Assembly (NCBI GenBank): GCA_012034075.1
Contig: JAAURD010000007.1
Coordinates: forward strand, 1 to 57,768
Length of the DNA: 57,768 bases
Origin: Chloroflexaceae bacterium
GTDB taxonomy: Bacteria > Chloroflexota > Chloroflexia > Chloroflexales > Chloroflexaceae
Reading direction: 5' to 3'
Shown: in pieces, positions 1 through 57,768 of the stretch
Layout of the letters: the number at the start of each line of letters is the position of its first letter
Numbering within the stretch: the stretch's first letter is position 1
Translations under genes and position numbers: made by a program
The notes under the pieces: generated by a model
Database searches by the model: none
Seen by the model: only the letters and a program-made list of their open reading frames with translations
What the model was told of the DNA's origin: nothing

Positions 1-39
1 CCCTCTCCCCTTGTGGGAGAGGGGCCGGGGGTGGAGGGG
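1..39 (-). repeat. dispersed palindromic repeat, copy A
   Basis: This is the first of five copies of a roughly 40-bp GC-rich element. Its core is a 10-bp stem (CCCCTCTCCC / GGGAGAGGGG) with an ACAAG-type loop, preceded by a CCCTCACCCCCGG-like flank. This copy is in reverse orientation, cut by the window edge, and lies just downstream of the first VCBS gene. The other copies are at 4191-4231, 9043-9083, 30456-30495 and 52843-52880. Confidence 0.85.
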
Positions 40-101
40 TTACCGTCTCATATGGTTACCCTTGCACTGTTTCGTTACGGTGTGACCAGGATCACACAGG
101 T

Positions 102-1328
102 TTACCGCTGGATCATGGGTAGATAGACTGATAGGCTCATTGAGAGGCCATCACCTGGTGGTTCAAGCGGCATGCCATTGGTCGCCGGGGTGATGATCAT
201 CTCGCCTTCGGCAGGGCCAAAGATGATACTATCGTCGGCTGGTTGCAGCTCCATATCTTCGGCCAGTCGCCAGTTGGTATCACCAGCTTTGTGTATACTG
301 CCCATCTGGTCAATCTGCAGGCCATCCATGAGCCAGCCATAATTGTCACCCGTGCTCCCGTTGCGCCAGACAATATCGGCCCTACCATCACTGTTGAGAT
401 CGCCGACACCTACAATGCGCCAGGTATCGGTGAGAACGGCTGGCATGGCGCGAAAGTCTTTGATAAAGAAGCCGTCCATCAGCCAGATCTGCGTTTCGCC
501 CGTGTCTTGCCGCCACCAAAGCATATCAGCCTTGAGATCAGCATCAAAATCAGCAACGCCACGAATAAGCCAGTTTGTATTGGCAACCTGGTTGATCACG
601 CGGTTTTCCTTCACAAACATGCCATCCATGAGCCAGATATGATTGGTGCCGCTGATGGCATGGCGCCAGATCAAGTCGGTTTTGGCGTCACCGTCGAAAT
701 CACCGCTGCCAGCGATCTGCCAGTTGGTATCGCGCACTTCGTTGAGGACACGGTTCTCTTTAACGAACATACCTTGCATCAGCCAGATGTGATTGGTACC
801 ACTGATGGCATGGCGCCAGATCAGGTCAGCCTGGCCATCGAGGTCAAAGTGACCAGTGGCGGCAACCTTCCAACTGGCGTCAGAAACTTTGTTGATCACA
901 CGGCTGTTTTTGACAAAAAGGCCATCCATCAGCCAGATATGATTGTCACCCGTGTTGGCGTTGCGCCAGAGCAAATCGGATTTGGTGTCATTATCAAAAT
1001 CACCGATACTGGCAACATCCCAGCTGGTGTCGGCGACTCGGTTGATCACACGGTAGTTCTTCAGCGCCAGACCATTCATCAGCCACATATGATTATTGCC
1101 ATCCAGAGCATGGCGAATAAGAATATCGGCCTGGTTATCACCATCAAAGTCACCCATATCCGTGTGGCGGTTACCGGGACTGGTATCTTCGATAGTGAGG
1201 TCCTTATCGGATGCGGCCAGAATCGTTGCCGTCCCAGCAGTCACGGCGGTGAGGGTAAGCAGCAGTAGGGCGACTCGGATAGTCAGCCAGCTAGACGAAT
1301 GGGGACGTTGTGCAGCAGATGGGTTCAC
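102..1328 (-). CDS. secreted VCBS/FG-GAP six-repeat protein (paralogue 1)
   Basis: A 408-aa exported protein. The N-terminus has a basic stretch and a hydrophobic signal segment (about residues 18-38). Six tandem repeats of about 50 residues follow (about residues 56-355). Each starts with a Dx(D/N)xDxxxD calcium-binding-like loop and contains a WLM(D/N/Q)G motif, the signature of VCBS/FG-GAP beta-propeller proteins, so a six-bladed propeller is plausible. The C-terminus ends in VYLPMIQR, a tail recalled from many Chloroflexota secreted proteins. The start is GTG at 1328 with AAAGGAG eight bases upstream. It lies 31 bp downstream of a close paralogue with the same architecture, so this is a tandem duplication. 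The role is probably extracellular or surface binding; the ligand is unknown. Confidence 0.85.
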   Translation of the reverse strand: MNPSAAQRPHSSSWLTIRVALLLLTLTAVTAGTATILAASDKDLTIEDTSPGNRHTDMGDFDGDNQADILIRHALDGNNHMWLMNGLALKNYRVINRVADTSWDVASIGDFDNDTKSDLLWRNANTGDNHIWLMDGLFVKNSRVINKVSDASWKVAATGHFDLDGQADLIWRHAISGTNHIWLMQGMFVKENRVLNEVRDTNWQIAGSGDFDGDAKTDLIWRHAISGTNHIWLMDGMFVKENRVINQVANTNWLIRGVADFDADLKADMLWWRQDTGETQIWLMDGFFIKDFRAMPAVLTDTWRIVGVGDLNSDGRADIVWRNGSTGDNYGWLMDGLQIDQMGSIHKAGDTNWRLAEDMELQPADDSIIFGPAEGEMIITPATNGMPLEPPGDGLSMSLSVYLPMIQR

Positions 1329-1359
1329 AGATTGCTCCTTTCAGATAGCAGTGTGTTGA

Positions 1360-2631
1360 TCAGTAGCCCTGGTGTGTAATCATGGGTAAATAGACCAGCG
1401 AGACGCCGCTGTTGGTTGGTAAGCCGTTGCCCGGCGGCTCAAGTTCCATACCTTGGGTTGCGGGCTGAACGACCATGGCTGATTCGATAGGGCCGATATC
1501 CATAGTGTCCTCAGGGTCCTGTTCCATCGGCGGGTTATCGGCAATACGCCATTGCTGGTTTGGCACGTTATGGATATAGTCCATTTGATAAAAGTTGAGG
1601 CCATCGATCAACCAGACAAAATTCTCGCCCGTATCGATGTTGCGCCAGAGGACATCGGCCTTGCCGGCGCTGGGTGAACTGCTGCCATTATCAAAGTCGC
1701 CGACGCCAACGATGCGCCAGAGACTGACCGGAGAGGTCGCCATAGCTCTATTGGCCTTGAGAAAGTCGCCTTGCATCAGCCAGATGTGCGTTTCACCGGT
1801 GGATTGGTTCCACCAGAGCAGATCCGCCAAGCCATCTTCATCAAAATCAGCAACACCGCGAATAAGCCAGTTGGTATCGGCCACCTGGGGGATCGCTTTC
1901 CGATCGCGTACCTTCATGCCATCCATGAACCAGATTTCGTTGGTGCCGCTGATAACATGCCGCCAGACCAGGTCGGTTTTATCATCACCATCAAAGTGAC
2001 CAGCACCGGCAATCTGCCAGTTGGTATCAGCCACTTCGTTGAGCACGCTATTATCTTTCACATAGAGACCACTCATCAGCCAGATATGGTTGATACCGGT
2101 GCTGCTGTGGCGCCAGATCAGATCTGATCGGTTGTCGCTATCGTAATCGCCGGTTGCGGCAAGTTGCCAGCCAGTATCGGAAACCTGGTTGATCACTCGG
2201 TTATTTTTGACATAGAGTCCATTCATCAACCACATGTGATTATCGCCGGTCGTGGCATGACGCCAGACCATATCGGAGCGGAGATCGCCATCAAAATCGC
2301 CGATACTGACCACATCCCAATCAGGATCGGCGGCACGGTTAATCACCCGGTAGTTTTTCAGGCTGAGACCCTGCATCAGCCACATATGGTTATAACCGTC
2401 GTTGGCATGGCGCCAGACGATGTCGGCACGACCATCGCCATCGAAGTCGCCGAGATTGGTCTGGCGGTTGCCGGGGCTGGTCAGGCTGGGTGCCGGGGTA
2501 TCATCGCTGGCAGCAAGCAGTGCATTGACTGGTTGTATCGCCAGGAGGATCAGGGTTGGTATGAGCATCAGTGCGAACACGGAGAGACCGTGTCTGATGC
2601 GTCTTTGTGTTGGTGGATGAAAACGAGACAT
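1360..2631 (-). CDS. secreted VCBS/FG-GAP six-repeat protein (paralogue 2)
   Basis: A 423-aa paralogue of the downstream gene. It has a signal segment (about residues 15-38), six roughly 50-residue repeats with DxDxDGxxD-like loops and WLM(Q/N/S)G motifs, and a C-terminal VYLPMI tail. The sixth repeat carries a small insertion (GSSSPSAGK). The reading frame stays open up to 2724, but ATG 2631 is chosen because AAGGAG sits about eight bases before it and the signal peptide begins there. An extended -10 promoter (2712-2720) and a perfect 9-bp inverted repeat (2678-2704) lie in its leader. With its neighbour it follows the exopolysaccharide genes, which fits a cell-surface or sheath role, but that is inference. 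Confidence 0.85.
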   Translation of the reverse strand: MSRFHPPTQRRIRHGLSVFALMLIPTLILLAIQPVNALLAASDDTPAPSLTSPGNRQTNLGDFDGDGRADIVWRHANDGYNHMWLMQGLSLKNYRVINRAADPDWDVVSIGDFDGDLRSDMVWRHATTGDNHMWLMNGLYVKNNRVINQVSDTGWQLAATGDYDSDNRSDLIWRHSSTGINHIWLMSGLYVKDNSVLNEVADTNWQIAGAGHFDGDDKTDLVWRHVISGTNEIWFMDGMKVRDRKAIPQVADTNWLIRGVADFDEDGLADLLWWNQSTGETHIWLMQGDFLKANRAMATSPVSLWRIVGVGDFDNGSSSPSAGKADVLWRNIDTGENFVWLIDGLNFYQMDYIHNVPNQQWRIADNPPMEQDPEDTMDIGPIESAMVVQPATQGMELEPPGNGLPTNSGVSLVYLPMITHQGY

Positions 2632-2677
2632 AAGATGACTCCTTGAACAAACAATCAGTGCGTATGTTATGACAATG

Positions 2678-2704
2678 GAGTGACCAGCAATCAGTTGGTC
2701 ACTC
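2678..2704 (-). promoter_or_regulatory. perfect 9-bp inverted repeat in the VCBS leader
   Basis: GAGTGACCA and TGGTCACTC are separated by nine bases. The site lies immediately downstream of the predicted transcription start of the VCBS pair and upstream of its ribosome-binding site. It could be an operator for a dimeric repressor or a 5' leader hairpin; sequence alone does not decide. Confidence 0.5.
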
Positions 2705-2711
2705 ACTTTCG

Positions 2712-2720
2712 AGTATAGCA
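2712..2720 (-). promoter_or_regulatory. extended -10 promoter of the VCBS pair
   Basis: On the minus strand TGC-TATACT gives an extended -10 (TG one base before TATACT). No good -35 is seen at 17 bp. Predicted transcription starts near 2705, about 75 bases before ATG 2631. Confidence 0.5.
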
Positions 2721-2804
2721 CCAATCTTGATTTTTCCTAGAGGGAAAAAAGGGCTATTTTGTCTTTAGGAACGGTCGTAGAAAGGATGTCTCTGTTTTAA
2801 GCAT

Positions 2805-4151
2805 TTAACTGCGTGCCGGACGGTGATAGACGGGCCAGCGTACTGGTCCAAAGATACTGGAAGCAATACCAATGCGCTGATGCACCTGCATCGCCATCAC
2901 AACATTGCGCACCATAATGCTGATAGTACTGGCAAGTGCAGCACCTTCAAGGCCCCAGAGGGGAATACAGATGAACTGTAGGAGAGCGCCAAGCGCAAAA
3001 CTCACCGCCGTGCCGATAGCGGCATCACGTTCATGGCCGGTCATAGTCAGCAAGACACCTACGGAACCCATCGCAACATTGATGATCTGCCCAAAGACCA
3101 AAATGATGAGTGCTGAACGTGCAGCGACAAATGCTTCACCAAAGATAACCAGGAACCACGAACCAAGCAGAATCAGGCCGATGATAAGGGGCAGGGTCGC
3201 CAGCAGAATAAGTTGTATGCTGCGGGTAACAACCTGCTGTAGTCGCTCGTGTTGACCCTGGGCATAGAGCGTGGCAACCGTTGGGGAAAGGGCCATGTTG
3301 GCAGCACCAAGCACAAAGGTAATCAGTGACGCTCCTCGTTCGGCCACAACATACAGAGCAACAGCAGTGGGGTTGAGCAGCCAACCCAGTACAAGAATAG
3401 CAAGACGGCTATCGAGCAGGCTAAGGCTCTGCATCATCACAAGTGGCAGAGCACTGCGAAACCAGAGTCGCCCGTCATACTGTGGTGCAGCCTGATGCAC
3501 GGCAACTGGCAGAGCGCGACCGAGCAAGCGAGCACCGATCAGCAGCGCGATCAGCGAAGCGACGACTGAGAGCAGCATGGCATGCTGAGCATTGAGCAAT
3601 GCCGGTGCCAGGAGCGCGAGCAGAGCGACCAGCACCATGATGCCGATGGGACGAATAATGGTCTCTGGGAGCTGGCTTATGATGACGCAGTGAAGGCCAT
3701 GCAGTATCGCCCGCTGTCGTAAGATCAGGGCCAGGATGGGAATAAGCGGAGCAGCATACCAGAAGGCCAGCAGCATGGCATCCTGCCCATTGTGATGAAA
3801 CAGCCAGGTAACGATGGCGGTGGTTAGCGCAATCGTACTGGCAGCGAGCAGCACCAGTTGCAACGACCAGCGCAGGATGCCGCGCATATGGCTATAGGCC
3901 AGGCGAGCATGGTAGGCGGCTGTCTGACGCAGCAGCAGGGTCTGCATGCCGAAGATGGACGGCGCGACCAGGATATTGACCCAGGTGATAACATAGGCGT
4001 AGATGCCAAACTGGGTAATACCGAGCAGCCGCGCCAGCGCCGCATTGAGCAGAAAGGAGAGCGCTGTTCCACCGATGATCAAGATAAAAGAGCCGATGGA
4101 GCCGCGAAGCAACTGCTCACGTAACAGGTTGTCTGGTTTGGGATTGGTCAT
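2805..4151 (-). CDS. polysaccharide flippase (MATE/MurJ-like, Wzx type)
   Basis: A 448-aa integral membrane protein with about 12-14 hydrophobic segments and a short polar N-terminus (NPKPDNLLREQLLRGS), typical of the oligosaccharide flippase family that moves undecaprenyl-linked repeat units across the inner membrane. The frame is open to 4235, but the extra residues are translated filler repeat (4152-4231). ATG 4151 is therefore preferred, although its Shine-Dalgarno is weak. It is transcribed after the tyrosine-kinase gene and the NusG-like gene, as in capsule and exopolysaccharide clusters. No glycosyltransferase lies in the window. The exact substrate is unknown. Confidence 0.85.
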   Translation of the reverse strand: MTNPKPDNLLREQLLRGSIGSFILIIGGTALSFLLNAALARLLGITQFGIYAYVITWVNILVAPSIFGMQTLLLRQTAAYHARLAYSHMRGILRWSLQLVLLAASTIALTTAIVTWLFHHNGQDAMLLAFWYAAPLIPILALILRQRAILHGLHCVIISQLPETIIRPIGIMVLVALLALLAPALLNAQHAMLLSVVASLIALLIGARLLGRALPVAVHQAAPQYDGRLWFRSALPLVMMQSLSLLDSRLAILVLGWLLNPTAVALYVVAERGASLITFVLGAANMALSPTVATLYAQGQHERLQQVVTRSIQLILLATLPLIIGLILLGSWFLVIFGEAFVAARSALIILVFGQIINVAMGSVGVLLTMTGHERDAAIGTAVSFALGALLQFICIPLWGLEGAALASTISIMVRNVVMAMQVHQRIGIASSIFGPVRWPVYHRPARS

Positions 4152-4348
4152 TTGACAATTGATAATGGATACCTTGCGCTCCGACCTGCACCCCTCATCC
4201 CCGGCCCTTCTCCCACAAGGGGAGAAGGGAGTCACTAGTGCGGTGGCGCCCCGTGCGGTGGAAAATGAGCGCGGCTACAAGCCGCGCCTACGATTCGCAC
4301 CTGCGTCGGGCGTTCGGGCGCAGCACGCTGAGTCCCCTACAGCTGCGC
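4152..4348. repeat. composite intergenic repeat island 1
   Basis: This gap is built almost entirely of repeat modules: a TTGACAATTGATAATGGATA-type filler (about 4151-4172), palindromic copy B (4191-4231), a hairpin GCGCGGC-TACAA-GCCGCGC followed by CTACGATTC (4269-4296), and a GCTGCGCCTACGGCTGGCG segment that runs over the stop codon of the upstream kinase gene. The same modules recur at 8916-9206. No coding potential is seen. Confidence 0.75.
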
Positions 4349-6202
4349 CTACGGCTGGCGTGTGTTGCCGTTCTGGCTCTGTATCAGGGCTTCGGTTTCC
4401 ACCGATGTGCCATGACCATTGGTGCTATTGATTGGCCGCATCACTTCATAGTGTTGTGATCGGCGTGAACGTTTGGACCACCGAAACCAGCGAAACAGAC
4501 CTGTGGGTTTCTTTTTCTGGCTGCTCTGGTGATAGTAACCATAGCTATAGTAATAGGCGTAGTAGCCCAGGTCAGGTAGATTCACCTGGTTGAGCACAGG
4601 GCCAAGGATATTGGCGCCAACTTGCTCCAGGATCATCTTGCAACGCTGGACCAGGTGAATACGCGTTTGACCGGCCCAGACGACCTGGATCACAGCACTG
4701 ACTCGACGCGCAATGAGTGACGCATCGGTGACGGTCGCCGCCGGTGGTGAGTCGTAGATGATAATATCGGCAGTTGCTTCGAGTTGCTGCATGACCCGTT
4801 GCGCCCGTTCCGAATTAATCAACTCGGCCGGGTTGGGCGGGATCGTGCCTGATGTCAGGACACGCAAATTGGGAATAGCGGTTGTCTGTAGAAATGCATC
4901 CAGATCGAGTGGCTGGTCGTTTTGCTGGCTAATCACCAAATTGGTAAAGCCGGGGGTGCGCGCAATATCGAAGATATGCTGTAAACTGGGTTTGCGCAGG
5001 TCAGCATCGACCAGAATAACGCGGCTACCAGCAAGCGCAAAACTGGCGGCCAGGTTGGTCGCCACAAAGGTTTTGCCTTCGTTGGGGCCAGCACTGGTGA
5101 CAAGCAGGCTCCGCACGGGGGTGCTCATATTGGCGACTTGAATGCTGGTGCGCAGAGCACGGAAGGACTCGGCAATGGGCGAGAGCGAGTCATTCAGGGT
5201 GACCAGATAGCCACCGGGCTTCTTGCGTTCGCTGGGCGAAACAACCCCAATAACGCCGCGCGTGGCAATACCATACACCGCATCGAGGGCTTCGGGCGAT
5301 TTCACGGTATAGTCAATGTATTCCAGCAAAAAGGCCAGGGCAACGCCAATAAACATACCTATCATCACCGCCAACATGGTTCGCTGGAAGGTATCGAACG
5401 GCAAAGGTGTGGCTGGGAGCAGTGCGGTATCGACAACAACGGCGGTATCAACACCTGGTGGCTGACTCACCGGAGTGGTTACTTCGGCGAGGCGGGCCTG
5501 GGCATTAGCGAGCCGCGTCTGCAGATCAATGCGGGCATAGCGCTGTTCAATCAGGAGCGTATTCAGAGCTTCAAGCTCCTCGCGCTGCTGGTCATTGCGG
5601 TTCTGGCGTTCGAGATCATCCTTTTGATCTTCGAGTTCACTGATACGCTGATCATAGGTCGTAATCTCAAGCTCGAGCGCAGCAATAAGTTCTTGCAAAC
5701 GGTTCTTCTCGGGAGCATCGCTCAGCTGGCGCTGCTCCTCGATCTGTTGCTGCTGCGATTGCTGGCGGCTCACTTCGCTGGCAATGAGCACCTGCGCAGC
5801 TGTGTTGGCAATGTCTTGCGCAACCTGCGGGTCTGGATGGGTCGCGCTAATGCGAAAAAACTGGGTACCATCAACATACTGGCTCTGCAATGCGCGTTGA
5901 ATATCGGCTTCCGCAATGTCCTGGTCCATTTCATCTGCAACGCGTTGGATAAACGAACGCGTCGCGATCAGCTCAATATAGGTATTGGCGAGCGATTCGA
6001 CGCGGTTGTTGCCAAGTTCCACCGCTGCGGTGGGCAGCAACGGGCTGACTTGACCAGGGTTAATAAATAGCGTGGTTGTGGTATGGTAGAGTGGCACCTG
6101 TTGACTGGTATAGAGCACTGTGCCGATGCCACTGCTGATCATCAAGAAGATGATCAACCAGAGGCGTTTACGGATGATCTTCCAATAGGCGAGCAGTTCC
6201 AT
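4349..6202 (-). CDS. Wzz-type chain-length regulator fused to BY-kinase
   Basis: A 617-aa protein that combines a polysaccharide co-polymerase with a bacterial tyrosine autokinase. The Wzz domain has a membrane segment at about residues 14-32, a periplasmic region with coiled coil (about 140-245) and a second membrane segment (about 274-293). The cytoplasmic kinase has Walker A SAGPNEGKT (370-378), Walker A' ILVDADLRKP (397-406), Walker B-like IIIYDSPP (480-487) and a tyrosine cluster YYAYYYSYGYY (547-557) for autophosphorylation. It controls length and export of exopolysaccharide together with the flippase downstream. ATG 6202 has AGGA nine bases upstream. The last codons overlap a dispersed repeat, so the exact C-terminus may have been altered by it. 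Confidence 0.9.
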   Translation of the reverse strand: MELLAYWKIIRKRLWLIIFLMISSGIGTVLYTSQQVPLYHTTTTLFINPGQVSPLLPTAAVELGNNRVESLANTYIELIATRSFIQRVADEMDQDIAEADIQRALQSQYVDGTQFFRISATHPDPQVAQDIANTAAQVLIASEVSRQQSQQQQIEEQRQLSDAPEKNRLQELIAALELEITTYDQRISELEDQKDDLERQNRNDQQREELEALNTLLIEQRYARIDLQTRLANAQARLAEVTTPVSQPPGVDTAVVVDTALLPATPLPFDTFQRTMLAVMIGMFIGVALAFLLEYIDYTVKSPEALDAVYGIATRGVIGVVSPSERKKPGGYLVTLNDSLSPIAESFRALRTSIQVANMSTPVRSLLVTSAGPNEGKTFVATNLAASFALAGSRVILVDADLRKPSLQHIFDIARTPGFTNLVISQQNDQPLDLDAFLQTTAIPNLRVLTSGTIPPNPAELINSERAQRVMQQLEATADIIIYDSPPAATVTDASLIARRVSAVIQVVWAGQTRIHLVQRCKMILEQVGANILGPVLNQVNLPDLGYYAYYYSYGYYHQSSQKKKPTGLFRWFRWSKRSRRSQHYEVMRPINSTNGHGTSVETEALIQSQNGNTRQP

Positions 6203-6229
6203 AGTGATTATCCTGTTAGCTGGGTTGAT

Positions 6230-6832
6230 TTACTGGTTGGCTGAACGAACGGTTCGGATAGGACGCCCACGCCCACGGCTCCGGCGTTGGGACATGTTTG
6301 GCTGCGGGTTGGTATGATGACTGACGGGTTCTAACAGCTGGCGATCAATTTCGACACGACTGAACTGGCCCATCAGCTCGAGCAAAATCTGCACACGGGC
6401 CGATGGTGTGGTTGGCCCCTGAAACAACGCTTCGAGACCGCAAAGTGGCCCACGGGTAATGCGCACAGCGTCGCCGGGCCGAAATGCGTGTGCTACCAGA
6501 CCGCCCTGTTGATTGATATCGGCAATATATTGGCGAATGGCGCTGATGACCGATGATGGTACAGGCACGGGCACATCTCCCGATGTAATGAGACGCACGA
6601 CCCCTGGCATGGTCTCAATCCGTCCACGCTCCAGGGTATCCATACTGGTCTGCACAAAGAGATAACCAGGGAAGAGTGCGATAGATCGCGCTGGCTCGCT
6701 GGTGGCTTGCTGCACTTCGGGCAGATAGACGATCAGGTTGTCCAGGGTATTGAGCACCGTCGCAGTCATGCGTTCTTTGCTGGCCTGACATTGCATGGCA
6801 TACCATTGGTTTTTCGGATGTGCTGCATGCAT
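6230..6832 (-). CDS. NusG/RfaH-like transcription antiterminator
   Basis: A 200-aa NusG paralogue. The NGN domain opens with NQWYAMQCQASKERM and contains LFPGYLFVQT and MPGVVRLI. A KOW-type domain follows (FRPGDAVRITRGPLCGLEALF) with a basic C-terminal tail (QRRSRGRGRP). Specialised NusG proteins of this kind (RfaH, LoaP, UpxY) promote read-through of long polysaccharide operons. It is the first gene of the exopolysaccharide unit, 27 bp before the chain-length kinase, which fits that role. The start at 6832 is preceded by AAGGGAA. A roughly 520-bp leader with a small terminator-like hairpin lies upstream. Confidence 0.88.
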   Translation of the reverse strand: MHAAHPKNQWYAMQCQASKERMTATVLNTLDNLIVYLPEVQQATSEPARSIALFPGYLFVQTSMDTLERGRIETMPGVVRLITSGDVPVPVPSSVISAIRQYIADINQQGGLVAHAFRPGDAVRITRGPLCGLEALFQGPTTPSARVQILLELMGQFSRVEIDRQLLEPVSHHTNPQPNMSQRRSRGRGRPIRTVRSANQ

Positions 6833-7352
6833 GAGCTTTCCCTTCTCTATAGTATTGCTTCTCTAACGTGTTTGAATGGGATGCGCTGCCATTCCAGCGG
6901 ATCAGGCTGGTTTTGAGCGATGACGTTTCTGCACGCCGGTGCGTGTTGGCAGCGGAGCAGTGGCTACGACGACATGCGAACACGGTAACTGGCGGTTTTG
7001 TGTACTGCCTGGTGACAAACCTGGCTGGCAATAGACCGATCAGGTCAACAAGTCAGGTCGCTCACGTGCAGATGGTCTTTTGTATGGACAAAAAATGCAA
7101 CTGGTAGTTGCGCTTCTGCCTATTAAACGATAGTGGTTGCTAAATTAGATAAGCGATTTTGCGGCTGTGGTTGTTGGTGCTGCTACCGTGTTGATAGTAT
7201 CCGCGTGAACCGGTGAAAACATGGACAGCGCAAAGGGGAAAATTGGGGTGCGTCGGCAATGGCAACGCACCACCATTCGGGTGAACATGCGGATGGATCG
7301 AACAGGGACAAGCACCAGTGTGTGTTGCTGGTGAATGCTCCTGCTCGTTTTT
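6833..7352. other. non-coding leader upstream of the NusG-like gene
   Basis: About 520 bp without a credible gene; the open frames here lack ribosome-binding sites and family resemblance. On the minus strand it holds a short hairpin followed by a T run (7090-7111). As the leader of an operon that begins with a NusG/RfaH-type protein, it is the expected place for an antitermination signal, but no known ops-like sequence was recognised. Confidence 0.5.
7090..7111 (-). terminator. small intrinsic terminator or attenuator hairpin
   Basis: On the minus strand GCAACT-ACC-AGTTGC is followed by ATTTTTTG: a 6-bp stem, 3-base loop and run of six T. It could end the importer transcript or act as an attenuator before the NusG-like gene. 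The stem is short, so the call is moderate. Confidence 0.4.
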
Positions 7353-7724
7353 TCAGCTCTTCTTTGGCGGTTCTTTCGTCCCAAGCAGCGTTTCAAAAGC
7401 CGATAAGAGTGCCGCCATCGAACTTTCATAGCCGCTGTTTGGTTCGCTCCCACGCCAACGCCATGCCCACGACCAGCTACCCAGCACATCGGGCACACTC
7501 AGTACTTCCAGACCGAGCGATGACAGCTTTTCAATGAGGGCCTGACGATCATCCATCAGGTGACGAAAGACTTCATCGCGGAACTCCAAATCGCCAGACC
7601 GCGAACGGAGCTTTTCAACTTCAGATAGTGCTTCATCATAGGCCATGAGTAAGACGCGTGTCTCTTTCACGCCTGGTGTTTCGCCGGCGGCAAGCTGTTT
7701 GCGGAGATCATCAATAAGGCTCAT
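7353..7724 (-). CDS. hypothetical protein, 123 aa
   Basis: I do not recognise this protein. It is soluble, has a charged helical first half (DDLRKQLAAGET, YDEALSEVEKLRSR) and a Trp-rich stretch (GSWSWAWRWRG at about residues 82-92), and ends in a lysine-rich tail. ATG 7724 has AAGGG about eight bases upstream, and codon use resembles the neighbours. It lies downstream of the THI5-like binding-protein gene on the same strand, about 115 bp away, so it may be the last gene of that transcript; no function is inferred. Confidence 0.6.
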   Translation of the reverse strand: MSLIDDLRKQLAAGETPGVKETRVLLMAYDEALSEVEKLRSRSGDLEFRDEVFRHLMDDRQALIEKLSSLGLEVLSVPDVLGSWSWAWRWRGSEPNSGYESSMAALLSAFETLLGTKEPPKKS

Positions 7725-7838
7725 ACATATCCCTTGCTTGGCTAGTGTTCTGTATCAGGATGCGGTTCTGATGTCTCACACCAGCCTACTACTCTTGCTC
7801 GTATGTCTGCATTCTCTCCTGTTGATTATACCCGAATC

Positions 7839-8915
7839 CTACTGCTCTGTGCAGGAGATTCCCTGGGATTCGTAGTAAGCAGCCACAAAATCATGCTTGA
7901 TTGCTTCTTGCAGGGGCACTGGCTGCTCTAGCAAGCCCAACTCGATCAGTATATCCTGTTCGCTGTTCCATGCGGTATCGTCGTTCCAGCCGGGGCAGGT
8001 TGCCCCCGCGCCTGATTGGATGAGTTTAATGGTTTCGGTCGCTTCATAGCGTAGATGTTCGATATGGAGCTGCGGGTTGTAGTCAGCAACAATAGCAACC
8101 GTCCCTTCAACATCGGTGAGGGCATCGTGCCAGCCACGCAGGGTGGCGGTGACAAAAGCCCGCGTTGTATTGGGGTTTTGCTGTGCAAAATCGGCTGTGG
8201 TGAAGAGGACATCTCCCATGAGCATCACGCCATAATCGCGAGCCAGAATCAGATCGACCGTGGCCCCCTGCTGACGCGCCAGATTGGGTTGATCGGTGAT
8301 GTAGACGGGCCAGACATCAACCCGGCGATTGAGAAAGGGAGCGAGATTGACCTGGAATGGGACTTCATTGATCTGTTCACGGTTGACATCGGTCGCTGCA
8401 AGAAGGGCGCGATATTCGGTCTCGACATTGTCGCCATAAGAGACAGCAACATGTTTGCCAACAAAATCCTGGGGCGTCTGAATGCCTGCGTCGCTGTGAA
8501 CCATGAAGCCAACCGGACTGGTCTGAAACAACGTAGCCAGCGCTACTACATCGATACCACGAGTTCGCGCCAGCAAGATCGTATCGGCCCCCGTGCTACC
8601 AAAGGTGTCGGCCCCGCTTGCCACCAGAGGCAACGGCACAAAATCCGGACTGCCGATGTTGATGGTAACATCGAGGCCAGCTTCTTCATAATAGCCTTTT
8701 ACTTTGGCTACAATATAACCAGCAAATTGATATTGGGGAATCCACTGCAAGCGCATCGATACGGTGCGAATCTCTGGAACTTCGTTGGGAATGGAGAGGG
8801 TACCAACGGAGTCGGACACCGATTCGCTGGCTGGTGGTGGGCTGCTACAGGCCATGATAATTGTGCCTAAGACAAGAAACATGCCAATGCGTTGTAGGGT
8901 TCGGTTGTGTTGCAT
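7839..8915 (-). CDS. ABC importer binding lipoprotein, NMT1/THI5 family
   Basis: A 358-aa substrate-binding lipoprotein with signal segment and lipobox (GTIIMACSS; Cys near residue 23). The mature protein begins with the NMT1/THI5 signature LQWIPQYQFAGYIVAKVKGYYEEAGLDV, given here in two overlapping parts: LQWIPQYQFAGYIVAKVKG and KGYYEEAGLDV. It also has SGADTFGSTGAD. Members bind thiamine precursors (HMP/FAMP, ThiY) or sulfonates and nitrate; this sequence resembles the ThiY side. ATG 8915 is preferred over the open frame to 9122 because the extra residues are translated repeats. The permease and ATPase lie upstream in the same direction, separated by a 290-bp repeat island. Confidence 0.88.
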   Translation of the reverse strand: MQHNRTLQRIGMFLVLGTIIMACSSPPPASESVSDSVGTLSIPNEVPEIRTVSMRLQWIPQYQFAGYIVAKVKGYYEEAGLDVTINIGSPDFVPLPLVASGADTFGSTGADTILLARTRGIDVVALATLFQTSPVGFMVHSDAGIQTPQDFVGKHVAVSYGDNVETEYRALLAATDVNREQINEVPFQVNLAPFLNRRVDVWPVYITDQPNLARQQGATVDLILARDYGVMLMGDVLFTTADFAQQNPNTTRAFVTATLRGWHDALTDVEGTVAIVADYNPQLHIEHLRYEATETIKLIQSGAGATCPGWNDDTAWNSEQDILIELGLLEQPVPLQEAIKHDFVAAYYESQGISCTEQ

Positions 8916-9206
8916 GATTCGGTTTACCCCTGTCCGTTTGATGATTGATAGTTGATCATTGATAATTGATACACGAAAACACACAGGACGCCTGCACTCA
9001 GATGTAGGCGCGGCTTGCGTGCGGTCGTCCCCCACTCCGCTACCCCTCACCCACGGCCCCTCTCCCACAAGGGGAGAGGGGAGTTGCTGCTGCCCGATCT
9101 TCCCGGGCATTCCGACAAGCACACGACTTGCGACCCTTTACGCGGCGACAAGCCGCGCCTACGATTCACTCCAACGATACCCAATACCCTATCCCCGATA
9201 CCCCAT
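8916..9206. repeat. composite intergenic repeat island 2
   Basis: The gap between permease and binding-protein genes contains the same modules as 4152-4348: a TGATAGTTGATCATTGATAA filler (about 8938-8973), TGTAGGCGCGGCTTGCG (9003-9019), palindromic copy C (9043-9083), the hairpin CGCGGC-GACAA-GCCGCG with CCTACGATTC (9141-9167), and a run of related ATACCC units (about 9178-9206). It looks like successive repeat insertion into a transporter operon. Confidence 0.75.
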
Positions 9207-9959
9207 TCAGGCCGGCTCCGGCCAGAAGATGATCCAACGTTCCAGACCAGTCAAGAGCAGATACAGACTCAGGCTGAGCAGTGATGCAAGGGTGATCGCC
9301 GCAAAGGTTCGTGGTGTATCGAGATAGTACGTTGAAATGGTAATGACAAAACCCAGACCCTGATCGGCACCCTCAAATTCGGCCACGATAGCGCCAAGAA
9401 TAGCAAGGGTTGAGCCTATTTTCAGGCCGGTGAAGAGATACGGCAGGCTGTTGGGCAGGCGTAACACCCAGAAACGTTGCCAGTTGCTGATAGCATAGGA
9501 CTGTAAGAGATCCTGAGTAGCGGGATTGGCCTGACGCAAACCACGCACCGCGTTCACCAGCACCGGAAAAACGGTAAAGAGGGCCGCCATGATCATGCGG
9601 GTGAGCAAGCCATTGCCAAACCACAACAGCAAGAGCGGCGCAATGGCAACCAGTGGCACCGTCTGCAGGGCAACCACCCAGGGCGAAAAGGTTTGCTCAA
9701 TCAGGGGCACATGCACAAAGATAAGCGCTAACCCGAAGCCGACGGTGCTGCCAATCAGAAAGCCGCCCATACCAGCAAGGGCAGTGCTACCGGCATGGGG
9801 CAGCATACTCTCCTGGAGATCGGGGTTTAACAGCCGTTCGAACACACTGGACGGAGTGGGCAGGATATAGAACGGTATCCCAAGCGCTGGAATGAGCCAT
9901 TGCAAGCTGATAAGCAAAAGCAAAAAGAGCAGCAGAGCAAGCGCAATGTGACGGAACAC
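9207..9959 (-). CDS. ABC importer permease, SsuC/TauC/ThiX family
   Basis: A 250-aa inner-membrane permease with six hydrophobic segments. It begins with a membrane helix followed by PFYILPTPSSVFERL, and has the EAA-like loop (LRQANPATQDLLQSYAIS, then QRFWVLRLPNSLPYLFTGLK) that contacts the ATPase. The GTG start at 9959 follows the stop of the ATPase gene by two bases, with GAGGAG about ten bases upstream, so translation is coupled. It forms the channel of the THI5/NMT1-type importer with the flanking genes. Confidence 0.88.
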   Translation of the reverse strand: MFRHIALALLLFLLLLISLQWLIPALGIPFYILPTPSSVFERLLNPDLQESMLPHAGSTALAGMGGFLIGSTVGFGLALIFVHVPLIEQTFSPWVVALQTVPLVAIAPLLLLWFGNGLLTRMIMAALFTVFPVLVNAVRGLRQANPATQDLLQSYAISNWQRFWVLRLPNSLPYLFTGLKIGSTLAILGAIVAEFEGADQGLGFVITISTYYLDTPRTFAAITLASLLSLSLYLLLTGLERWIIFWPEPA

Positions 9960-9961
9960 GA

Positions 9962-10753
9962 TCAGGCTACTCCTCGCAGATAATGGCGTATTTGTGCAAC
10001 CTGTTGCATAAAAGAATCGCTCTCAAGCAGGTCTAGCGTGCGTGGTCGTGGCAACTGAACCAGCGTATCTGCTAACAATTGACCCGGTCGCGCTGAGAAG
10101 ACAAGAATGCGGTCGGCAAGAAAGACCGCTTCCCCCACCGCATGAGTCACAAAGAGCACAGTGGTCCGATTATTGGACCAGATACGGAGAAGTTCATGCT
10201 GGAGATGCTCACGAGTCATATCATCAAGCGCACTAAATGGTTCATCGAGCAAGAGTACCGATGGTTGAAACGATAATGCGCGTGCCAGCGCAACGCGTTG
10301 TTGCATACCCCCTGACAACTGGTGCGGATAGGCTTGCGCGAAGGCTTCGAGACCTACCAGCTGGAGCATCGTCTGGGTCATCTGGCGCCGCTGTGCGCGT
10401 GGCCAGCCAGCCAGGCTCAGCGGCAACGCCACATTTTGTTGTGCCGTATACCAGGGCAACAGCACGGGCTTTTGAAAGACAAAACTGATACGCCGATGCT
10501 GTCGTGCCTGGGCCGGCGTCATGTCGTCAACGCGAATGTTGCCCTGTTGCAATGGCAACAGACCACCAGTGGTCCGTAACAACGATGTTTTGCCGCAGCC
10601 ATTGGGGCCAATCAGGGCAACAAATTCACCGGCAGCGACCTGAAACGAGATATCCTTCAGCACTGCCAGATTGCCAGCACCAGTTGGATAACTCAGACTC
10701 ACATGCTCAAAGCTCAGGCTGGCTGGACTGGGCGAAGCATCGCCATCGGTCAC
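9962..10753 (-). CDS. ABC importer ATPase, SsuB/TauB family
   Basis: A 263-aa ATP-binding subunit. Walker A GPNGCGKTS (49-57), Q-loop FVFQKP (91-96), signature LSGGM (146-150), Walker B VLLLDEP (166-172) and H-loop VTHA (202-205) are all intact. It powers the adjacent permease. The start is GTG 10753, directly abutting the TAG stop of the metallopeptidase gene, which implies co-translation with it. The family also serves nitrate, sulfonate and taurine importers, so the substrate is set by the binding protein, here THI5-like. Confidence 0.9.
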   Translation of the reverse strand: MTDGDASPSPASLSFEHVSLSYPTGAGNLAVLKDISFQVAAGEFVALIGPNGCGKTSLLRTTGGLLPLQQGNIRVDDMTPAQARQHRRISFVFQKPVLLPWYTAQQNVALPLSLAGWPRAQRRQMTQTMLQLVGLEAFAQAYPHQLSGGMQQRVALARALSFQPSVLLLDEPFSALDDMTREHLQHELLRIWSNNRTTVLFVTHAVGEAVFLADRILVFSARPGQLLADTLVQLPRPRTLDLLESDSFMQQVAQIRHYLRGVA

Positions 10754-12241
10754 CTACCAGACCTCGGCCTTGCGCAGGAAGAACTGGCTGAAGAGACTGA
10801 TACCTGCACCAACAATACCGACGGTCACCAGAATCAAGCCGATCAAGCGTTTGTTGCTGTCAAGTGAGCGACGCACATCCAATGAACTCTCAAACCCGGT
10901 GGTATCTCCTAGACGTGAAAACTCGGCCGCAGCCATTTCGGCGGACTCACGCGCCTCGTTAAAACGCAGGCTACTGGCATAGCCCTGTGCCTCTTGCAAC
11001 AGCGTATTGGCCTGACGGCCGCGTTCAGCTCGTTCGGCATAGGCTTGCAAGACCTCGTTCTGGCGCGGATCGTTGAGCGCCTCATACAACTGACGGGCCT
11101 GTTCAGCCAGTGCCACCACACGATCATAGTTATGCGCTTGCAGTGACTCATAGGCTTCAGTGGCCACCTGTTCGGCCTGTTGTCCTTGCTGACTGACGGT
11201 CAACAACTGCTGCGCTTCCGTGATCTTCTCCTGGCGTGCCTGGAGCGCCTCGTCATCGCCTTCGATCTCTGGTTGCGATTGCAGCCATTCCAGCGCTGAC
11301 TCCAGTTCGGTCTGAGCTTCGCCATAGCGACCAGCCGAGAGCAGTTGCTGGGGGTAGGAGAGATCGAAACTGGCAAAGATATTGCCACGATAGCCACCAT
11401 TGAGATACGATGGCAGCCATTCAATCCACTGCGCTTCCAGATCAGCAGGCGCCACCGAATACGCCCGATCCAGGGCCGAGCGATAACCGCTGCTCTGAGC
11501 GCTAATCGTCACGAAATTGCGAAACTGGGCAAACCCATATTGCTCAATGAGAAACGAGACCACCGACAGAGTCTGCGGATAGCTGATTTCCGGTTGACCG
11601 TAAACAACATCGCGGTCATCAAAATCGCTCCAGGGAAGCAATTGATTCTGGGTGTATGCACGGTTGAGCAGGGCAATTTTCTGCTCTAATTCGGGGCTTA
11701 CCTGTTCGACGTATTGAGCAATGCCCTCTTGAAACCCGGTATTCATCCGGTTCGCACTCAGATCAGCAGCAATAATATGGGCCAACTCGTGTCGAATGTT
11801 GTTCTTGACCTGCTCTGGCGTCTGGTTTTCCGTTTGCGGTAAAACAACAATAACCTCGTTGCGGCGAAAATCAGCGTGTGCCACAATGCCAGGCATTTCA
11901 CGCGCCAGCGGGTTCACTTCATAGTAGCTTTCAAACGTTGGGTAGAGCCGCAACGTAATCGGCGTTTTGACGCGATGGCTAAAGACCGTCGCCATCTCTT
12001 CATATATATCATCGACAAAGCCAGCGTATTCGCCAGCCGTGTCGGCGTCTGTGGGTGCATAGAGAATGACAAAGTTGCTGGTTGTCTCTTCCTGCCAGTC
12101 TTCACTCTGGGCCAGGGCCATGCTGGGCAACAGGGTGAACAGCAACATCAGCGTCAGCAAGATGATGCAACACCGTTGAAGCGTTGAAGCGTTGAAACGT
12201 TGAAACGTTGAAGCGTAAAATTGTTGATCGAATGTTCTCAT
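10754..12241 (-). CDS. membrane-anchored MA-type zinc metallopeptidase
   Basis: A 495-aa protein. The N-terminal signal (about residues 25-44) is preceded by a segment encoded by an octamer tandem repeat. An extracytoplasmic gluzincin domain has HELAH (151-155) and a downstream QEGIAQY (171-177) that supplies the likely third zinc ligand. A long helical, TPR-like region (about 270-460) follows, then one C-terminal membrane helix (about 472-490). It matches the 'peptidase MA-like domain' proteins common in Chloroflexota. ATG 12241 with GGGAGG upstream is chosen; the open frame continues to 12394. Its stop abuts the ABC ATPase start, so the two are co-transcribed. The substrate is unknown. Confidence 0.8.
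   Translation of the reverse strand: MRTFDQQFYASTFQRFNASTLQRCCIILLTLMLLFTLLPSMALAQSEDWQEETTSNFVILYAPTDADTAGEYAGFVDDIYEEMATVFSHRVKTPITLRLYPTFESYYEVNPLAREMPGIVAHADFRRNEVIVVLPQTENQTPEQVKNNIRHELAHIIAADLSANRMNTGFQEGIAQYVEQVSPELEQKIALLNRAYTQNQLLPWSDFDDRDVVYGQPEISYPQTLSVVSFLIEQYGFAQFRNFVTISAQSSGYRSALDRAYSVAPADLEAQWIEWLPSYLNGGYRGNIFASFDLSYPQQLLSAGRYGEAQTELESALEWLQSQPEIEGDDEALQARQEKITEAQQLLTVSQQGQQAEQVATEAYESLQAHNYDRVVALAEQARQLYEALNDPRQNEVLQAYAERAERGRQANTLLQEAQGYASSLRFNEARESAEMAAAEFSRLGDTTGFESSLDVRRSLDSNKRLIGLILVTVGIVGAGISLFSQFFLRKAEVW
12175..12216 (-). repeat. octamer tandem repeat inside a coding region
   Basis: Five tandem copies of CGTTGAAG/A (plus-strand reading) lie a few codons after the start of the metallopeptidase gene. 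Because the unit is eight bases, gain or loss of one copy would shift the reading frame. Related AACGTTTCAACG filler is familiar from intergenic DNA of Chloroflexota, so it may also be an inserted repeat. Confidence 0.75.
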
Positions 12242-12359
12242 AACGATGTTTTTCCTCCCTCTTCTGTATTGTAGATCAGAGTTTGGGAAAACGCCAACGC
12301 TGAACCGAAATCTGTGGTTGAGCATGCGTACAGTCCTGATAATCCTACCACAAATATAC

Positions 12360-12914
12360 TCATGCTGACCCCAACACCGTATAAATTGGCCCATCGGGCG
12401 TGAGTCGACTCTGTATCAGACGTGGTGGGCTGCTTTGCCAGTGAACGGGCGATGGGTTCGAGACCTGCGTCAATGCCCGGCTTAATGCATTGCGTTGTTC
12501 ACGTGAAGCCTCACGACGTACTCGCCCTATGGTCAGATGCGCACGAAAACGACGATCCTCGACAGGAAAGCCAAGAGCAGCAGTTGCCGCCACGACCTCT
12601 TGTTGCTGGTGCAACAGACCAGGTTCATCGCCTGCCAAACCAACCCAGAGCACCTGCGGCTGCTGTCGATTGGGGAAGGCCCCAACCGCTGCCAGCATAA
12701 GCTGAAGTGGCAGCGGATTGAGTTGCTCCAACGCCGCCAGGAGCGATGGGACGCGGTCCGCATCCACATCACCGAGAAATTGCAGGGTCAGATGTATGGC
12801 ATCGGCAGCAACCCAACGTACTGAATGACAACCATGGCGCTGCAGTTGCTGCTGTACGTCCTGCAGCGCATGCTTGACCGGGTCTGGTACTTCCACCGCA
12901 ATAAACAGCCGCAT
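12360..12914 (-). CDS. thpR: RNA 2',3'-cyclic phosphodiesterase (LigT/ThpR)
   Basis: A 184-aa 2H phosphoesterase. It begins MRLFIAVEVPDPVK and carries the two HxT(S)x motifs, HLTL (about residues 41-44, in IHLTLQFLGD) and HLTI (about 145-148, in FRAHLTIGRVR). Length and both motifs are normal for the family, which opens 2',3'-cyclic phosphates in RNA and ligates 2'-5' bonds in vitro. ATG 12914 has AGGTGG close upstream and lies 7 bp after the ppk1 stop, so it is probably the distal gene of that transcript. Confidence 0.92.
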   Translation of the reverse strand: MRLFIAVEVPDPVKHALQDVQQQLQRHGCHSVRWVAADAIHLTLQFLGDVDADRVPSLLAALEQLNPLPLQLMLAAVGAFPNRQQPQVLWVGLAGDEPGLLHQQQEVVAATAALGFPVEDRRFRAHLTIGRVRREASREQRNALSRALTQVSNPSPVHWQSSPPRLIQSRLTPDGPIYTVLGSA

Positions 12915-12921
12915 GGTCCAC

Positions 12922-15081
12922 CTAGACTAACGGAGGGTCCATCATAGACCCAGTGTTCACCGTATGATACCCCATCGTGATGACCTGGCTGTCTCGATGC
13001 TCTTCATCTGGCGCTGGGGCAATCCAGATATACGAACCATCAGATTGGAGCACACGGGTACGAAGGTTATCCTGGAGATAGCTTGCCAGCAACGTATCGC
13101 GGATAAACGCCACCAACACCGGTTCTTCAACCGGGAAGAGCGTTTCCACCCGCCGATCCAGATTGCGCTGCATCATATCGGCACTGCCGAGATACACCTC
13201 ATCGTTGCCACCATTGCGGAAGTAGTAAATACGATTGTGTTCCAGAAAACGACCAACAATGCTGCGTACCTGTATATGCTCACTTAAACCAGGTACACCC
13301 GGCCGCAAACAACAAATACCGCGAATAATCAGATCCACCTGGACCCCTGCCTGTGATGCGCGATAGAGCGCGTCAATCACGGCTGGATCAACCAGGGAGT
13401 TCATCTTAAAGATAATCGCGCCATTCCCCTGCTTCTGATGCACACGCATTTCACGATCAATCAGCGAAATCATCTGATTCCGCAGCATAGCCGGAGCCAC
13501 CAGCAACTTCCGATAGTGGCGTTGATAGCTATAGCCGGTCAGCACATTGAATAACTCAGAAACATCGGCGGCAATATCCGGTCGACAAGTGAGCAACCCA
13601 AGATCGGTATACAAACGTGCCGTACTCGCATTATAATTACCGGTGCCAAGATGGGCGTACCGCCGAATACTGCCTTCTTCGCGCCGCACGATTAAAGCCA
13701 GCTTCGCATGGGTTTTGAGTCGTAGCAACCCATAAACCACATGCACACCGACACGTTCTAAAGCACGTGCCCAGATAATATTATTCTCTTCATCAAAGCG
13801 GGCCTTCAGTTCAACCAGCACGGCTACTTGTTTACCCTGTTCACATGCACGCATCAGTGCCTGAACAATCGGTGAATTTTTGCCTACACGATAGAGAGTC
13901 TGCTTGATCGCCAGAACATCGGGATCATCAGCAGCGCGTTCAATCAGATCGATCACCGGCTCAAACGAATCATAGGGATGGTGCAGCAATATGTCCTGGT
14001 GGCGAATAGCCGCAAAGAGATCATTGGGTTCTTCGAGCACACTCGGCACGCCCGAATAGAATGGCGGGTCTTTGAGATCCGGTCGGTCCAGTTTCATCAA
14101 TTCCATCAGGGCAGATAGGCCCAGCGGCCCTCGCACGGTGTAAATATCATCCGGGTCGGTATTCAGATTGGTGACGAGCAGATGGCGAATCTCCGCTGGC
14201 ATGGTGTGGTTGACGGTGATACGCACCACCTCTCCAAACCGGCGTTGACGTACTCCCTGCTCGATCGTAAGGAGCAAGTCGTGGGCTTCGTCCTCTTCAA
14301 TCTCCATATCGGCATTGCGTATGACGCGGAAGGGATAGGAGGCTATCAAGTCCATGCCAGGAAAGAGTGTTTCCAGATGTGCCGCAATCACCTGCTCGAG
14401 ATACACAAAGCAAGCCCGTCGCTCTGGCGGAATATCACCTGACCCATCACACAGATCACGTGGGAGCATGATAAAACGTGGCAGCACTTCAGGAACTTTG
14501 ACCCGTGCAAAGACCTCGCCACTGGTTGCATGATGCATCACCACCGCCAGGCTCAAACTGAGATTGGAGATATGCGGAAAGGGTCGGCTGGTATCGAAGG
14601 CCAGAGGCGTCAGCACCGGAAAGATTTGCTGACGGAAGTACTCTTCCAGAAATGCCTTTTGCTCCAGTTGCAACTCATGATAGTTGAGAATACGAATACC
14701 CTCGGTCGCCAGTTCGGGAACCAGATGATCAACCACGAGGACATGCTCCTGTTCAACCAGGTCCAACAGCATGCGCCGAATAGCTGCCAGTTGTTCGGTC
14801 GGGGTCATCCCATCAGGAGAGCGCTTCTGCACACCAGCAGCAATTTGCTGCTTGATTCCACTTACCCGAATCATAAAAAATTCGTCCAGATTGGAAGCAA
14901 AAATGGCAAGGAATTTGAGCCGTTCAAGCAGGGGGTTATCTGGATTCACCGCTTCTTCCAGAACCCGACGATTAAAATCAATCCAACTCAGTTCACGATT
15001 AAAATAGCGTGAATTGTGATCACCAGGTCTTAATAGTGGTTCAGACAATGCCAACGACAGTGGAAGCTGCTTTGTATTCAT
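12922..15081 (-). CDS. ppk1: polyphosphate kinase 1
   Basis: A 719-aa enzyme that polymerises the ATP gamma-phosphate into polyphosphate. It has the N-terminal YFNRELSWIDFNRRVLEEA, the autophosphorylated histidine motif YAHLGTGNYN, and the C-terminal catalytic region with HNRIYYFRNGG and YLGSADMMQRNLDRRVE. Length is normal. ATG 15081 is preferred for its GGAGG at good spacing; an in-frame ATG at 15096 overlaps the upstream stop (TAATG) and would add five residues. The gene follows a degenerate cyanophycin-synthetase-like gene and precedes thpR. Confidence 0.95.
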   Translation of the reverse strand: MNTKQLPLSLALSEPLLRPGDHNSRYFNRELSWIDFNRRVLEEAVNPDNPLLERLKFLAIFASNLDEFFMIRVSGIKQQIAAGVQKRSPDGMTPTEQLAAIRRMLLDLVEQEHVLVVDHLVPELATEGIRILNYHELQLEQKAFLEEYFRQQIFPVLTPLAFDTSRPFPHISNLSLSLAVVMHHATSGEVFARVKVPEVLPRFIMLPRDLCDGSGDIPPERRACFVYLEQVIAAHLETLFPGMDLIASYPFRVIRNADMEIEEDEAHDLLLTIEQGVRQRRFGEVVRITVNHTMPAEIRHLLVTNLNTDPDDIYTVRGPLGLSALMELMKLDRPDLKDPPFYSGVPSVLEEPNDLFAAIRHQDILLHHPYDSFEPVIDLIERAADDPDVLAIKQTLYRVGKNSPIVQALMRACEQGKQVAVLVELKARFDEENNIIWARALERVGVHVVYGLLRLKTHAKLALIVRREEGSIRRYAHLGTGNYNASTARLYTDLGLLTCRPDIAADVSELFNVLTGYSYQRHYRKLLVAPAMLRNQMISLIDREMRVHQKQGNGAIIFKMNSLVDPAVIDALYRASQAGVQVDLIIRGICCLRPGVPGLSEHIQVRSIVGRFLEHNRIYYFRNGGNDEVYLGSADMMQRNLDRRVETLFPVEEPVLVAFIRDTLLASYLQDNLRTRVLQSDGSYIWIAPAPDEEHRDSQVITMGYHTVNTGSMMDPPLV

Positions 15082-15095
15082 GAAATCCTCCAGCA

Positions 15096-16112
15096 TTATT
15101 GGTGCAACAGCATCTGCTGTAGCACATCATCCAGTGCATGCAGTGGAACAATATCAGAGGCAATAGACGGTATCAGGCTGGCAAAGGCTGGTTCGCTCGT
15201 GTTGAGGAGCACCTTACCCGTTGTCAACAGCATCGGCAAACCCAGTGCTTGAATCCATTCAAGCGAACTCTGTGCAACAGATGGATAAGGCCCATCACAA
15301 TCGGTCAGCACGCCCAACTGGCATTGGGCAAAAGCCAAACCACGCTGAATGATATCGGCCGTCTCCAACCCAATCACAACATGGTCGGCCTCAGTCTCGA
15401 TCAACCGCATCAGCGTGGTTTGATAATCAGCATCCTGTACTTTCTCGCAGTGGCATCCCACTGATTCACAAAACGCTGCTATGTGATCGACGACGGTGGC
15501 ACGTTGTCGTTCGCCGGTGACTGCATACAGTGCGACCGATGGAATATCCTCCCACCGTACCGCCAGAAGCATCTCATGAACAACGGTCGTCGGATCGTAG
15601 ACCAACCCATGTGTACCATAGCCGAGTTGGAATGCTCCATCAGGACGGTAAAGGACTGGTACACCACGTTGTTGCGCTTCGGCAATAAGTTGCAGACTGG
15701 CGATGGGCAGGGCCTCACGGCGGCATTGCTGCTTCAAATCAAACAGAGTTGGATCATCATACCACAGCGTATCGGCGGCAGTGTTCTCATCGCTGCTCCT
15801 CAGTTGAGCATTGAGGCGATCAACCGCATAACGAGCAATAGCTGCGCCCAGCCCTGGGGTTGGGGTTTGAAATGTCGCATCGATGAGCCAGGTATCTGGT
15901 TCAGGCCCTGGATTCAAACCTGCTATCGCTGTGACATCAAGCGAGACCATCACTATTCCCACAAACTGGGCCAAGTCTTTAAGCACAAAGGTCAGTGCCT
16001 GTTGGCAGTTATCGCCTGAGCCGATACGTAACCAGACTCCGGCATGCGGTCCGAAAATATGCGGGCCATCATACCTTCGGAGCAACACCATCTGGACCGG
16101 TTCGGCACTCAT
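15096..16112 (-). CDS. degenerate cyanophycin-synthetase-like protein
   Basis: A 338-aa protein that aligns by eye with CphA in pieces. Residues 75-170 match the CphA N-domain, including IAEAQQRGVPVLYRPDGAFQ and QLGYGTH (162-168). Residues 171-196 resume at the CphA segment just before its Mur-ligase domain, so the whole ATP-grasp domain is absent. The P-loop AVTGTNGKTTT is replaced by AVTGERQRATV (197-207), and LETARGG by LETADII (249-255), while RGLAF, the following GVLT and VLLNTSEP (301-308) remain. The Mur C-terminal domain is missing. ATP-dependent ligase activity is not expected; a binding or regulatory role is possible. The stop overlaps the region of the ppk1 start. Domain reading is by memory of the family, not by search. 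Confidence 0.72.
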   Translation of the reverse strand: MSAEPVQMVLLRRYDGPHIFGPHAGVWLRIGSGDNCQQALTFVLKDLAQFVGIVMVSLDVTAIAGLNPGPEPDTWLIDATFQTPTPGLGAAIARYAVDRLNAQLRSSDENTAADTLWYDDPTLFDLKQQCRREALPIASLQLIAEAQQRGVPVLYRPDGAFQLGYGTHGLVYDPTTVVHEMLLAVRWEDIPSVALYAVTGERQRATVVDHIAAFCESVGCHCEKVQDADYQTTLMRLIETEADHVVIGLETADIIQRGLAFAQCQLGVLTDCDGPYPSVAQSSLEWIQALGLPMLLTTGKVLLNTSEPAFASLIPSIASDIVPLHALDDVLQQMLLHQ

Positions 16113-16173
16113 ATCAGTTTAACGCCCTCGCTCAGCATGGATTTGCATATGGTCTGTTCTGAGCAACACCAGA

Positions 16174-17484
16174 TTATAGCGTAATCGCTTCCAGAAGTGA
16201 CGAACGCAGGCTATCGGAATCGGGATAGGGACCGACCACCGCTATCTGCATCATCTCGCGTCGTAACAGTTGCTGAGCAAGTCGATGAACGTCGGCTGTC
16301 GTTACGGCTTCGATTGCTGCTATCGTCTCCTCGGGTGGTACCACATAGCCATAATGCAGATACAGCTCACCCTGCCGTGAAGCAACAGTCAGCGTGTTTT
16401 CCAGTGACAGCAGCAACGAGCCACGCACCTGTGACTGCACCAGCGCCAACTCTTCTTCCGTAATCCCATGCGCTACCAGCTCGCGCAAAAGCGAGCAGAT
16501 GACCGCGATGCTTTCATGCATATCATCGGCAGACACCCCGCCATAGATCGCCCACATACCAGTGCTCGCAAACAGGCTATGATAGCTGCCAACATTGTAC
16601 GAGAGTCCCCGCTCTTCACGCATTTCTTGAAACAGGCGTGATGACATGCCCCCGCCCAGAACCGTATCAAGGACACGAAATGCAAACCGATCCGGATCAT
16701 GATAGGATGGCGCCGGAAAACCGATACAAAACGAGCCTTGCTCGATCATTCGCGTTGCGATGACAACATCAGGTCCTGGTCGTGGTGGACTAACCGGAAG
16801 CATGGGGCTTCCTGGGCGCGTTGGATCCTGCCTCGTGGCAGAACCATTCGTATTCGTAGGCAACGTTGCTAGCACGTGTTCGATGCTCTGGCGCTGTTGC
16901 GGAGTGATATGGCCGGCAATCGAAAGTATCATATTTGATGGTTGGTAATGCGCTTGCCAGAAAGAACGCATCGCCGCATGGCCGATTTGATTGACTGATT
17001 CGATGCTGCCAGCAATGTCACGTCCAAGCGGTTGGTCGCCCCAGAGTGCCGACTGAATCAGCACATCGGTATAATCAGACGGCGAGTCCTGGATGCCACG
17101 AATTTCTTCAACAATCACGCGCCGCTCTTTTTCCAACTCCTGATTCACAAAGAGCGGTTGCGAGACCATCTCCAACAGGATGCGCAGTGCCAGGTCCGTA
17201 TGAATATCGGCTACTTTCACCCAATAAACCGTGGATTCATACATGGTCGAAGCATCCATAACGCCGCCAACCCCTTCAATCGCCATCGATAACAAGCGCG
17301 GATCAGGCCAGCTCCGTGTTCCCTTAAAACACATATGTTCAATCAGATGGGAAATACCACTCTGCTCTTGCTGTTCCGCACATGCACCAACTCCAATCAG
17401 GCATTGCATCGCAACGGAACGAATATGGGGCATCGTGTCGAGCAAAACGACCGGCCCGCCAGGAACAACGATAGTTTCAACCAC
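16174..17484 (-). CDS. M16-family zinc peptidase (processing-peptidase-like)
   Basis: A 436-aa insulinase-family peptidase. The inverted zinc motif HLIEH (in GISHLIEHMCFKGT, near residues 45-50) is followed about 75 residues later by VIVEEIRGIQD, which carries the second-site Glu. The inactive second half contains the SYNVGSYHSLFASTGMW region typical of the family. Similar proteins (PqqL, YmxG, mitochondrial processing peptidase type) degrade short peptides. The GTG start at 17484 has AGGTGG upstream. It lies 21 bp after the DivIC-like gene in a bactofilin-divIC-M16 gene string. Confidence 0.9.
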   Translation of the reverse strand: MVETIVVPGGPVVLLDTMPHIRSVAMQCLIGVGACAEQQEQSGISHLIEHMCFKGTRSWPDPRLLSMAIEGVGGVMDASTMYESTVYWVKVADIHTDLALRILLEMVSQPLFVNQELEKERRVIVEEIRGIQDSPSDYTDVLIQSALWGDQPLGRDIAGSIESVNQIGHAAMRSFWQAHYQPSNMILSIAGHITPQQRQSIEHVLATLPTNTNGSATRQDPTRPGSPMLPVSPPRPGPDVVIATRMIEQGSFCIGFPAPSYHDPDRFAFRVLDTVLGGGMSSRLFQEMREERGLSYNVGSYHSLFASTGMWAIYGGVSADDMHESIAVICSLLRELVAHGITEEELALVQSQVRGSLLLSLENTLTVASRQGELYLHYGYVVPPEETIAAIEAVTTADVHRLAQQLLRREMMQIAVVGPYPDSDSLRSSLLEAITL

Positions 17485-17505
17485 AGCCCACCTTTAGATA
17501 AACCA

Positions 17506-18012
17506 TTAAGGCGACCCGGACAGCTGTCCAGACGAATCTTCTTTCGCAAAAAAGGCCTGCCACCAGCGCTTCCAGTTAAGCGTTGGTGGAGGCGTAGGTT
17601 GAGCCACCGGCGTCGGTACAACCGTAGGAGCCGTCGGCTCAACAAACGCAGGAATGATCACGACATCGTTATCGCGGGCATAGCCGAGTTGATCGCGGGC
17701 AATCTGCTCAACATAGACATCAGATTCAACATAGGCCACCGAGTCACGTAACGATAACGTCTCATTTTCCAACTGTTCGACTTGCGCTGCGAGTTCAAGC
17801 CGACGCGTTTCGAGGTTGGCACTCTGTATCACCTGATTGATAAAATTCATCAGCAATGACAGCGTTAACAAAGCCAGCACCAGCGTCACCAGATGTATGC
17901 CGCTCTGTTTGATCGGTATGCGTATCGTGGGTATCCTCGCGATCAGCCCATGGTGTGACCAGCGAGGCAAAGAACGCCGTCTTTGCCCCCGTCTCGGTTG
18001 CGAATCAGCCAC
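17506..18012 (-). CDS. septum formation initiator (DivIC/FtsB-like)
   Basis: A 168-aa bitopic membrane protein with a basic cytoplasmic N-terminus, one membrane helix (about residues 38-58), a coiled coil (LETRRLELAAQVEQLENETLS; split here as LETRRLELAAQ and VEQLENETLS) and the DivIC-like motif YVEQIARDQLGYARDNDVVII. A proline-rich tail follows. It belongs to the DivIC/FtsB family, which links late division proteins. GTG 18012 has AGGAG about eleven bases upstream. It sits 21 bp after the bactofilin stop, so both are probably co-transcribed and serve cell shape or division. Confidence 0.82.
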   Translation of the reverse strand: MADSQPRRGQRRRSLPRWSHHGLIARIPTIRIPIKQSGIHLVTLVLALLTLSLLMNFINQVIQSANLETRRLELAAQVEQLENETLSLRDSVAYVESDVYVEQIARDQLGYARDNDVVIIPAFVEPTAPTVVPTPVAQPTPPPTLNWKRWWQAFFAKEDSSGQLSGSP

Positions 18013-18033
18013 AGTGTTCGATACTCCTGATGA

Positions 18034-18471
18034 TTATGGCAACGCCGATGCTGGTTCCTCGCTACTACTACGCGGAGCTTCGAGAAGCAGTGGTTCATCA
18101 ACATTAGAGGTCATCGTGCTCTGACCCCGGAACAAACCACCTGGTTCGATATGCAACGCAGCCGTGCTGATATCACCCCAGACCTTACCTGTGGGGGAGA
18201 TCTCCAGTTTTTCAGCGGCCGTGATTTCACCCTTGACGGCTCCGGAGACATGCACACTTTTGGCTTTAACCGAAGCGATAACGCGTCCAGTCTCACCAAT
18301 AATCAGATTCCCCAGCACCTCGATCTCACCTTCGACCGACCCATCGATGCGAATATTGCCGTCGGAGGTAATGTTCCCGACAAACCGCGTATTCGCGCCG
18401 ATACTCGTCTCCGGTTTACTCATATTCACGGTCGATCGGGTGATCGGCTGATTTTTTTTATTTCCAAACAT
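18034..18471 (-). CDS. bactofilin-family cytoskeletal protein
   Basis: A 145-aa polymer-forming protein of the bactofilin (DUF583) family. The core (about residues 20-115) is the right-handed beta-helix repeat pattern: GANTRFVGNITSDGNIRIDG, VEGEIEVLGNLIIGETGRV, VHVSGAVKGEITA and GKVWGDISTAALHIEPGG. The flanks are short and disordered, as usual. Bactofilins form membrane-associated filaments that localise wall enzymes and affect shape. A TTGCCG-17-TATAAT promoter is seen upstream at 18584-18612. It heads a likely operon with divIC-like, M16 and possibly the CphA-like gene and ppk1. Confidence 0.9.
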   Translation of the reverse strand: MFGNKKNQPITRSTVNMSKPETSIGANTRFVGNITSDGNIRIDGSVEGEIEVLGNLIIGETGRVIASVKAKSVHVSGAVKGEITAAEKLEISPTGKVWGDISTAALHIEPGGLFRGQSTMTSNVDEPLLLEAPRSSSEEPASALP

Positions 18472-18583
18472 CGCTCTGTATCTCCTCAGAACAGCCCCTA
18501 GTAGAGTTGTTTTTATTCATTCAGGCTCTTCTTTCTGTCATATTGCAATGTCGTCATCTCGATCATCATACTGATGTGGAAGT

Positions 18584-18612
18584 ATTATAAACGACTCATG
18601 CCGTTTCGGCAA
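18584..18612 (-). promoter_or_regulatory. promoter of the bactofilin operon
   Basis: On the minus strand TTGCCG (18612-18607) and TATAAT (18589-18584) are 17 bp apart. Predicted start of transcription is near 18577, about 105 bases before the bactofilin ATG. Confidence 0.6.
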
Positions 18613-18677
18613 ACCAATGCAAGTGACCGAACAATCATGAAACGCTTTTCAAGCATCCGTTGGGAACATCCTGGGCA

Positions 18678-20918
18678 TTATTCCAGCAAACCCATCCGGG
18701 TAGCATAGGCTATCGCCTCAGCCCGATTTTTGACCTGCAACCGTCGCACAATCTCGCCCATATGATATTTCACGGTCACTTCACTCAGGCTTACAATCTC
18801 GCTTACCTTGCGATAGGTCAATCCTTGCGCCACCAACGAGAGAATCTCATACTGGCGAGTCGTCAGTGCTTCGCCGACTTCGTTCCGATGCGCACTCTCT
18901 GATCCCTCGTGGTTGCTTTGCTGGGCAAACTCACGCAACACCCGAACGGCCAGGCCAGGGGAAAGCGGTGCTTCACCGCGAGCAATACCCAGCAGCAAGT
19001 TCCACAGCGTTTCGGCATCAAGACTCTTCAGCAAATAACCCGACGCTCCATTCTTGATTGCCTCAAAAATCTTGGTATCATCGTCTACAACCGAAAGCAT
19101 CACAATCGAAATGTCCGGTAATTCCTGCTTAATCAAACGCGTCGCCATAATACCATTGCCATTTGGCATCTCAACATCCATCAAAATAACATCCGGGTGC
19201 AAACGGCGAGCCTGTTCCAAGGCATGCACACCACTATGCGCGGTACCCACCACGGTCAACCCACGGGCCTCGAGCAGATTGTGCAAGCCACGCAAAAACA
19301 GCGGGCTATCATCCACCAGCAACAAACGCATCGTTGCTGTATCACCAGCCTCATCGTCATACAATAAGGGAACATCGATAATCAACCGCGTACCCTGCCC
19401 CAGTGCTGTATCTATCTGAACTTGCCCACCAAGGGTCTTGATCTGGTTGCGTATGCGCTGGAGTCCATACACAGACCCCTCTGCCCTTGGTAACCGCGTA
19501 TCATCAAACCCGCGACCATGATCTTCGATAGTCACCCGTAGTTGTCCCTCGTGAGCGCTAAAGGTCAAACGAGTAGTCGCCATATTGGCCTGGCGATGAA
19601 CATTCGCTAGCGCTTCCTGAATAATCGATAGCAGATTAGCCTCAATTCGGGCATTGAGCGCGGGAAAATCAGAATCGACCATCATATCAACGTGTACCTG
19701 CAAAATAGCCGCAAATTGCTCAATAGATTGCCTGAGGCGGTCAAAATGATGCGTTTGTACCGGCTCACTCGAAAGGCGATGGACCTGTTTCAGAAGCAGT
19801 ATTTGTTCCAGGTTTTGCAGTCCGTCCTGGGTTGTCTGCATCAACTCATTGAGCAAAACCCCAACCGCTGGTTGGGTTTGACCGGCAAGCAATTGTTGCA
19901 CCATCTGGAGTTGTGTATGCACATCATTCAGAACACTACTCGCTGTCTGATGAGCCTTTTGATCCAAATGTTCGCGTTCTCGTAACAGATTCAGAACCTG
20001 TTCCTGCTGTAGTAAACGTTCATGAGCCTGCTTCAACTCGGTTATATCATTGGCGACAACCCCAATCGCAATAATCTGACCATCATCATTGTAGAGCGGG
20101 AATCGGCTCTCTCGATAGGTATGTGGCCCATCATCATGGTCAATCACCTGTTCACCACGCAGTGATCGGCCTGTTGCCAACACTTGTTGATCACGCAGTT
20201 GCGATAGCGTTGACACCTGCGATGGAAAGAGATCATACGCCACCTGGCCGATCAAAGCCTGGGGCTCCTGTTCCAGCAGTTGTGCCAGATACTGATTGAC
20301 CAGGAGATAACGGCCATCCAGGTCTTTGACAAACAGAGCCTCCTGGGAATGCTGCACCACTGCCTCGAAGCGTGCCTGCTTCTGCTGCAGTTCTGCCGCT
20401 CTACGCTGGTGTTGCAACACAGCGCCAACCATACCGGCAACCGACTGCAGCGTTTCGATTGCATCATCTGACCAGATGCGATCTTGCACACAGTCATCAA
20501 ACCCCAGCACCCCCCACCAGTCCCGATGCATAATTGGCAACACCAGACATGAGCAAATATGCCGCTGTTGCAGCCATGTCTGCTCACTCACAGGAAAGGT
20601 ATTGGTCAAACCACACACAACCTCTCCACGCCGAAGCAGCCTATTCCAACGGGCAAAGCCTGACTCGAGCAGAAAAAACGGCTCGCGTGCAAGATGCGCG
20701 ATCTGAGAACGCATCGACGGAGCTATCCATTCATCGTACTGACTGGTCGAACCTGGCTGATTATGTTGCAGCGTCTGTTCAAAGAGATAGACACGACTCA
20801 CTCCAACCGCTGCACCAAGCTGTTGCAGCAGCATAGCAACATGCTCATCCGGTCTGGTGCTGAAGAACAACCGGGTCAGTGCATTCCAGACAGAGCGTAA
20901 CATAACATCACTCTTCAC
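18678..20918 (-). CDS. GAF-PAS sensor fused to NarL-type regulator
   Basis: A protein of about 746 aa that merges sensor and output. It has an N-terminal GAF-like domain, a PAS domain (FEAVVQHSQEALFVKDLDGR), a HisKA_3-like region, HATPase_c (N-box IIQEALANVHRQA, DHGRGFDD), a receiver (LLLVDDSP, VILMDVEMP, K in YLLKSL) and a LuxR helix-turn-helix (LTTRQYEILSLVAQGLTYRK). In the H-box the usual LHDxxxQ reads LNDVHTQ, so the acceptor His appears to be Asn. The start is GTG 20918 (GAGGA eight bases upstream) or ATG 20903. It presumably acts as a cytoplasmic DNA-binding regulator that senses through GAF and PAS. Targets are unknown. Confidence 0.82.
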   Translation of the reverse strand: MKSDVMLRSVWNALTRLFFSTRPDEHVAMLLQQLGAAVGVSRVYLFEQTLQHNQPGSTSQYDEWIAPSMRSQIAHLAREPFFLLESGFARWNRLLRRGEVVCGLTNTFPVSEQTWLQQRHICSCLVLPIMHRDWWGVLGFDDCVQDRIWSDDAIETLQSVAGMVGAVLQHQRRAAELQQKQARFEAVVQHSQEALFVKDLDGRYLLVNQYLAQLLEQEPQALIGQVAYDLFPSQVSTLSQLRDQQVLATGRSLRGEQVIDHDDGPHTYRESRFPLYNDDGQIIAIGVVANDITELKQAHERLLQQEQVLNLLREREHLDQKAHQTASSVLNDVHTQLQMVQQLLAGQTQPAVGVLLNELMQTTQDGLQNLEQILLLKQVHRLSSEPVQTHHFDRLRQSIEQFAAILQVHVDMMVDSDFPALNARIEANLLSIIQEALANVHRQANMATTRLTFSAHEGQLRVTIEDHGRGFDDTRLPRAEGSVYGLQRIRNQIKTLGGQVQIDTALGQGTRLIIDVPLLYDDEAGDTATMRLLLVDDSPLFLRGLHNLLEARGLTVVGTAHSGVHALEQARRLHPDVILMDVEMPNGNGIMATRLIKQELPDISIVMLSVVDDDTKIFEAIKNGASGYLLKSLDAETLWNLLLGIARGEAPLSPGLAVRVLREFAQQSNHEGSESAHRNEVGEALTTRQYEILSLVAQGLTYRKVSEIVSLSEVTVKYHMGEIVRRLQVKNRAEAIAYATRMGLLE

Positions 20919-20968
20919 AGGTCTCTTCCTCAGGTATTTCAGACTGAACCAGAATTGGCTTATCTTGC

Positions 20969-20977
20969 ATGATACCA
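20969..20977 (-). promoter_or_regulatory. extended -10 promoter of the sensor-regulator gene
   Basis: Minus strand TGG-TATCAT. No convincing -35 is seen. Predicted transcription starts near 20962, about 45-60 bases before the start codon. Confidence 0.4.
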
Positions 20978-20997
20978 TTTTTTCACCATTATTGATA

Positions 20998-21200
20998 GTA
21001 CGAGTGCTTCAACTGCTTTGATTTGATGCATGCAGATCGCGGATAGGCGCTCCTCGTTCTATCAACAGGTTACCGCACGAGCACACCTCCCTGGAAATGA
21101 TCGGCCACTTACACTACTCCGTCGGTACGGTACACCTACCGTTGAAATGACGGGCTTCTTCCAGGAAGCTGTACTCGTGCTTCAACTGCTTTCACTTGAT
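20998..21200. repeat. imperfect 30-bp direct repeat pair
   Basis: The units at 20998-21027 and 21171-21200 share GTAC..GTGCTTCAACTGCTTT..TTGAT (26 of 30 positions identical), 173 bp apart in non-coding DNA. No coding or insertion-element context is seen, so their origin is unclear. Confidence 0.6.
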
Positions 21201-21351
21201 CCGTAATAACGGCGTGTAGCCGGCTATTGCAAACTGCAAACCTAACCCATCAGATGAAAGTAGGTCTACCACTCGCCAGAAAAAGCGACCAATGGGTGGG
21301 CGGATGAGAGCACACGGAATTGGGAAAGAATTGATCCTACCTTATATAGTG

Positions 21352-21401
21352 CAACACCGGTGTTGGCACCTTCCAGTAACCTGGGAGCGTCAACACCGGT
21401 G
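21352..21401. repeat. inverted repeat CACCGGTGTTG / CAACACCGGTG
   Basis: Two perfect 11-bp arms (21355-21365 and 21391-21401) are separated by 25 bp. The left arm lies within a perfect 14-bp palindrome, CAACACCGGTGTTG (21352-21365). It sits in non-coding DNA and could be a protein-binding site or a decayed dispersed repeat. Confidence 0.55.
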
Positions 21402-21698
21402 CATCGGGCCGCACACGTTCTTGCTGGTCTCGTAATACCTGTTCTGCGTAGGGGGATGTCCTCGCAAAGCAGCAGACCGTTGGCACCACCGCCAATGCTC
21501 ATCCCCATATCCGACTACAAGCATCTGGACACCCGGCAGAATACCAGATTGCCTTTTATTATCCACATACCGAAATTCGTAGCAATGCAGCGTGCTGCGC
21601 CAAACACCAGGTTTCCAGACAAGACAACATCATACCATAAAAACAAATCTGCATACCACAAAAAAGAATTTTGTCGGGTACAGCGGAGATAACGCTCA

Positions 21699-21908
21699 TC
21701 AGAGCGAATCATCCATAAGAAACGTTATCTGCATATTGACCTGATAGCCAATCACATTGCCATCCTGTACATCCACACGCATGTCTTTAATCCAGGCGCC
21801 CTTGATGTGACGCAGTGTTTTTTCGGCACGGGCGATTCCTTCGCGCACAGCATCATCAAAACTCTTCTCCGACATAGCACTGATTTCTATGATCCGTCCA
21901 ACAGACAT
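21699..21908 (-). CDS. dodecin-family flavin-binding protein
   Basis: A 69-aa protein matching dodecins, small dodecameric flavin-storage proteins. The sequence pattern is IIEISAMSEKSFDDAVREGI, ARAEKTLRHIKGAW and VQDGNVIGYQVNMQITFLMDD: one helix wrapped by a three-stranded sheet. Trp is kept at the position that stacks on flavin (IKGAW). Length is normal. ATG 21908 has an excellent AGGAGG eight bases upstream. It stands alone, with no operon partner. Confidence 0.9.
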   Translation of the reverse strand: MSVGRIIEISAMSEKSFDDAVREGIARAEKTLRHIKGAWIKDMRVDVQDGNVIGYQVNMQITFLMDDSL

Positions 21909-22163
21909 CGTATCTACCTCCTAGCTATTTCAGTTTTATCCTGTTCCCCATATACACAGCTTAGAACATTGGCCTGCCCTATATATGGGTTGCTCATCAT
22001 TATGCCAGCCATGCCCTGCCGGAAATGCTCCGGTTCTGGTTAGATTTAGGAGTGAAACAAGAACAACCACACAACCCTGCCTCCAGACCAGATGTCCGAA
22101 CCATCACCACCCGTGTTCAACAGCAAAAATGAAACAGCACCAGAGCAATGAAAATATGAACAT

Positions 22164-22192
22164 TTGTTCTTTTTCTAAAGATGCGGTATAAT
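22164..22192 (+). promoter_or_regulatory. promoter of the DUF488 gene, probably leaderless
   Basis: TTGTTC (22164-22169) and a perfect TATAAT (22187-22192) are exactly 17 bp apart. The expected first transcribed base, seven after the -10, is the A of ATG 22199. Confidence 0.6.
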
Positions 22193-22198
22193 GCGTGT

Positions 22199-22654
22199 AT
22201 GGAAATAATGACCATTGGCTACGAGGGCCACACACCAGCAACATTCTTTGCCCAGCTCACCGCCCACACGATCCAGACCCTGGTCGATATCCGTGAGTCG
22301 CCCATCAGCCGCAAAGCTGGGTTCTCCAAGTCAGCCTTGCAGGCAGCTGCCAATGCTCACCAGATACACTACCTCCATATGCGAGCACTCGGTTGCCCAC
22401 GCCCTATCCGTAACGATTACCGTGAAGATAAAGACTGGACTGGCTATACCCGGCGCTTTCTCGCACACCTCGATACCCAGCACGACGCCCTCAACACATT
22501 GCTCCAACGAATTGAGCATGAACGCTGCTGTCTGCTCTGTCTGGAAGCCGATTACCACTGCTGCCATCGCTCACTAGTCGCCGAGCGTCTAGCACAAATG
22601 ACCAGTCAGCACCTCAGTGTTATTCATCTCCCAACGCCAAACGGTGCTGTGTAA
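22199..22654 (+). CDS. DUF488-family protein
   Basis: A 151-aa protein of the DUF488 family, with MTIGYEGHTPATFFAQL near the N-terminus, VDIRESPISRKAGFSK, and a Cys/His-rich end (CCLLCLEADYHCCHRSLVAERL) whose CxxxxxCHR pattern is typical. Its biochemical activity is not known. ATG 22199 is preferred over 22181 because the -10 box overlaps the longer version; there is then no ribosome-binding site, which suggests a leaderless mRNA. Its 3' end overlaps the convergent 276-aa gene by 35 bp. Confidence 0.8.
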   Translation: MEIMTIGYEGHTPATFFAQLTAHTIQTLVDIRESPISRKAGFSKSALQAAANAHQIHYLHMRALGCPRPIRNDYREDKDWTGYTRRFLAHLDTQHDALNTLLQRIEHERCCLLCLEADYHCCHRSLVAERLAQMTSQHLSVIHLPTPNGAV

Positions 22655-23450
22655 CCATCTCCTGTGTTCTCCTGGAAGGATAGATCAATCCGATAATCAG
22701 CCACTGATCGGGGAATCGATGCATAGTCCCCATAATAAACATCAAATCTTTTTGAGCGAATTCCTGTTCAAGCTTTTGCCGAAATGGTTCTTCCCATTGT
22801 GAGCCATGGCTACGATAGCAATTCCAGTAGAGTGCTCCAACTTCCCAATCGGTAATAAGGTGACGATGTTGTTGTAAGCCGTTTGGAGTATGACATTCAT
22901 ATCGATAATGAAACGCATAAGGTAATTTGCGCAACGGCACTCGATTACGTACATCTGCACGATCAAATAAACCATCTTGTTCTAATCTTGTACGTTCCTC
23001 AGTGGTCCAATCGATTTCCTTCTCAGGAGTAATATCTAACCCAAGAAGGCTTTTTGATCGGATGATACCCAGGGTTTCTCCGCTCTTTTGGCGTCGTTGC
23101 TCCAGATCATCAAAGCTGGCGACAAGATGTGGTTCAATCCAGTGTTGTCGTTTAGCCCATTCATTGCTTGTATCTATCGTATTTCCAGGGCGTTGGATGC
23201 TATCCACGTCAATACGATAACTTTCTGGACGATGATCATTTGATGCTTTATGCACTCTTGCTTTAATCCACTCCCATTTTTTAAACTGTTGTTCGCCTTC
23301 GAGAAGACAATAGGTCACAGGAAAAAGGCGACGGAGTTCACCATTGGCCGTAATTGCAGCGACACACGTTATTTCTCGATGTTTCCTACTTGGCTGAGGA
23401 TACGTCTTCACCAGGATTAATATATCCTGTAATTCTGTCTGTTGTACCAT
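22620..23450 (-). CDS. hypothetical protein, 276 aa, convergent with DUF488
   Basis: I do not recognise a named family. The protein is soluble. It starts with VQQTELQDILILVKTYP, has an early segment of the form ITCVAAITANGELRRLFPV and a basic, aromatic-rich middle (KLPYAFHYRYEC, ALYWNCYRSHG), and ends with WLIIGLIYPSRR. Such a pattern can be nucleic-acid-related, but that is a guess. ATG 23450 has AGGAGA at good spacing, and an extended -10 (TGGTATAAT) lies 63 bp upstream. Base composition is visibly more AT-rich than the flanks. The 35-bp tail overlap with the DUF488 gene suggests the two are kept together. Confidence 0.72.
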   Translation of the reverse strand: MVQQTELQDILILVKTYPQPSRKHREITCVAAITANGELRRLFPVTYCLLEGEQQFKKWEWIKARVHKASNDHRPESYRIDVDSIQRPGNTIDTSNEWAKRQHWIEPHLVASFDDLEQRRQKSGETLGIIRSKSLLGLDITPEKEIDWTTEERTRLEQDGLFDRADVRNRVPLRKLPYAFHYRYECHTPNGLQQHRHLITDWEVGALYWNCYRSHGSQWEEPFRQKLEQEFAQKDLMFIMGTMHRFPDQWLIIGLIYPSRRTQEMVTQHRLALGDE

Positions 23451-23512
23451 TTCTTCTCCTTTCTGGTTTTACGAATAAAGAAAATCAAAGAATAAAGTGC
23501 CTTATATTGCCC

Positions 23513-23521
23513 ATTATACCA
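23513..23521 (-). promoter_or_regulatory. extended -10 promoter of the 276-aa gene
   Basis: Minus strand TGG-TATAAT, a perfect extended -10 with no clear -35. Transcription would start near 23506. Confidence 0.6.
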
Positions 23522-23724
23522 CAAATATTTTGACTGTACCTTTAGAACAGCCCTGCATGATGCAACCCTGATGCTATCCTTGCGTTCTTTGCGACTTGGC
23601 GTAAGCACAATTTAGATCAACGTGGTTAGACCACTCGCCCATCGCATCGACTGCAAACCCTGGCAACCGCTCCACTTCAGCGTCTTATGTACCCTTTGTT
23701 GTGTAGTTTTGCTATTGACAGCTC

Positions 23725-23733
23725 TGGTATAAT
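23725..23733 (+). promoter_or_regulatory. extended -10 promoter before the 86-aa ORF
   Basis: TGG-TATAAT, a perfect extended -10. A TTGACA at 23715-23720 is only 7 bp away and so cannot be its -35. Transcription would start near 23740, giving a leader of about 40 bases. Confidence 0.6.
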
Positions 23734-23781
23734 GAAGGCACATACTGTAACAAAGATCATCTTCAAGAGAGGAGAAAAGAG

Positions 23782-24042
23782 ATGAATCACCGTTATATTG
23801 GCACATACTACCGGCAAATCTATCAGCAACCATCGGCCACAGCGAGGAGCACCCAGCCGTGTATGCTGGAAAAGAGGCGAGAAGCACGAGAGTACATCAC
23901 CGGGGTGCAGAAGTACAACCGCTATTCTGAAAATAATGCTGTATCTTCGCTATCAGGCATGGCGAAACAGGAAGCAGTCTCAAAAACAGATCGCGGCTTG
24001 TCCCGACTGTTTCCCGATGCTTCAAAAAATGTGATCAGATAG
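23782..24042 (+). CDS. small hypothetical ORF before the methyltransferase
   Basis: An 86-aa ORF with good expression signals: an extended -10 at 23725-23733 and AGGAGA six to seven bases before ATG 23782. The product is basic and polar (NHRYIGTYYRQIYQQP at the start, DASKNVIR at the end) and matches no family I know. The second half looks low in structure, so a frameshift or decayed gene is possible. It lies 74 bp upstream of the methyltransferase on the same strand and could be a leader or accessory protein for it. Confidence 0.35.
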   Translation: MNHRYIGTYYRQIYQQPSATARSTQPCMLEKRREAREYITGVQKYNRYSENNAVSSLSGMAKQEAVSKTDRGLSRLFPDASKNVIR

Positions 24043-24116
24043 TTTTTGAGACCAGTTCAGGTATGCTTGCCAACAAGCAATAAAGAGCTTTGTATGATAC
24101 CGCCGATGGTGCTCTT

Positions 24117-25727
24117 ATGACGTTACCAGATCTAACACTAGAAGGGCTGAAAGTCGAAGCCCGACAGAGGGTGTTGAAAACATACTCAGGCAATGATCTC
24201 GGCGATTTCCAAACCCCACCGTTGCTCGTCAATGCCATTCTGAAGGCATTGCCTGCCCAGGAACGAACGTATTCCAGGGTTCTCGAGCCGACGTGTGGCA
24301 CTGGGAATTTTGTCTTTGCTTTGCTCGATCAACCTGAACCTCCTGCGGAAATACATGCTATCGAGGTACAACATGGGTACGTGCAACAGGTGCTTGAGAA
24401 ATTGCCGAGATATACAGCAACAAGGGTGATAGTACAAGAAACAAATCTGTTCGATATAGACTTACAGAGCCAGTTAGCCTGGGAGACAACTGGCGCTCTG
24501 CTGGTTATTGGCAATCCTCCATGGGTTACCAATGCCCACCTTGGAAGACTGGGAAGCCAAAATCTCCCGCAAAAGGTAAATCTCAAGCGTTTAAAGGGCA
24601 TACATGCAAGAACTGGTGATGCGAACTTTGACATTGCCGAATCTATCTGGCTCAAACTCATAACAGAGCTCTCTGTTTATACTCCTACAATAGCCCTTTT
24701 GTGTAAGATTAGTGTCGCACGCAACGTTTTACAATATGCATATGACTTTGGACTGCCTATATCACAAGCATCTATCAGGAAATGTAATGCCAAACGGTGG
24801 TTTGGCGCATCCGTTGATGCCTGTCTCTTTTGTCTCAAAGTTGGTCAAGCAAACGTCCATTATAAAGCTGAACTGTATGCTGACATTGATGCAAACGAAC
24901 CGATATCATCTTTAGGCGTAGTCAATGGTCGCCTAACCGGAGATGTCCGCAGATATCATGCATGCGCCAATATTGATGGTGAATGTTCTCTTGATTGGCG
25001 ACAAGGGATAAAACACGATGCAGCTTCGGTCATGGAGCTTTCTTGTGATCCTGATGGGTATCTAACAAACAAAGCAGGGCAACGAGTACAGGTTGAGCCC
25101 GAGTATATCTATCCTTTGATGAAGGGAACAGATGTTTTTAAAGGATTAGCGCCACATCGATCAGTCATCGTCACGCAACGATCTCTGGGTGAAGACACTG
25201 CCAGACTCCAACAAGTAGCACCTAAACTATGGGCATATCTGGAGGCAAATTCAAATGTTCTGAATAACAGAAAATCATCTATTTACACCAACCGACCGAG
25301 ATTTTCTCTGTTTGGTGTAGGACCATATGCATTTGCTCCCTACAAAGTTGTTGTGTCTGGATTGCATAAAACACCCGTTTTCCGTCTTATCAGCGCCAAT
25401 AGTGATCAACGTCCTGTTATGCTAGATGATACCTGTTACTTTCTACCGCTTCAAGAAGTGACCATGGCAGCATTGCTTGTCTTTGTTCTCAATCATGAGC
25501 ACTGTATCAACTTTCTTACATCAACGATGTTTGCTGATGCCAAGCGCCCCATCACGAAAAAATTACTCCAAAGAATACAGCTTGATGCGCTCATTAACAC
25601 CATACCAACACAAACGTTAAGAGATGGAATAGAAACGATAGTACAACAGAGAGGCGAACCTGGCTATGCTCTGCGTATTGATGCAGGAGAAACCTTGATA
25701 ACACAGCTTCTCTGTGCTCAACGGTAA
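24117..25727 (+). CDS. N6-adenine DNA methyltransferase (orphan)
   Basis: A 536-aa methyltransferase of the gamma-type arrangement. Motif X QTP is at 32-34, the AdoMet-binding motif I LEPTCGTGNF at 56-65, and catalytic motif IV NPPW at 133-136. A long C-terminal target-recognition half follows (about 190-536). It should methylate adenine N6 in a specific DNA site. No restriction endonuclease is seen nearby, so it is either an orphan or partnered with one of the unknown neighbours. ATG 24117 is chosen; TTG 24090 is possible. Composition is visibly more AT-rich than the nnr gene that follows, which suggests horizontal acquisition. Confidence 0.85.
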   Translation: MTLPDLTLEGLKVEARQRVLKTYSGNDLGDFQTPPLLVNAILKALPAQERTYSRVLEPTCGTGNFVFALLDQPEPPAEIHAIEVQHGYVQQVLEKLPRYTATRVIVQETNLFDIDLQSQLAWETTGALLVIGNPPWVTNAHLGRLGSQNLPQKVNLKRLKGIHARTGDANFDIAESIWLKLITELSVYTPTIALLCKISVARNVLQYAYDFGLPISQASIRKCNAKRWFGASVDACLFCLKVGQANVHYKAELYADIDANEPISSLGVVNGRLTGDVRRYHACANIDGECSLDWRQGIKHDAASVMELSCDPDGYLTNKAGQRVQVEPEYIYPLMKGTDVFKGLAPHRSVIVTQRSLGEDTARLQQVAPKLWAYLEANSNVLNNRKSSIYTNRPRFSLFGVGPYAFAPYKVVVSGLHKTPVFRLISANSDQRPVMLDDTCYFLPLQEVTMAALLVFVLNHEHCINFLTSTMFADAKRPITKKLLQRIQLDALINTIPTQTLRDGIETIVQQRGEPGYALRIDAGETLITQLLCAQR

Positions 25728-25802
25728 TCGAGTATGGCTTGCGAACGTGAGTTACAACTGGCATTGCTGAGAACGCCCTGTACCACGCCGCTAGCGCGAC
25801 TG

Positions 25803-25831
25803 TTACCGGCAGGCGCTGACAATGCTATAAT
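25803..25831 (+). promoter_or_regulatory. promoter of nnr and downstream genes
   Basis: TTACCG (25803-25808), 17-bp spacer, TATAAT (25826-25831), with TG one base before the -10 (TGCTATAAT). Transcription would start near 25838, about 42 bases before ATG 25880. Confidence 0.65.
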
Positions 25832-25879
25832 AGAGAAATAGTGATACGATAATGGTACGCAGCCCGAACGGAGAGCACA

Positions 25880-27552
25880 ATGTATCTTGTTACAACCGAA
25901 CAGATGCGCCAGCTGGAACAGGCCACAGTTGACGCGGGCGCCTCATGGGCCGACTTGATGGAGCAGGCTGGCTGGGGCGTCGCCCAAGAGGCCCTGCGCA
26001 GCATTGGCGATGCACGCGACCAGCGAGCCCTGATCCTGGTCGGGCCGGGCAACAATGGCGGTGATGGCCTGGTAGCGGCGCGGCATCTGCACGATGCAGG
26101 CATGCAGGTCAGCCTCTATATCTGGCAACGCGACGCCTCCAGCGCCGACTCAAATTGGCAGCGCTGCCGCGACCGCAACATCGCCGAATGCATGGTGAGC
26201 GATGATAGCGACGGCCAGCAGCTGCGCAAATGGCTGGAAGAGTCGCGCCTGGTGGTAGATGCGCTGCTGGGCATGGGCATCAGCCGCGACGTGAGCGGGC
26301 AACTGGCTGAAATCATCGCCACCGTCAAGCATGCCCACGAACGACGACCATCCATGACGCTCGTGGCGGTGGATATTCCCAGCGGCATTCATTCCGACAA
26401 TGGGCAGGTGATGGGGTTTGCCCTGCCGGCCACGCTCACCGTGGCGACTGGACTGATGAAACGCGGCTGGTGCTTTACCCTGGCTGTGATTATGCCGGCA
26501 CAATCAAAGTAGTCGATATTGGCATCCCCACGAGCCAGCTGGAGCAACTGACCAGCCGCGTGATAGAACGTGACGACGTGGCGCGTCTGGCGCCACAGCG
26601 ACAGCCTGACTCGCACAAGGGCACCTATGGCAAAACGATGATCGTCGCCGGGTCGCTCTACTACCCCGGTGCCGCGGTGCTTGCCACCAGTGCCGCCGGG
26701 CGCGTGGGCGCTGGTCTGGTCACCCTCGCCACCGCTCGCAGTGTGCTGGCGTTAACCGCCAACCGCGGGCCAGAGACAACCCTGTTGCCCCTGCCAGAAG
26801 CCCAGCTTGGCACGTTAGGCCGCGTCTCGGCCGAAGAGTTGCTGAAACAGATTGAGGACTATCATGCCCTGCTGATCGGTCCCGGCCTGGCGCAAGAAGA
26901 GCCAACCCTGGAGTTTCTGAAGCATCTGCTGGGCTTAGAAGCGAACCCGCGTAGCCCCCGCGTGGGCTTTCGGGTGAAATCGCTTGATTCTGCTGCGCCG
27001 GCCGAAAAAGAGCCCGGCCGTGATGTCAACCTGCCGCCCACCGTGATTGATGCCGATGGCCTGAACCTGCTCGCCAAAATTGAGCACTGGCCCGAATATC
27101 TGCCCCATCAGCGTTTTGTGTTAACGCCGCACCCCGGCGAAATGAAGCGCTTGCTTGATGTGGAAGCATTAGAAGCCGATATCCTGCAGGTCGCGGTTGA
27201 TGCGGCGGCCCGTTGGGGCCAGGTAGTCGTCCTCAAGGGCGCAACTACTATCATTGCCCACCCGGATGGGCGCAGCATGGTGCATGCCCTGGGCAACCCG
27301 GCCCTGGCTACCGCTGGAACCGGCGATGTCCTCTCTGGCGCGATTGCCGGTTTGCTGGCGCAGGGCCTCACGCTCTTTGATGCGGCCGTGCTCGGCGTCG
27401 GGTTGCATGGCGCAGCGGGCGCCATGGTCGCAGAGAGCTATGGCAGCGCCGGAGCACTTGCCAGCGATCTCCTGCCCTATCTGCCGCGTGCGCTCAAAGC
27501 ACTGAAACAACCGGAAGGGAACAAACCAGCTGGAAAAGCCGAAAACCGTTGA
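25880..27552 (+). CDS. nnr: bifunctional NAD(P)HX epimerase/dehydratase (frameshifted)
   Basis: The gene repairs hydrated NAD(P)H. The N-terminal epimerase domain (YjeF_N) shows VGPGNNGGDGLVAARHL and VDALLGMGISRDV. The C-terminal dehydratase domain shows SHKGTYGKTMIVAGS, VIDADGLN, LTPHPGEM, LKGATTII and GTGDVLSGAIAGLLAQG. The frame breaks after residues MKRG. At 26467-26468 one C appears lost, GGC(C)TGGTGCTTTAC, and restoring it joins the halves into a 557-aa protein that reads KRGLVLYPG as in homologues. A sequencing error is more likely than decay, since both halves are well conserved. ATG 25880 has a purine-rich GGAGAG upstream. Confidence 0.9.
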
Positions 27553-27602
27553 GAGCAGCCATGGTCTGAGAGCAGCAAGAGAGCCTGACAGGAGTGTTGT
27601 AT

Positions 27603-27983
27603 ATGCCAATCTATGAGTATATTTGCCACGATTGCCGCGCCCGCTTTCAAAAACTGGTGCGCGGATTTCAAGACCCCGAAGGACTGACCTGCCCACGGTG
27701 CCAGAGCATCACCGTGCGCCGTGCGATCTCACGCTTTGCAACAGTCAAGTCCGAAGAGGCGCGAATGGAATCACTGGCCGATCCAGCCAACTTCGCCGGG
27801 CTGGATGAGACCGATCCCCGCTCGATAGCGCAGTGGGCCAAACGCATGGGCAAAGAGTTGGGCGAAGAGGCCGGCGAAGACTGGGACACCATGGTTGAAC
27901 AGATGATCGAGGAAGAATTTCAAGACGAAGGCGATGGCAAACAGGGCGGTGCCGCAAGCGAGGAACCGATTGGCTGGGCCTGA
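27603..27983 (+). CDS. FmdB-family zinc-ribbon regulatory protein
   Basis: A 126-aa protein. The N-terminal FmdB zinc ribbon begins MPIYEYICHDCRARF and has two CxxC pairs (CHDC and CPRC). The C-terminal half is acidic and helical (KELGEEAGEDWDTMVEQMIE). FmdB-type proteins are putative regulators of unknown target. ATG 27603 with GGAG eight bases upstream is preferred over GTG 27594. It is the second gene of a string running from nnr to ftsY. Confidence 0.88.
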   Translation: MPIYEYICHDCRARFQKLVRGFQDPEGLTCPRCQSITVRRAISRFATVKSEEARMESLADPANFAGLDETDPRSIAQWAKRMGKELGEEAGEDWDTMVEQMIEEEFQDEGDGKQGGAASEEPIGWA

Positions 27984-28042
27984 ACCACGATTGATCACAT
28001 CCGTTGCATCGGGGAAGCACCCCGCCAGAAGAAGGAAGCACC

Positions 28043-29029
28043 ATGTCATTTTTTAAGCGTCTGTTTGGGCGGCATAAAGATGAACCACAGACCGAAGAAG
28101 AGGCGCAGCAGGAAGAAGCGAAGGTTGAACAGAGTCTAGAAAAGTCACGTTCTGGCATTTTCGGCCGCATCGCTGAACTCTTTTCGACCAGTGAGCCAAT
28201 TACCGATGAGCTGTGGGATGAACTGGAAGAATTGTTGATACAGGGTGATGTTGGTGTGGAAACGACCATGTATCTGGTGGATCGGACCAAAGACCGTGTG
28301 AATCGCAATGGGGTGAAGCGAGCCAGTGAAGCCCGCGAGATGCTGCAGGCTGAAATGGTCAGTATCTTTCAAGAATATGCCGACCAGGAGGAGAGCCGCA
28401 GCGATAGCTATCCCCATATTATTATGGTAGTCGGGGTGAACGGTTCGGGCAAAACCACGCTCATCGCCAAACTGGCCCATCGCTACCAATCGCGCTTTGG
28501 CAAGCGGGTGCTGCTGGCAGCCGGTGATACCTTTCGCGCTGCCGCCAGCGAGCAACTGGAAATCTGGGCGCAGCGCACCGGTGTGCGGGTGATTAGCCGG
28601 GGACAGGGCGCCGATGCTGGTGCAGTGGTGTATGATGCGGTCGAAGAGGCGGTAAACGGCGATTATGATATTCTCATTATTGATACAGCCGGCCGCTTAC
28701 ATGCCAAGTTTAACCTGATGAAAGAGCTGGAAAAGCTGCGCAATGTGGTACGGCGCAAAGTGACCAATGCGCCCCACGAGGTCTTGCTAGTAATTGATGC
28801 AACCACCGGCCAGAATGGCGTGTTGCAAGCCAAGGCCTTTTTGCAATCGGTTGATGTGACCGATGTTGTTGTCACCAAGCTCGATGGCACCGCCAAAGGC
28901 GGCATTGCGCTGGCTATCTCGCAAGATATTCAGCGACCCATTCGGTATATCGGCACCGGTGAAACCATGGATGATCTGGCCATGTTTGATGCGGAGAGCT
29001 TTGTCGAAGCCCTGTTTGCAAGGGAATAA
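28043..29029 (+). CDS. ftsY: signal recognition particle receptor FtsY
   Basis: A 328-aa SRP GTPase that docks ribosome-SRP complexes at the membrane. It has a short acidic A region ([15 protein letters not shown]), the N domain, and the G domain with [16 protein letters not shown] (G1), [14 protein letters not shown] (G2), IIDTAGRL (G3), [12 protein letters not shown] (G4) and the end [25 protein letters not shown] 28043 has AAGGA about eight bases upstream. Length and all motifs are normal. Confidence 0.97.
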
Positions 29030-29038
29030 GGAAACGTT

Positions 29039-29239
29039 ATGGAAACTGTTGTTTGCCCAGTGTGTAAGCAGAAGCTCGGTGTGCAAGCCTATATTGGTGT
29101 GGATAGCCGTGTGGTGTGTGCCAACCCAAAGTGCAATACCACCCTACGCATTACCAGTCGCAAACCGCTCAAGGCCGAAGTTGTACCAGTGGCACAGCTG
29201 ATCAATGATCCCGATAGCAGCCCGGAATCGTATGGCTAG
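29039..29239 (+). CDS. LysW-like small zinc-ribbon protein
   Basis: A 66-aa protein with two cysteine pairs (CPVC and CANPKC) and a segment TTLRITSRKPLKAEVVP that resembles the LysW/ArgW amino-group carrier proteins. The carrier tail EDWGE is not present; the protein ends PESYG. Lysine-carrier function is therefore doubtful and a general zinc-ribbon role is as likely. It begins nine bases after the ftsY stop with AAGGAAAC upstream, so it is translated from the ftsY transcript. Confidence 0.7.
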   Translation: METVVCPVCKQKLGVQAYIGVDSRVVCANPKCNTTLRITSRKPLKAEVVPVAQLINDPDSSPESYG

Positions 29240-29248
29240 CGGGTCGGC

Positions 29249-29276
29249 TTGACACAGGCGGTATCATAGATACAAG
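29249..29276 (+). promoter_or_regulatory. possible promoter of the hypD operon
   Basis: TTGACA (29249-29254), 16-bp spacer, TACAAG (29271-29276). The -35 is perfect but the -10 is poor (4 of 6). Confidence 0.35.
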
Positions 29277-29280
29277 ACAG

Positions 29281-29306
29281 TATCGGGGGTGGGACGTTCC
29301 CCGATA
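29281..29306 (+). promoter_or_regulatory. hairpin in the hypD leader
   Basis: TATCGGGG and CCCCGATA form a perfect 8-bp stem around a 10-base loop. No T run follows, so it is more likely a leader structure or weak terminator of the upstream transcript than a strong intrinsic terminator. Confidence 0.45.
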
Positions 29307-29362
29307 GGTGTATTGTTGCCATCAGGCGGGCAACGAGAGAAGCAAGAGAGGAGCCAGAAACG

Positions 29363-30544
29363 ATGAAATTTGTTGATGAGTACCGTAATGAGCAAGAAGC
29401 GCAGCAATTTCTCCAGGCCATTCATCAGCTGGTACGTCACCCGTGGACGTTGATGGAGGTGTGTGGCGGTCAGACGCATACGTTGATTAAGTTTGGCATT
29501 GATCAGATGCTGCCGGAGTCGGTCAGGCTCATCCATGGGCCGGGTTGTCCGGTCTGTGTGACACCCCTGGTATTGATCGACAAGGCGATTGCGATTGCAC
29601 GTCAACCCAACGTCATCTTTACCTCGTTTGGCGATATGCTGCGGGTGCCTGGCTCGAAAACCGATTTGCTGCAGGTGAAGGCAGAGGGAGCCGATGTGCG
29701 CATGGTCTACTCGCCGCTGGATGCGGTGAAGCTGGCGCAGAAACACCCGGAGCGGCAGATTGTCTTTTTTGCGGTGGGCTTTGAGACGACGGCGCCGGGC
29801 AATGCCATGGCGGTCTGGCAGGCACAGCAGCTCGGTTTGCCCAATTTCTCAATCCTCTGCTCGCATGTGCTGGTGCCCCCCGCGATGGAGGCCATACTCA
29901 GTTCGCCGCAGAACCTGGTGCAGGGCTTTCTCGCTGCTGGCCATGTCAACACGGTAATGGGCTACTGGGAGTATGAGCCGATTGCGGCCCGCTACCAGGT
30001 GCCGATTGTGGTGACCGGTTTTGAGCCGCTTGATCTGCTGCAAGGCATCTATATGACACTGCGTGCGCTGGAGGAGGGCCGCCATGGGGTTGAAAACCAG
30101 TATAGCCGTTCGGTGAGCCGTGATGGCAATACCCATGCGCAGCGTCTGATCCAGCAGGTGTTTACCCCGTGTGACCGGGCATGGCGCGGTATTGGCGTTA
30201 TTCCCCAGAGCGGTTATCGTCTGTCGGAGATGTATACGATGTTTGATGCCGAACAGCGCTTTGCAGTAGGCGATATTGTCACGCAGGAGTCGCCCGATTG
30301 CATTGCCGGCCAGATTATGCAGGGGCTGAAAAAGCCCCATGATTGCCAGGCCTTTGGGGGGCGCTGCACGCCAGAGCATCCCCTGGGTGCGCCCATGGTC
30401 TCCTCGGAAGGGGCATGTGCAGCCTACTATCAGTATGGTCGGGGCAAAAAGCAGGCCCTCACCCCCGGCCCCTCTCCCACAAGGGGAGAGGGGAGTCTCG
30501 CTACGCAGGCCGTGCCGCTAGAGCCATCAGCAACAGGGTCATAA
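29363..30544 (+). CDS. hypD: hydrogenase maturation factor HypD
   Basis: A 393-aa iron-sulfur scaffold that assembles the Fe(CN)2CO group of [NiFe]-hydrogenase with HypC and HypE. It has [33 protein letters not shown] and the C-terminal cluster ligands in [17 protein letters not shown] and [10 protein letters not shown]. The family normally ends near the YQYGR at about residue 363. Here palindromic repeat copy D (30456-30495) lies in frame and adds about 30 extra residues ([12 protein letters not shown] and following). ATG 29363 has GAGGAG upstream. hypA, B, C and F and hydrogenase genes are not in the window. Confidence 0.95.
30456..30495 (+). repeat. dispersed palindromic repeat, copy D, inside hypD
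   Basis: A full copy of the CCCTCACCCCCGG/CCCCTCTCCC-ACAAG-GGGAGAGGGG element. It is translated as the C-terminal extension of HypD, just after the conserved end of the family. Confidence 0.85.
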
Positions 30545-30567
30545 CAGCACTCAGAAAGGAAGGAACC

Positions 30568-31131
30568 ATGATGCAAGAAGATATGGAAGCCGTGTATGTT
30601 GAACTGGTCCAAAGCAGTTGGAAAAAGTACGAAGAATACATCCATAACAAACGCATGGATGATCTGCTCATCGGTGGGGTTATTCCGGTGATGGTAGGTG
30701 ATGGCTATGCGCTCATCGACCTGTCATCCGATGGGATTAACCACTATTTGCGCTTTGAACAGCTGGACAGCCGCGAGCGCATTATCTTTCGGCTGACCAA
30801 CTTGAGCGAAGAACTGGTGACGGCCAAAGTGTTGGGACGCCATGCCCAGGTGGTGATTGGCTATGGTGAGCATACACAGAAGACCCAGACGCTGTTTGAG
30901 ACATTCAAGTCGGAGATGAAGAGTGCTTTTTTAGATACGAATGAGCCGGGCGTTGTCACCGTCGATGCCGATGTGACGGCTGGCTATATCTATGTGCAGG
31001 TATCGCTGATCTTCGATCTGGATAGCTATTTTCGCGAGGGGTACGATATTGACTACCTGTTGTTGCGCAAGCATATTATGGCAACCGTGCAGTCACTGCA
31101 AAAGTATCTGCGTGGACGTTTAAACGCATAA
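30568..31131 (+). CDS. unknown protein X between hypD and hypE
   Basis: A 187-aa soluble protein that I do not recognise. The first two thirds look beta-rich (LLIGGVIPVMVGDGYALIDL, HAQVVIGYGEHTQ), then FETFKSEMKSAF, a beta segment, SLIFDLDSYFREGYDIDYLL and a terminal helix VQSLQKYLRGRL. It shares a faint pattern with the next gene's product (FKSEMKSAF / YKTDLKNMF; DLDSYF / DVDDYI; closing helix), so the two may be distant paralogues. ATG 30568 or 30571 follows AGGAAGGAACC. It lies 23 bp after hypD and 12 bp before the next gene, so it is clearly in the hyp operon. Confidence 0.8.
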   Translation: MMQEDMEAVYVELVQSSWKKYEEYIHNKRMDDLLIGGVIPVMVGDGYALIDLSSDGINHYLRFEQLDSRERIIFRLTNLSEELVTAKVLGRHAQVVIGYGEHTQKTQTLFETFKSEMKSAFLDTNEPGVVTVDADVTAGYIYVQVSLIFDLDSYFREGYDIDYLLLRKHIMATVQSLQKYLRGRLNA

Positions 31132-31143
31132 GGAGCGAGCACA

Positions 31144-31677
31144 ATGCTTTCATTTTTATCACAATTTCAGCATAAGCAAGAGATGCGCGAGAGCAAAGAC
31201 GAGATTTTGATTGGCGAAATCGTCTTTGCTATGACCCGTATCAACTACGTGGCGATCACGTTTCATGCCCATGATGATCGTCAGGCAGTGACGTTTAAGC
31301 CCAAAGATGATCCTATGCTGCATAGCCTCACGATCATTCTGGACCGCAAGACCGGCGATAGTGCCATCGGTCAGGCGCTGATGGGCAGCAAGGCAACGCT
31401 GACCTTTCAGGCCGAAGTGAAGAACTATATGGCCGACCCGGATGATCTGCTGCATATGTACAAAACCGATCTGAAGAATATGTTCAAGCTCACTATCGCT
31501 GGTCAGATCAAGCTCAACCATCAGCTCAATTCGGTGCTGGCGACCAAAAAGCTGATCATTGATGTTGATGATTATATTCTCAAGGGCGAAACCAGCAGCA
31601 AAAAGCTCCAGGAGACTATCCAGGCCATGATCGGTGAGCTACGCGAACAACTCGTTCCGTATAAAAAGGCCAATTAA
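31144..31677 (+). CDS. unknown protein Y between hypD and hypE
   Basis: A 177-aa soluble protein of no family known to me. It has EILIGEIVFAMTRINYVAITF, split as EILIGEIVFAM and TRINYVAITF, then a beta-rich centre (SLTIILDRKTGDSAI), YKTDLKNMFKLTIAGQIKL, IIDVDDYIL and a long C-terminal helix (LQETIQAMIGELREQL). The layout is like that of the preceding gene. ATG 31144 has AAGGAG at good spacing. It ends 21 bp before hypE. The position suggests a role beside hydrogenase maturation, or a gene pair inserted into a hyp operon; neither is shown. Confidence 0.8.
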   Translation: MLSFLSQFQHKQEMRESKDEILIGEIVFAMTRINYVAITFHAHDDRQAVTFKPKDDPMLHSLTIILDRKTGDSAIGQALMGSKATLTFQAEVKNYMADPDDLLHMYKTDLKNMFKLTIAGQIKLNHQLNSVLATKKLIIDVDDYILKGETSSKKLQETIQAMIGELREQLVPYKKAN

Positions 31678-31698
31678 GCCATTCAGGATACCAATGTT

Positions 31699-32747
31699 AT
31701 GGATGTACAGTCCCTCCAATGTCCGCTGCCCATAAGCGATTACCCGACGGTGCTGCTGGCCCATGGCGGTGGTGGGCGGCTATCGCATATGCTGGTAGAA
31801 CAAATGTTCATAAGTACCTTTGCCAACCCGACCCTGGATACCCTGCACGATGGCGCGATGTTCCAGGTTGAGGGCGGGCGCATGGCGATGACGACCGATT
31901 CTTTTGTGGTTCACCCGATCTTCTTTCCGGGTGGTGATATCGGGTCATTGGCGGTGCATGGAACGGTGAATGACCTGGCGATGTGTGGGGCGCAACCGCT
32001 GGCGCTCACCGTGGGCTTTATTCTGGAAGAGGGTCTGCCCATGGCGGACCTCTGGCGGGTTGTGCAATCGATGCAGCAAGCAGCGGCAGCGGTGGGTGTG
32101 CCGATTGTCACAGGTGATACCAAAGTGGTAGACCGGGGCAAGGGCGATGGCATTTTTATCAATACCACGGGTCTGGGCACTATCCCCTATCATGTGCTGG
32201 TCAGCCCCGAGCGGGTGCGACCGGGCGACGTGATATTGATCAACGGGCCGATTGCGATGCATGGCATGGCGATTATGTCGGTGCGTGAGGGGTTGGAGTT
32301 TGAAACGACGCTGGTGAGCGATTCCGCGCCATTGCATCAGTTGGTCGCGGCGATGCTCAACGCGGGCGGCGACTATGTGCATGTGTTGCGTGACCCGACA
32401 CGTGGCGGGTCGCCAGTGTGCTCAATGAGATTGCGGACCAGGCCCAGGTGGGCATTTCACTGGATGAGGCAAGCATCCCGATCAGCGAAGAGGTGCGTGG
32501 TGCCTGTGAGATATTGGGTCTTGACCCGCTGTATGTAGCGAATGAGGGCAAATGCTTGGCAATCGTGGCACCACAGGTGGCGGATCAGGTGCTGGCAGCA
32601 ATGCAAGTACACCCATACGGTCGGCAAGCGGCGGTGATTGGTCGGGTGGTGAGTGAGCATCCGCGCCAGGTCTTTCTGCGTAGTCGGATTGGTGGTATGC
32701 GCGTGGTTGATATGATGAGCGGTGAGCAGTTACCACGTATCTGTTAG
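31699..32747 (+). CDS. hypE: hydrogenase maturation factor HypE (frameshifted)
   Basis: HypE dehydrates the carbamoyl group on its C-terminal cysteine to thiocyanate and gives CN to HypD. Seen are LLAHGGGGRLSHMLVEQMF, VVHPIFFPGGDIG, GTVNDLAMCGAQPL, VTGDTKVV, the DPTRGG motif, and the essential C-terminal PRIC. The frame breaks at 32407-32409, where one G of GGCGGG(G)TCGCC seems lost. Restoring it reads DPTRGGVASVLNEIADQAQV and gives a 349-aa protein of normal length. Sequencing error is likely. It is the last gene of hypD-X-Y-hypE. Confidence 0.92.
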
Positions 32748-32841
32748 ATTGGGTAGCACTGGATGGATGAAATTGCGGTATACAAGCGTTGATAGCATGA
32801 GGGTGATCAGCTTGTAACAAGGCAAGGCAAAGGAGAACGTA

Positions 32842-33504
32842 ATGGATATCGGTCGTGCATTTTCATTTGTCACGGAAGATGAAAAATGGATTATGAAGGT
32901 GCTGATTGGCGGGTTGGTGTCGTTAATTCCTATTCTTGGAACGCTGGCTGGGATGGGGTATATGTTCACGGTGGCCCGTAATGTTTACCAGGGGCAATCA
33001 CAGCCGTTGCCCAGTTGGGATGAATTTGGGCAGTTTTTGATGCGGGGGCTCTATGCGTTTGTCATTTCGCTCATCTACTCCATCCCGTTGATAATCTTGA
33101 TCTTTGTGCCGATGCTGATAATTCTGCCACTCGCTGGAGGATCGGGTTCTGAAGATGCAGCAGGTGCAATGGTGTTTCTGGCGTTGTGTCTGAATCTGTT
33201 TATTCTTGTGATTTCAGTGGTGTGGAGTGTGCTGATTTATGTAGCATTTGTGCGCTATGTACAGACTGACAGTCTGGGCGATGCGCTGAACTTTGGCAAA
33301 GTCTTTTCGATGCTACAGGCTTCGTTGGGAACGTGGGTGCTGCTGATTGTGGGCATTATTCTCGCGAGCCTGGCAAGTATGATCGGGTTGATTGGCTGTG
33401 GTATTGGCGTCATCTTTACGATCTTCTACGCCTATATCGTGATGGGTCATATGATGGGTCAGGTCGCCCGCAAGACCGATACGAGTATGGGCATGATGCT
33501 TTAG
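32842..33504 (+). CDS. DUF4013-family membrane protein
   Basis: A 220-aa membrane protein of the DUF4013 family. It begins MDIGRAFSFVTEDEKWIMKVLIGG, shown here as MDIGRAFSFVTEDEKW and IMKVLIGG. It has about five hydrophobic segments, the family-typical YQGQSQPLPSWDEFGQFLMR near residues 50-70, and a final IGCGIGVIFTIFYAYIVMGH. The function of the family is unknown. ATG 32842 has AAGGAG eight bases upstream. It stands 94 bp after hypE and ends before a strong terminator, so it may be the last gene of the transcript. Confidence 0.85.
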   Translation: MDIGRAFSFVTEDEKWIMKVLIGGLVSLIPILGTLAGMGYMFTVARNVYQGQSQPLPSWDEFGQFLMRGLYAFVISLIYSIPLIILIFVPMLIILPLAGGSGSEDAAGAMVFLALCLNLFILVISVVWSVLIYVAFVRYVQTDSLGDALNFGKVFSMLQASLGTWVLLIVGIILASLASMIGLIGCGIGVIFTIFYAYIVMGHMMGQVARKTDTSMGMML

Positions 33505-33581
33505 GACACGTTTATTCCTAGAGGTGGGACAAGACCGGTAAGATGTTGTTGTGATCGCCGTTGGAATACGCTGGTCCTGAT

Positions 33582-33609
33582 GAAGCCCGACGATCAATCG
33601 TCGGGCTTC
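33582..33609. terminator. strong bidirectional terminator
   Basis: GAAGCCCGACGAT-CA-ATCGTCGGGCTTC is a perfect 13-bp stem. On the plus strand it is followed by TTGATAGATCTTTTTT. It separates the DUF4013 gene from the convergent histidine kinase and should serve both. Confidence 0.85.
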
Positions 33610-33695
33610 TTGATAGATCTTTTTTCTGGTTGATGCAGGTTGGTTGACGATAGCTATTTTCTTGCAGAATACCCGTATTCCAGGATATTCTTCGA

Positions 33696-36466
33696 TTACG
33701 CTTCTGGCTGAGTCGCCTCGCGCTGCAATGCCACCCGCGAGAGCGCCGCAACCAGATGTTCAGTGCGCACAGGTTTACTGACATAATCATCCATGCCCTT
33801 CTCAAGGAGCCATTCGCGGTCACCTTGTAGGGCATGGGCGGTCATAGCAACAATACAGGGTTGTTGCTCTTCCGGCCAGCGGGTACGAATACAATGAGTT
33901 GCCTCAACACCGTCCATTTCGGGCATTTGTACATCCATCAAAATAACATCATAGGTCTGATGTTCTAGCGCCCGAATGGCCTCAAGGCCATTAGATACGA
34001 CATCGGTGCGATAGCCCAATTTTTCGAGCAGGCGAATGGTCACCTTCTGGTTAATCAGATTATCTTCGGCAAGCAGAATACGTAATGGGTGACGGGTACC
34101 GAGTTCGCGATCAAACATGGGTTTCTCCTGGGTAATGGTTGACTGAAGGGTCCGTTGTTGAAATATCGTGAGCAGTGCTTCGTGCAGGAGCGATGGCCGG
34201 ATGGGCTGGGCCAGCACCACCACTGGTTTATACTCTGCCCATTTCAAGGCTTTACTACGCATCTCAAGGGACGTCCAGAGCACCAATGGCATATTAGCGC
34301 TGGCGGGATGGGCAGCAATTTGCTGCGCAGCGGACAGGCTATTGCTACCGGGGAGGTGCATATCAATCAATGCCACATCAATATATGATTCATGGGTAAG
34401 GACCTGGAGTGCCTGGGTAACTGTTTCTGCCACAAAGGGTTGCATCCCCCAAACCTTGCACCGACGAACGAGAATGGTGCGATTGGTCGTATGATCACTG
34501 AGGACCAGCACACGCCGTCGTTGCAAGACGGGCTGATCGCTGCTGAGAAATGGCGGCAATGTGCCGGGGAAGGGACTCAGTGAGAGGATGACATGGAAGG
34601 TTGATCCCTCACCAGGGGAGCTTTCGGCCCAGATGGTGCCGTTCATCATCTCAGCCAGGCGTTTGCTAATCGCCAACCCCAGCCCGGTGCCACCATAACG
34701 CCGTGTGGTTGAGGCATCAAGCTGGCTAAAGGACTCAAACAATCGATCAATCTTATCGGCCGGGATGCCAATGCCGGTATCTTGCACATCGATAGCAAGC
34801 TGCGCGGTATTGGGCAATACATCCGGCAACGGCTGCAGATTGGCATGTACTGTTACGGTTACTTCGCCATTGCTGGTGAATTTCACCGCATTGCTCAACA
34901 GGTTGACCATAATTTGCCGAATACGGGCCATATCACCAACAAAATGGGAGGGCACCTGTTGATCGAGATCATAGGCCAGGTTGATGTTTTTGGCGGCTGC
35001 CTGGGGTGCTAGCAGATCGATGGATTCTTCGATACAATCGTACATCGCAAAGGGATGCTCTTCTAACTCGAGTTTGCCCGCTTCGATTTTGGAGAAATCC
35101 AGCACACCGTTGATGAGTGCCAGGAGGGCTTCACTGCTCAAGCGGATCGTTTCGGTGCATTCTTGCTGTTCGGCATTCAATGGCATATCCAGCAGCAGAT
35201 TGGTCATGCCAATAATAGCATTGATGGGGGTGCGAATTTCGTGGCTCATATTGGCGAGAAACTCGGATTTGGTGCGGGTTGCAGCTTCGGCTTGCTGGCG
35301 TGCTCGTTCAAGTTCCTCTTCCATAGCTTTGCGCTCGGTAATATCTTCTTTAATGGCGACAAAATGGGTGATCTTACCGTCATTATCAAAGATAGGCGAG
35401 ATCGAGGCAAGTTCCCAGAAGAGCTCGCCGTTTTGCGCCGGTTATGAAATTCACCATGCCATGCACGCCCCGACTTGATGGTCTCCCAGAGTTCTTGATA
35501 GGCAGTAATGGCTGTATCACCGGCTTTGAGAATGTTGGGATTGCTGCCACGGGCTTCTGCAAAGGTATAACCGGTGAGTTGGGTAAATTTGGGGTTGACA
35601 TATTCGATCACACCGTCAATATCGGTGATGACAATGGACGTCGGGCTTTGTTCAACCGCGCGTTGTAACTTTCGCCGTTCTGCTTCGCTCTGCAGCTGTT
35701 CGGTCACATCGCGACCAACTGCTTGAAACTCGCTGATGTTGCCCTGCATATCGAAGATGGCACGGGTGGTCCATTCAATCCAGCGTGAATCACCCTGATC
35801 ATTGACAATGCGATGTTCGTTGATGCAGAAAGGGTCATCTGTCGTCAGCTTATGCAATTGCATAGCACACTGTTGGACCGATTGCTGATCGGGAAAGAAA
35901 TCCACTACCGGTTGACCAATCACATCTTCTGGTACCCGCCCAAATGCACGACAGAAGGTCTGATTGACAAATGTCAGGGTGTAATCCAGCTGAAAGCGAC
36001 AGATTAATTCGGTCTGATCTTCAATAATAGCACGATAGCGGGCTTCGCTCTGTTGCAGGGCCTCCCGTGTTCTTTTTATCGAAAGTTGGTTCTCAACCCG
36101 GATCAGCACCTCTTCCATTTGAAACGGTTTGGTAATGTAGTCAGCAGCACCCAGGCGAAAGGCCCGCACTTTATCGACCATTTCATCCAGTGCGGTAATA
36201 AAAATAATGGGAATATCTTGTGTTGATTCGCGGTCTTTCAGAGTCTGGCATACCTCATAGCCATCCATGCCTGGCATACAAATATCCAGCAAGATGATGT
36301 CAGGCGGATCAAGTTCTATCGATTTCAGGGCAGAACTGCCACTGGTGACGGCGCGTACTTCATATCCCTGTTTCATCAACATCGCTGAGAGGATGCGAAG
36401 GTTGGCAGCTTGATCATCAACAATGAGAATCTGAGCTTTTTTCTGATGAACATCTGTGTTCTCCAT
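33696..36466 (-). CDS. hybrid histidine kinase REC-PAS-PAS-HK-REC-REC (frameshifted)
   Basis: A cytoplasmic hybrid kinase of 923 aa once repaired. Order: N-terminal receiver (ILIVDDQ, IILLDICMP, KPF), PAS (ARYRAIIEDQTELICRF), PAS (VEQSPTSIVITDIDGVIEYV), HisKA (FLANMSHEIRTPINAI), HATPase (NLLSNAVKFT, DTGIGIP, GGTGLGLAI), a divergent receiver (VLVLSDHTTN, ALIDMHLPG) and an intact receiver (ILLAEDN, VILMDVQMPEMDG, KPV). At 35431-35434 one A of AAAAA (minus strand) is lost; restoring it reads RRKNGELFWELASISPIF and joins both parts. ATG 36466 has GAGGAG. It lies 39 bp downstream of a second hybrid kinase, so they probably form one phosphorelay. Confidence 0.9.
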
Positions 36467-36505
36467 GCTATCTCCTCTTCTCTCGATATAGAAAATCTGT
36501 TTTTG

Positions 36506-39500
36506 TCATAGTTCCGTGCTTTCATCGGGCCAGAGCAGCGGTTGTAGTATGTCGGTGAGCTGTTCAAAGTGAAAGTCATTGACAATACTGGTCAAGGTAG
36601 ATGCCAGATTGGCATCGATAGGCTCAATCTGTTCTATGACATTGAGTACCAATGACACGCTACAACGTTCAGCGGCAGCATGCAACGTCTCCAACAGATC
36701 CCGTGAGAGGTGTTGCAATGCTGTTGGCGTCAGGGTGTAGGCATCAGACAGGACGGCATCAGGCTGCGTGGGCCTGGCTGGTCCTGATTCGTAGATAAAC
36801 TGGGCACCGAGATGCTTTTCCAATGCCTGAATAATTTCTTCATAACGAAATGGCTTGCGAATAAGATCGGCGCAACCGCTTGTCATAATATCAGCACGTT
36901 CTTCTTCAAAAACGCTGGCGGTCAGCGCAATAATAATCGTTGATTGCCCCTGCGGTAATGCGTGAATTGCTCTGGTTGCGGTATAGCCATCCATAATGGG
37001 CATGCGTATATCCATAAAAATCAGGTGCGGTGACCAGGTTTGGCAAATATGCAGGGCTTCCTGACCATGGCGGGCCTCACGCACCTGAAACCCCAGGGGT
37101 TGGAGCAGACTGACGAGTAACTGGCGGTTGGTCCATTTATCTTCAACCACCAAAACACGATAGGATGGCTGATCGATGGCCAGGTGCAGAACATGGGATG
37201 AAGCTACGGGTGGTCTGGCTTGTTGGTCTCTGCTCTCGTAAATGGGGAGATCAAACCGAAAGCACGAACCGCTACCGGGAGTACTTTCCAATGAGAGATG
37301 ACCGCCCATCAGGCGCACAAATTGCCGACTAATCGCAAGCCCCAGACCAGTCCCCTCCTGGGATAGCGTTTTATTGTTGGTCTGTTTAAAGGGTTCAAAA
37401 ATACTGGCTTGTTCTTCCAACGGAATGCCTGGTCCTGTATCGATCACTTCAACGAGCAGGCGCAATCCATCAGGAATGGGGCGTTGCGTAAAGTGCCGAT
37501 CAAAGCCCACATGGTCGTTTATTTCATTATCCTGGGTGATACAACGGATACGTACCATGACGTTCCCCTGGTCGGTAAACTTGAGCGCATTCCCGATCAG
37601 GTTGATCAGCACCTGCCGCAGTTTGCGTTCATCGGCATCAATAAAGGCCGGTACAGCTGAAGACTGGTCGATCTGTAAGCGCAGTTGCTTTTCCATCGCA
37701 CGGAGCTGAAACATCTCTACAAGATCATGGGTGAGACGATGCAGATCCATAGGATGGGCATGCACGGTGATACGACCGGCTTCGATCTTGGACATATCCA
37801 ACACATCGTTGATTAGATTGAGCAGATGTTCACCGCTATTGCGGATAATCGTGAGATGCTCTTGTTGAGAAGGAGTAAGAGTGGCATCACGTGCAAGCAA
37901 TTGCGCAAAGCCAAGAATAGCATTAAGCGGAGAGCGTAGTTCATGGCTCATATGGGCAAGGAAGGCACTTTTTGCATTATTGGCTGCTTCTGCTGCTTCT
38001 TTGGCCTGACGGAGTGCCTCGGCTGTCTGTCGCCGTTCGGTGGTATCCTGGGCAATGCCAACATAATACAGGATGTTCTGTTCTTCATCATGGACCAGTG
38101 AACCAACAGACATATGCCAGCGCCAGCTGCCATCTTTATGGCACACACGATATTCCACGCTGTCGAGTGCGTTCTGCCCGGAGAGCACCTGTATGAGAAA
38201 CGTTTGACAGGCAGCTATATCATCCGGGTGGACAAATGCTTCGAACGAGTGGCCTTCGACTTCGGCAATCGCGTGACCGAGCAAGCGCGTCCAGGCTGGC
38301 GAAACAAAGGTAAACCGTCCATCGGGTGAGAGGGTATAAATAATCTCATTGGCGTGATGGACAATATTGCGGAAGCGTTCTTCGCTCGTTCGCAGTTCGG
38401 CTTCAAAGCGCTTACGTTCGCTAATATCACGCATAATGGTCGAAAAGAAGTCAAACTGACCATCTGGCGAACGATGCGCCAGCACCACCTGTGATACGGG
38501 AATTTCGTCACCAGTACAATGATCGATAATAGCCGTTTCTCCATGCCAGGTACCCTCACGCATCGCGGTTGGTATTGCTTGTTCCGCCATGATGTTCAGG
38601 ACCCAATCCGGATGACTGCGTTGTACACCCATAGCACTGACCGGCATATCCGCAGCATAGCCTTGCATCTGGCGACCAGCCTGGTTAATGTACAGGGTAT
38701 TGCCTGCGCTATCGGCCATGGCAATATAATCACTGGTCGTTTCGATGAGATCGGCATACCGTTGCAGTTGTTGTTCGGTCCGTTTCCGCTCGGTAATGTT
38801 CACGCCCAGTGAGCCGATCGCATAAATCGTGCCGGCTTCATCATAGACGGGAAAACGGGTGATCTGGACCGTATGGTTCAGTGGGCCAAGTTGGATCTGA
38901 TATTCGCGTTCAAGCGGTTCTCGGGTAGCGAGAATCTGCTCTCGATCCTGGCACGTCCATTCAGTGACTTGAGCATCGAAGAAATCCTCACAGGGCGCCC
39001 AACCGCATCACACACATCCGAGAGACCGAGGAGATCAAGCAACATGCGATTCATCAGCAAGTAATTGCCCTGCAGATCACTCATCTCAATCGCAATCGGC
39101 GAATGATCGAGCAGCCCTTGCAGCATGTGCTGACTATGCGAAATCTCATTGAGATGGGCTGCCAGTTCAGCGTTGAGGCGGGCAATTTCGGCCTTTTTCA
39201 GCATCAACTCCTGTCGTGCAGAGACCTGTACCGTGACATCAACGGCATACACCACAATACCTTCGGTACGACCAGCGCTATCGACAATCGGCTGATAGAT
39301 CATGTTGAGCCAGGCGTCTTGCTGAAGACCGGTGTTCGAGACATTCCAGCGAATCTGTTGCTCATAGCCAATATAGGCTTGCTGACTGGTGTACACCTGA
39401 TCTAGCAGGGCTAAAAACGCTTGCCCATACTCAGCGACTTCGGAAAAGGCATCACACACCTTCTGACCAATAAGGGGACGATGCTCTCCAACCAGCGCCT

Positions 39501-39783
39501 GATAGCGCTCATTGGCTGCAATAAACAGGTGTTCTGGACCATGTAAGATAGCAATAGCGGACGGAAACTGCCAGAACAGACGTTGTAAATGCGGGTAATC
39601 AATGTTTATCGGGGTGATTGCAGCATCGAATGGCTCAGGCTGGTCATGGTTCTTATCCGGTCCGGCTTCCAGTTCGGCAATCCGCTGGTGTAGCCGCGCA
39701 ATCTCAGCACGCAGCGTTGCGTTTTCAGCTTGCAGCGTCTCAATCGATGGTCCTGATGGTCTTGATGGTTGCGTTACATTCAT
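36506..39783 (-). CDS. multi-PAS hybrid histidine kinase (frameshifted)
   Basis: A cytoplasmic kinase of 1092 aa once repaired. Order: coiled coil (LQAENATLRAEIARLHQRI), PAS (about 70-185), second coiled coil, PAS (GLLDHSPIAIEMSDLQGNY), further PAS domains (DLIETTSDYIAMADSAGN; IVHHANEIIYTLSPDGRFTF), HisKA (FLAHMSHELRSPLNAILGF), HATPase (NLIGNALKFTD, DTGPGIP, GTGLGLAI), a receiver (VLVVEDK, LIFMDIRMPIMDG, KPF) and a helical C-terminal extension. The frame breaks at 38993-38995, where one G (plus strand) is missing; adding it reads CEDFFDAQVTEW through to GPLNHTVQITRFPV. The start at 39783 may be leaderless (extended -10 TGCTACACT at 39790-39798). Confidence 0.9.
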
Positions 39784-39789
39784 ACGTTT

Positions 39790-39798
39790 AGTGTAGCA
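39790..39798 (-). promoter_or_regulatory. extended -10 placing +1 on the start codon
   Basis: Minus strand TGC-TACACT (4 of 6 plus extension). Seven bases downstream is the A of ATG 39783. It lies between the protease stop and the kinase start. Confidence 0.35.
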
Positions 39799-39806
39799 TA
39801 ACTTTA

Positions 39807-40448
39807 TCACGTTGGGTTAAGAGCGGTGTCAGTGCCAGATGCTGCATCTGCTCGGTCGCGGTCGTCACCATGCTCCAGATGTGTGCGGGCGAGCAACTGC
39901 TGTTCAACACCGGGCAAATCGGGCCACTGGTGTGCCAGCCAGCTCACCCCAGCCAGAAATGCATTGGCGCGATCGGTGTCGGGGCAGACCTGGCGCAGCA
40001 GTTGCCAGAAGGCCAGTGAGTGATCCAGGTGCTCAACATGGGCCAGTTCGTGAGCAACAACCGCTTCGAGTACCCAGCGGGGCATCCGCCGTAACACCGC
40101 ATTGAGACGGATGGTGTGTGTTCTGGCGCTATAGCTGCCCCAGCGAGCCTGCTGGGTGGTCACAAATTGGACCTGCTGCACATCAACCGGGCGCGGAAAA
40201 CGAGCAGCAACCAGGCGAGCAAGTTTCAGGGCATCCTCTTCACGGTTCACTTGCATGGCATGCATGCGCCGAATGAGTTTCCGCGCGAGATCGGGAATGA
40301 CCTCATCGAGGGTGGCCGAATGGACGTTATGGGGTGCGCTCACAGAAAGCACACCATTTCGCAAACGTGCATTGATATGTTTCACATGTTTGCGTTGAAT
40401 GACCAGATTCAAGGTTTCACCATCAATGGTTATGGTTTGCTGGCTCAT
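39807..40448 (-). CDS. YgjP-like (DUF45) metallopeptidase
   Basis: A 213-aa protein of the YgjP/SprT-like group. It begins SQQTITIDGETLNLVIQRKH. The zinc motif HELAHVEHLDHSLAFW supplies HExxH plus a downstream His, and QARWGSYSARTHTIRLN is the conserved lead-in of the family. The frame is open to 40637, but ATG 40448 with AAGGA just upstream matches family starts. It ends 23 bp before the PAS kinase start. The substrate is unknown; homologues lie near restriction and repair genes in some genomes, but nothing here indicates that. Confidence 0.88.
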   Translation of the reverse strand: MSQQTITIDGETLNLVIQRKHVKHINARLRNGVLSVSAPHNVHSATLDEVIPDLARKLIRRMHAMQVNREEDALKLARLVAARFPRPVDVQQVQFVTTQQARWGSYSARTHTIRLNAVLRRMPRWVLEAVVAHELAHVEHLDHSLAFWQLLRQVCPDTDRANAFLAGVSWLAHQWPDLPGVEQQLLARTHLEHGDDRDRADAASGTDTALNPT

Positions 40449-40479
40449 TATCCTTCTTTCTCTTTTTGCTTCTCTCTGT

Positions 40480-40485
40480 ATTATA
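40480..40485 (-). promoter_or_regulatory. -10 box of the YgjP-like gene
   Basis: A perfect TATAAT on the minus strand, about 32 bases before ATG 40448, with a poor -35. Transcription would start near 40473, divergent from the M50 promoter. Confidence 0.45.
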
Positions 40486-40578
40486 CCGAACCGGACGGTA
40501 TTAAGCCATAGCCAGCCGGTTCTTTTGCACACGAGAGAGAGTGCAACCTGGTTTTCCGGCCATTCGTCTATGGTATTG

Positions 40579-40587
40579 TGGTATAGT
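40579..40587 (+). promoter_or_regulatory. extended -10 promoter of the M50-like gene
   Basis: TGG-TATAGT, with transcription expected near 40594, a leader of about 17 bases that contains GAGAGGGG. Confidence 0.5.
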
Positions 40588-40610
40588 AAAAGAGAGAGGG
40601 GTTTGCACGA

Positions 40611-41327
40611 ATGAACATGACATCGTTTTTCCAGCAATGGCGCTATCGTGAAGTATTAATCGTTATTGCTCTGGTATTGCTTTCGCTTGTTCTGGCCCAT
40701 GTACCACTATTGAGTATGCTGTTTTATCCATTCGAGTTGTTCAACACCTTTATTCATGAGTTGAGCCATGGTATTGCCGCGATTCTGACCGGCGGTCGGT
40801 TTGTGCGGTTTGAAGTGCGCCCCAATCTTTCGGGTACCGCATGGTCGGCTGGCGGCATCGGCTGGATCGTTACCAGTGCCGGGTATCTTGGTAGTGCTAT
40901 CTTTGGTGGTTTCTTGCTCTTGCTATCGGCCTGGGGCGTGTCGGCACGAGCGGTCTTGATGGGCCTTGGAGTTACGCTGGGTGTGCTCTGCCTGTTGTTT
41001 GTGCGCAATTTGTTTGGCATTGCCACCGGGTTACTCTTGAGCGCCAGTCTCTTTTTGGCTGGTACGCGTCTGCCTGCTCGCTGGGCCGGTTTTTTGCTCC
41101 TGTTCCTTGCTGTGCAGGCTATGCTCAATGCTTTTGAGAGTGTTATCGTTTTGTTTGTGCTCTCAACCCGGCATGGACATGTGACCACCGATGCCCAGAT
41201 TATGGCTAGCATGACCGGTATTCCCGCGCCATTCTGGGCGGTCCTCTGGATGGGCATTGCCCTGTTGATTTTGCTTGGCTCACTGAGCCTGGCATATCGC
41301 AATAATCGTTTGCCTGGACAAGCATAA
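40611..41327 (+). CDS. M50-like membrane metalloprotease
   Basis: A 238-aa integral membrane protein with six or seven hydrophobic segments. The zinc motif HELSH sits in FELFNTFIHELSHGIAAILTG, split as FELFNTFIHELSHG and IAAILTG, followed by WSAGGIGWIVTSAGYLGSA, the pattern of 'M50 family' proteins of the YceB/DUF-type site-2 protease relatives. A clear NPDG-like second ligand is not seen, so activity is probable rather than certain. ATG 40611 has GAGAGGGG upstream. The next gene begins 39 bp later. Confidence 0.8.
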   Translation: MNMTSFFQQWRYREVLIVIALVLLSLVLAHVPLLSMLFYPFELFNTFIHELSHGIAAILTGGRFVRFEVRPNLSGTAWSAGGIGWIVTSAGYLGSAIFGGFLLLLSAWGVSARAVLMGLGVTLGVLCLLFVRNLFGIATGLLLSASLFLAGTRLPARWAGFLLLFLAVQAMLNAFESVIVLFVLSTRHGHVTTDAQIMASMTGIPAPFWAVLWMGIALLILLGSLSLAYRNNRLPGQA

Positions 41328-41366
41328 AGGAGCGAAGAAGACTGTATGGGAAGGAGCGCCGGTGTG

Positions 41367-42770
41367 ATGGAATGGATACAACAGTACGCCAAATACGGGT
41401 GGTTTATAGCAGTATGGCTCGTACTCAGTGCATGTAATGGTACTACTCCTGAGACCATTTTATATCAGGTGCAGGTCCAGTCTCAGGACAGTGCCGAGAA
41501 TATTGAAAATGCTCAAGTAACGATTGAGGTTAATGCTGGTGGGACGATCAACTACAGCGAATCAACCGACTCAAATGGCGTGGCAGTCATTGCTATCGAT
41601 AATCGCCATGCCGGACAGCAGGCACGGCTCGAGGTAAGTGCCAATGGTTACCAAGCGCATACGCAGATGATCAGCCTGATAGAAGGTGACAGTGTGCAGC
41701 AGCTGCTTCAGCTTGAGCCAGCAGCAAACTCTGGGACACCAGGCCCAGGCCCAACACCACCTGACCCTGCCAATCCCGTAAGCCCAACACCTGACCCTGC
41801 CAATAATGCTGGTATTTTGCAGCAAGTACAGACACGTGGTAGCCTGCGCTGTGGGGTTGAGGGCAGCTTGCCCGGCTTTAGCTTGCTGCAGGATGATGGC
41901 ACATGGGTTGGCTTTGATGTTGACTTTTGTCGAGTCATTGCGGCTGCTGTCCTGGGTGATGCCCAGGCGGTCGAGTTTATCCCACTGAGTACTGCCGATG
42001 ATGAACGTTTTCATGCAGTTCAGGATGGTCGAGTCGATGTCTTGCTGCGCAATACCACGTGGACGGCTGAACGCGATACGAATGCATTTGAGCTTGACTT
42101 TGGCCCGACCACGTTCCATGATGGGCAGGGTTTACTGGTGCATCGCAACTTGAATATTACCCTGGCTGAAGAGTTGCAAGGGAAACGTATCTGCGTGCGA
42201 CGTGGCACTACCACGGAGGCTAATCTGCAACGCTGGTTCGATCAGGTTGGGGTTGATGTGACCGCCTTACCATACGATGACACTGATCAGATGTACACTG
42301 ATTATGAAGCTCAGTTGTGTGATGCCGTGACCAGCGACCGCTCGCAGTTGGCCGCACAACAAACGACCATGGCCCAGCCTCAGGATCATTTCCTGCTTGA
42401 TGTGGTAATGTCACGTGAACCATTGGGTCCCGTCTTTCGCGAAAATGATAATGATTGGCGTGATGTCGTGAGTTGGGCTATTTTTGCAACGATGTATGCT
42501 GAAGAGACGCATGTGTCTTCGACCAATGTGGAAAGGCTGCTCACCAGTTCGGATACACGGATAAAACGCTTGCTTGGAGTTGAGGGCAATATCGGTGCGA
42601 ATCTGGGTCTGGACAATAATTTTGCGTTTGAGATTATCCGCCAGGTCGGCAACTATGAAGAGATTTACAATCGCAACCTGGGATCTGACACGCCTATCAA
42701 CTTGCCCCGTGGACCAAACAGAGCCTGGAATACAGGACAGGGTGGGGTGCTTAGTTCGCCACCATTTTAA
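41367..42770 (+). CDS. orphan family-3 solute-binding lipoprotein
   Basis: A 467-aa exported lipoprotein with a lipobox (WLVLSACNG; Cys near residue 23). Then comes a carboxypeptidase-regulatory/Ig-like domain (about 33-120: ENAQVTIEVNAGGTINY, LEVSANGYQAHTQ) and a proline-rich linker (PGPGPTPPDPANPVSPTP). The rest is a periplasmic binding domain of SBP family 3, amino-acid type (RGSLRCGVEGSLPGFSL, GFDVDFCRVIAAAVLG, ICVRRGTTTEANL). No permease or ATPase gene is adjacent. It may therefore serve a distant transporter or act as a surface or receptor protein. ATG 41367 is preferred, with AAGGAG about ten bases upstream. Confidence 0.85.
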   Translation: MEWIQQYAKYGWFIAVWLVLSACNGTTPETILYQVQVQSQDSAENIENAQVTIEVNAGGTINYSESTDSNGVAVIAIDNRHAGQQARLEVSANGYQAHTQMISLIEGDSVQQLLQLEPAANSGTPGPGPTPPDPANPVSPTPDPANNAGILQQVQTRGSLRCGVEGSLPGFSLLQDDGTWVGFDVDFCRVIAAAVLGDAQAVEFIPLSTADDERFHAVQDGRVDVLLRNTTWTAERDTNAFELDFGPTTFHDGQGLLVHRNLNITLAEELQGKRICVRRGTTTEANLQRWFDQVGVDVTALPYDDTDQMYTDYEAQLCDAVTSDRSQLAAQQTTMAQPQDHFLLDVVMSREPLGPVFRENDNDWRDVVSWAIFATMYAEETHVSSTNVERLLTSSDTRIKRLLGVEGNIGANLGLDNNFAFEIIRQVGNYEEIYNRNLGSDTPINLPRGPNRAWNTGQGGVLSSPPF

Positions 42771-42849
42771 GGTTAAGCGAAGTATGACCATAACCATTCA
42801 CGAAACGTGCTTTCCATATCGTGCTTTATAGCTTTACTTGAGGAAAACA

Positions 42850-44772
42850 ATGAACTGGTATCGATTGCTCATGCTCATATTGTTGCCCATGCTGCTGCTT
42901 ACTGGTCTTGCACCAGCGGCGCAGGCCGATGAGCAACCACTCACCGGCACGGCTGACCCACCACAGGGTGTTGGTGGCACCGTTTTTACCTTTACGGCCC
43001 AGGGCTTTGATCCCCACGAATGGCTGAGCCTCTGGATTTCGCTGCCGGATGGACGTACCATTGATGTTGGCATTGGTGGCGAGCAACTGGTCTCTAATGG
43101 CGATGGCACGGCAACCTGGCAATGGACCGCACCAGTTGGCTCGCCCCCCGGTGTCTGGCGCATGAACGCCCGTGGCGAGGTCAGCCGGCTGGTGCTGGAA
43201 ATACCCTTTGTGATTGAGGCTTCACCCGATCAACCGGAGCCGGGTGAACCAGGCCGACCGGCCTTGCCGGTACCGGTGGCATCGGGCATGGTGATGCCAG
43301 AGAGCGGGCCGCCGGGCACGACCTTTACCTTTGTTGCCCGTAGCAATGAGTTTATCCCTGGTGAGCAGGTCGGGTCATGGTTTATCCGCCCCGATGGCAC
43401 CGAGCTGAACGTTGATGAAGGCCAGTCGGTCGATCCGGATGGACAGATTTACCGTGTCTGGACATCACCGTTGGATGCACCCGGTGGCGTATGGACCTTT
43501 CGCGCTCGTGGGGTGAGCAGTGCGGTGGTCATTGATATTCAGTTTGAGATTGTTGGGCCGGCGAACCCACCGGCACCGCCGCCGCCGCCGTTGGGAGTTG
43601 AGCCAGCAGCCGGCCCGCCTGGGACGGTCTTTACCTTTACTGCTGGCGGCTTTACCACCGGTGAACTGGTAAGCACCTGGGTTACCCGCCCGGATGGTTC
43701 CAGTGGCGATGCGGTGCCACGGGTGTTTGCCAATGGCGCGGGTACCGCTACCTGGGAGTGGGCCGCGCCAGCCGGATCATTGGAGGGCGCATGGATGATG
43801 GTGGTGCGTGGCACTCGCAGCCAGTTGCAGTATGAAATCCCGTTTACGGTCTCCGATGGTACAGCAATCCCGCCGTCACCATCCAATCCGGGCGGCACTG
43901 CGACGCCAGACCACGCGCTGCCAGGGACGCGCTTTACCTTTCGCGCAACCGTCTTCCAACCCCGCGAACATATCTTCTTCTGGCCGGAGGACCCGCAAGG
44001 CACCCCACTCTCGACCCATCAATCCAGCCAGGCCGATTCAGATGGGGTCGCCGAATGGGAGTGGGTCGCACCAGAGGGCGCCCAGCCAGGCGTCTGGACG
44101 ATGGTGGCTCGTGGTCGGGTTGGTCCTATCCGCGTGAAAATACCCTTTGTGATTGATGATCCTGGTGCGCCACCGCAGGCATGGGTGAATCCTACGGTGG
44201 GAGGGCCTGGCACGACATTCGCGTTCGGCGCTCGCGATTTTGTGCCGCATGAATATGTGAATATCTGGGCAGTCGGTCCCGATGGCATGACTCTGCCCGG
44301 CCCAACCGATCTGCGGGCCACCTGGGGCGGTGAGCTGACCTGGAATTGGACCGCACCCGAAACGATTGTGGCGGGTAACTGGCAGATGGTTGCCCGTGGC
44401 GCCAGTATCGAGAGTCGTGCTTTGTACTACATCGATTTTACGATTGTCCGCGATGCACCACCGCCCGACGCAACACCGCCATACACGGTCACACCATTGA
44501 GCGGGCCGCCCGGCACGACCTTTACTTTTGAGGCGCGTGGGTTTGGCCGGAATGAGACGTTGAGCTACTGGGTTACCGATCCGGATCACCGTATTCATTC
44601 CAACGAAGAGAACAATGCCCGCATTCAATCCAATGCCGATGGCGTGGCTGTATGGGAGTGGACCGCCCCGGCGGATGCCAAACGGGGACAGTGGAATATG
44701 GCCGTGCGCTCGGCCACACCCGGTAGCGTTACTGGTGATATTCGCTATGAGATACCCTTCCAGATTGAGTAA
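42850..44772 (+). CDS. secreted protein with six Ig-like repeats
   Basis: A 640-aa secreted protein. The signal peptide (about residues 6-28) ends in PAAQADE. Six tandem domains of about 95 residues follow, at roughly 33-120, 148-240, 246-335, 350-437, 445-540 and 550-640. Each contains GPPGTxFTFxARxF, an ExxxxWxxxPDG segment, a WxWxAP motif and GxWxMxARG. Proline-rich linkers (PANPPAPPPPPLG) join some units. No anchor or YLP tail is seen. I know of no function; adhesive or structural surface roles are plausible. ATG 42850 has GAGG six bases upstream and is preferred over TTG 42838. Confidence 0.82.
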   Translation: MNWYRLLMLILLPMLLLTGLAPAAQADEQPLTGTADPPQGVGGTVFTFTAQGFDPHEWLSLWISLPDGRTIDVGIGGEQLVSNGDGTATWQWTAPVGSPPGVWRMNARGEVSRLVLEIPFVIEASPDQPEPGEPGRPALPVPVASGMVMPESGPPGTTFTFVARSNEFIPGEQVGSWFIRPDGTELNVDEGQSVDPDGQIYRVWTSPLDAPGGVWTFRARGVSSAVVIDIQFEIVGPANPPAPPPPPLGVEPAAGPPGTVFTFTAGGFTTGELVSTWVTRPDGSSGDAVPRVFANGAGTATWEWAAPAGSLEGAWMMVVRGTRSQLQYEIPFTVSDGTAIPPSPSNPGGTATPDHALPGTRFTFRATVFQPREHIFFWPEDPQGTPLSTHQSSQADSDGVAEWEWVAPEGAQPGVWTMVARGRVGPIRVKIPFVIDDPGAPPQAWVNPTVGGPGTTFAFGARDFVPHEYVNIWAVGPDGMTLPGPTDLRATWGGELTWNWTAPETIVAGNWQMVARGASIESRALYYIDFTIVRDAPPPDATPPYTVTPLSGPPGTTFTFEARGFGRNETLSYWVTDPDHRIHSNEENNARIQSNADGVAVWEWTAPADAKRGQWNMAVRSATPGSVTGDIRYEIPFQIE

Positions 44773-44775
44773 GGT

Positions 44776-45873
44776 ATGCCTAAAAAATCCCCTCATGTCG
44801 CGATCATCGGTGCCGGGGTGGCTGGGCTGACAGCAGCTCAGACCCTGGCACACCATGGCATTACCACCACGACATTTGAAAAGAGCCATGGTGTTGGTGG
44901 GCGGGCAGCGACGCGCCGGATCTATGGTTGTGTTATTGATCATGGAGCACAATACATCAAGAAGCCTGTAAAGGAGCTACTTGATACGGTCATGCCTGGT
45001 GCGAGTCTCTTGCATGAAGCCCATGATATTCGCTTGCCAGTCTGGATATTTGATGTTCACGGCCAGATACGTGAAGGTGACCCGGTGCAGAATGCTGAAC
45101 CGAAGTGGTGCTGGGCCGGTGGACTGACCACATTGAGCAAACGACTGGCGACGGGGCTTGATATTCGCCTGGATGTTGAAGTCGGGCGGATTGGTCGTAC
45201 CCAGGAAGGCCGCCGCTTTGTGTTGCTTGATGCTGAAGGCGTGACCTTAAACACTGCCGATGCGGTTTTAATAACGCCCCCCGCACCGCAGATTATCACC
45301 ATGCTTGCACAGAGCGAGGGTGATGATGCCTATCGCACGATTTTTATGCGTGAATTGGTGCAGGTGAGCTATCGACGGTGTCTCTCGTTAACGTTTGCGT
45401 ATCCTCGTCGGCCAGATGTTCCATGGTATGCCCTTGTGAATACCGACCGACAGCATGCCATTGCCTGGTTGGGCTGCGAGCATATGAAGCCCGGCCATGC
45501 TCCCGACGATATTGGCCTGCTGGTGGTGCAAATGGCGCATCAGTTTAGTCTCGACCACTGGGATGGTATTCAGAAAGGCACTTATGGTCAGCATCATGCG
45601 CCGCTGCCAGAACTGGTTCTGGATGTTCACGAGCGGGTACGACAACTGCTGAACACTGACCTGGGACACCCACTGTGGATCAATGCGCAGTGCTGGCGCT
45701 ATGCCCTTCCCGATGCCCTGGCAGATTTCAACCGCCTGAACGAGACTCGCAGTGGCTGGTATTTTGCTGGTGATTATGTGGCCGGCTTAGGCCGCGTGCA
45801 TCTCTCTATCGAGTCGGGCTGGCGGGTTGCCAACATGATCCACCGTGACCTAGCTGATACCAAATGGCGTTAA
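44776..45873 (+). CDS. FAD-dependent oxidoreductase, renalase-like
   Basis: A 365-aa flavoprotein. The N-terminal Rossmann motif VAIIGAGVAGLTAAQTLAHHG and the following FEKSHGVGGRAATRR bind FAD; then DHGAQYI. The C-terminal FAD motif is GWYFAGDYVAGLGRVHLSIESG (shown in part: GWYFAGDYVAGLGRV). The arrangement is that of renalase/amine-oxidase-like proteins of Proteobacteria and Chloroflexota. It starts three bases after the stop of the Ig-repeat gene with AAGG upstream, so it is translationally coupled. The substrate is unknown. Confidence 0.87.
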   Translation: MPKKSPHVAIIGAGVAGLTAAQTLAHHGITTTTFEKSHGVGGRAATRRIYGCVIDHGAQYIKKPVKELLDTVMPGASLLHEAHDIRLPVWIFDVHGQIREGDPVQNAEPKWCWAGGLTTLSKRLATGLDIRLDVEVGRIGRTQEGRRFVLLDAEGVTLNTADAVLITPPAPQIITMLAQSEGDDAYRTIFMRELVQVSYRRCLSLTFAYPRRPDVPWYALVNTDRQHAIAWLGCEHMKPGHAPDDIGLLVVQMAHQFSLDHWDGIQKGTYGQHHAPLPELVLDVHERVRQLLNTDLGHPLWINAQCWRYALPDALADFNRLNETRSGWYFAGDYVAGLGRVHLSIESGWRVANMIHRDLADTKWR

Positions 45874-46001
45874 TCGATATGAGACGTAGGTGCCGCTTGC
45901 AGCCGCACGCACTAACTGCAACCAGGCGCTCCGCGTCAAATACCCGTGATCATCCGAATTTGGTATGAGTAGGTGCATTGTTTCGCACCGATTGGAGCAG
46001 G

Positions 46002-46030
46002 TTGACATTGCTGACAAAAGTCGTTATGCT
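46002..46030 (+). promoter_or_regulatory. promoter of the DUF427 gene
   Basis: A perfect TTGACA (46002-46007), 17-bp spacer, TATGCT (46025-46030). Transcription would start near 46037, about 50 bases before ATG 46087. Confidence 0.65.
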
Positions 46031-46086
46031 ACCATAGAGCAGCAGCATACGAGCGTTTGCGCAGCAATGGTATGGAGGGAAACGCA

Positions 46087-46377
46087 ATGGCACGAGCACG
46101 TTGGAAGGGCGTTGTTTTAGCGGAGAGCACTGCAACCGAGGTTGTTGAAGGAAACCAGTATTTTCCACCTGAATCACTGACGATGGATGTGTTTCGGGTC
46201 AATACCAAACACACTACCTGCTCCTGGAAGGGTACTGCAAGTTACTATGATCTTGAAGTAGATGGCGAGGTTCTGACCAATGCGGCATGGTTCTATCCCG
46301 AACCGAAACAGGCTGCCAGCAATATCAAAGGGTATGTAGCATTTGACCGTCGTCAGGGCATCGTCGTTGAACAGTAG
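46087..46377 (+). CDS. DUF427-family protein
   Basis: A 96-aa protein of the DUF427 family, with the pattern WKGVVLAESTATEVVEGNQY, FPPESL, TTCSWKGTASYYDLEVDG, AWFYPEPKQAASNIKGYVAF. The beta-rich fold is known from structures but the function is not. ATG 46087 has GGAGGG seven bases upstream; the frame is open to 46057. It is a single-gene unit between its own promoter and a hairpin at 46402-46440. Confidence 0.9.
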   Translation: MARARWKGVVLAESTATEVVEGNQYFPPESLTMDVFRVNTKHTTCSWKGTASYYDLEVDGEVLTNAAWFYPEPKQAASNIKGYVAFDRRQGIVVEQ

Positions 46378-46401
46378 CGCGTCATAGCCGTTTGATTGTT
46401 G

Positions 46402-46440
46402 AGCACAGGCTGTCTGGTAGTTTGCCAGATGGCCTGTGCT
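46402..46440 (+). terminator. hairpin after the DUF427 gene
   Basis: AGCACAGGC and GCCTGTGCT form a 9-bp stem with a second inner stem (TCTGG/CCAGA). There is no T run, so it is a weak or Rho-assisted terminator, or an RNA-stabilising 3' structure. Confidence 0.55.
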
Positions 46441-46561
46441 GATCTTGTCTGGTCAATGCCAGATCATTTACTACTGCTTACATAGCACTTGTATATGGTA
46501 TCCTGAAACGTTTCTATCCTTAAAAGGAGAACCTGTCTACCAGTTTCGGGAATTTTTCCCC

Positions 46562-46590
46562 TTCACTGATCACTCCTTTATCTTTATACT
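46562..46590 (+). promoter_or_regulatory. promoter of the carbonic anhydrase gene
   Basis: TTCACT (46562-46567), 17-bp spacer, TATACT (46585-46590). Transcription would start near 46597, about 42 bases before ATG 46639. Confidence 0.5.
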
Positions 46591-46638
46591 TTGAGTAGAA
46601 AACAGAACAAACATGATTTTTGAAAGGAAGAAAGCGTT

Positions 46639-47232
46639 ATGCCAACAACTATGTCTGCGGATGCCGCGCTTGAAGCGTTGATGGAGGGAAATAAACGATT
46701 TGTCAGTGGTGCGATGAACCATCCTCATCAGAGTGTGAAACGTCGTCTGGAAGTAGCCCAAGGACAGGATCCATTTGCCATTATTCTCTGCTGTGCTGAC
46801 TCACGCATTGGGCCAGAAGTGATTTTTGATCAAGGTCTTGGAGATATCTTTGTTATTCGTGTGGCTGGCAATGTAGCAGCTGACCCTACTATTATTGCTG
46901 GCATCGAATTTGCTTCAGCGGTTGTGGGGGCACCCCTGCTGGTGGTTTTGGGGCATCAATATTGTGGCGCCATCCAGGTAGCTGTTGCTGGTGGTGAACA
47001 GCCTTCGACCCATTTAAATCAACTGATGACCGCGCTTGAACCTGCCATTACCAGGATCAAAGATCAACCAGGCGATACGGTTGATCTGGCTATTACCGCC
47101 AATGTTCATCATACGGTTGAATTACTTCATTCGTGCCAGCCGATTATAGCCGATCTTGTTCAAAAGGGTGCCCTTAAGATTGTCGGTGGGCGTTATAGCC
47201 TGGATACCGGTGAAGTCGAGCTTATCGCATAG
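46639..47232 (+). CDS. beta-class carbonic anhydrase
   Basis: A 197-aa enzyme for CO2/bicarbonate interconversion. The zinc ligands are visible as Cys in CCADSRI (with the Asp-Arg dyad), then His and Cys in LGHQYCGA. Other conserved segments are LEALMEGNKRFV, PEVIFDQGLGDIFVIRVAGN and GIEFASAVVGAPLLVVLGH. Length is normal for the family. It has its own promoter and ends before a terminator hairpin. It stands apart from other metabolic genes, so its pathway link is not shown by context. Confidence 0.93.
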   Translation: MPTTMSADAALEALMEGNKRFVSGAMNHPHQSVKRRLEVAQGQDPFAIILCCADSRIGPEVIFDQGLGDIFVIRVAGNVAADPTIIAGIEFASAVVGAPLLVVLGHQYCGAIQVAVAGGEQPSTHLNQLMTALEPAITRIKDQPGDTVDLAITANVHHTVELLHSCQPIIADLVQKGALKIVGGRYSLDTGEVELIA

Positions 47233-47277
47233 CATCGTTAATATGTTCGCCACGTTTCAATGGGGGAACGTTGGAAC

Positions 47278-47310
47278 ACCCTGCTCACCCGATGGATATG
47301 TGAGCAGGGT
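47278..47310. terminator. terminator between convergent genes
   Basis: ACCCTGCTCAC and GTGAGCAGGGT form a perfect 11-bp stem with an 11-base loop, between carbonic anhydrase and the convergent STAS gene. The following ATATTGATT is only moderately T-rich. Confidence 0.7.
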
Positions 47311-47339
47311 ATATTGATTAAGTGTCAGGTATTTGAGCA

Positions 47340-49025
47340 TCAGTGACGCTTGAAGACATAAGCCATACCGTCTTGCAGGGTGTTGCGGGTCACCAGGCTA
47401 CGCAAGTCAATACCTAGATGCACAATGGTTTGGGCAATTTGAGGCTGAATGCCGGTGAGAACAACCTGAGCACCCAGCAATTTAACGGCTTTAGTCGCCT
47501 GTATCAGCACGTTTGCCACCTGGGTATCAACCACCTGCACACCAGTAATATCAAGAATGGCTGTCCGCGCATGGTGTTTTTCCACTCCCTCAAGCAATGT
47601 TTCCATTATCTGGTGTGCTCTGTTACTATCAATTGTCCCGATCAGCGGCATAATCACCGCATCGTCAGTGATTGGGATAAGCGGTGTGGAGAGTTCGCGA
47701 ATGGCTTCCTTTTGTGCATTTATAACTTGTTGTTGCAGAGCCGCACGTTCGGCCTCAACCCGTTCACGCTCGGTGATTTCAGCGGTCAACTGGGCATTTA
47801 CCTGTGAGAGTTCGGCTGTGCGTTCAGCGATGCGTTGTTCCAGGTTCCGATGTGACTCATGCAATTGTACCACCATATGATTGAATGCATGTGACAACTG
47901 ACCGATTTCATCGTTGCGATGGGACAGCACGTGTTGATCGAGATCACCTGCAGCAGCACGACTGGCAGCTATGGTCAGGGCACTGATGGGTTGAGTTGTT
48001 GCTCTTCCCGAGAGTAGCCCGACCGCTACAATGCTCATCGAGACGATGAAACCGATGAACAAGACGGATGACCAGAGCACGCTCACTGGAGCAAAGGCTT
48101 CGGTCCGGGGTTGGGTGGCTAGCGCCACCCAGCCCCGTCCGAGATAGGTCGAGTGTCCATCTGAAGCGGCAATTCCTACCACTAAAGACGGATCGACGTA
48201 TTCGGTGGTAAGACCAGGGATACCTCGCCCTGTCATCGAAGGTTGCTTTGCAGTGTCAGCATGGGTCATCAATGCATCCAGTTGAAGCCCATCACCGCCA
48301 AGCAACACATGCTGATCGGCCGTGAGTAAGGTTAAATACATCTGTTCAGCTCCGCGAGCGCGAGCATCAGCCAGCACGCTATCGACCAGGCTCTCGACGG
48401 TATTCCAGTTTGGAAACGTCACCCAGACACCGACAATCGCCCCACGCGCATCACGGATAGGATGTGAGAACACCAGCACCTTATCAGCATTAGGGTCAGC
48501 CTGCTGTGCCAATGGCTCGACATACGGATCGACCAGATAACTCTGACCATCGGGCAATGGACGCTCAAACCAGATGCGGAACCACTCTTTATCGGCAACC
48601 GAGTGCTCAAGCAGCGGCAAAGTTGGTGCCGGCAAACCTCCCAGCAGCGTATTGACAGCAACAATCTGGCCGCTGGTGTCAGCTACAAACATGAGCGAAT
48701 AATCAGGGGCATGAATTTGCATCAGATAATTCATGTATGCACTCAGTTCATTCGACTCCATGCCAATTGTCTGAGCACTGCGTGCAAAAGTTTGAATATC
48801 GCCAACCAGGTGAAAGATCTCGCGATCAATAGCATCAATAGACGTTTGTGCAATATCGGCTAGTCTGCCTTCGATCTGTTCTTCCAGAGCGTTGGAAGCG
48901 GTACTGGTAGCAATCAAGGCAATCACAATCAAAGGGATAAGACCAACCAGCAGTAACAACATGGTAAGTTGCTGCCGCATTGACCGCGCAAAGAGAACAT
49001 GATAGCAACGAGCGAGCAGATTCAC
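47340..49025 (-). CDS. Cache-HAMP-STAS receptor (RsbR-like output)
   Basis: A 561-aa membrane receptor. A first membrane helix (about residues 20-41), an extracytoplasmic double-Cache-like domain (about 45-310, with YLVDPYVEPLA and GRGWVALATQPR), a second helix (about 318-340), HAMP (RATTQPISALTIAASRAAAG), a coiled coil (about 390-440), and a STAS domain (about 445-561) with ILDITGVQVVDTQVANVL. STAS domains of this RsbR type work in stressosome-like partner switching rather than phosphorelay. GTG 49025 has AAGGAGG six bases upstream. It begins 11 bp after the stop of an orphan binding-protein gene, which suggests ligand relay. Confidence 0.85.
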   Translation of the reverse strand: MNLLARCYHVLFARSMRQQLTMLLLLVGLIPLIVIALIATSTASNALEEQIEGRLADIAQTSIDAIDREIFHLVGDIQTFARSAQTIGMESNELSAYMNYLMQIHAPDYSLMFVADTSGQIVAVNTLLGGLPAPTLPLLEHSVADKEWFRIWFERPLPDGQSYLVDPYVEPLAQQADPNADKVLVFSHPIRDARGAIVGVWVTFPNWNTVESLVDSVLADARARGAEQMYLTLLTADQHVLLGGDGLQLDALMTHADTAKQPSMTGRGIPGLTTEYVDPSLVVGIAASDGHSTYLGRGWVALATQPRTEAFAPVSVLWSSVLFIGFIVSMSIVAVGLLSGRATTQPISALTIAASRAAAGDLDQHVLSHRNDEIGQLSHAFNHMVVQLHESHRNLEQRIAERTAELSQVNAQLTAEITERERVEAERAALQQQVINAQKEAIRELSTPLIPITDDAVIMPLIGTIDSNRAHQIMETLLEGVEKHHARTAILDITGVQVVDTQVANVLIQATKAVKLLGAQVVLTGIQPQIAQTIVHLGIDLRSLVTRNTLQDGMAYVFKRH

Positions 49026-49036
49026 GATTTCCTCCT

Positions 49037-50569
49037 TTACACCTGAGAACGGACACCTTCATTCAAAATCTGTTCCAGGTTTGCCAGGGTCGTTTCGCTA
49101 TCCTGACTACCTGTGGTAAACTTGCCAAGTTCGATAGCATTCTGTTCAACCAGAGCCGCCCAGGCGGGGAGATGGGGTTCACTCCCCATACGGGTTTCAA
49201 TGGTCGCCAACACCACATCAAAATGGCGGGTTGTCCCTGGACCGACCACCTTTTTCTCGGTGACACGGGGATCGTTGAAGGTTGAACGACGTAACGGTGT
49301 GGCACCGCCCCCCAGTATAGATGCTCGTGTTTGCACATCACTGCTGGTGGCCCATTGCATAAACAACCAGGCTGGATCAATCTGACGTGAATACCGTGAC
49401 AGTGCGAGACAGCTGCCGCCCTGACGAGCCATACCAGGCTTTTCATCATACCCACAATCTTCGGACGGGCGAAGCGCGGTCTCCATTGGCGGTTGGGCCA
49501 CGTCAATCAGACCAACCACCTGAGACTGTTCGGGATTATCAAAACTGGGCAAAAACTCATTGGCAATCAAGGCCATACCAACCTGTTTCTGGGCCATGGC
49601 ATTAGCCAGGTTCGACCAGTCCCACGAGGTTACCTCTGGTGGCATATATTCAGCCAGGGTACGCATATACTCGAGTGCAGCCAGTGACTCTTCACTGTTG
49701 ATAATGGCCTGCTCATCGGCACCATAGTGCGCACCACCGTGGGCCCAGATCCACTGCGAGGCATCGATTTGCAATGCATAATGACCGCTCCGCCACATGG
49801 CAGCAGTTGCTGACAACTCGGGTATGGCTGCATCGTGGATAGCCCGAACGGTTTCAAGATAGTCATCCAGGGTGGTTGGAACAGTCAGCCCTAGCTCTTC
49901 AAAGAGATCCTTCCGATACATGAGCATCTGAATGGGAATATCATAGGGGAGACCAACCAGACGATCTTGATAGGAAGCGACATACCGTAAGAGTGACTCA
50001 ATAAAATCATCCAGGTTGTAGTTGGGATAGACCAGATCAGGCTTTGTCTCGGTCAGTTCACGCGGGTCAAGGGTGTGCTCAACAAACCGCCCTAGCCATG
50101 CTTGATCAAAATAGTAAATATCGTGGTTACCGGCTTCATCGGCAAAATCCTGACTGGCAAGCGCAAGTACCTGTTCAAGCGGTAACGCCTGCCACTCAAC
50201 CTGTATGTCCGTCAGTCGGCTAAATTCTTCATCGATGAGACCGATAATGACCTGGCTTGGCGGGGTCAACTCAGTGACGATGCGGATCGTCGAACCAGCA
50301 AATGGTTGTCCGGCCTCTTGCAAAAACTGGGCCGCATCACTGGCAGGTTCACTCGCCGACGTTGGGCCAGCGGTCGCAGCGAGGTCATTGCTGGTTGGTG
50401 CAGATGGTGTGCGCTGACCACAAGAAGCGAGCATGCTCGCGCTACTGAACCCGACCCCAACACTGGCACAGAGACGCAAAAAAGAACGGCGACTCAACCG
50501 TCGTTGATGGTAGGCCGTTGCGGCACGAGCAAGCATGTGTAATTGATCGCGATCCGAACCAGATGCCAT
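49037..50569 (-). CDS. Tat-exported family-1 solute-binding lipoprotein (orphan)
   Basis: A 510-aa exported protein. The N-terminus has a twin-arginine signal (RRLSRRSFLRLC) followed by a lipobox (SMLASCG). The mature part is an SBP family-1 (carbohydrate-type) protein with IQVEWQALPLEQVLALASQD, GLPYDIPIQMLMYRKDLFEELGL (seen in two parts, GLPYDIPIQML and MYRKDLFEELGL), WIWAHGGAHYG and VGMALIANEFLPSF. No ABC permease or ATPase lies beside it. It is 11 bp upstream of the Cache-HAMP-STAS receptor in the same direction, so it probably presents a sugar-like ligand to that receptor. ATG 50569 has GGAGGAG. Confidence 0.88.
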   Translation of the reverse strand: MASGSDRDQLHMLARAATAYHQRRLSRRSFLRLCASVGVGFSSASMLASCGQRTPSAPTSNDLAATAGPTSASEPASDAAQFLQEAGQPFAGSTIRIVTELTPPSQVIIGLIDEEFSRLTDIQVEWQALPLEQVLALASQDFADEAGNHDIYYFDQAWLGRFVEHTLDPRELTETKPDLVYPNYNLDDFIESLLRYVASYQDRLVGLPYDIPIQMLMYRKDLFEELGLTVPTTLDDYLETVRAIHDAAIPELSATAAMWRSGHYALQIDASQWIWAHGGAHYGADEQAIINSEESLAALEYMRTLAEYMPPEVTSWDWSNLANAMAQKQVGMALIANEFLPSFDNPEQSQVVGLIDVAQPPMETALRPSEDCGYDEKPGMARQGGSCLALSRYSRQIDPAWLFMQWATSSDVQTRASILGGGATPLRRSTFNDPRVTEKKVVGPGTTRHFDVVLATIETRMGSEPHLPAWAALVEQNAIELGKFTTGSQDSETTLANLEQILNEGVRSQV

Positions 50570-50864
50570 CGTTCTCCTCCTCTATTAACGCATGTATGAA
50601 GTACTGAGGGTGAAACTATCTAGGATCCATGATGTGTCTTGATGACAAGAGCCACTGATCTTTCATACCAGATGCACCACAACTGATGCAAGCATTACAG
50701 ACCTCACCCGCCAGTGGCAATTGTTTTATTCTTAATATATATGATACAAAAAAAAGAGTACGTTTCAAGAGGAGAGTTAGAGGATAATTAGCTACCAGAT
50801 GTTCACTCATACAGAGTCTCTATGCAGCTATTTGTTAGCATAGGTTCACCTTTTTTGTTTTTCC

Positions 50865-51371
50865 TCAGATGCGCTTTTTCAGCAGAAAAAGACCACCTAC
50901 AATCATCCCAATAGCCAGAACATAGGTTGCACCTATACCCAGCAGATCCAGCAGAATCAAGCCGCCGGCACCAATCAGCAGGATTCCTAACATGCGCCAA
51001 TTGCGTGGTTTTTTCGTGTTTGATACCATGCCAGGCGGCTGATCGTGATACTCCGGGAGCACGATAGTCGGCCCGGTGTGCTGTTGGGGTACTTGTTGCG
51101 GTTGTCCGGTCTGGGGGTCGAATCGGTATTGGATGCTTGCTGGTTGGTTACCGGGTGGCGCTATAACTGGTGTTGCCTGGTAGGGTAATGCGGGTTGGCG
51201 TGGCATGACTGCCCAGAGGATGAAATAGGCGGGTATGCTCATCCCACTACCGGTGGTAAGCACAAAAATGAGACGGACGATCACTGGATCGACATGGAAG
51301 TAGTTGCCAAGGCCGCCACACACCCCACCAATAATCTTTTCGGTACGACTACGGGTTAAACGTTCAGACAT
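50865..51371 (-). CDS. PspC-domain membrane protein
   Basis: A 168-aa protein. The PspC domain is at residues 3-65 (LTRSRTEKIIGGVCGGLGNY, FHVDPVIVRLIFVLT, and ILWAVMPRQP). A proline/glutamine-rich linker follows (IQYRFDPQTGQPQQVPQQHTG) and then two C-terminal hydrophobic segments (about 128-165), ending LLKKRI. PspC-type proteins respond to envelope stress. ATG 51371 is the natural family start (MSERLTRSR); its Shine-Dalgarno is weak. It lies about 140 bp downstream of the M23-like wall protein in the same direction. Confidence 0.88.
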   Translation of the reverse strand: MSERLTRSRTEKIIGGVCGGLGNYFHVDPVIVRLIFVLTTGSGMSIPAYFILWAVMPRQPALPYQATPVIAPPGNQPASIQYRFDPQTGQPQQVPQQHTGPTIVLPEYHDQPPGMVSNTKKPRNWRMLGILLIGAGGLILLDLLGIGATYVLAIGMIVGGLFLLKKRI

Positions 51372-51509
51372 GGTTGTTGTTTCTCTGATCTCAACAGGTC
51401 TGGTTCTTTGCAATAAGACGATGATGATCGGATAAGAGTTGCATGCTATCGCCTGGGGCAAGCAGCGATTGCACTGGCCATGATGCTGGTATCAATTCGC
51501 GGGGAGTGA

Positions 51510-53204
51510 CTACTGACCGAGAAAATCCAGGGGGTTGTGATTGACCCAACTGCCGGATTGCCAGACCCATACTTGATAATCGAGGTGTGGGCCAGAAGAT
51601 TGGCCGGTTGAGCCAATATACCCGATCAGATCACCGCGTTGCACATCCTGACCATCGACCACCGCAAAATCAGCCAGATGGGCATATCCAGTCTTATACT
51701 CCGGGTTGATCACCCAGATATGATTGCCGGCTGGTACCGTATTGCGTGATATCTTGACCGTACCCGCATGGGTCGCATAGATCGGTCGCCCTTGAGTTGC
51801 TTCCGGGTCGGCCTGCCCATCCCCGTCTCCATCAAGCGCGAGGTCAATGGCACCCCAGACATTGGCCGGCGCATGGCTACCAACCGCATATCCCTGGGTC
51901 ATCACGGTATCTGCCGATTGGAGCGGATTCCCCCATGGTTGCAAGCGATTTTCACCGGAGAGCACCAGTGGTGGCGGTCGCCATTGATCAACCGTGATTT
52001 TGATGGCTCGAATATAGGCATCAACATCATTTTCAAACGCTGGTGCGTAGACCGGGATAATAGCATCAACCGTTGTGATACCACGCTGCTCAATATATTC
52101 ACGGGCAATCAGGCGATACCAATCGGCAATCCCCGCTTCCCACGAGGGGTAATCGCGAAAACGACCAAAGCATGTGTCATAGCCGGCACAAATGATATTG
52201 CCCACATTATGCGTTGTAGTCTGATCTGGTTTTAACCCGGCCCAGTTGGGGGCGGTACCCGCCGAGCTTTCATGGATAAAGAAGGCTACAGCAAAAGCTG
52301 GATCAATGCCATATTCCAGGCCATAATCAATCCAGGCCTGACCTGTTCCTTCCGCCGGCGAGTTGTATGACGCCAGAATAGCATCGACCTCGGAAGCGGT
52401 CAGGCTCGGTGTTCCACGCACATCATAGGCACTTGCAGGGCCAACAGGACCGGACGGAGCCGCCGGTGCATCGGCCTGGGGTGCCCGAGCGGTTGAAAAC
52501 AGACTCAAGCGTGATGGATGGATCAGACCAGCCAGACCAGATTGCCAGAGCAACACCAGGATAGCCAGGATGGCAACCATCAGGCCTATCTGGACGAGCA
52601 CATTGTTCTGGGTTTGCTGGGGACGATAGCCATATCCAGGTGGGAGCGTATGCATGCCCTGTGCTGCTGGTAACGCGAGAATGCGGCGAGCAGCGCGGTA
52701 GTCTGGACGGTCACGTCGCTCATCGTCCTGGTGGGGCGCATCCGTATCGATTAGACGTTGATGCCACCACACTGGCCGAATATCGTCATCGTCGTCCGGG
52801 ATGTCAAAGAGTGGTTTTTTCGGTCGGACCCGACCGTCACCGCTCACCCCCGACCCCTCTCCCACAAGGGCAGAGGGGAGGCGGGGCTGTCGGGGCGGCG
52901 GATGACTCGCAGGTGTTGGTTCCAGCGCTACCCCCGGCCGTGCTGTTGGCGGTGCTGTTCGGCGTGCTGGTCGATGCTGCTGAGCTTTGTCTAATGCTGG
53001 TGTCTGCTCCTCAGCCGCTTCAGCTGGAACATCTGCGGTCGGGTGGTCGACGGATTGCCGTTCAGACTCTGGGGAAGACTCAAGCGGTGTTGTTTGCAAC
53101 GGTGCAAAGAGTGATTCAGCCAGCGACGGTTCTTTCTTGGTAACGGTATCAGATTCCTGATCCGGGCGATGTTCAGATTCGGCGTGATGTGATGATTGGT
53201 GCAT
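51510..53204 (-). CDS. membrane-anchored M23-like/glucosaminidase-like wall protein
   Basis: A 564-aa protein. A long disordered cytoplasmic N-terminus (1-195) contains palindromic repeat copy E in frame (PRLPSALVGEGSGVSGDGR). One membrane helix (about 200-222) follows, then a lysozyme/glucosaminidase-like domain (about 258-405; FIHESSAGTAP holds the likely catalytic Glu) and an M23-type domain (about 425-564). In the M23 domain the usual HxGxD reads WGAID and the GPHLHFEV motif reads GPHLDYQV, so the zinc site looks degenerate. It may bind rather than cut peptidoglycan. ATG 53204 has a weak ribosome-binding site. PspC lies downstream. Confidence 0.8.
   Translation of the reverse strand: MHQSSHHAESEHRPDQESDTVTKKEPSLAESLFAPLQTTPLESSPESERQSVDHPTADVPAEAAEEQTPALDKAQQHRPARRTAPPTARPGVALEPTPASHPPPRQPRLPSALVGEGSGVSGDGRVRPKKPLFDIPDDDDDIRPVWWHQRLIDTDAPHQDDERRDRPDYRAARRILALPAAQGMHTLPPGYGYRPQQTQNNVLVQIGLMVAILAILVLLWQSGLAGLIHPSRLSLFSTARAPQADAPAAPSGPVGPASAYDVRGTPSLTASEVDAILASYNSPAEGTGQAWIDYGLEYGIDPAFAVAFFIHESSAGTAPNWAGLKPDQTTTHNVGNIICAGYDTCFGRFRDYPSWEAGIADWYRLIAREYIEQRGITTVDAIIPVYAPAFENDVDAYIRAIKITVDQWRPPPLVLSGENRLQPWGNPLQSADTVMTQGYAVGSHAPANVWGAIDLALDGDGDGQADPEATQGRPIYATHAGTVKISRNTVPAGNHIWVINPEYKTGYAHLADFAVVDGQDVQRGDLIGYIGSTGQSSGPHLDYQVWVWQSGSWVNHNPLDFLGQ
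52843..52880 (+). repeat. dispersed palindromic repeat, copy E, inside a gene
   Basis: A copy with one change in the stem (AAGGGCAGAGGGGAG). It is in frame in the disordered N-terminus of the M23-like gene, read on the opposite strand. Confidence 0.8.
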
Positions 53205-53260
53205 GCAACCAGAGATAAGGTCTTAATTGGTAACGAATAGTTCCCCTGTTAGGTATTATA

Positions 53261-55296
53261 TCAAGACACTGGCTGGAGATCAACTAGTTTTTCACCATAG
53301 GTCAGACGGCGGGCATCGGCTAGTTGCCGCTTCTGGGCAATTTCGTCGTCAGTGAGATATTTGCCAAAACTGCGTAGGCCAGCCAACTTGAGCCCATGCT
53401 TTTTCATCAGACGATACATCTCTTTGACGCGTTCAATCTCAATGTTCCGCCCAATGGTATAATCCTCAAAACGGCCTTCCATGGCGAGCAAGGCTGTCTC
53501 GGCCAGACAGGCATAGGCAGTCCCACGTGGCAGATCGATATCAAAACCAAAATCGGGTTCACCTGGCAGACGAATTTCCCCGCTCTCAATGACCAGCACA
53601 TCGGGGCGCTGTTCCGCATCAGCACGACGCACATTGGGTGGTCGCGCAACATCACAGACGACTGCGCCGGGTTTGAGCCGCTCAAAGGCAATCACTCGGT
53701 CGGTCAATGCACTGGTGGTGGTCACAATGAGATCGGCATCGGCCAGGTATGCATCAGCTTTGGTTGCGGCGATCACCTGCGCTCCAGGAACTTCGTGCTC
53801 AATTTGCTGTTTCAGCTCGATCAGGCGTTCCGGTCGTGGCGCAATCAAGACCACATCGCCCACCGCAAGCGCCAGTAGACGGGCACACACAGCGCCGATA
53901 CTGCCGGTGGCACCAACCACCATCGCACGGCCACGGTCGATTCGTCCGCCCATAAGCGGCACCGCCATCTTGGCTGCTTCCAGGGTTGCTGCAACCGTCA
54001 ATGAATTGCCGGTGGTAATCCCGATATCGCTCTGTTGGGCAACGGTCCATCCCGCATCACCCACAACCGAGGTAAAGGCTCCCAGGCCGAGAATACCCGC
54101 ACCGAGGCGTTCGGCTCTGGCAGCGCCTGGATCAAACGGCGATAGGTAAACGATGGTGGCCGACGCATAATTTCACGTGGCGTTGCCCCAATTGCCATCA
54201 AGAGCCCTTCGACCTCTTCACCGGTGGCTTCGCTGCGGATGCCGCGAATACGTGACAGGTAAAGCGGGGGTACATGCGCTGCGATCATCTCTACGAGACG
54301 TGGTGGGAGATACCGCGTAACATGCAGGTGTGGGCCTTTAGCAATATATGCTACTGAGAGTGGATGGATGACAAAAGCAAAACGTGGTTTGCGACGGGTA
54401 TTGCTGAGATGCTGAATTGACGGTTTCCAGTCGGTCGAAGTAATCACATCAAAGACAAAGGCTTCGTCGGGTGGTCTGCCATTGGCCTGCACAGCAGTGA
54501 TCATAGCCTCAAGCGCATCAGTAGAAGCAAACGACTGCTCCGGTGCCAACGGTGGTGTCATCGTGACCAGGGTTGCCAGGTTGCGCTCACACAGGTCGGT
54601 TATCTCGGCTGGTGTCGGATCATCGGTAATGATCGTTCGACCTTTAAGGTTGCCGGGGAGACAACGCGCTATGGTGTCAAAATCGCCAATGATAATCTCT
54701 GCCCAGGTGCAGAGTTGCTCAAGCCGTTGGCGCTGCGCTGCGGATGGCAACGAACGATGGGCAAACGCAACGGTGAACGGCAGAGTCATGGTGGCATAGC
54801 GCTCCAATTCAGCGGTTGAACGGATGGCATTGTGCCAGGGAAGACGGCCCTGCACCAGTGGGTCCGCAAAACGCAGATTGGCCCGGTACGCTTCGAGCAA
54901 CTGGGCCATGGGGTAACGCGCAATGCCATTGAGCAGCAGCACGCGCTGGTTGCGAAAGGCACCGGGGATACCATCGGCGACATGCTTGATGGCCCAGCGT
55001 TCAAGGGTCTGTTTGAGCAAGCTGCCATCGACTATCGGTGTGTGTTGGGCATGATCGATGATTCGAATGGTGGCTGGATGAGGATAACAGACGGAGCCAA
55101 CGCGGAAGACCGGTGACAGACCATCAAGCCCGATAGCATCGACCCGGCCATCGTATTCGCGCACGAGCTGTGCGACCAAGGCCATATTGCCATCGGTACC
55201 TATCCGCCGAATTTCGATTGGATATCCCAGGAGCGTTGTTGTCAGGCGATAATCTCGCTGTGAAGACCCCAGACTAATGCTGATAACCCGTTTCAT
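53261..55296 (-). CDS. COG5322/acyl-ACP-reductase-like dehydrogenase (frameshifted fusion)
   Basis: A 678-aa protein once repaired. Residues 1 to about 320 resemble the family often annotated 'quinate 5-dehydrogenase' in Chloroflexota and Thermus ([43 protein letters not shown]). The second half resembles cyanobacterial acyl-ACP reductase ([83 protein letters not shown]). The NAD(P) motif is intact; the thioester Cys of true acyl-ACP reductases is not evident. One base is lost near 54123-54126 (CAGGC-GCTGCC); restoring it joins the parts. ATG 55296 has GAGG eight bases upstream. The reaction is unknown. Confidence 0.82.
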
Positions 55297-55390
55297 GCCA
55301 TGCGCCTCGCACACCCTTGTACCTGTTTGACACCGCGCCTAGTATACCATACGTTTAGGCGGTTCCGGTTAGGCCCACACGCTTACACGC

Positions 55391-55732
55391 TTAAGGGCGG
55401 AGCCACCAGGCCAGCCCCAGATGCAACACGGTGGCAAGCGTTGTCAGGATCCAGAATGATTGGTGCCGCGTTTTATGGCGCCAGATCAGCATGCCGCCCC
55501 AGCCACCGATAAACCCACCGGCAAAGACGAGGCTCAGCAGAACCTTTTCGGGTACCCGGCTCTGCTGCCGACGCGCCTGCATTTTATCGAAGCCATAGAT
55601 AAAAAAGGTTGTGATGCTAAAACCGATCCACCAGATGAAGAGCCAGGACCATGGCAGCAAGAGCAACAGCCCGATGCACACTGCAATGGAGAGGCCCATT
55701 GCCATCAAGAGTGTTCGTGTAACGTATCCCAT
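55391..55732 (-). CDS. DUF1294-family membrane protein
   Basis: A 113-aa membrane protein with four hydrophobic segments. The DUF1294 signature is clear: FFIYGFDKMQARRQQSRVPE, then GGFIGGWGGMLIWRHKTRHQSF (in parts GGFIGGWGGML and IWRHKTRHQSF). Its function is unknown. The start ATG overlaps the stop of the 6-phosphogluconate dehydrogenase gene (TGATG), so it is translated from the same mRNA. Confidence 0.88.
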   Translation of the reverse strand: MGYVTRTLLMAMGLSIAVCIGLLLLLPWSWLFIWWIGFSITTFFIYGFDKMQARRQQSRVPEKVLLSLVFAGGFIGGWGGMLIWRHKTRHQSFWILTTLATVLHLGLAWWLRP

Positions 55733-56724
55733 CAGTGTTCGGTTTCGGCCTGATCAGACCGGTCAGGACGAATATAATCGCCAACACGTTCAGTTTGGCG
55801 GCTCTGCGCAATAGACGGGTGGGGGCCAAACGGATGACCGCCGAAGCCATGGCGCATCATCGCAATCGCACGCGCCCAGTTGCGGGTGTTATCACGTGAG
55901 GCGAGCAATTGAAGCACCGATTGGGTAATCACCGGTATCGCAACTTCCATGTGCAATGCATCGGTAACCAGCCAGTTCACTTCACCCGTATCTTCAATAT
56001 GGGGCGGTATTTGCTCCAGACCACCCTGTGCATGATAGATCTCTTCCATCAGGTCAAGCAACCATGAACGAATGACTGAGCCATGCCGCCAGCAGTGGAG
56101 GATAGCGGGAATATCGAGGTCATCGGCATAGTGGCTGAGCAGATCAACGCCTTCGCCAATGGCTTGCAGCATGCCAAATTCGATGCCATTATGTACGAGC
56201 TTGACAAAATGACCGCTGCCGGCTGGCCCAGCATAGACATAACCGTCTGTGACCGCTAGCTTGCGCAACACAGGTTCGATCCGTGCGACTGCTTCCTGTT
56301 CGCCACCGGCCATAAAGCAGGCACCAGAGCGAGCACCTGCTATGCCCCCGCTGGTACCAAGATCAATAAAATCGATGTTCTCTGCTTGCAACCGCTGATA
56401 GCGACGAATCGAGTCTCCCCAATATGAATTACCACCATCGATAATACTATCATGTGCATCAAGATGGGGTATGAGTTTATCGATGGTCTGATCGATAATG
56501 GGGCCCGCTGGGACATACAGAAAAATGGCCCGTGGTGGTGTCAGATGTTCGCGAAATGCTGCCAGGGTATCGATGCGGATGATCGCGGATGCACTGATTT
56601 CAGCGGTAACGTTCCCTGGATCATACCCAATGACGGTAATGTCTTTTTCAACTGCCTGAAGTGCTAACTGACCACCCATTCGGCCCAGACCAACGATACC
56701 TATGGTATGCTCTGGAGTATGCAT
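55732..56724 (-). CDS. gnd: 6-phosphogluconate dehydrogenase, short GntZ/YqeC type
   Basis: A 330-aa enzyme of the oxidative pentose phosphate pathway: 6-phosphogluconate to ribulose 5-phosphate plus CO2. It has the NAD(P) motif IGIVGLGRMGGQLA, IIDGGNSYWGDSIRR, DLGTSGGIAGARSGACFMAGG and the catalytic lysine in GSGHFVKLVHNGIEFGMLQ. The short length (about 300-340 aa) marks the GntZ-type subgroup, which is often NAD-linked. ATG 56724 is preferred; TTG 56727 precedes it. AAGGGAAAG lies upstream. It is co-transcribed with the overlapping DUF1294 gene. Confidence 0.92.
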   Translation of the reverse strand: MHTPEHTIGIVGLGRMGGQLALQAVEKDITVIGYDPGNVTAEISASAIIRIDTLAAFREHLTPPRAIFLYVPAGPIIDQTIDKLIPHLDAHDSIIDGGNSYWGDSIRRYQRLQAENIDFIDLGTSGGIAGARSGACFMAGGEQEAVARIEPVLRKLAVTDGYVYAGPAGSGHFVKLVHNGIEFGMLQAIGEGVDLLSHYADDLDIPAILHCWRHGSVIRSWLLDLMEEIYHAQGGLEQIPPHIEDTGEVNWLVTDALHMEVAIPVITQSVLQLLASRDNTRNWARAIAMMRHGFGGHPFGPHPSIAQSRQTERVGDYIRPDRSDQAETEH

Positions 56725-57078
56725 CAATATCTTTCCCTTATTTCATTCATGTATGGTACGACGAACGAGCGATCCTAATGAAAACCAGAGTTTAACGGAT
56801 ACAGTATACCATGGTAATGTGTGATTGTAAAGCCTTCTATTCATCTGTACCCTTCTATACACAAACCCTTGACAAATTGCCTTGAATACGCTATAATCTA
56901 TACAATGAGTAATCTTTTTTGAAAACCATTTTGTGTGAAATACCACTGTTTCTAGTATATAAACGTGCTCTTTTTATATACTCTGAGGTAAACACAGAAG
57001 GTAAGAGCGACACGATAATACGGCTCCTTCCAGTGGTTGGGGCCGTCTATGATCTCTAGTATCAAGAGGATCATCCTT
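56725..57078. other. intergenic region with a perfect promoter
   Basis: About 350 bp between divergent genes. The plus-strand promoter at 56869-56897 is the only clear signal. The leader before the sigma factor (about 56904-57078) is roughly 175 bases and shows no recognised riboswitch. Confidence 0.5.
56869..56897 (+). promoter_or_regulatory. perfect consensus promoter of the sigma factor gene
   Basis: TTGACA (56869-56874), a 17-bp spacer and TATAAT (56892-56897): every consensus base is present. Transcription would start near 56904. Confidence 0.88.
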
Positions 57079-57768
57079 ATGCTCAAACAGACAATGCCTT
57101 CGTGGGCCGTGAATCGTCCGGATAAAGCACATCACGCTGCTTCAGAACCAATGGACGATATCGAAATGCTGGCTCAGGAAGCAATGGAAGATATGAATCT
57201 GGATGCGGCGAGCGAAGCCCCGTCTGAAACACCGATCCTTGATGCAGTTCAGAATTACCTGCAAGAGATAGGGCGCGTCTCTTTGCTGACAGCTAGCGAA
57301 GAGATAGAACTGGCAGAACGCATGGAACGGGGTGATGCTGCGCGTGACCGATTGTGCCAGAGTGATGATATGAATGTGCAGCTTCGCTGTGCTCTCTGTT
57401 GTGATATTGATAGCGGTGATGATGCTCGCCGACATCTCATTCAGGCAAACTTGCGCCTGGTGTCAGTATCGCCAAAAAGTATGTTGGTCGTGGGCTTTCG
57501 CTGCTCGATCTGATTCAAGAGGGCAATATCGGCTTGATGCGTGCCGTTGAAAAATTTGATTATCGCAAGGGCAACCGCTTTTCGACCTATGCGACCTGGT
57601 GGATTCGCCAGGCGGTGACCCGCGCGATTGCGGAACAGGGCGGACTATTCGTCTACCGGTGCATATGAGCGAATCCGTAGGGCAGGTCAAGCGGACTCGC
57701 TGAGCGCCTATCACAGTCACTGGAACGCCAGCCGACACCGGAAGAGATTGCGATTGCACTGGGTTTGC
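57079..57768 (+). CDS. primary-type RNA polymerase sigma factor (frameshifted, truncated)
   Basis: The N-terminal part of a sigma-70 group 1 or 2 factor, cut by the window end. Region 1.2 ([30 protein letters not shown]; seen as [15 protein letters not shown]) is followed by an inserted segment, then LIQANLRLV. Correcting the frame gives [60 protein letters not shown] and [11 protein letters not shown] (regions 2.1-3.0), and finally [17 protein letters not shown]. Single-base losses are inferred near 57459-57463 and 57638-57643, and another indel near 57697. ATG 57079 has GAGGA at about eight to nine bases. Errors at a contig end are the likely cause. Confidence 0.88.

Follow-up and report, generated by a model that had tools for sequence, protein, structure and literature searches.

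The DUF4938 gene and its junction with ppk1

The window, by which we mean the whole 57,768 nt stretch of Chloroflexaceae DNA analysed here, carries on its minus strand a 338 aa ORF that runs from an ATG at 16112 to a TAA at 15098-15096. Its product belongs to a Pfam family of unknown function, DUF4938, and the gene lies directly upstream of ppk1. The features of the locus are:

15096..16112, minus strand: DUF4938 protein (PF16292), 338 aa, a predicted catalytically dead N domain plus Mur core (Pfam, AlphaFold2, Foldseek)
15588..16112, minus strand: CphA-type N domain, residues 1-175, without the Cx19HxxEH peptidase motif (hhalign of the DUF4938 N domain against the CphA N domain)
15123..15554, minus strand: Mur-ligase middle-domain (M) core, residues 187-330, cut off before the Mur C-terminal domain (hhalign, profile against CphA1)
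15501..15518, minus strand: degenerate P-loop T199-G-E-R-Q-R204, Lys replaced by Arg (alignment; T, G and R in 24/24 members of family f1, the Chloroflexaceae)
12922..15096, minus strand: ppk1 (polyphosphate kinase 1), directly downstream of the DUF4938 gene (TIGR03705, 903 bits)

An initial annotation of this DNA had stressed that the end of the ORF touches the start of ppk1. As listed, the two ORFs do meet in a TAATG junction with a 1-base overlap, but a GGAGG at 15091-15087 precedes an in-frame ATG at 15081, 15 bases into the listed ppk1 ORF. Because this ribosome site stands before that ATG, the true ppk1 start is probably 15081 and the listed start at 15096 too early. The two genes are likely to be co-transcribed in the window.

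A CphA-like fold without the ATP-grasp domain

The window protein matches PF16292 at 151.9 bits (E 3.2e-44; residues 11-315 of 338, profile positions 7-293 of 302), above the curated cut-off of 32 bits and over most of the profile. The NCBIfam cyanophycin synthetase models match it in two weak, collinear pieces, namely residues 90-175 against CphA 120-198 in the N domain (E 6e-4) and residues 223-322 against CphA 525-629 in the M domain (E 4e-7); the ATP-grasp part of CphA falls between the two matched model regions and is unrepresented in the protein. At the level of the family, the DUF4938 profile aligned with the CphAs of the order over the M core (hhalign E 3.4e-13) and with the CphA N domain over 53 columns (hhalign 94.7%, E 6e-8), and retrieved solved CphA1 from the PDB (E 2.6e-32). 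The single window sequence gave chance matches only in a phmmer search of the PDB, and a Pfam search found no match to the CphA N-domain model PF18921.

An AlphaFold2 model of the window protein, built from a 34-sequence alignment, reached a pLDDT of 93.8 and a pTM of 0.90. When this model was compared with the PDB by Foldseek, the ten best structures were all CphA1 chains (TMq 0.61-0.74), with values by query length of 0.72-0.74 for 7lg5 and 7wac over the N and M domains together. The alignments of approximately 650 columns covered both domains across the absent ATP-grasp. For comparison, TMq was 0.29-0.33 for CphA2 and about 0.25-0.35 for single Mur ligases. The resemblance of the window protein to CphA is greater than chance, and the modelling shows a predicted fold in which a CphA N domain packs against a shortened Mur-ligase middle domain. 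The initial annotation had proposed a CphA/Mur-ligase relative, to be checked by comparing a predicted structure with CphA1; given the concordant AlphaFold2/Foldseek, profile and hhalign matches, that proposal therefore holds. Relative to cyanophycin synthetase 1 (CphA1; 7lg5, 7wac), the N and Mur middle domains are held in common in an apparently compatible relative placement, whereas the ATP-grasp, the Mur C-terminal domain, the P-loop, the catalytic Glu and the N-domain HxxEH are missing. Among open-licence literature, we found no paper naming the DUF4938 family and none combining a Mur ligase with the term pseudoenzyme.

Catalytic sites lost and residues kept

As the initial annotation had read from the sequence, residues 140-168 end in QLGYGTH, and the next recognisable stretch, W187EDIPSVALYAVTGERQRATV, is already the start of the Mur middle domain. 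Only an 18-residue linker separates QLGYGTH from W187 and there is therefore no ATP-grasp domain between them; nor does the window protein have any Pfam match to ATP-grasp. Further losses were scored on one alignment of DUF4938, CphA and ‘N-Mur’ rows, the last being a name coined here for proteins with a CphA-type N domain and a complete Mur ligase but without ATP-grasp. The P-loop, TGTNGKTTT in CphA, is TGERQRATV in the window protein, as first noted. All 24 Chloroflexaceae members have Arg in place of its Lys, and members of other families have Ala, Ser, Glu or another residue there; the second P-loop Gly is gone in nearly all DUF4938 rows. ETADII had been equated with the ETARGG motif of CphA. 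The alignment at this site is ambiguous by two residues and RGG is lost under either placement, but the Glu is not the same one: the aligned position is Gly in all 24 Chloroflexaceae members in a gap-free alignment, and ETADII is a neighbouring ET. The Mur DH pair is also gone in DUF4938 rows. The Mur C-terminal domain is absent, as had been recognised, the protein ending at residue 338 before it with no PF02875 match.

The N domain has lost its own active site. The Cx19HxxEH motif belongs to the primer-making peptidase of the CphA1 N domain and is present in most CphA1s, whilst CphA2 (8fxi, 7ta5), like the window protein, is without it (PMC9262961). In the same alignment, HxxEH occurred in none of the DUF4938 rows and none of the N-Mur rows, against 10/10 CphA rows. 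With the P-loop, Glu, DH pair and HxxEH lost and the ATP-grasp missing, the three known catalytic sites of CphA1 are therefore all gone. Much of the N/M core is retained in DUF4938 rows. These alignments show that the window gene, an intact ORF, encodes a putative pseudo-ligase, conserved yet without the catalytic residues of the CphA/Mur family.

The old nucleotide site has a conserved feature of its own: T199-G200-xxx-R204 (TGxxxR) is invariant in 24/24 Chloroflexaceae members. The window copy has lost 16 of 58 otherwise near-invariant Chloroflexaceae residues yet keeps this motif.

Distribution and selection

DUF4938 was found in 53 of the 82 genomes of the order, in one copy each and nearly always with an open frame. 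It occurred in 35 of 400 sampled genomes of the phylum, all 35 within the order and none outside it, and in 0 of 14 control genomes. Among named genomes, a scan with a 9-row alignment gave 16 loci, all of them in records of Chloroflexota/Chloroflexales type (Chloroflexus, Oscillochloris, Chloroploca, Viridilinea and MAGs); a pattern taken from a single protein gave no match. The other families of the order are referred to here as f2, which we assume may be Kallotenuaceae, f3, which looks like Herpetosiphon, and f4, which looks like Roseiflexus.

That a truncated form recurs in 53 genomes bears on the concern, raised at the outset, that this copy might be a simple assembly deletion. Assembly deletion or frameshift was rejected: DUF4938 lacks the Mur C-terminal domain in many genomes and has no internal stops. 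That the gene is a functionless relic in decay, or an artefact of assembly, would fit the loss of every catalytic site and the divergence of the window copy, but is extremely improbable in view of the number of genomes with open frames and of the substitution pattern. Pairwise Nei-Gojobori estimates covered 18 close pairs, including two pairs of N-Mur proteins. They gave dN/dS of 0.06-0.20 in 17, with the N and M halves alike; the exception was the pair L013/L015, at 0.58. Because dN/dS is low in most close pairs, the DUF4938 family is maintained by selection, and decay is refuted for the family. The window protein resembles the other PF16292 members of the Chloroflexaceae in length and domain content but evolves faster, its end branch of 0.98 in the combined tree (below) being the longest of its family, and its own function could therefore be relaxed. 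At one further locus, L079 (G059:C3:150935-151694), the DUF4938 match is broken in two, each part in its own open frame, which reflects either a pseudogene or a misassembly.

Probable origin from N-Mur proteins

Five genomes of family f2, all of which also carry CphA, encode intact N-Mur proteins of 566-579 aa with a DUF4938 match at the N-terminus:

L080:1789-3495, intact N-Mur with DUF4938 N domain
L081:1892-3631, intact N-Mur with DUF4938 N domain
L082:1923-3638, intact N-Mur with DUF4938 N domain
L083:691-2418, intact N-Mur with DUF4938 N domain
L077:7896-9596, intact N-Mur with DUF4938 N domain

These proteins keep the TGTNGKTTT P-loop, an ETSRGG motif, the DH motif and the Mur C-terminal domain, and have no ATP-grasp; Pfam confirmed PF08245 and PF02875 (L077 checked). 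In both the f2 proteins and the window protein the N domain is joined straight to the Mur domain, whereas the Mur active site is intact in the former and lost in the latter. Homology between DUF4938 and N-Mur extends over the whole length of DUF4938 (hhalign E 8.9e-55), and an AlphaFold2 model of one N-Mur protein (pLDDT 81.7) matched most CphA1 entries over the N and M domains at TMq 0.72-0.75.

In the combined tree, the f2 N-Mur proteins lie at the base, followed by a 394 aa degenerate protein from G037 and then by the Herpetosiphon-type, Roseiflexus-type and Chloroflexaceae DUF4938 proteins, the degenerate forms grouping together with an SH-aLRT of 96. In an M-domain tree that took in cyanobacterial and proteobacterial CphAs (including those of Synechocystis, Trichodesmium, Acinetobacter and Tatumella) and four PDB CphA rows, the N-Mur proteins of several Chloroflexota groups stood apart from all CphAs with support of 100/99. 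When rooted on MurE, CphA was monophyletic (93/87) with N-Mur outside, although the monophyly of N-Mur itself is uncertain (66/34). An AU test of Chloroflexota CphA and N-Mur as one clade gave a p value of 0.088. All of these trees contain long branches, and the placement of their fastest rows is unsure.

The initial annotation had explained the protein as a CphA derivative from which the ATP-grasp was cleanly lost. We do not favour this account, as N-Mur proteins are already without an ATP-grasp and fall outside the CphAs. Direct deletion of the ATP-grasp from a Chloroflexota CphA is disfavoured by the trees, within the latitude left by the AU test and by the low support for N-Mur monophyly. 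Because the closest intact relatives lack the domain and are separate from the CphAs, its absence may be ancestral, and descent from a CphA that had lost its ATP-grasp is improbable. Given the full-length homology and the tree placement, we regard the window protein as an N-Mur that has degenerated further.

Our data supply a fold and an origin for DUF4938, a Pfam family that is regularly encountered in the Chloroflexales. A single lineage within one order still holds enzymes with intact sites alongside partly degraded proteins of about 390-400 aa and short pseudoenzymes, so that the steps by which a ligase becomes non-catalytic can be traced one after another. The N-Mur proteins that lie beside cphA in other Chloroflexota (below) are also relevant to the assembly of the three-domain cyanophycin synthetase. 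A bolder scenario, which we regard as doubtful, is that N-Mur is the older architecture, that CphA arose from it by insertion of an ATP-grasp, and that Chloroflexota retain N-Mur as a second ligase, so far unrecognised and frequently encoded tail-to-tail with cphA; the Chloroflexales would then have turned N-Mur into the ligand-sensing pseudo-ligase DUF4938, the P-loop Lys becoming a fixed Arg in Chloroflexaceae.

In other Chloroflexota groups, an N-Mur-type gene adjoins a full-length cphA, the two being convergent with 0.1-0.4 kb between the matches. The encoded proteins combine a CphA-type N-terminus with a full Mur ligase, are about 530-600 aa long where read, and have no ATP-grasp. Such genes form part of cyanophycin gene clusters and are uncharacterised as far as we found, no description having come to light in the open-licence literature. 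They occur (among loci L117-L151) at:

G210:C23, G226:C117, G080:C4, G149:C12, G068:C4, G076:C12, G199:C8, G156:C48, G313:C84, G281:C14, G163:C27, G097:C85 and G290:C12, N-Mur-type gene beside cphA

Genomes of family f3 carry, in addition to the short DUF4938 pseudoenzyme, a second, intact N-Mur paralogue of 538-549 aa with a shortened N domain:

L084:1620-3269, intact N-Mur paralogue
L085:1576-3192, intact N-Mur paralogue
L086:1948-3564, intact N-Mur paralogue

Neighbouring genes and storage polymers

The position beside ppk1 would suit a regulator of polyphosphate synthesis, made from the same transcript as PPK1 and binding PPK1 or polyphosphate. Beyond the TAATG junction in the window, the same order and direction (DUF4938, ppk1, LigT) is seen in G001, G008 and G016, where DUF4938 lies upstream of ppk1 and within about 1.5 kb of it; in G001 and G008 a thioesterase-like gene on the opposite strand intervenes. 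Scored across the relatives, however, these three and the window genome are the only cases of adjacency among 47 DUF4938 genomes. The two genes are apart in the other 43, by 0.4-3 Mb in complete genomes, and ppk1 also occurs in genomes without DUF4938. Linkage to ppk1 was therefore rejected as a family trait, and the arrangement in the window is mostly local. The protein itself is strongly acidic (pI 4.6 and a net charge of about -21, calculated from its sequence), unlike a polyanion binder. Its acidity and the unconserved linkage make polyphosphate binding, and a general polyphosphate role, very unlikely.

A role in cyanophycin metabolism, in which the protein would bind the polymer or a CphA subunit, is suggested by the shared N and M domains and by the intact N-Mur relatives that stand tail-to-tail with cphA in other Chloroflexota. 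The peptidase motif of the CphA N domain is missing, however, and co-occurrence speaks against such a role: the window genome (G000) and the single-contig genomes G033 and G042 have DUF4938 with neither a CphA above the cut-off nor any match to cyanophycinase, and the CphA-positive genomes G006, G013 and G014 are without DUF4938. At 88% completeness, the window genome could still hold a CphA that was missed, but the complete genomes of relatives show the same absence. Because of these three genomes, a cyanophycin role inferred through CphA/cyanophycinase co-occurrence was rejected, and the storage-polymer sensing first envisaged, at least in the cyanophycin sense, seems highly improbable.

In the Chloroflexaceae, the usual neighbour of DUF4938 is a gene for a class-I SAM methyltransferase (Methyltransf_11, UbiE-like), which stands head-to-head with it in 23 of 29 loci:

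L066:6996-7745, methyltransferase divergent from DUF4938
L067:7741-8577, methyltransferase divergent from DUF4938
21 other Chloroflexaceae loci, methyltransferase divergent from DUF4938

The methyltransferase was rejected as an obligate partner: six methyltransferase-positive genomes are without DUF4938, with no hidden copy beside the gene. Five DUF4938 genomes, that of the window included, have a weak methyltransferase match or none.

Proposed role

We consider it very probable that the protein is non-catalytic and descended from N-Mur. The fuller reading that we prefer, a non-catalytic binding or regulatory pseudo-ligase descended from N-Mur, is on balance the best explanation of the whole. 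Within it, the putative binding or regulatory mode is an evenly poised proposition, as the conserved residues could be purely structural. In our model, the DUF4938 protein would act without catalysis, holding a small ligand in the cleft that separates the N domain from the former nucleotide site and relaying the ligand state to a partner. Because TGxxxR is invariant at the old P-loop, a putative anion site may be placed there, with the invariant Arg touching an anionic group of the ligand; that the ligand is an anion is a tentative suggestion. In Chloroflexaceae, the divergent methyltransferase would be the likeliest co-regulated gene, and in the lineage of the window ppk1 would merely be co-transcribed downstream.

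Alternatively, a new active site may have arisen on the old fold, for example in an enzyme acting with the methyltransferase gene product. Strong purifying selection and the newly conserved Chloroflexaceae residues RP..A.DD.EW.RALG.PM, which are not found in CphA, are compatible with such a neo-enzyme. It is nonetheless unlikely, since the four families share no new invariant cluster of residues of catalytic type, and the positions that are invariant are for the most part Gly, Ala, Pro and Leu.

The non-catalytic pseudo-ligase that we favour can be set beside two known proteins. CphA2 is a CphA relative whose Mur-type half goes unused; it differs from the window protein in having a working ATP-grasp, and it ligates beta-Asp-Arg dipeptides. 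Foldseek also returned a weak match to the MurE-like subunit of the plastid-encoded RNA polymerase (8w9z, 8r6s), in which a Mur-ligase fold forms part of a complex instead of serving cell-wall synthesis, and which, in contrast to the window protein, is without the CphA N domain.
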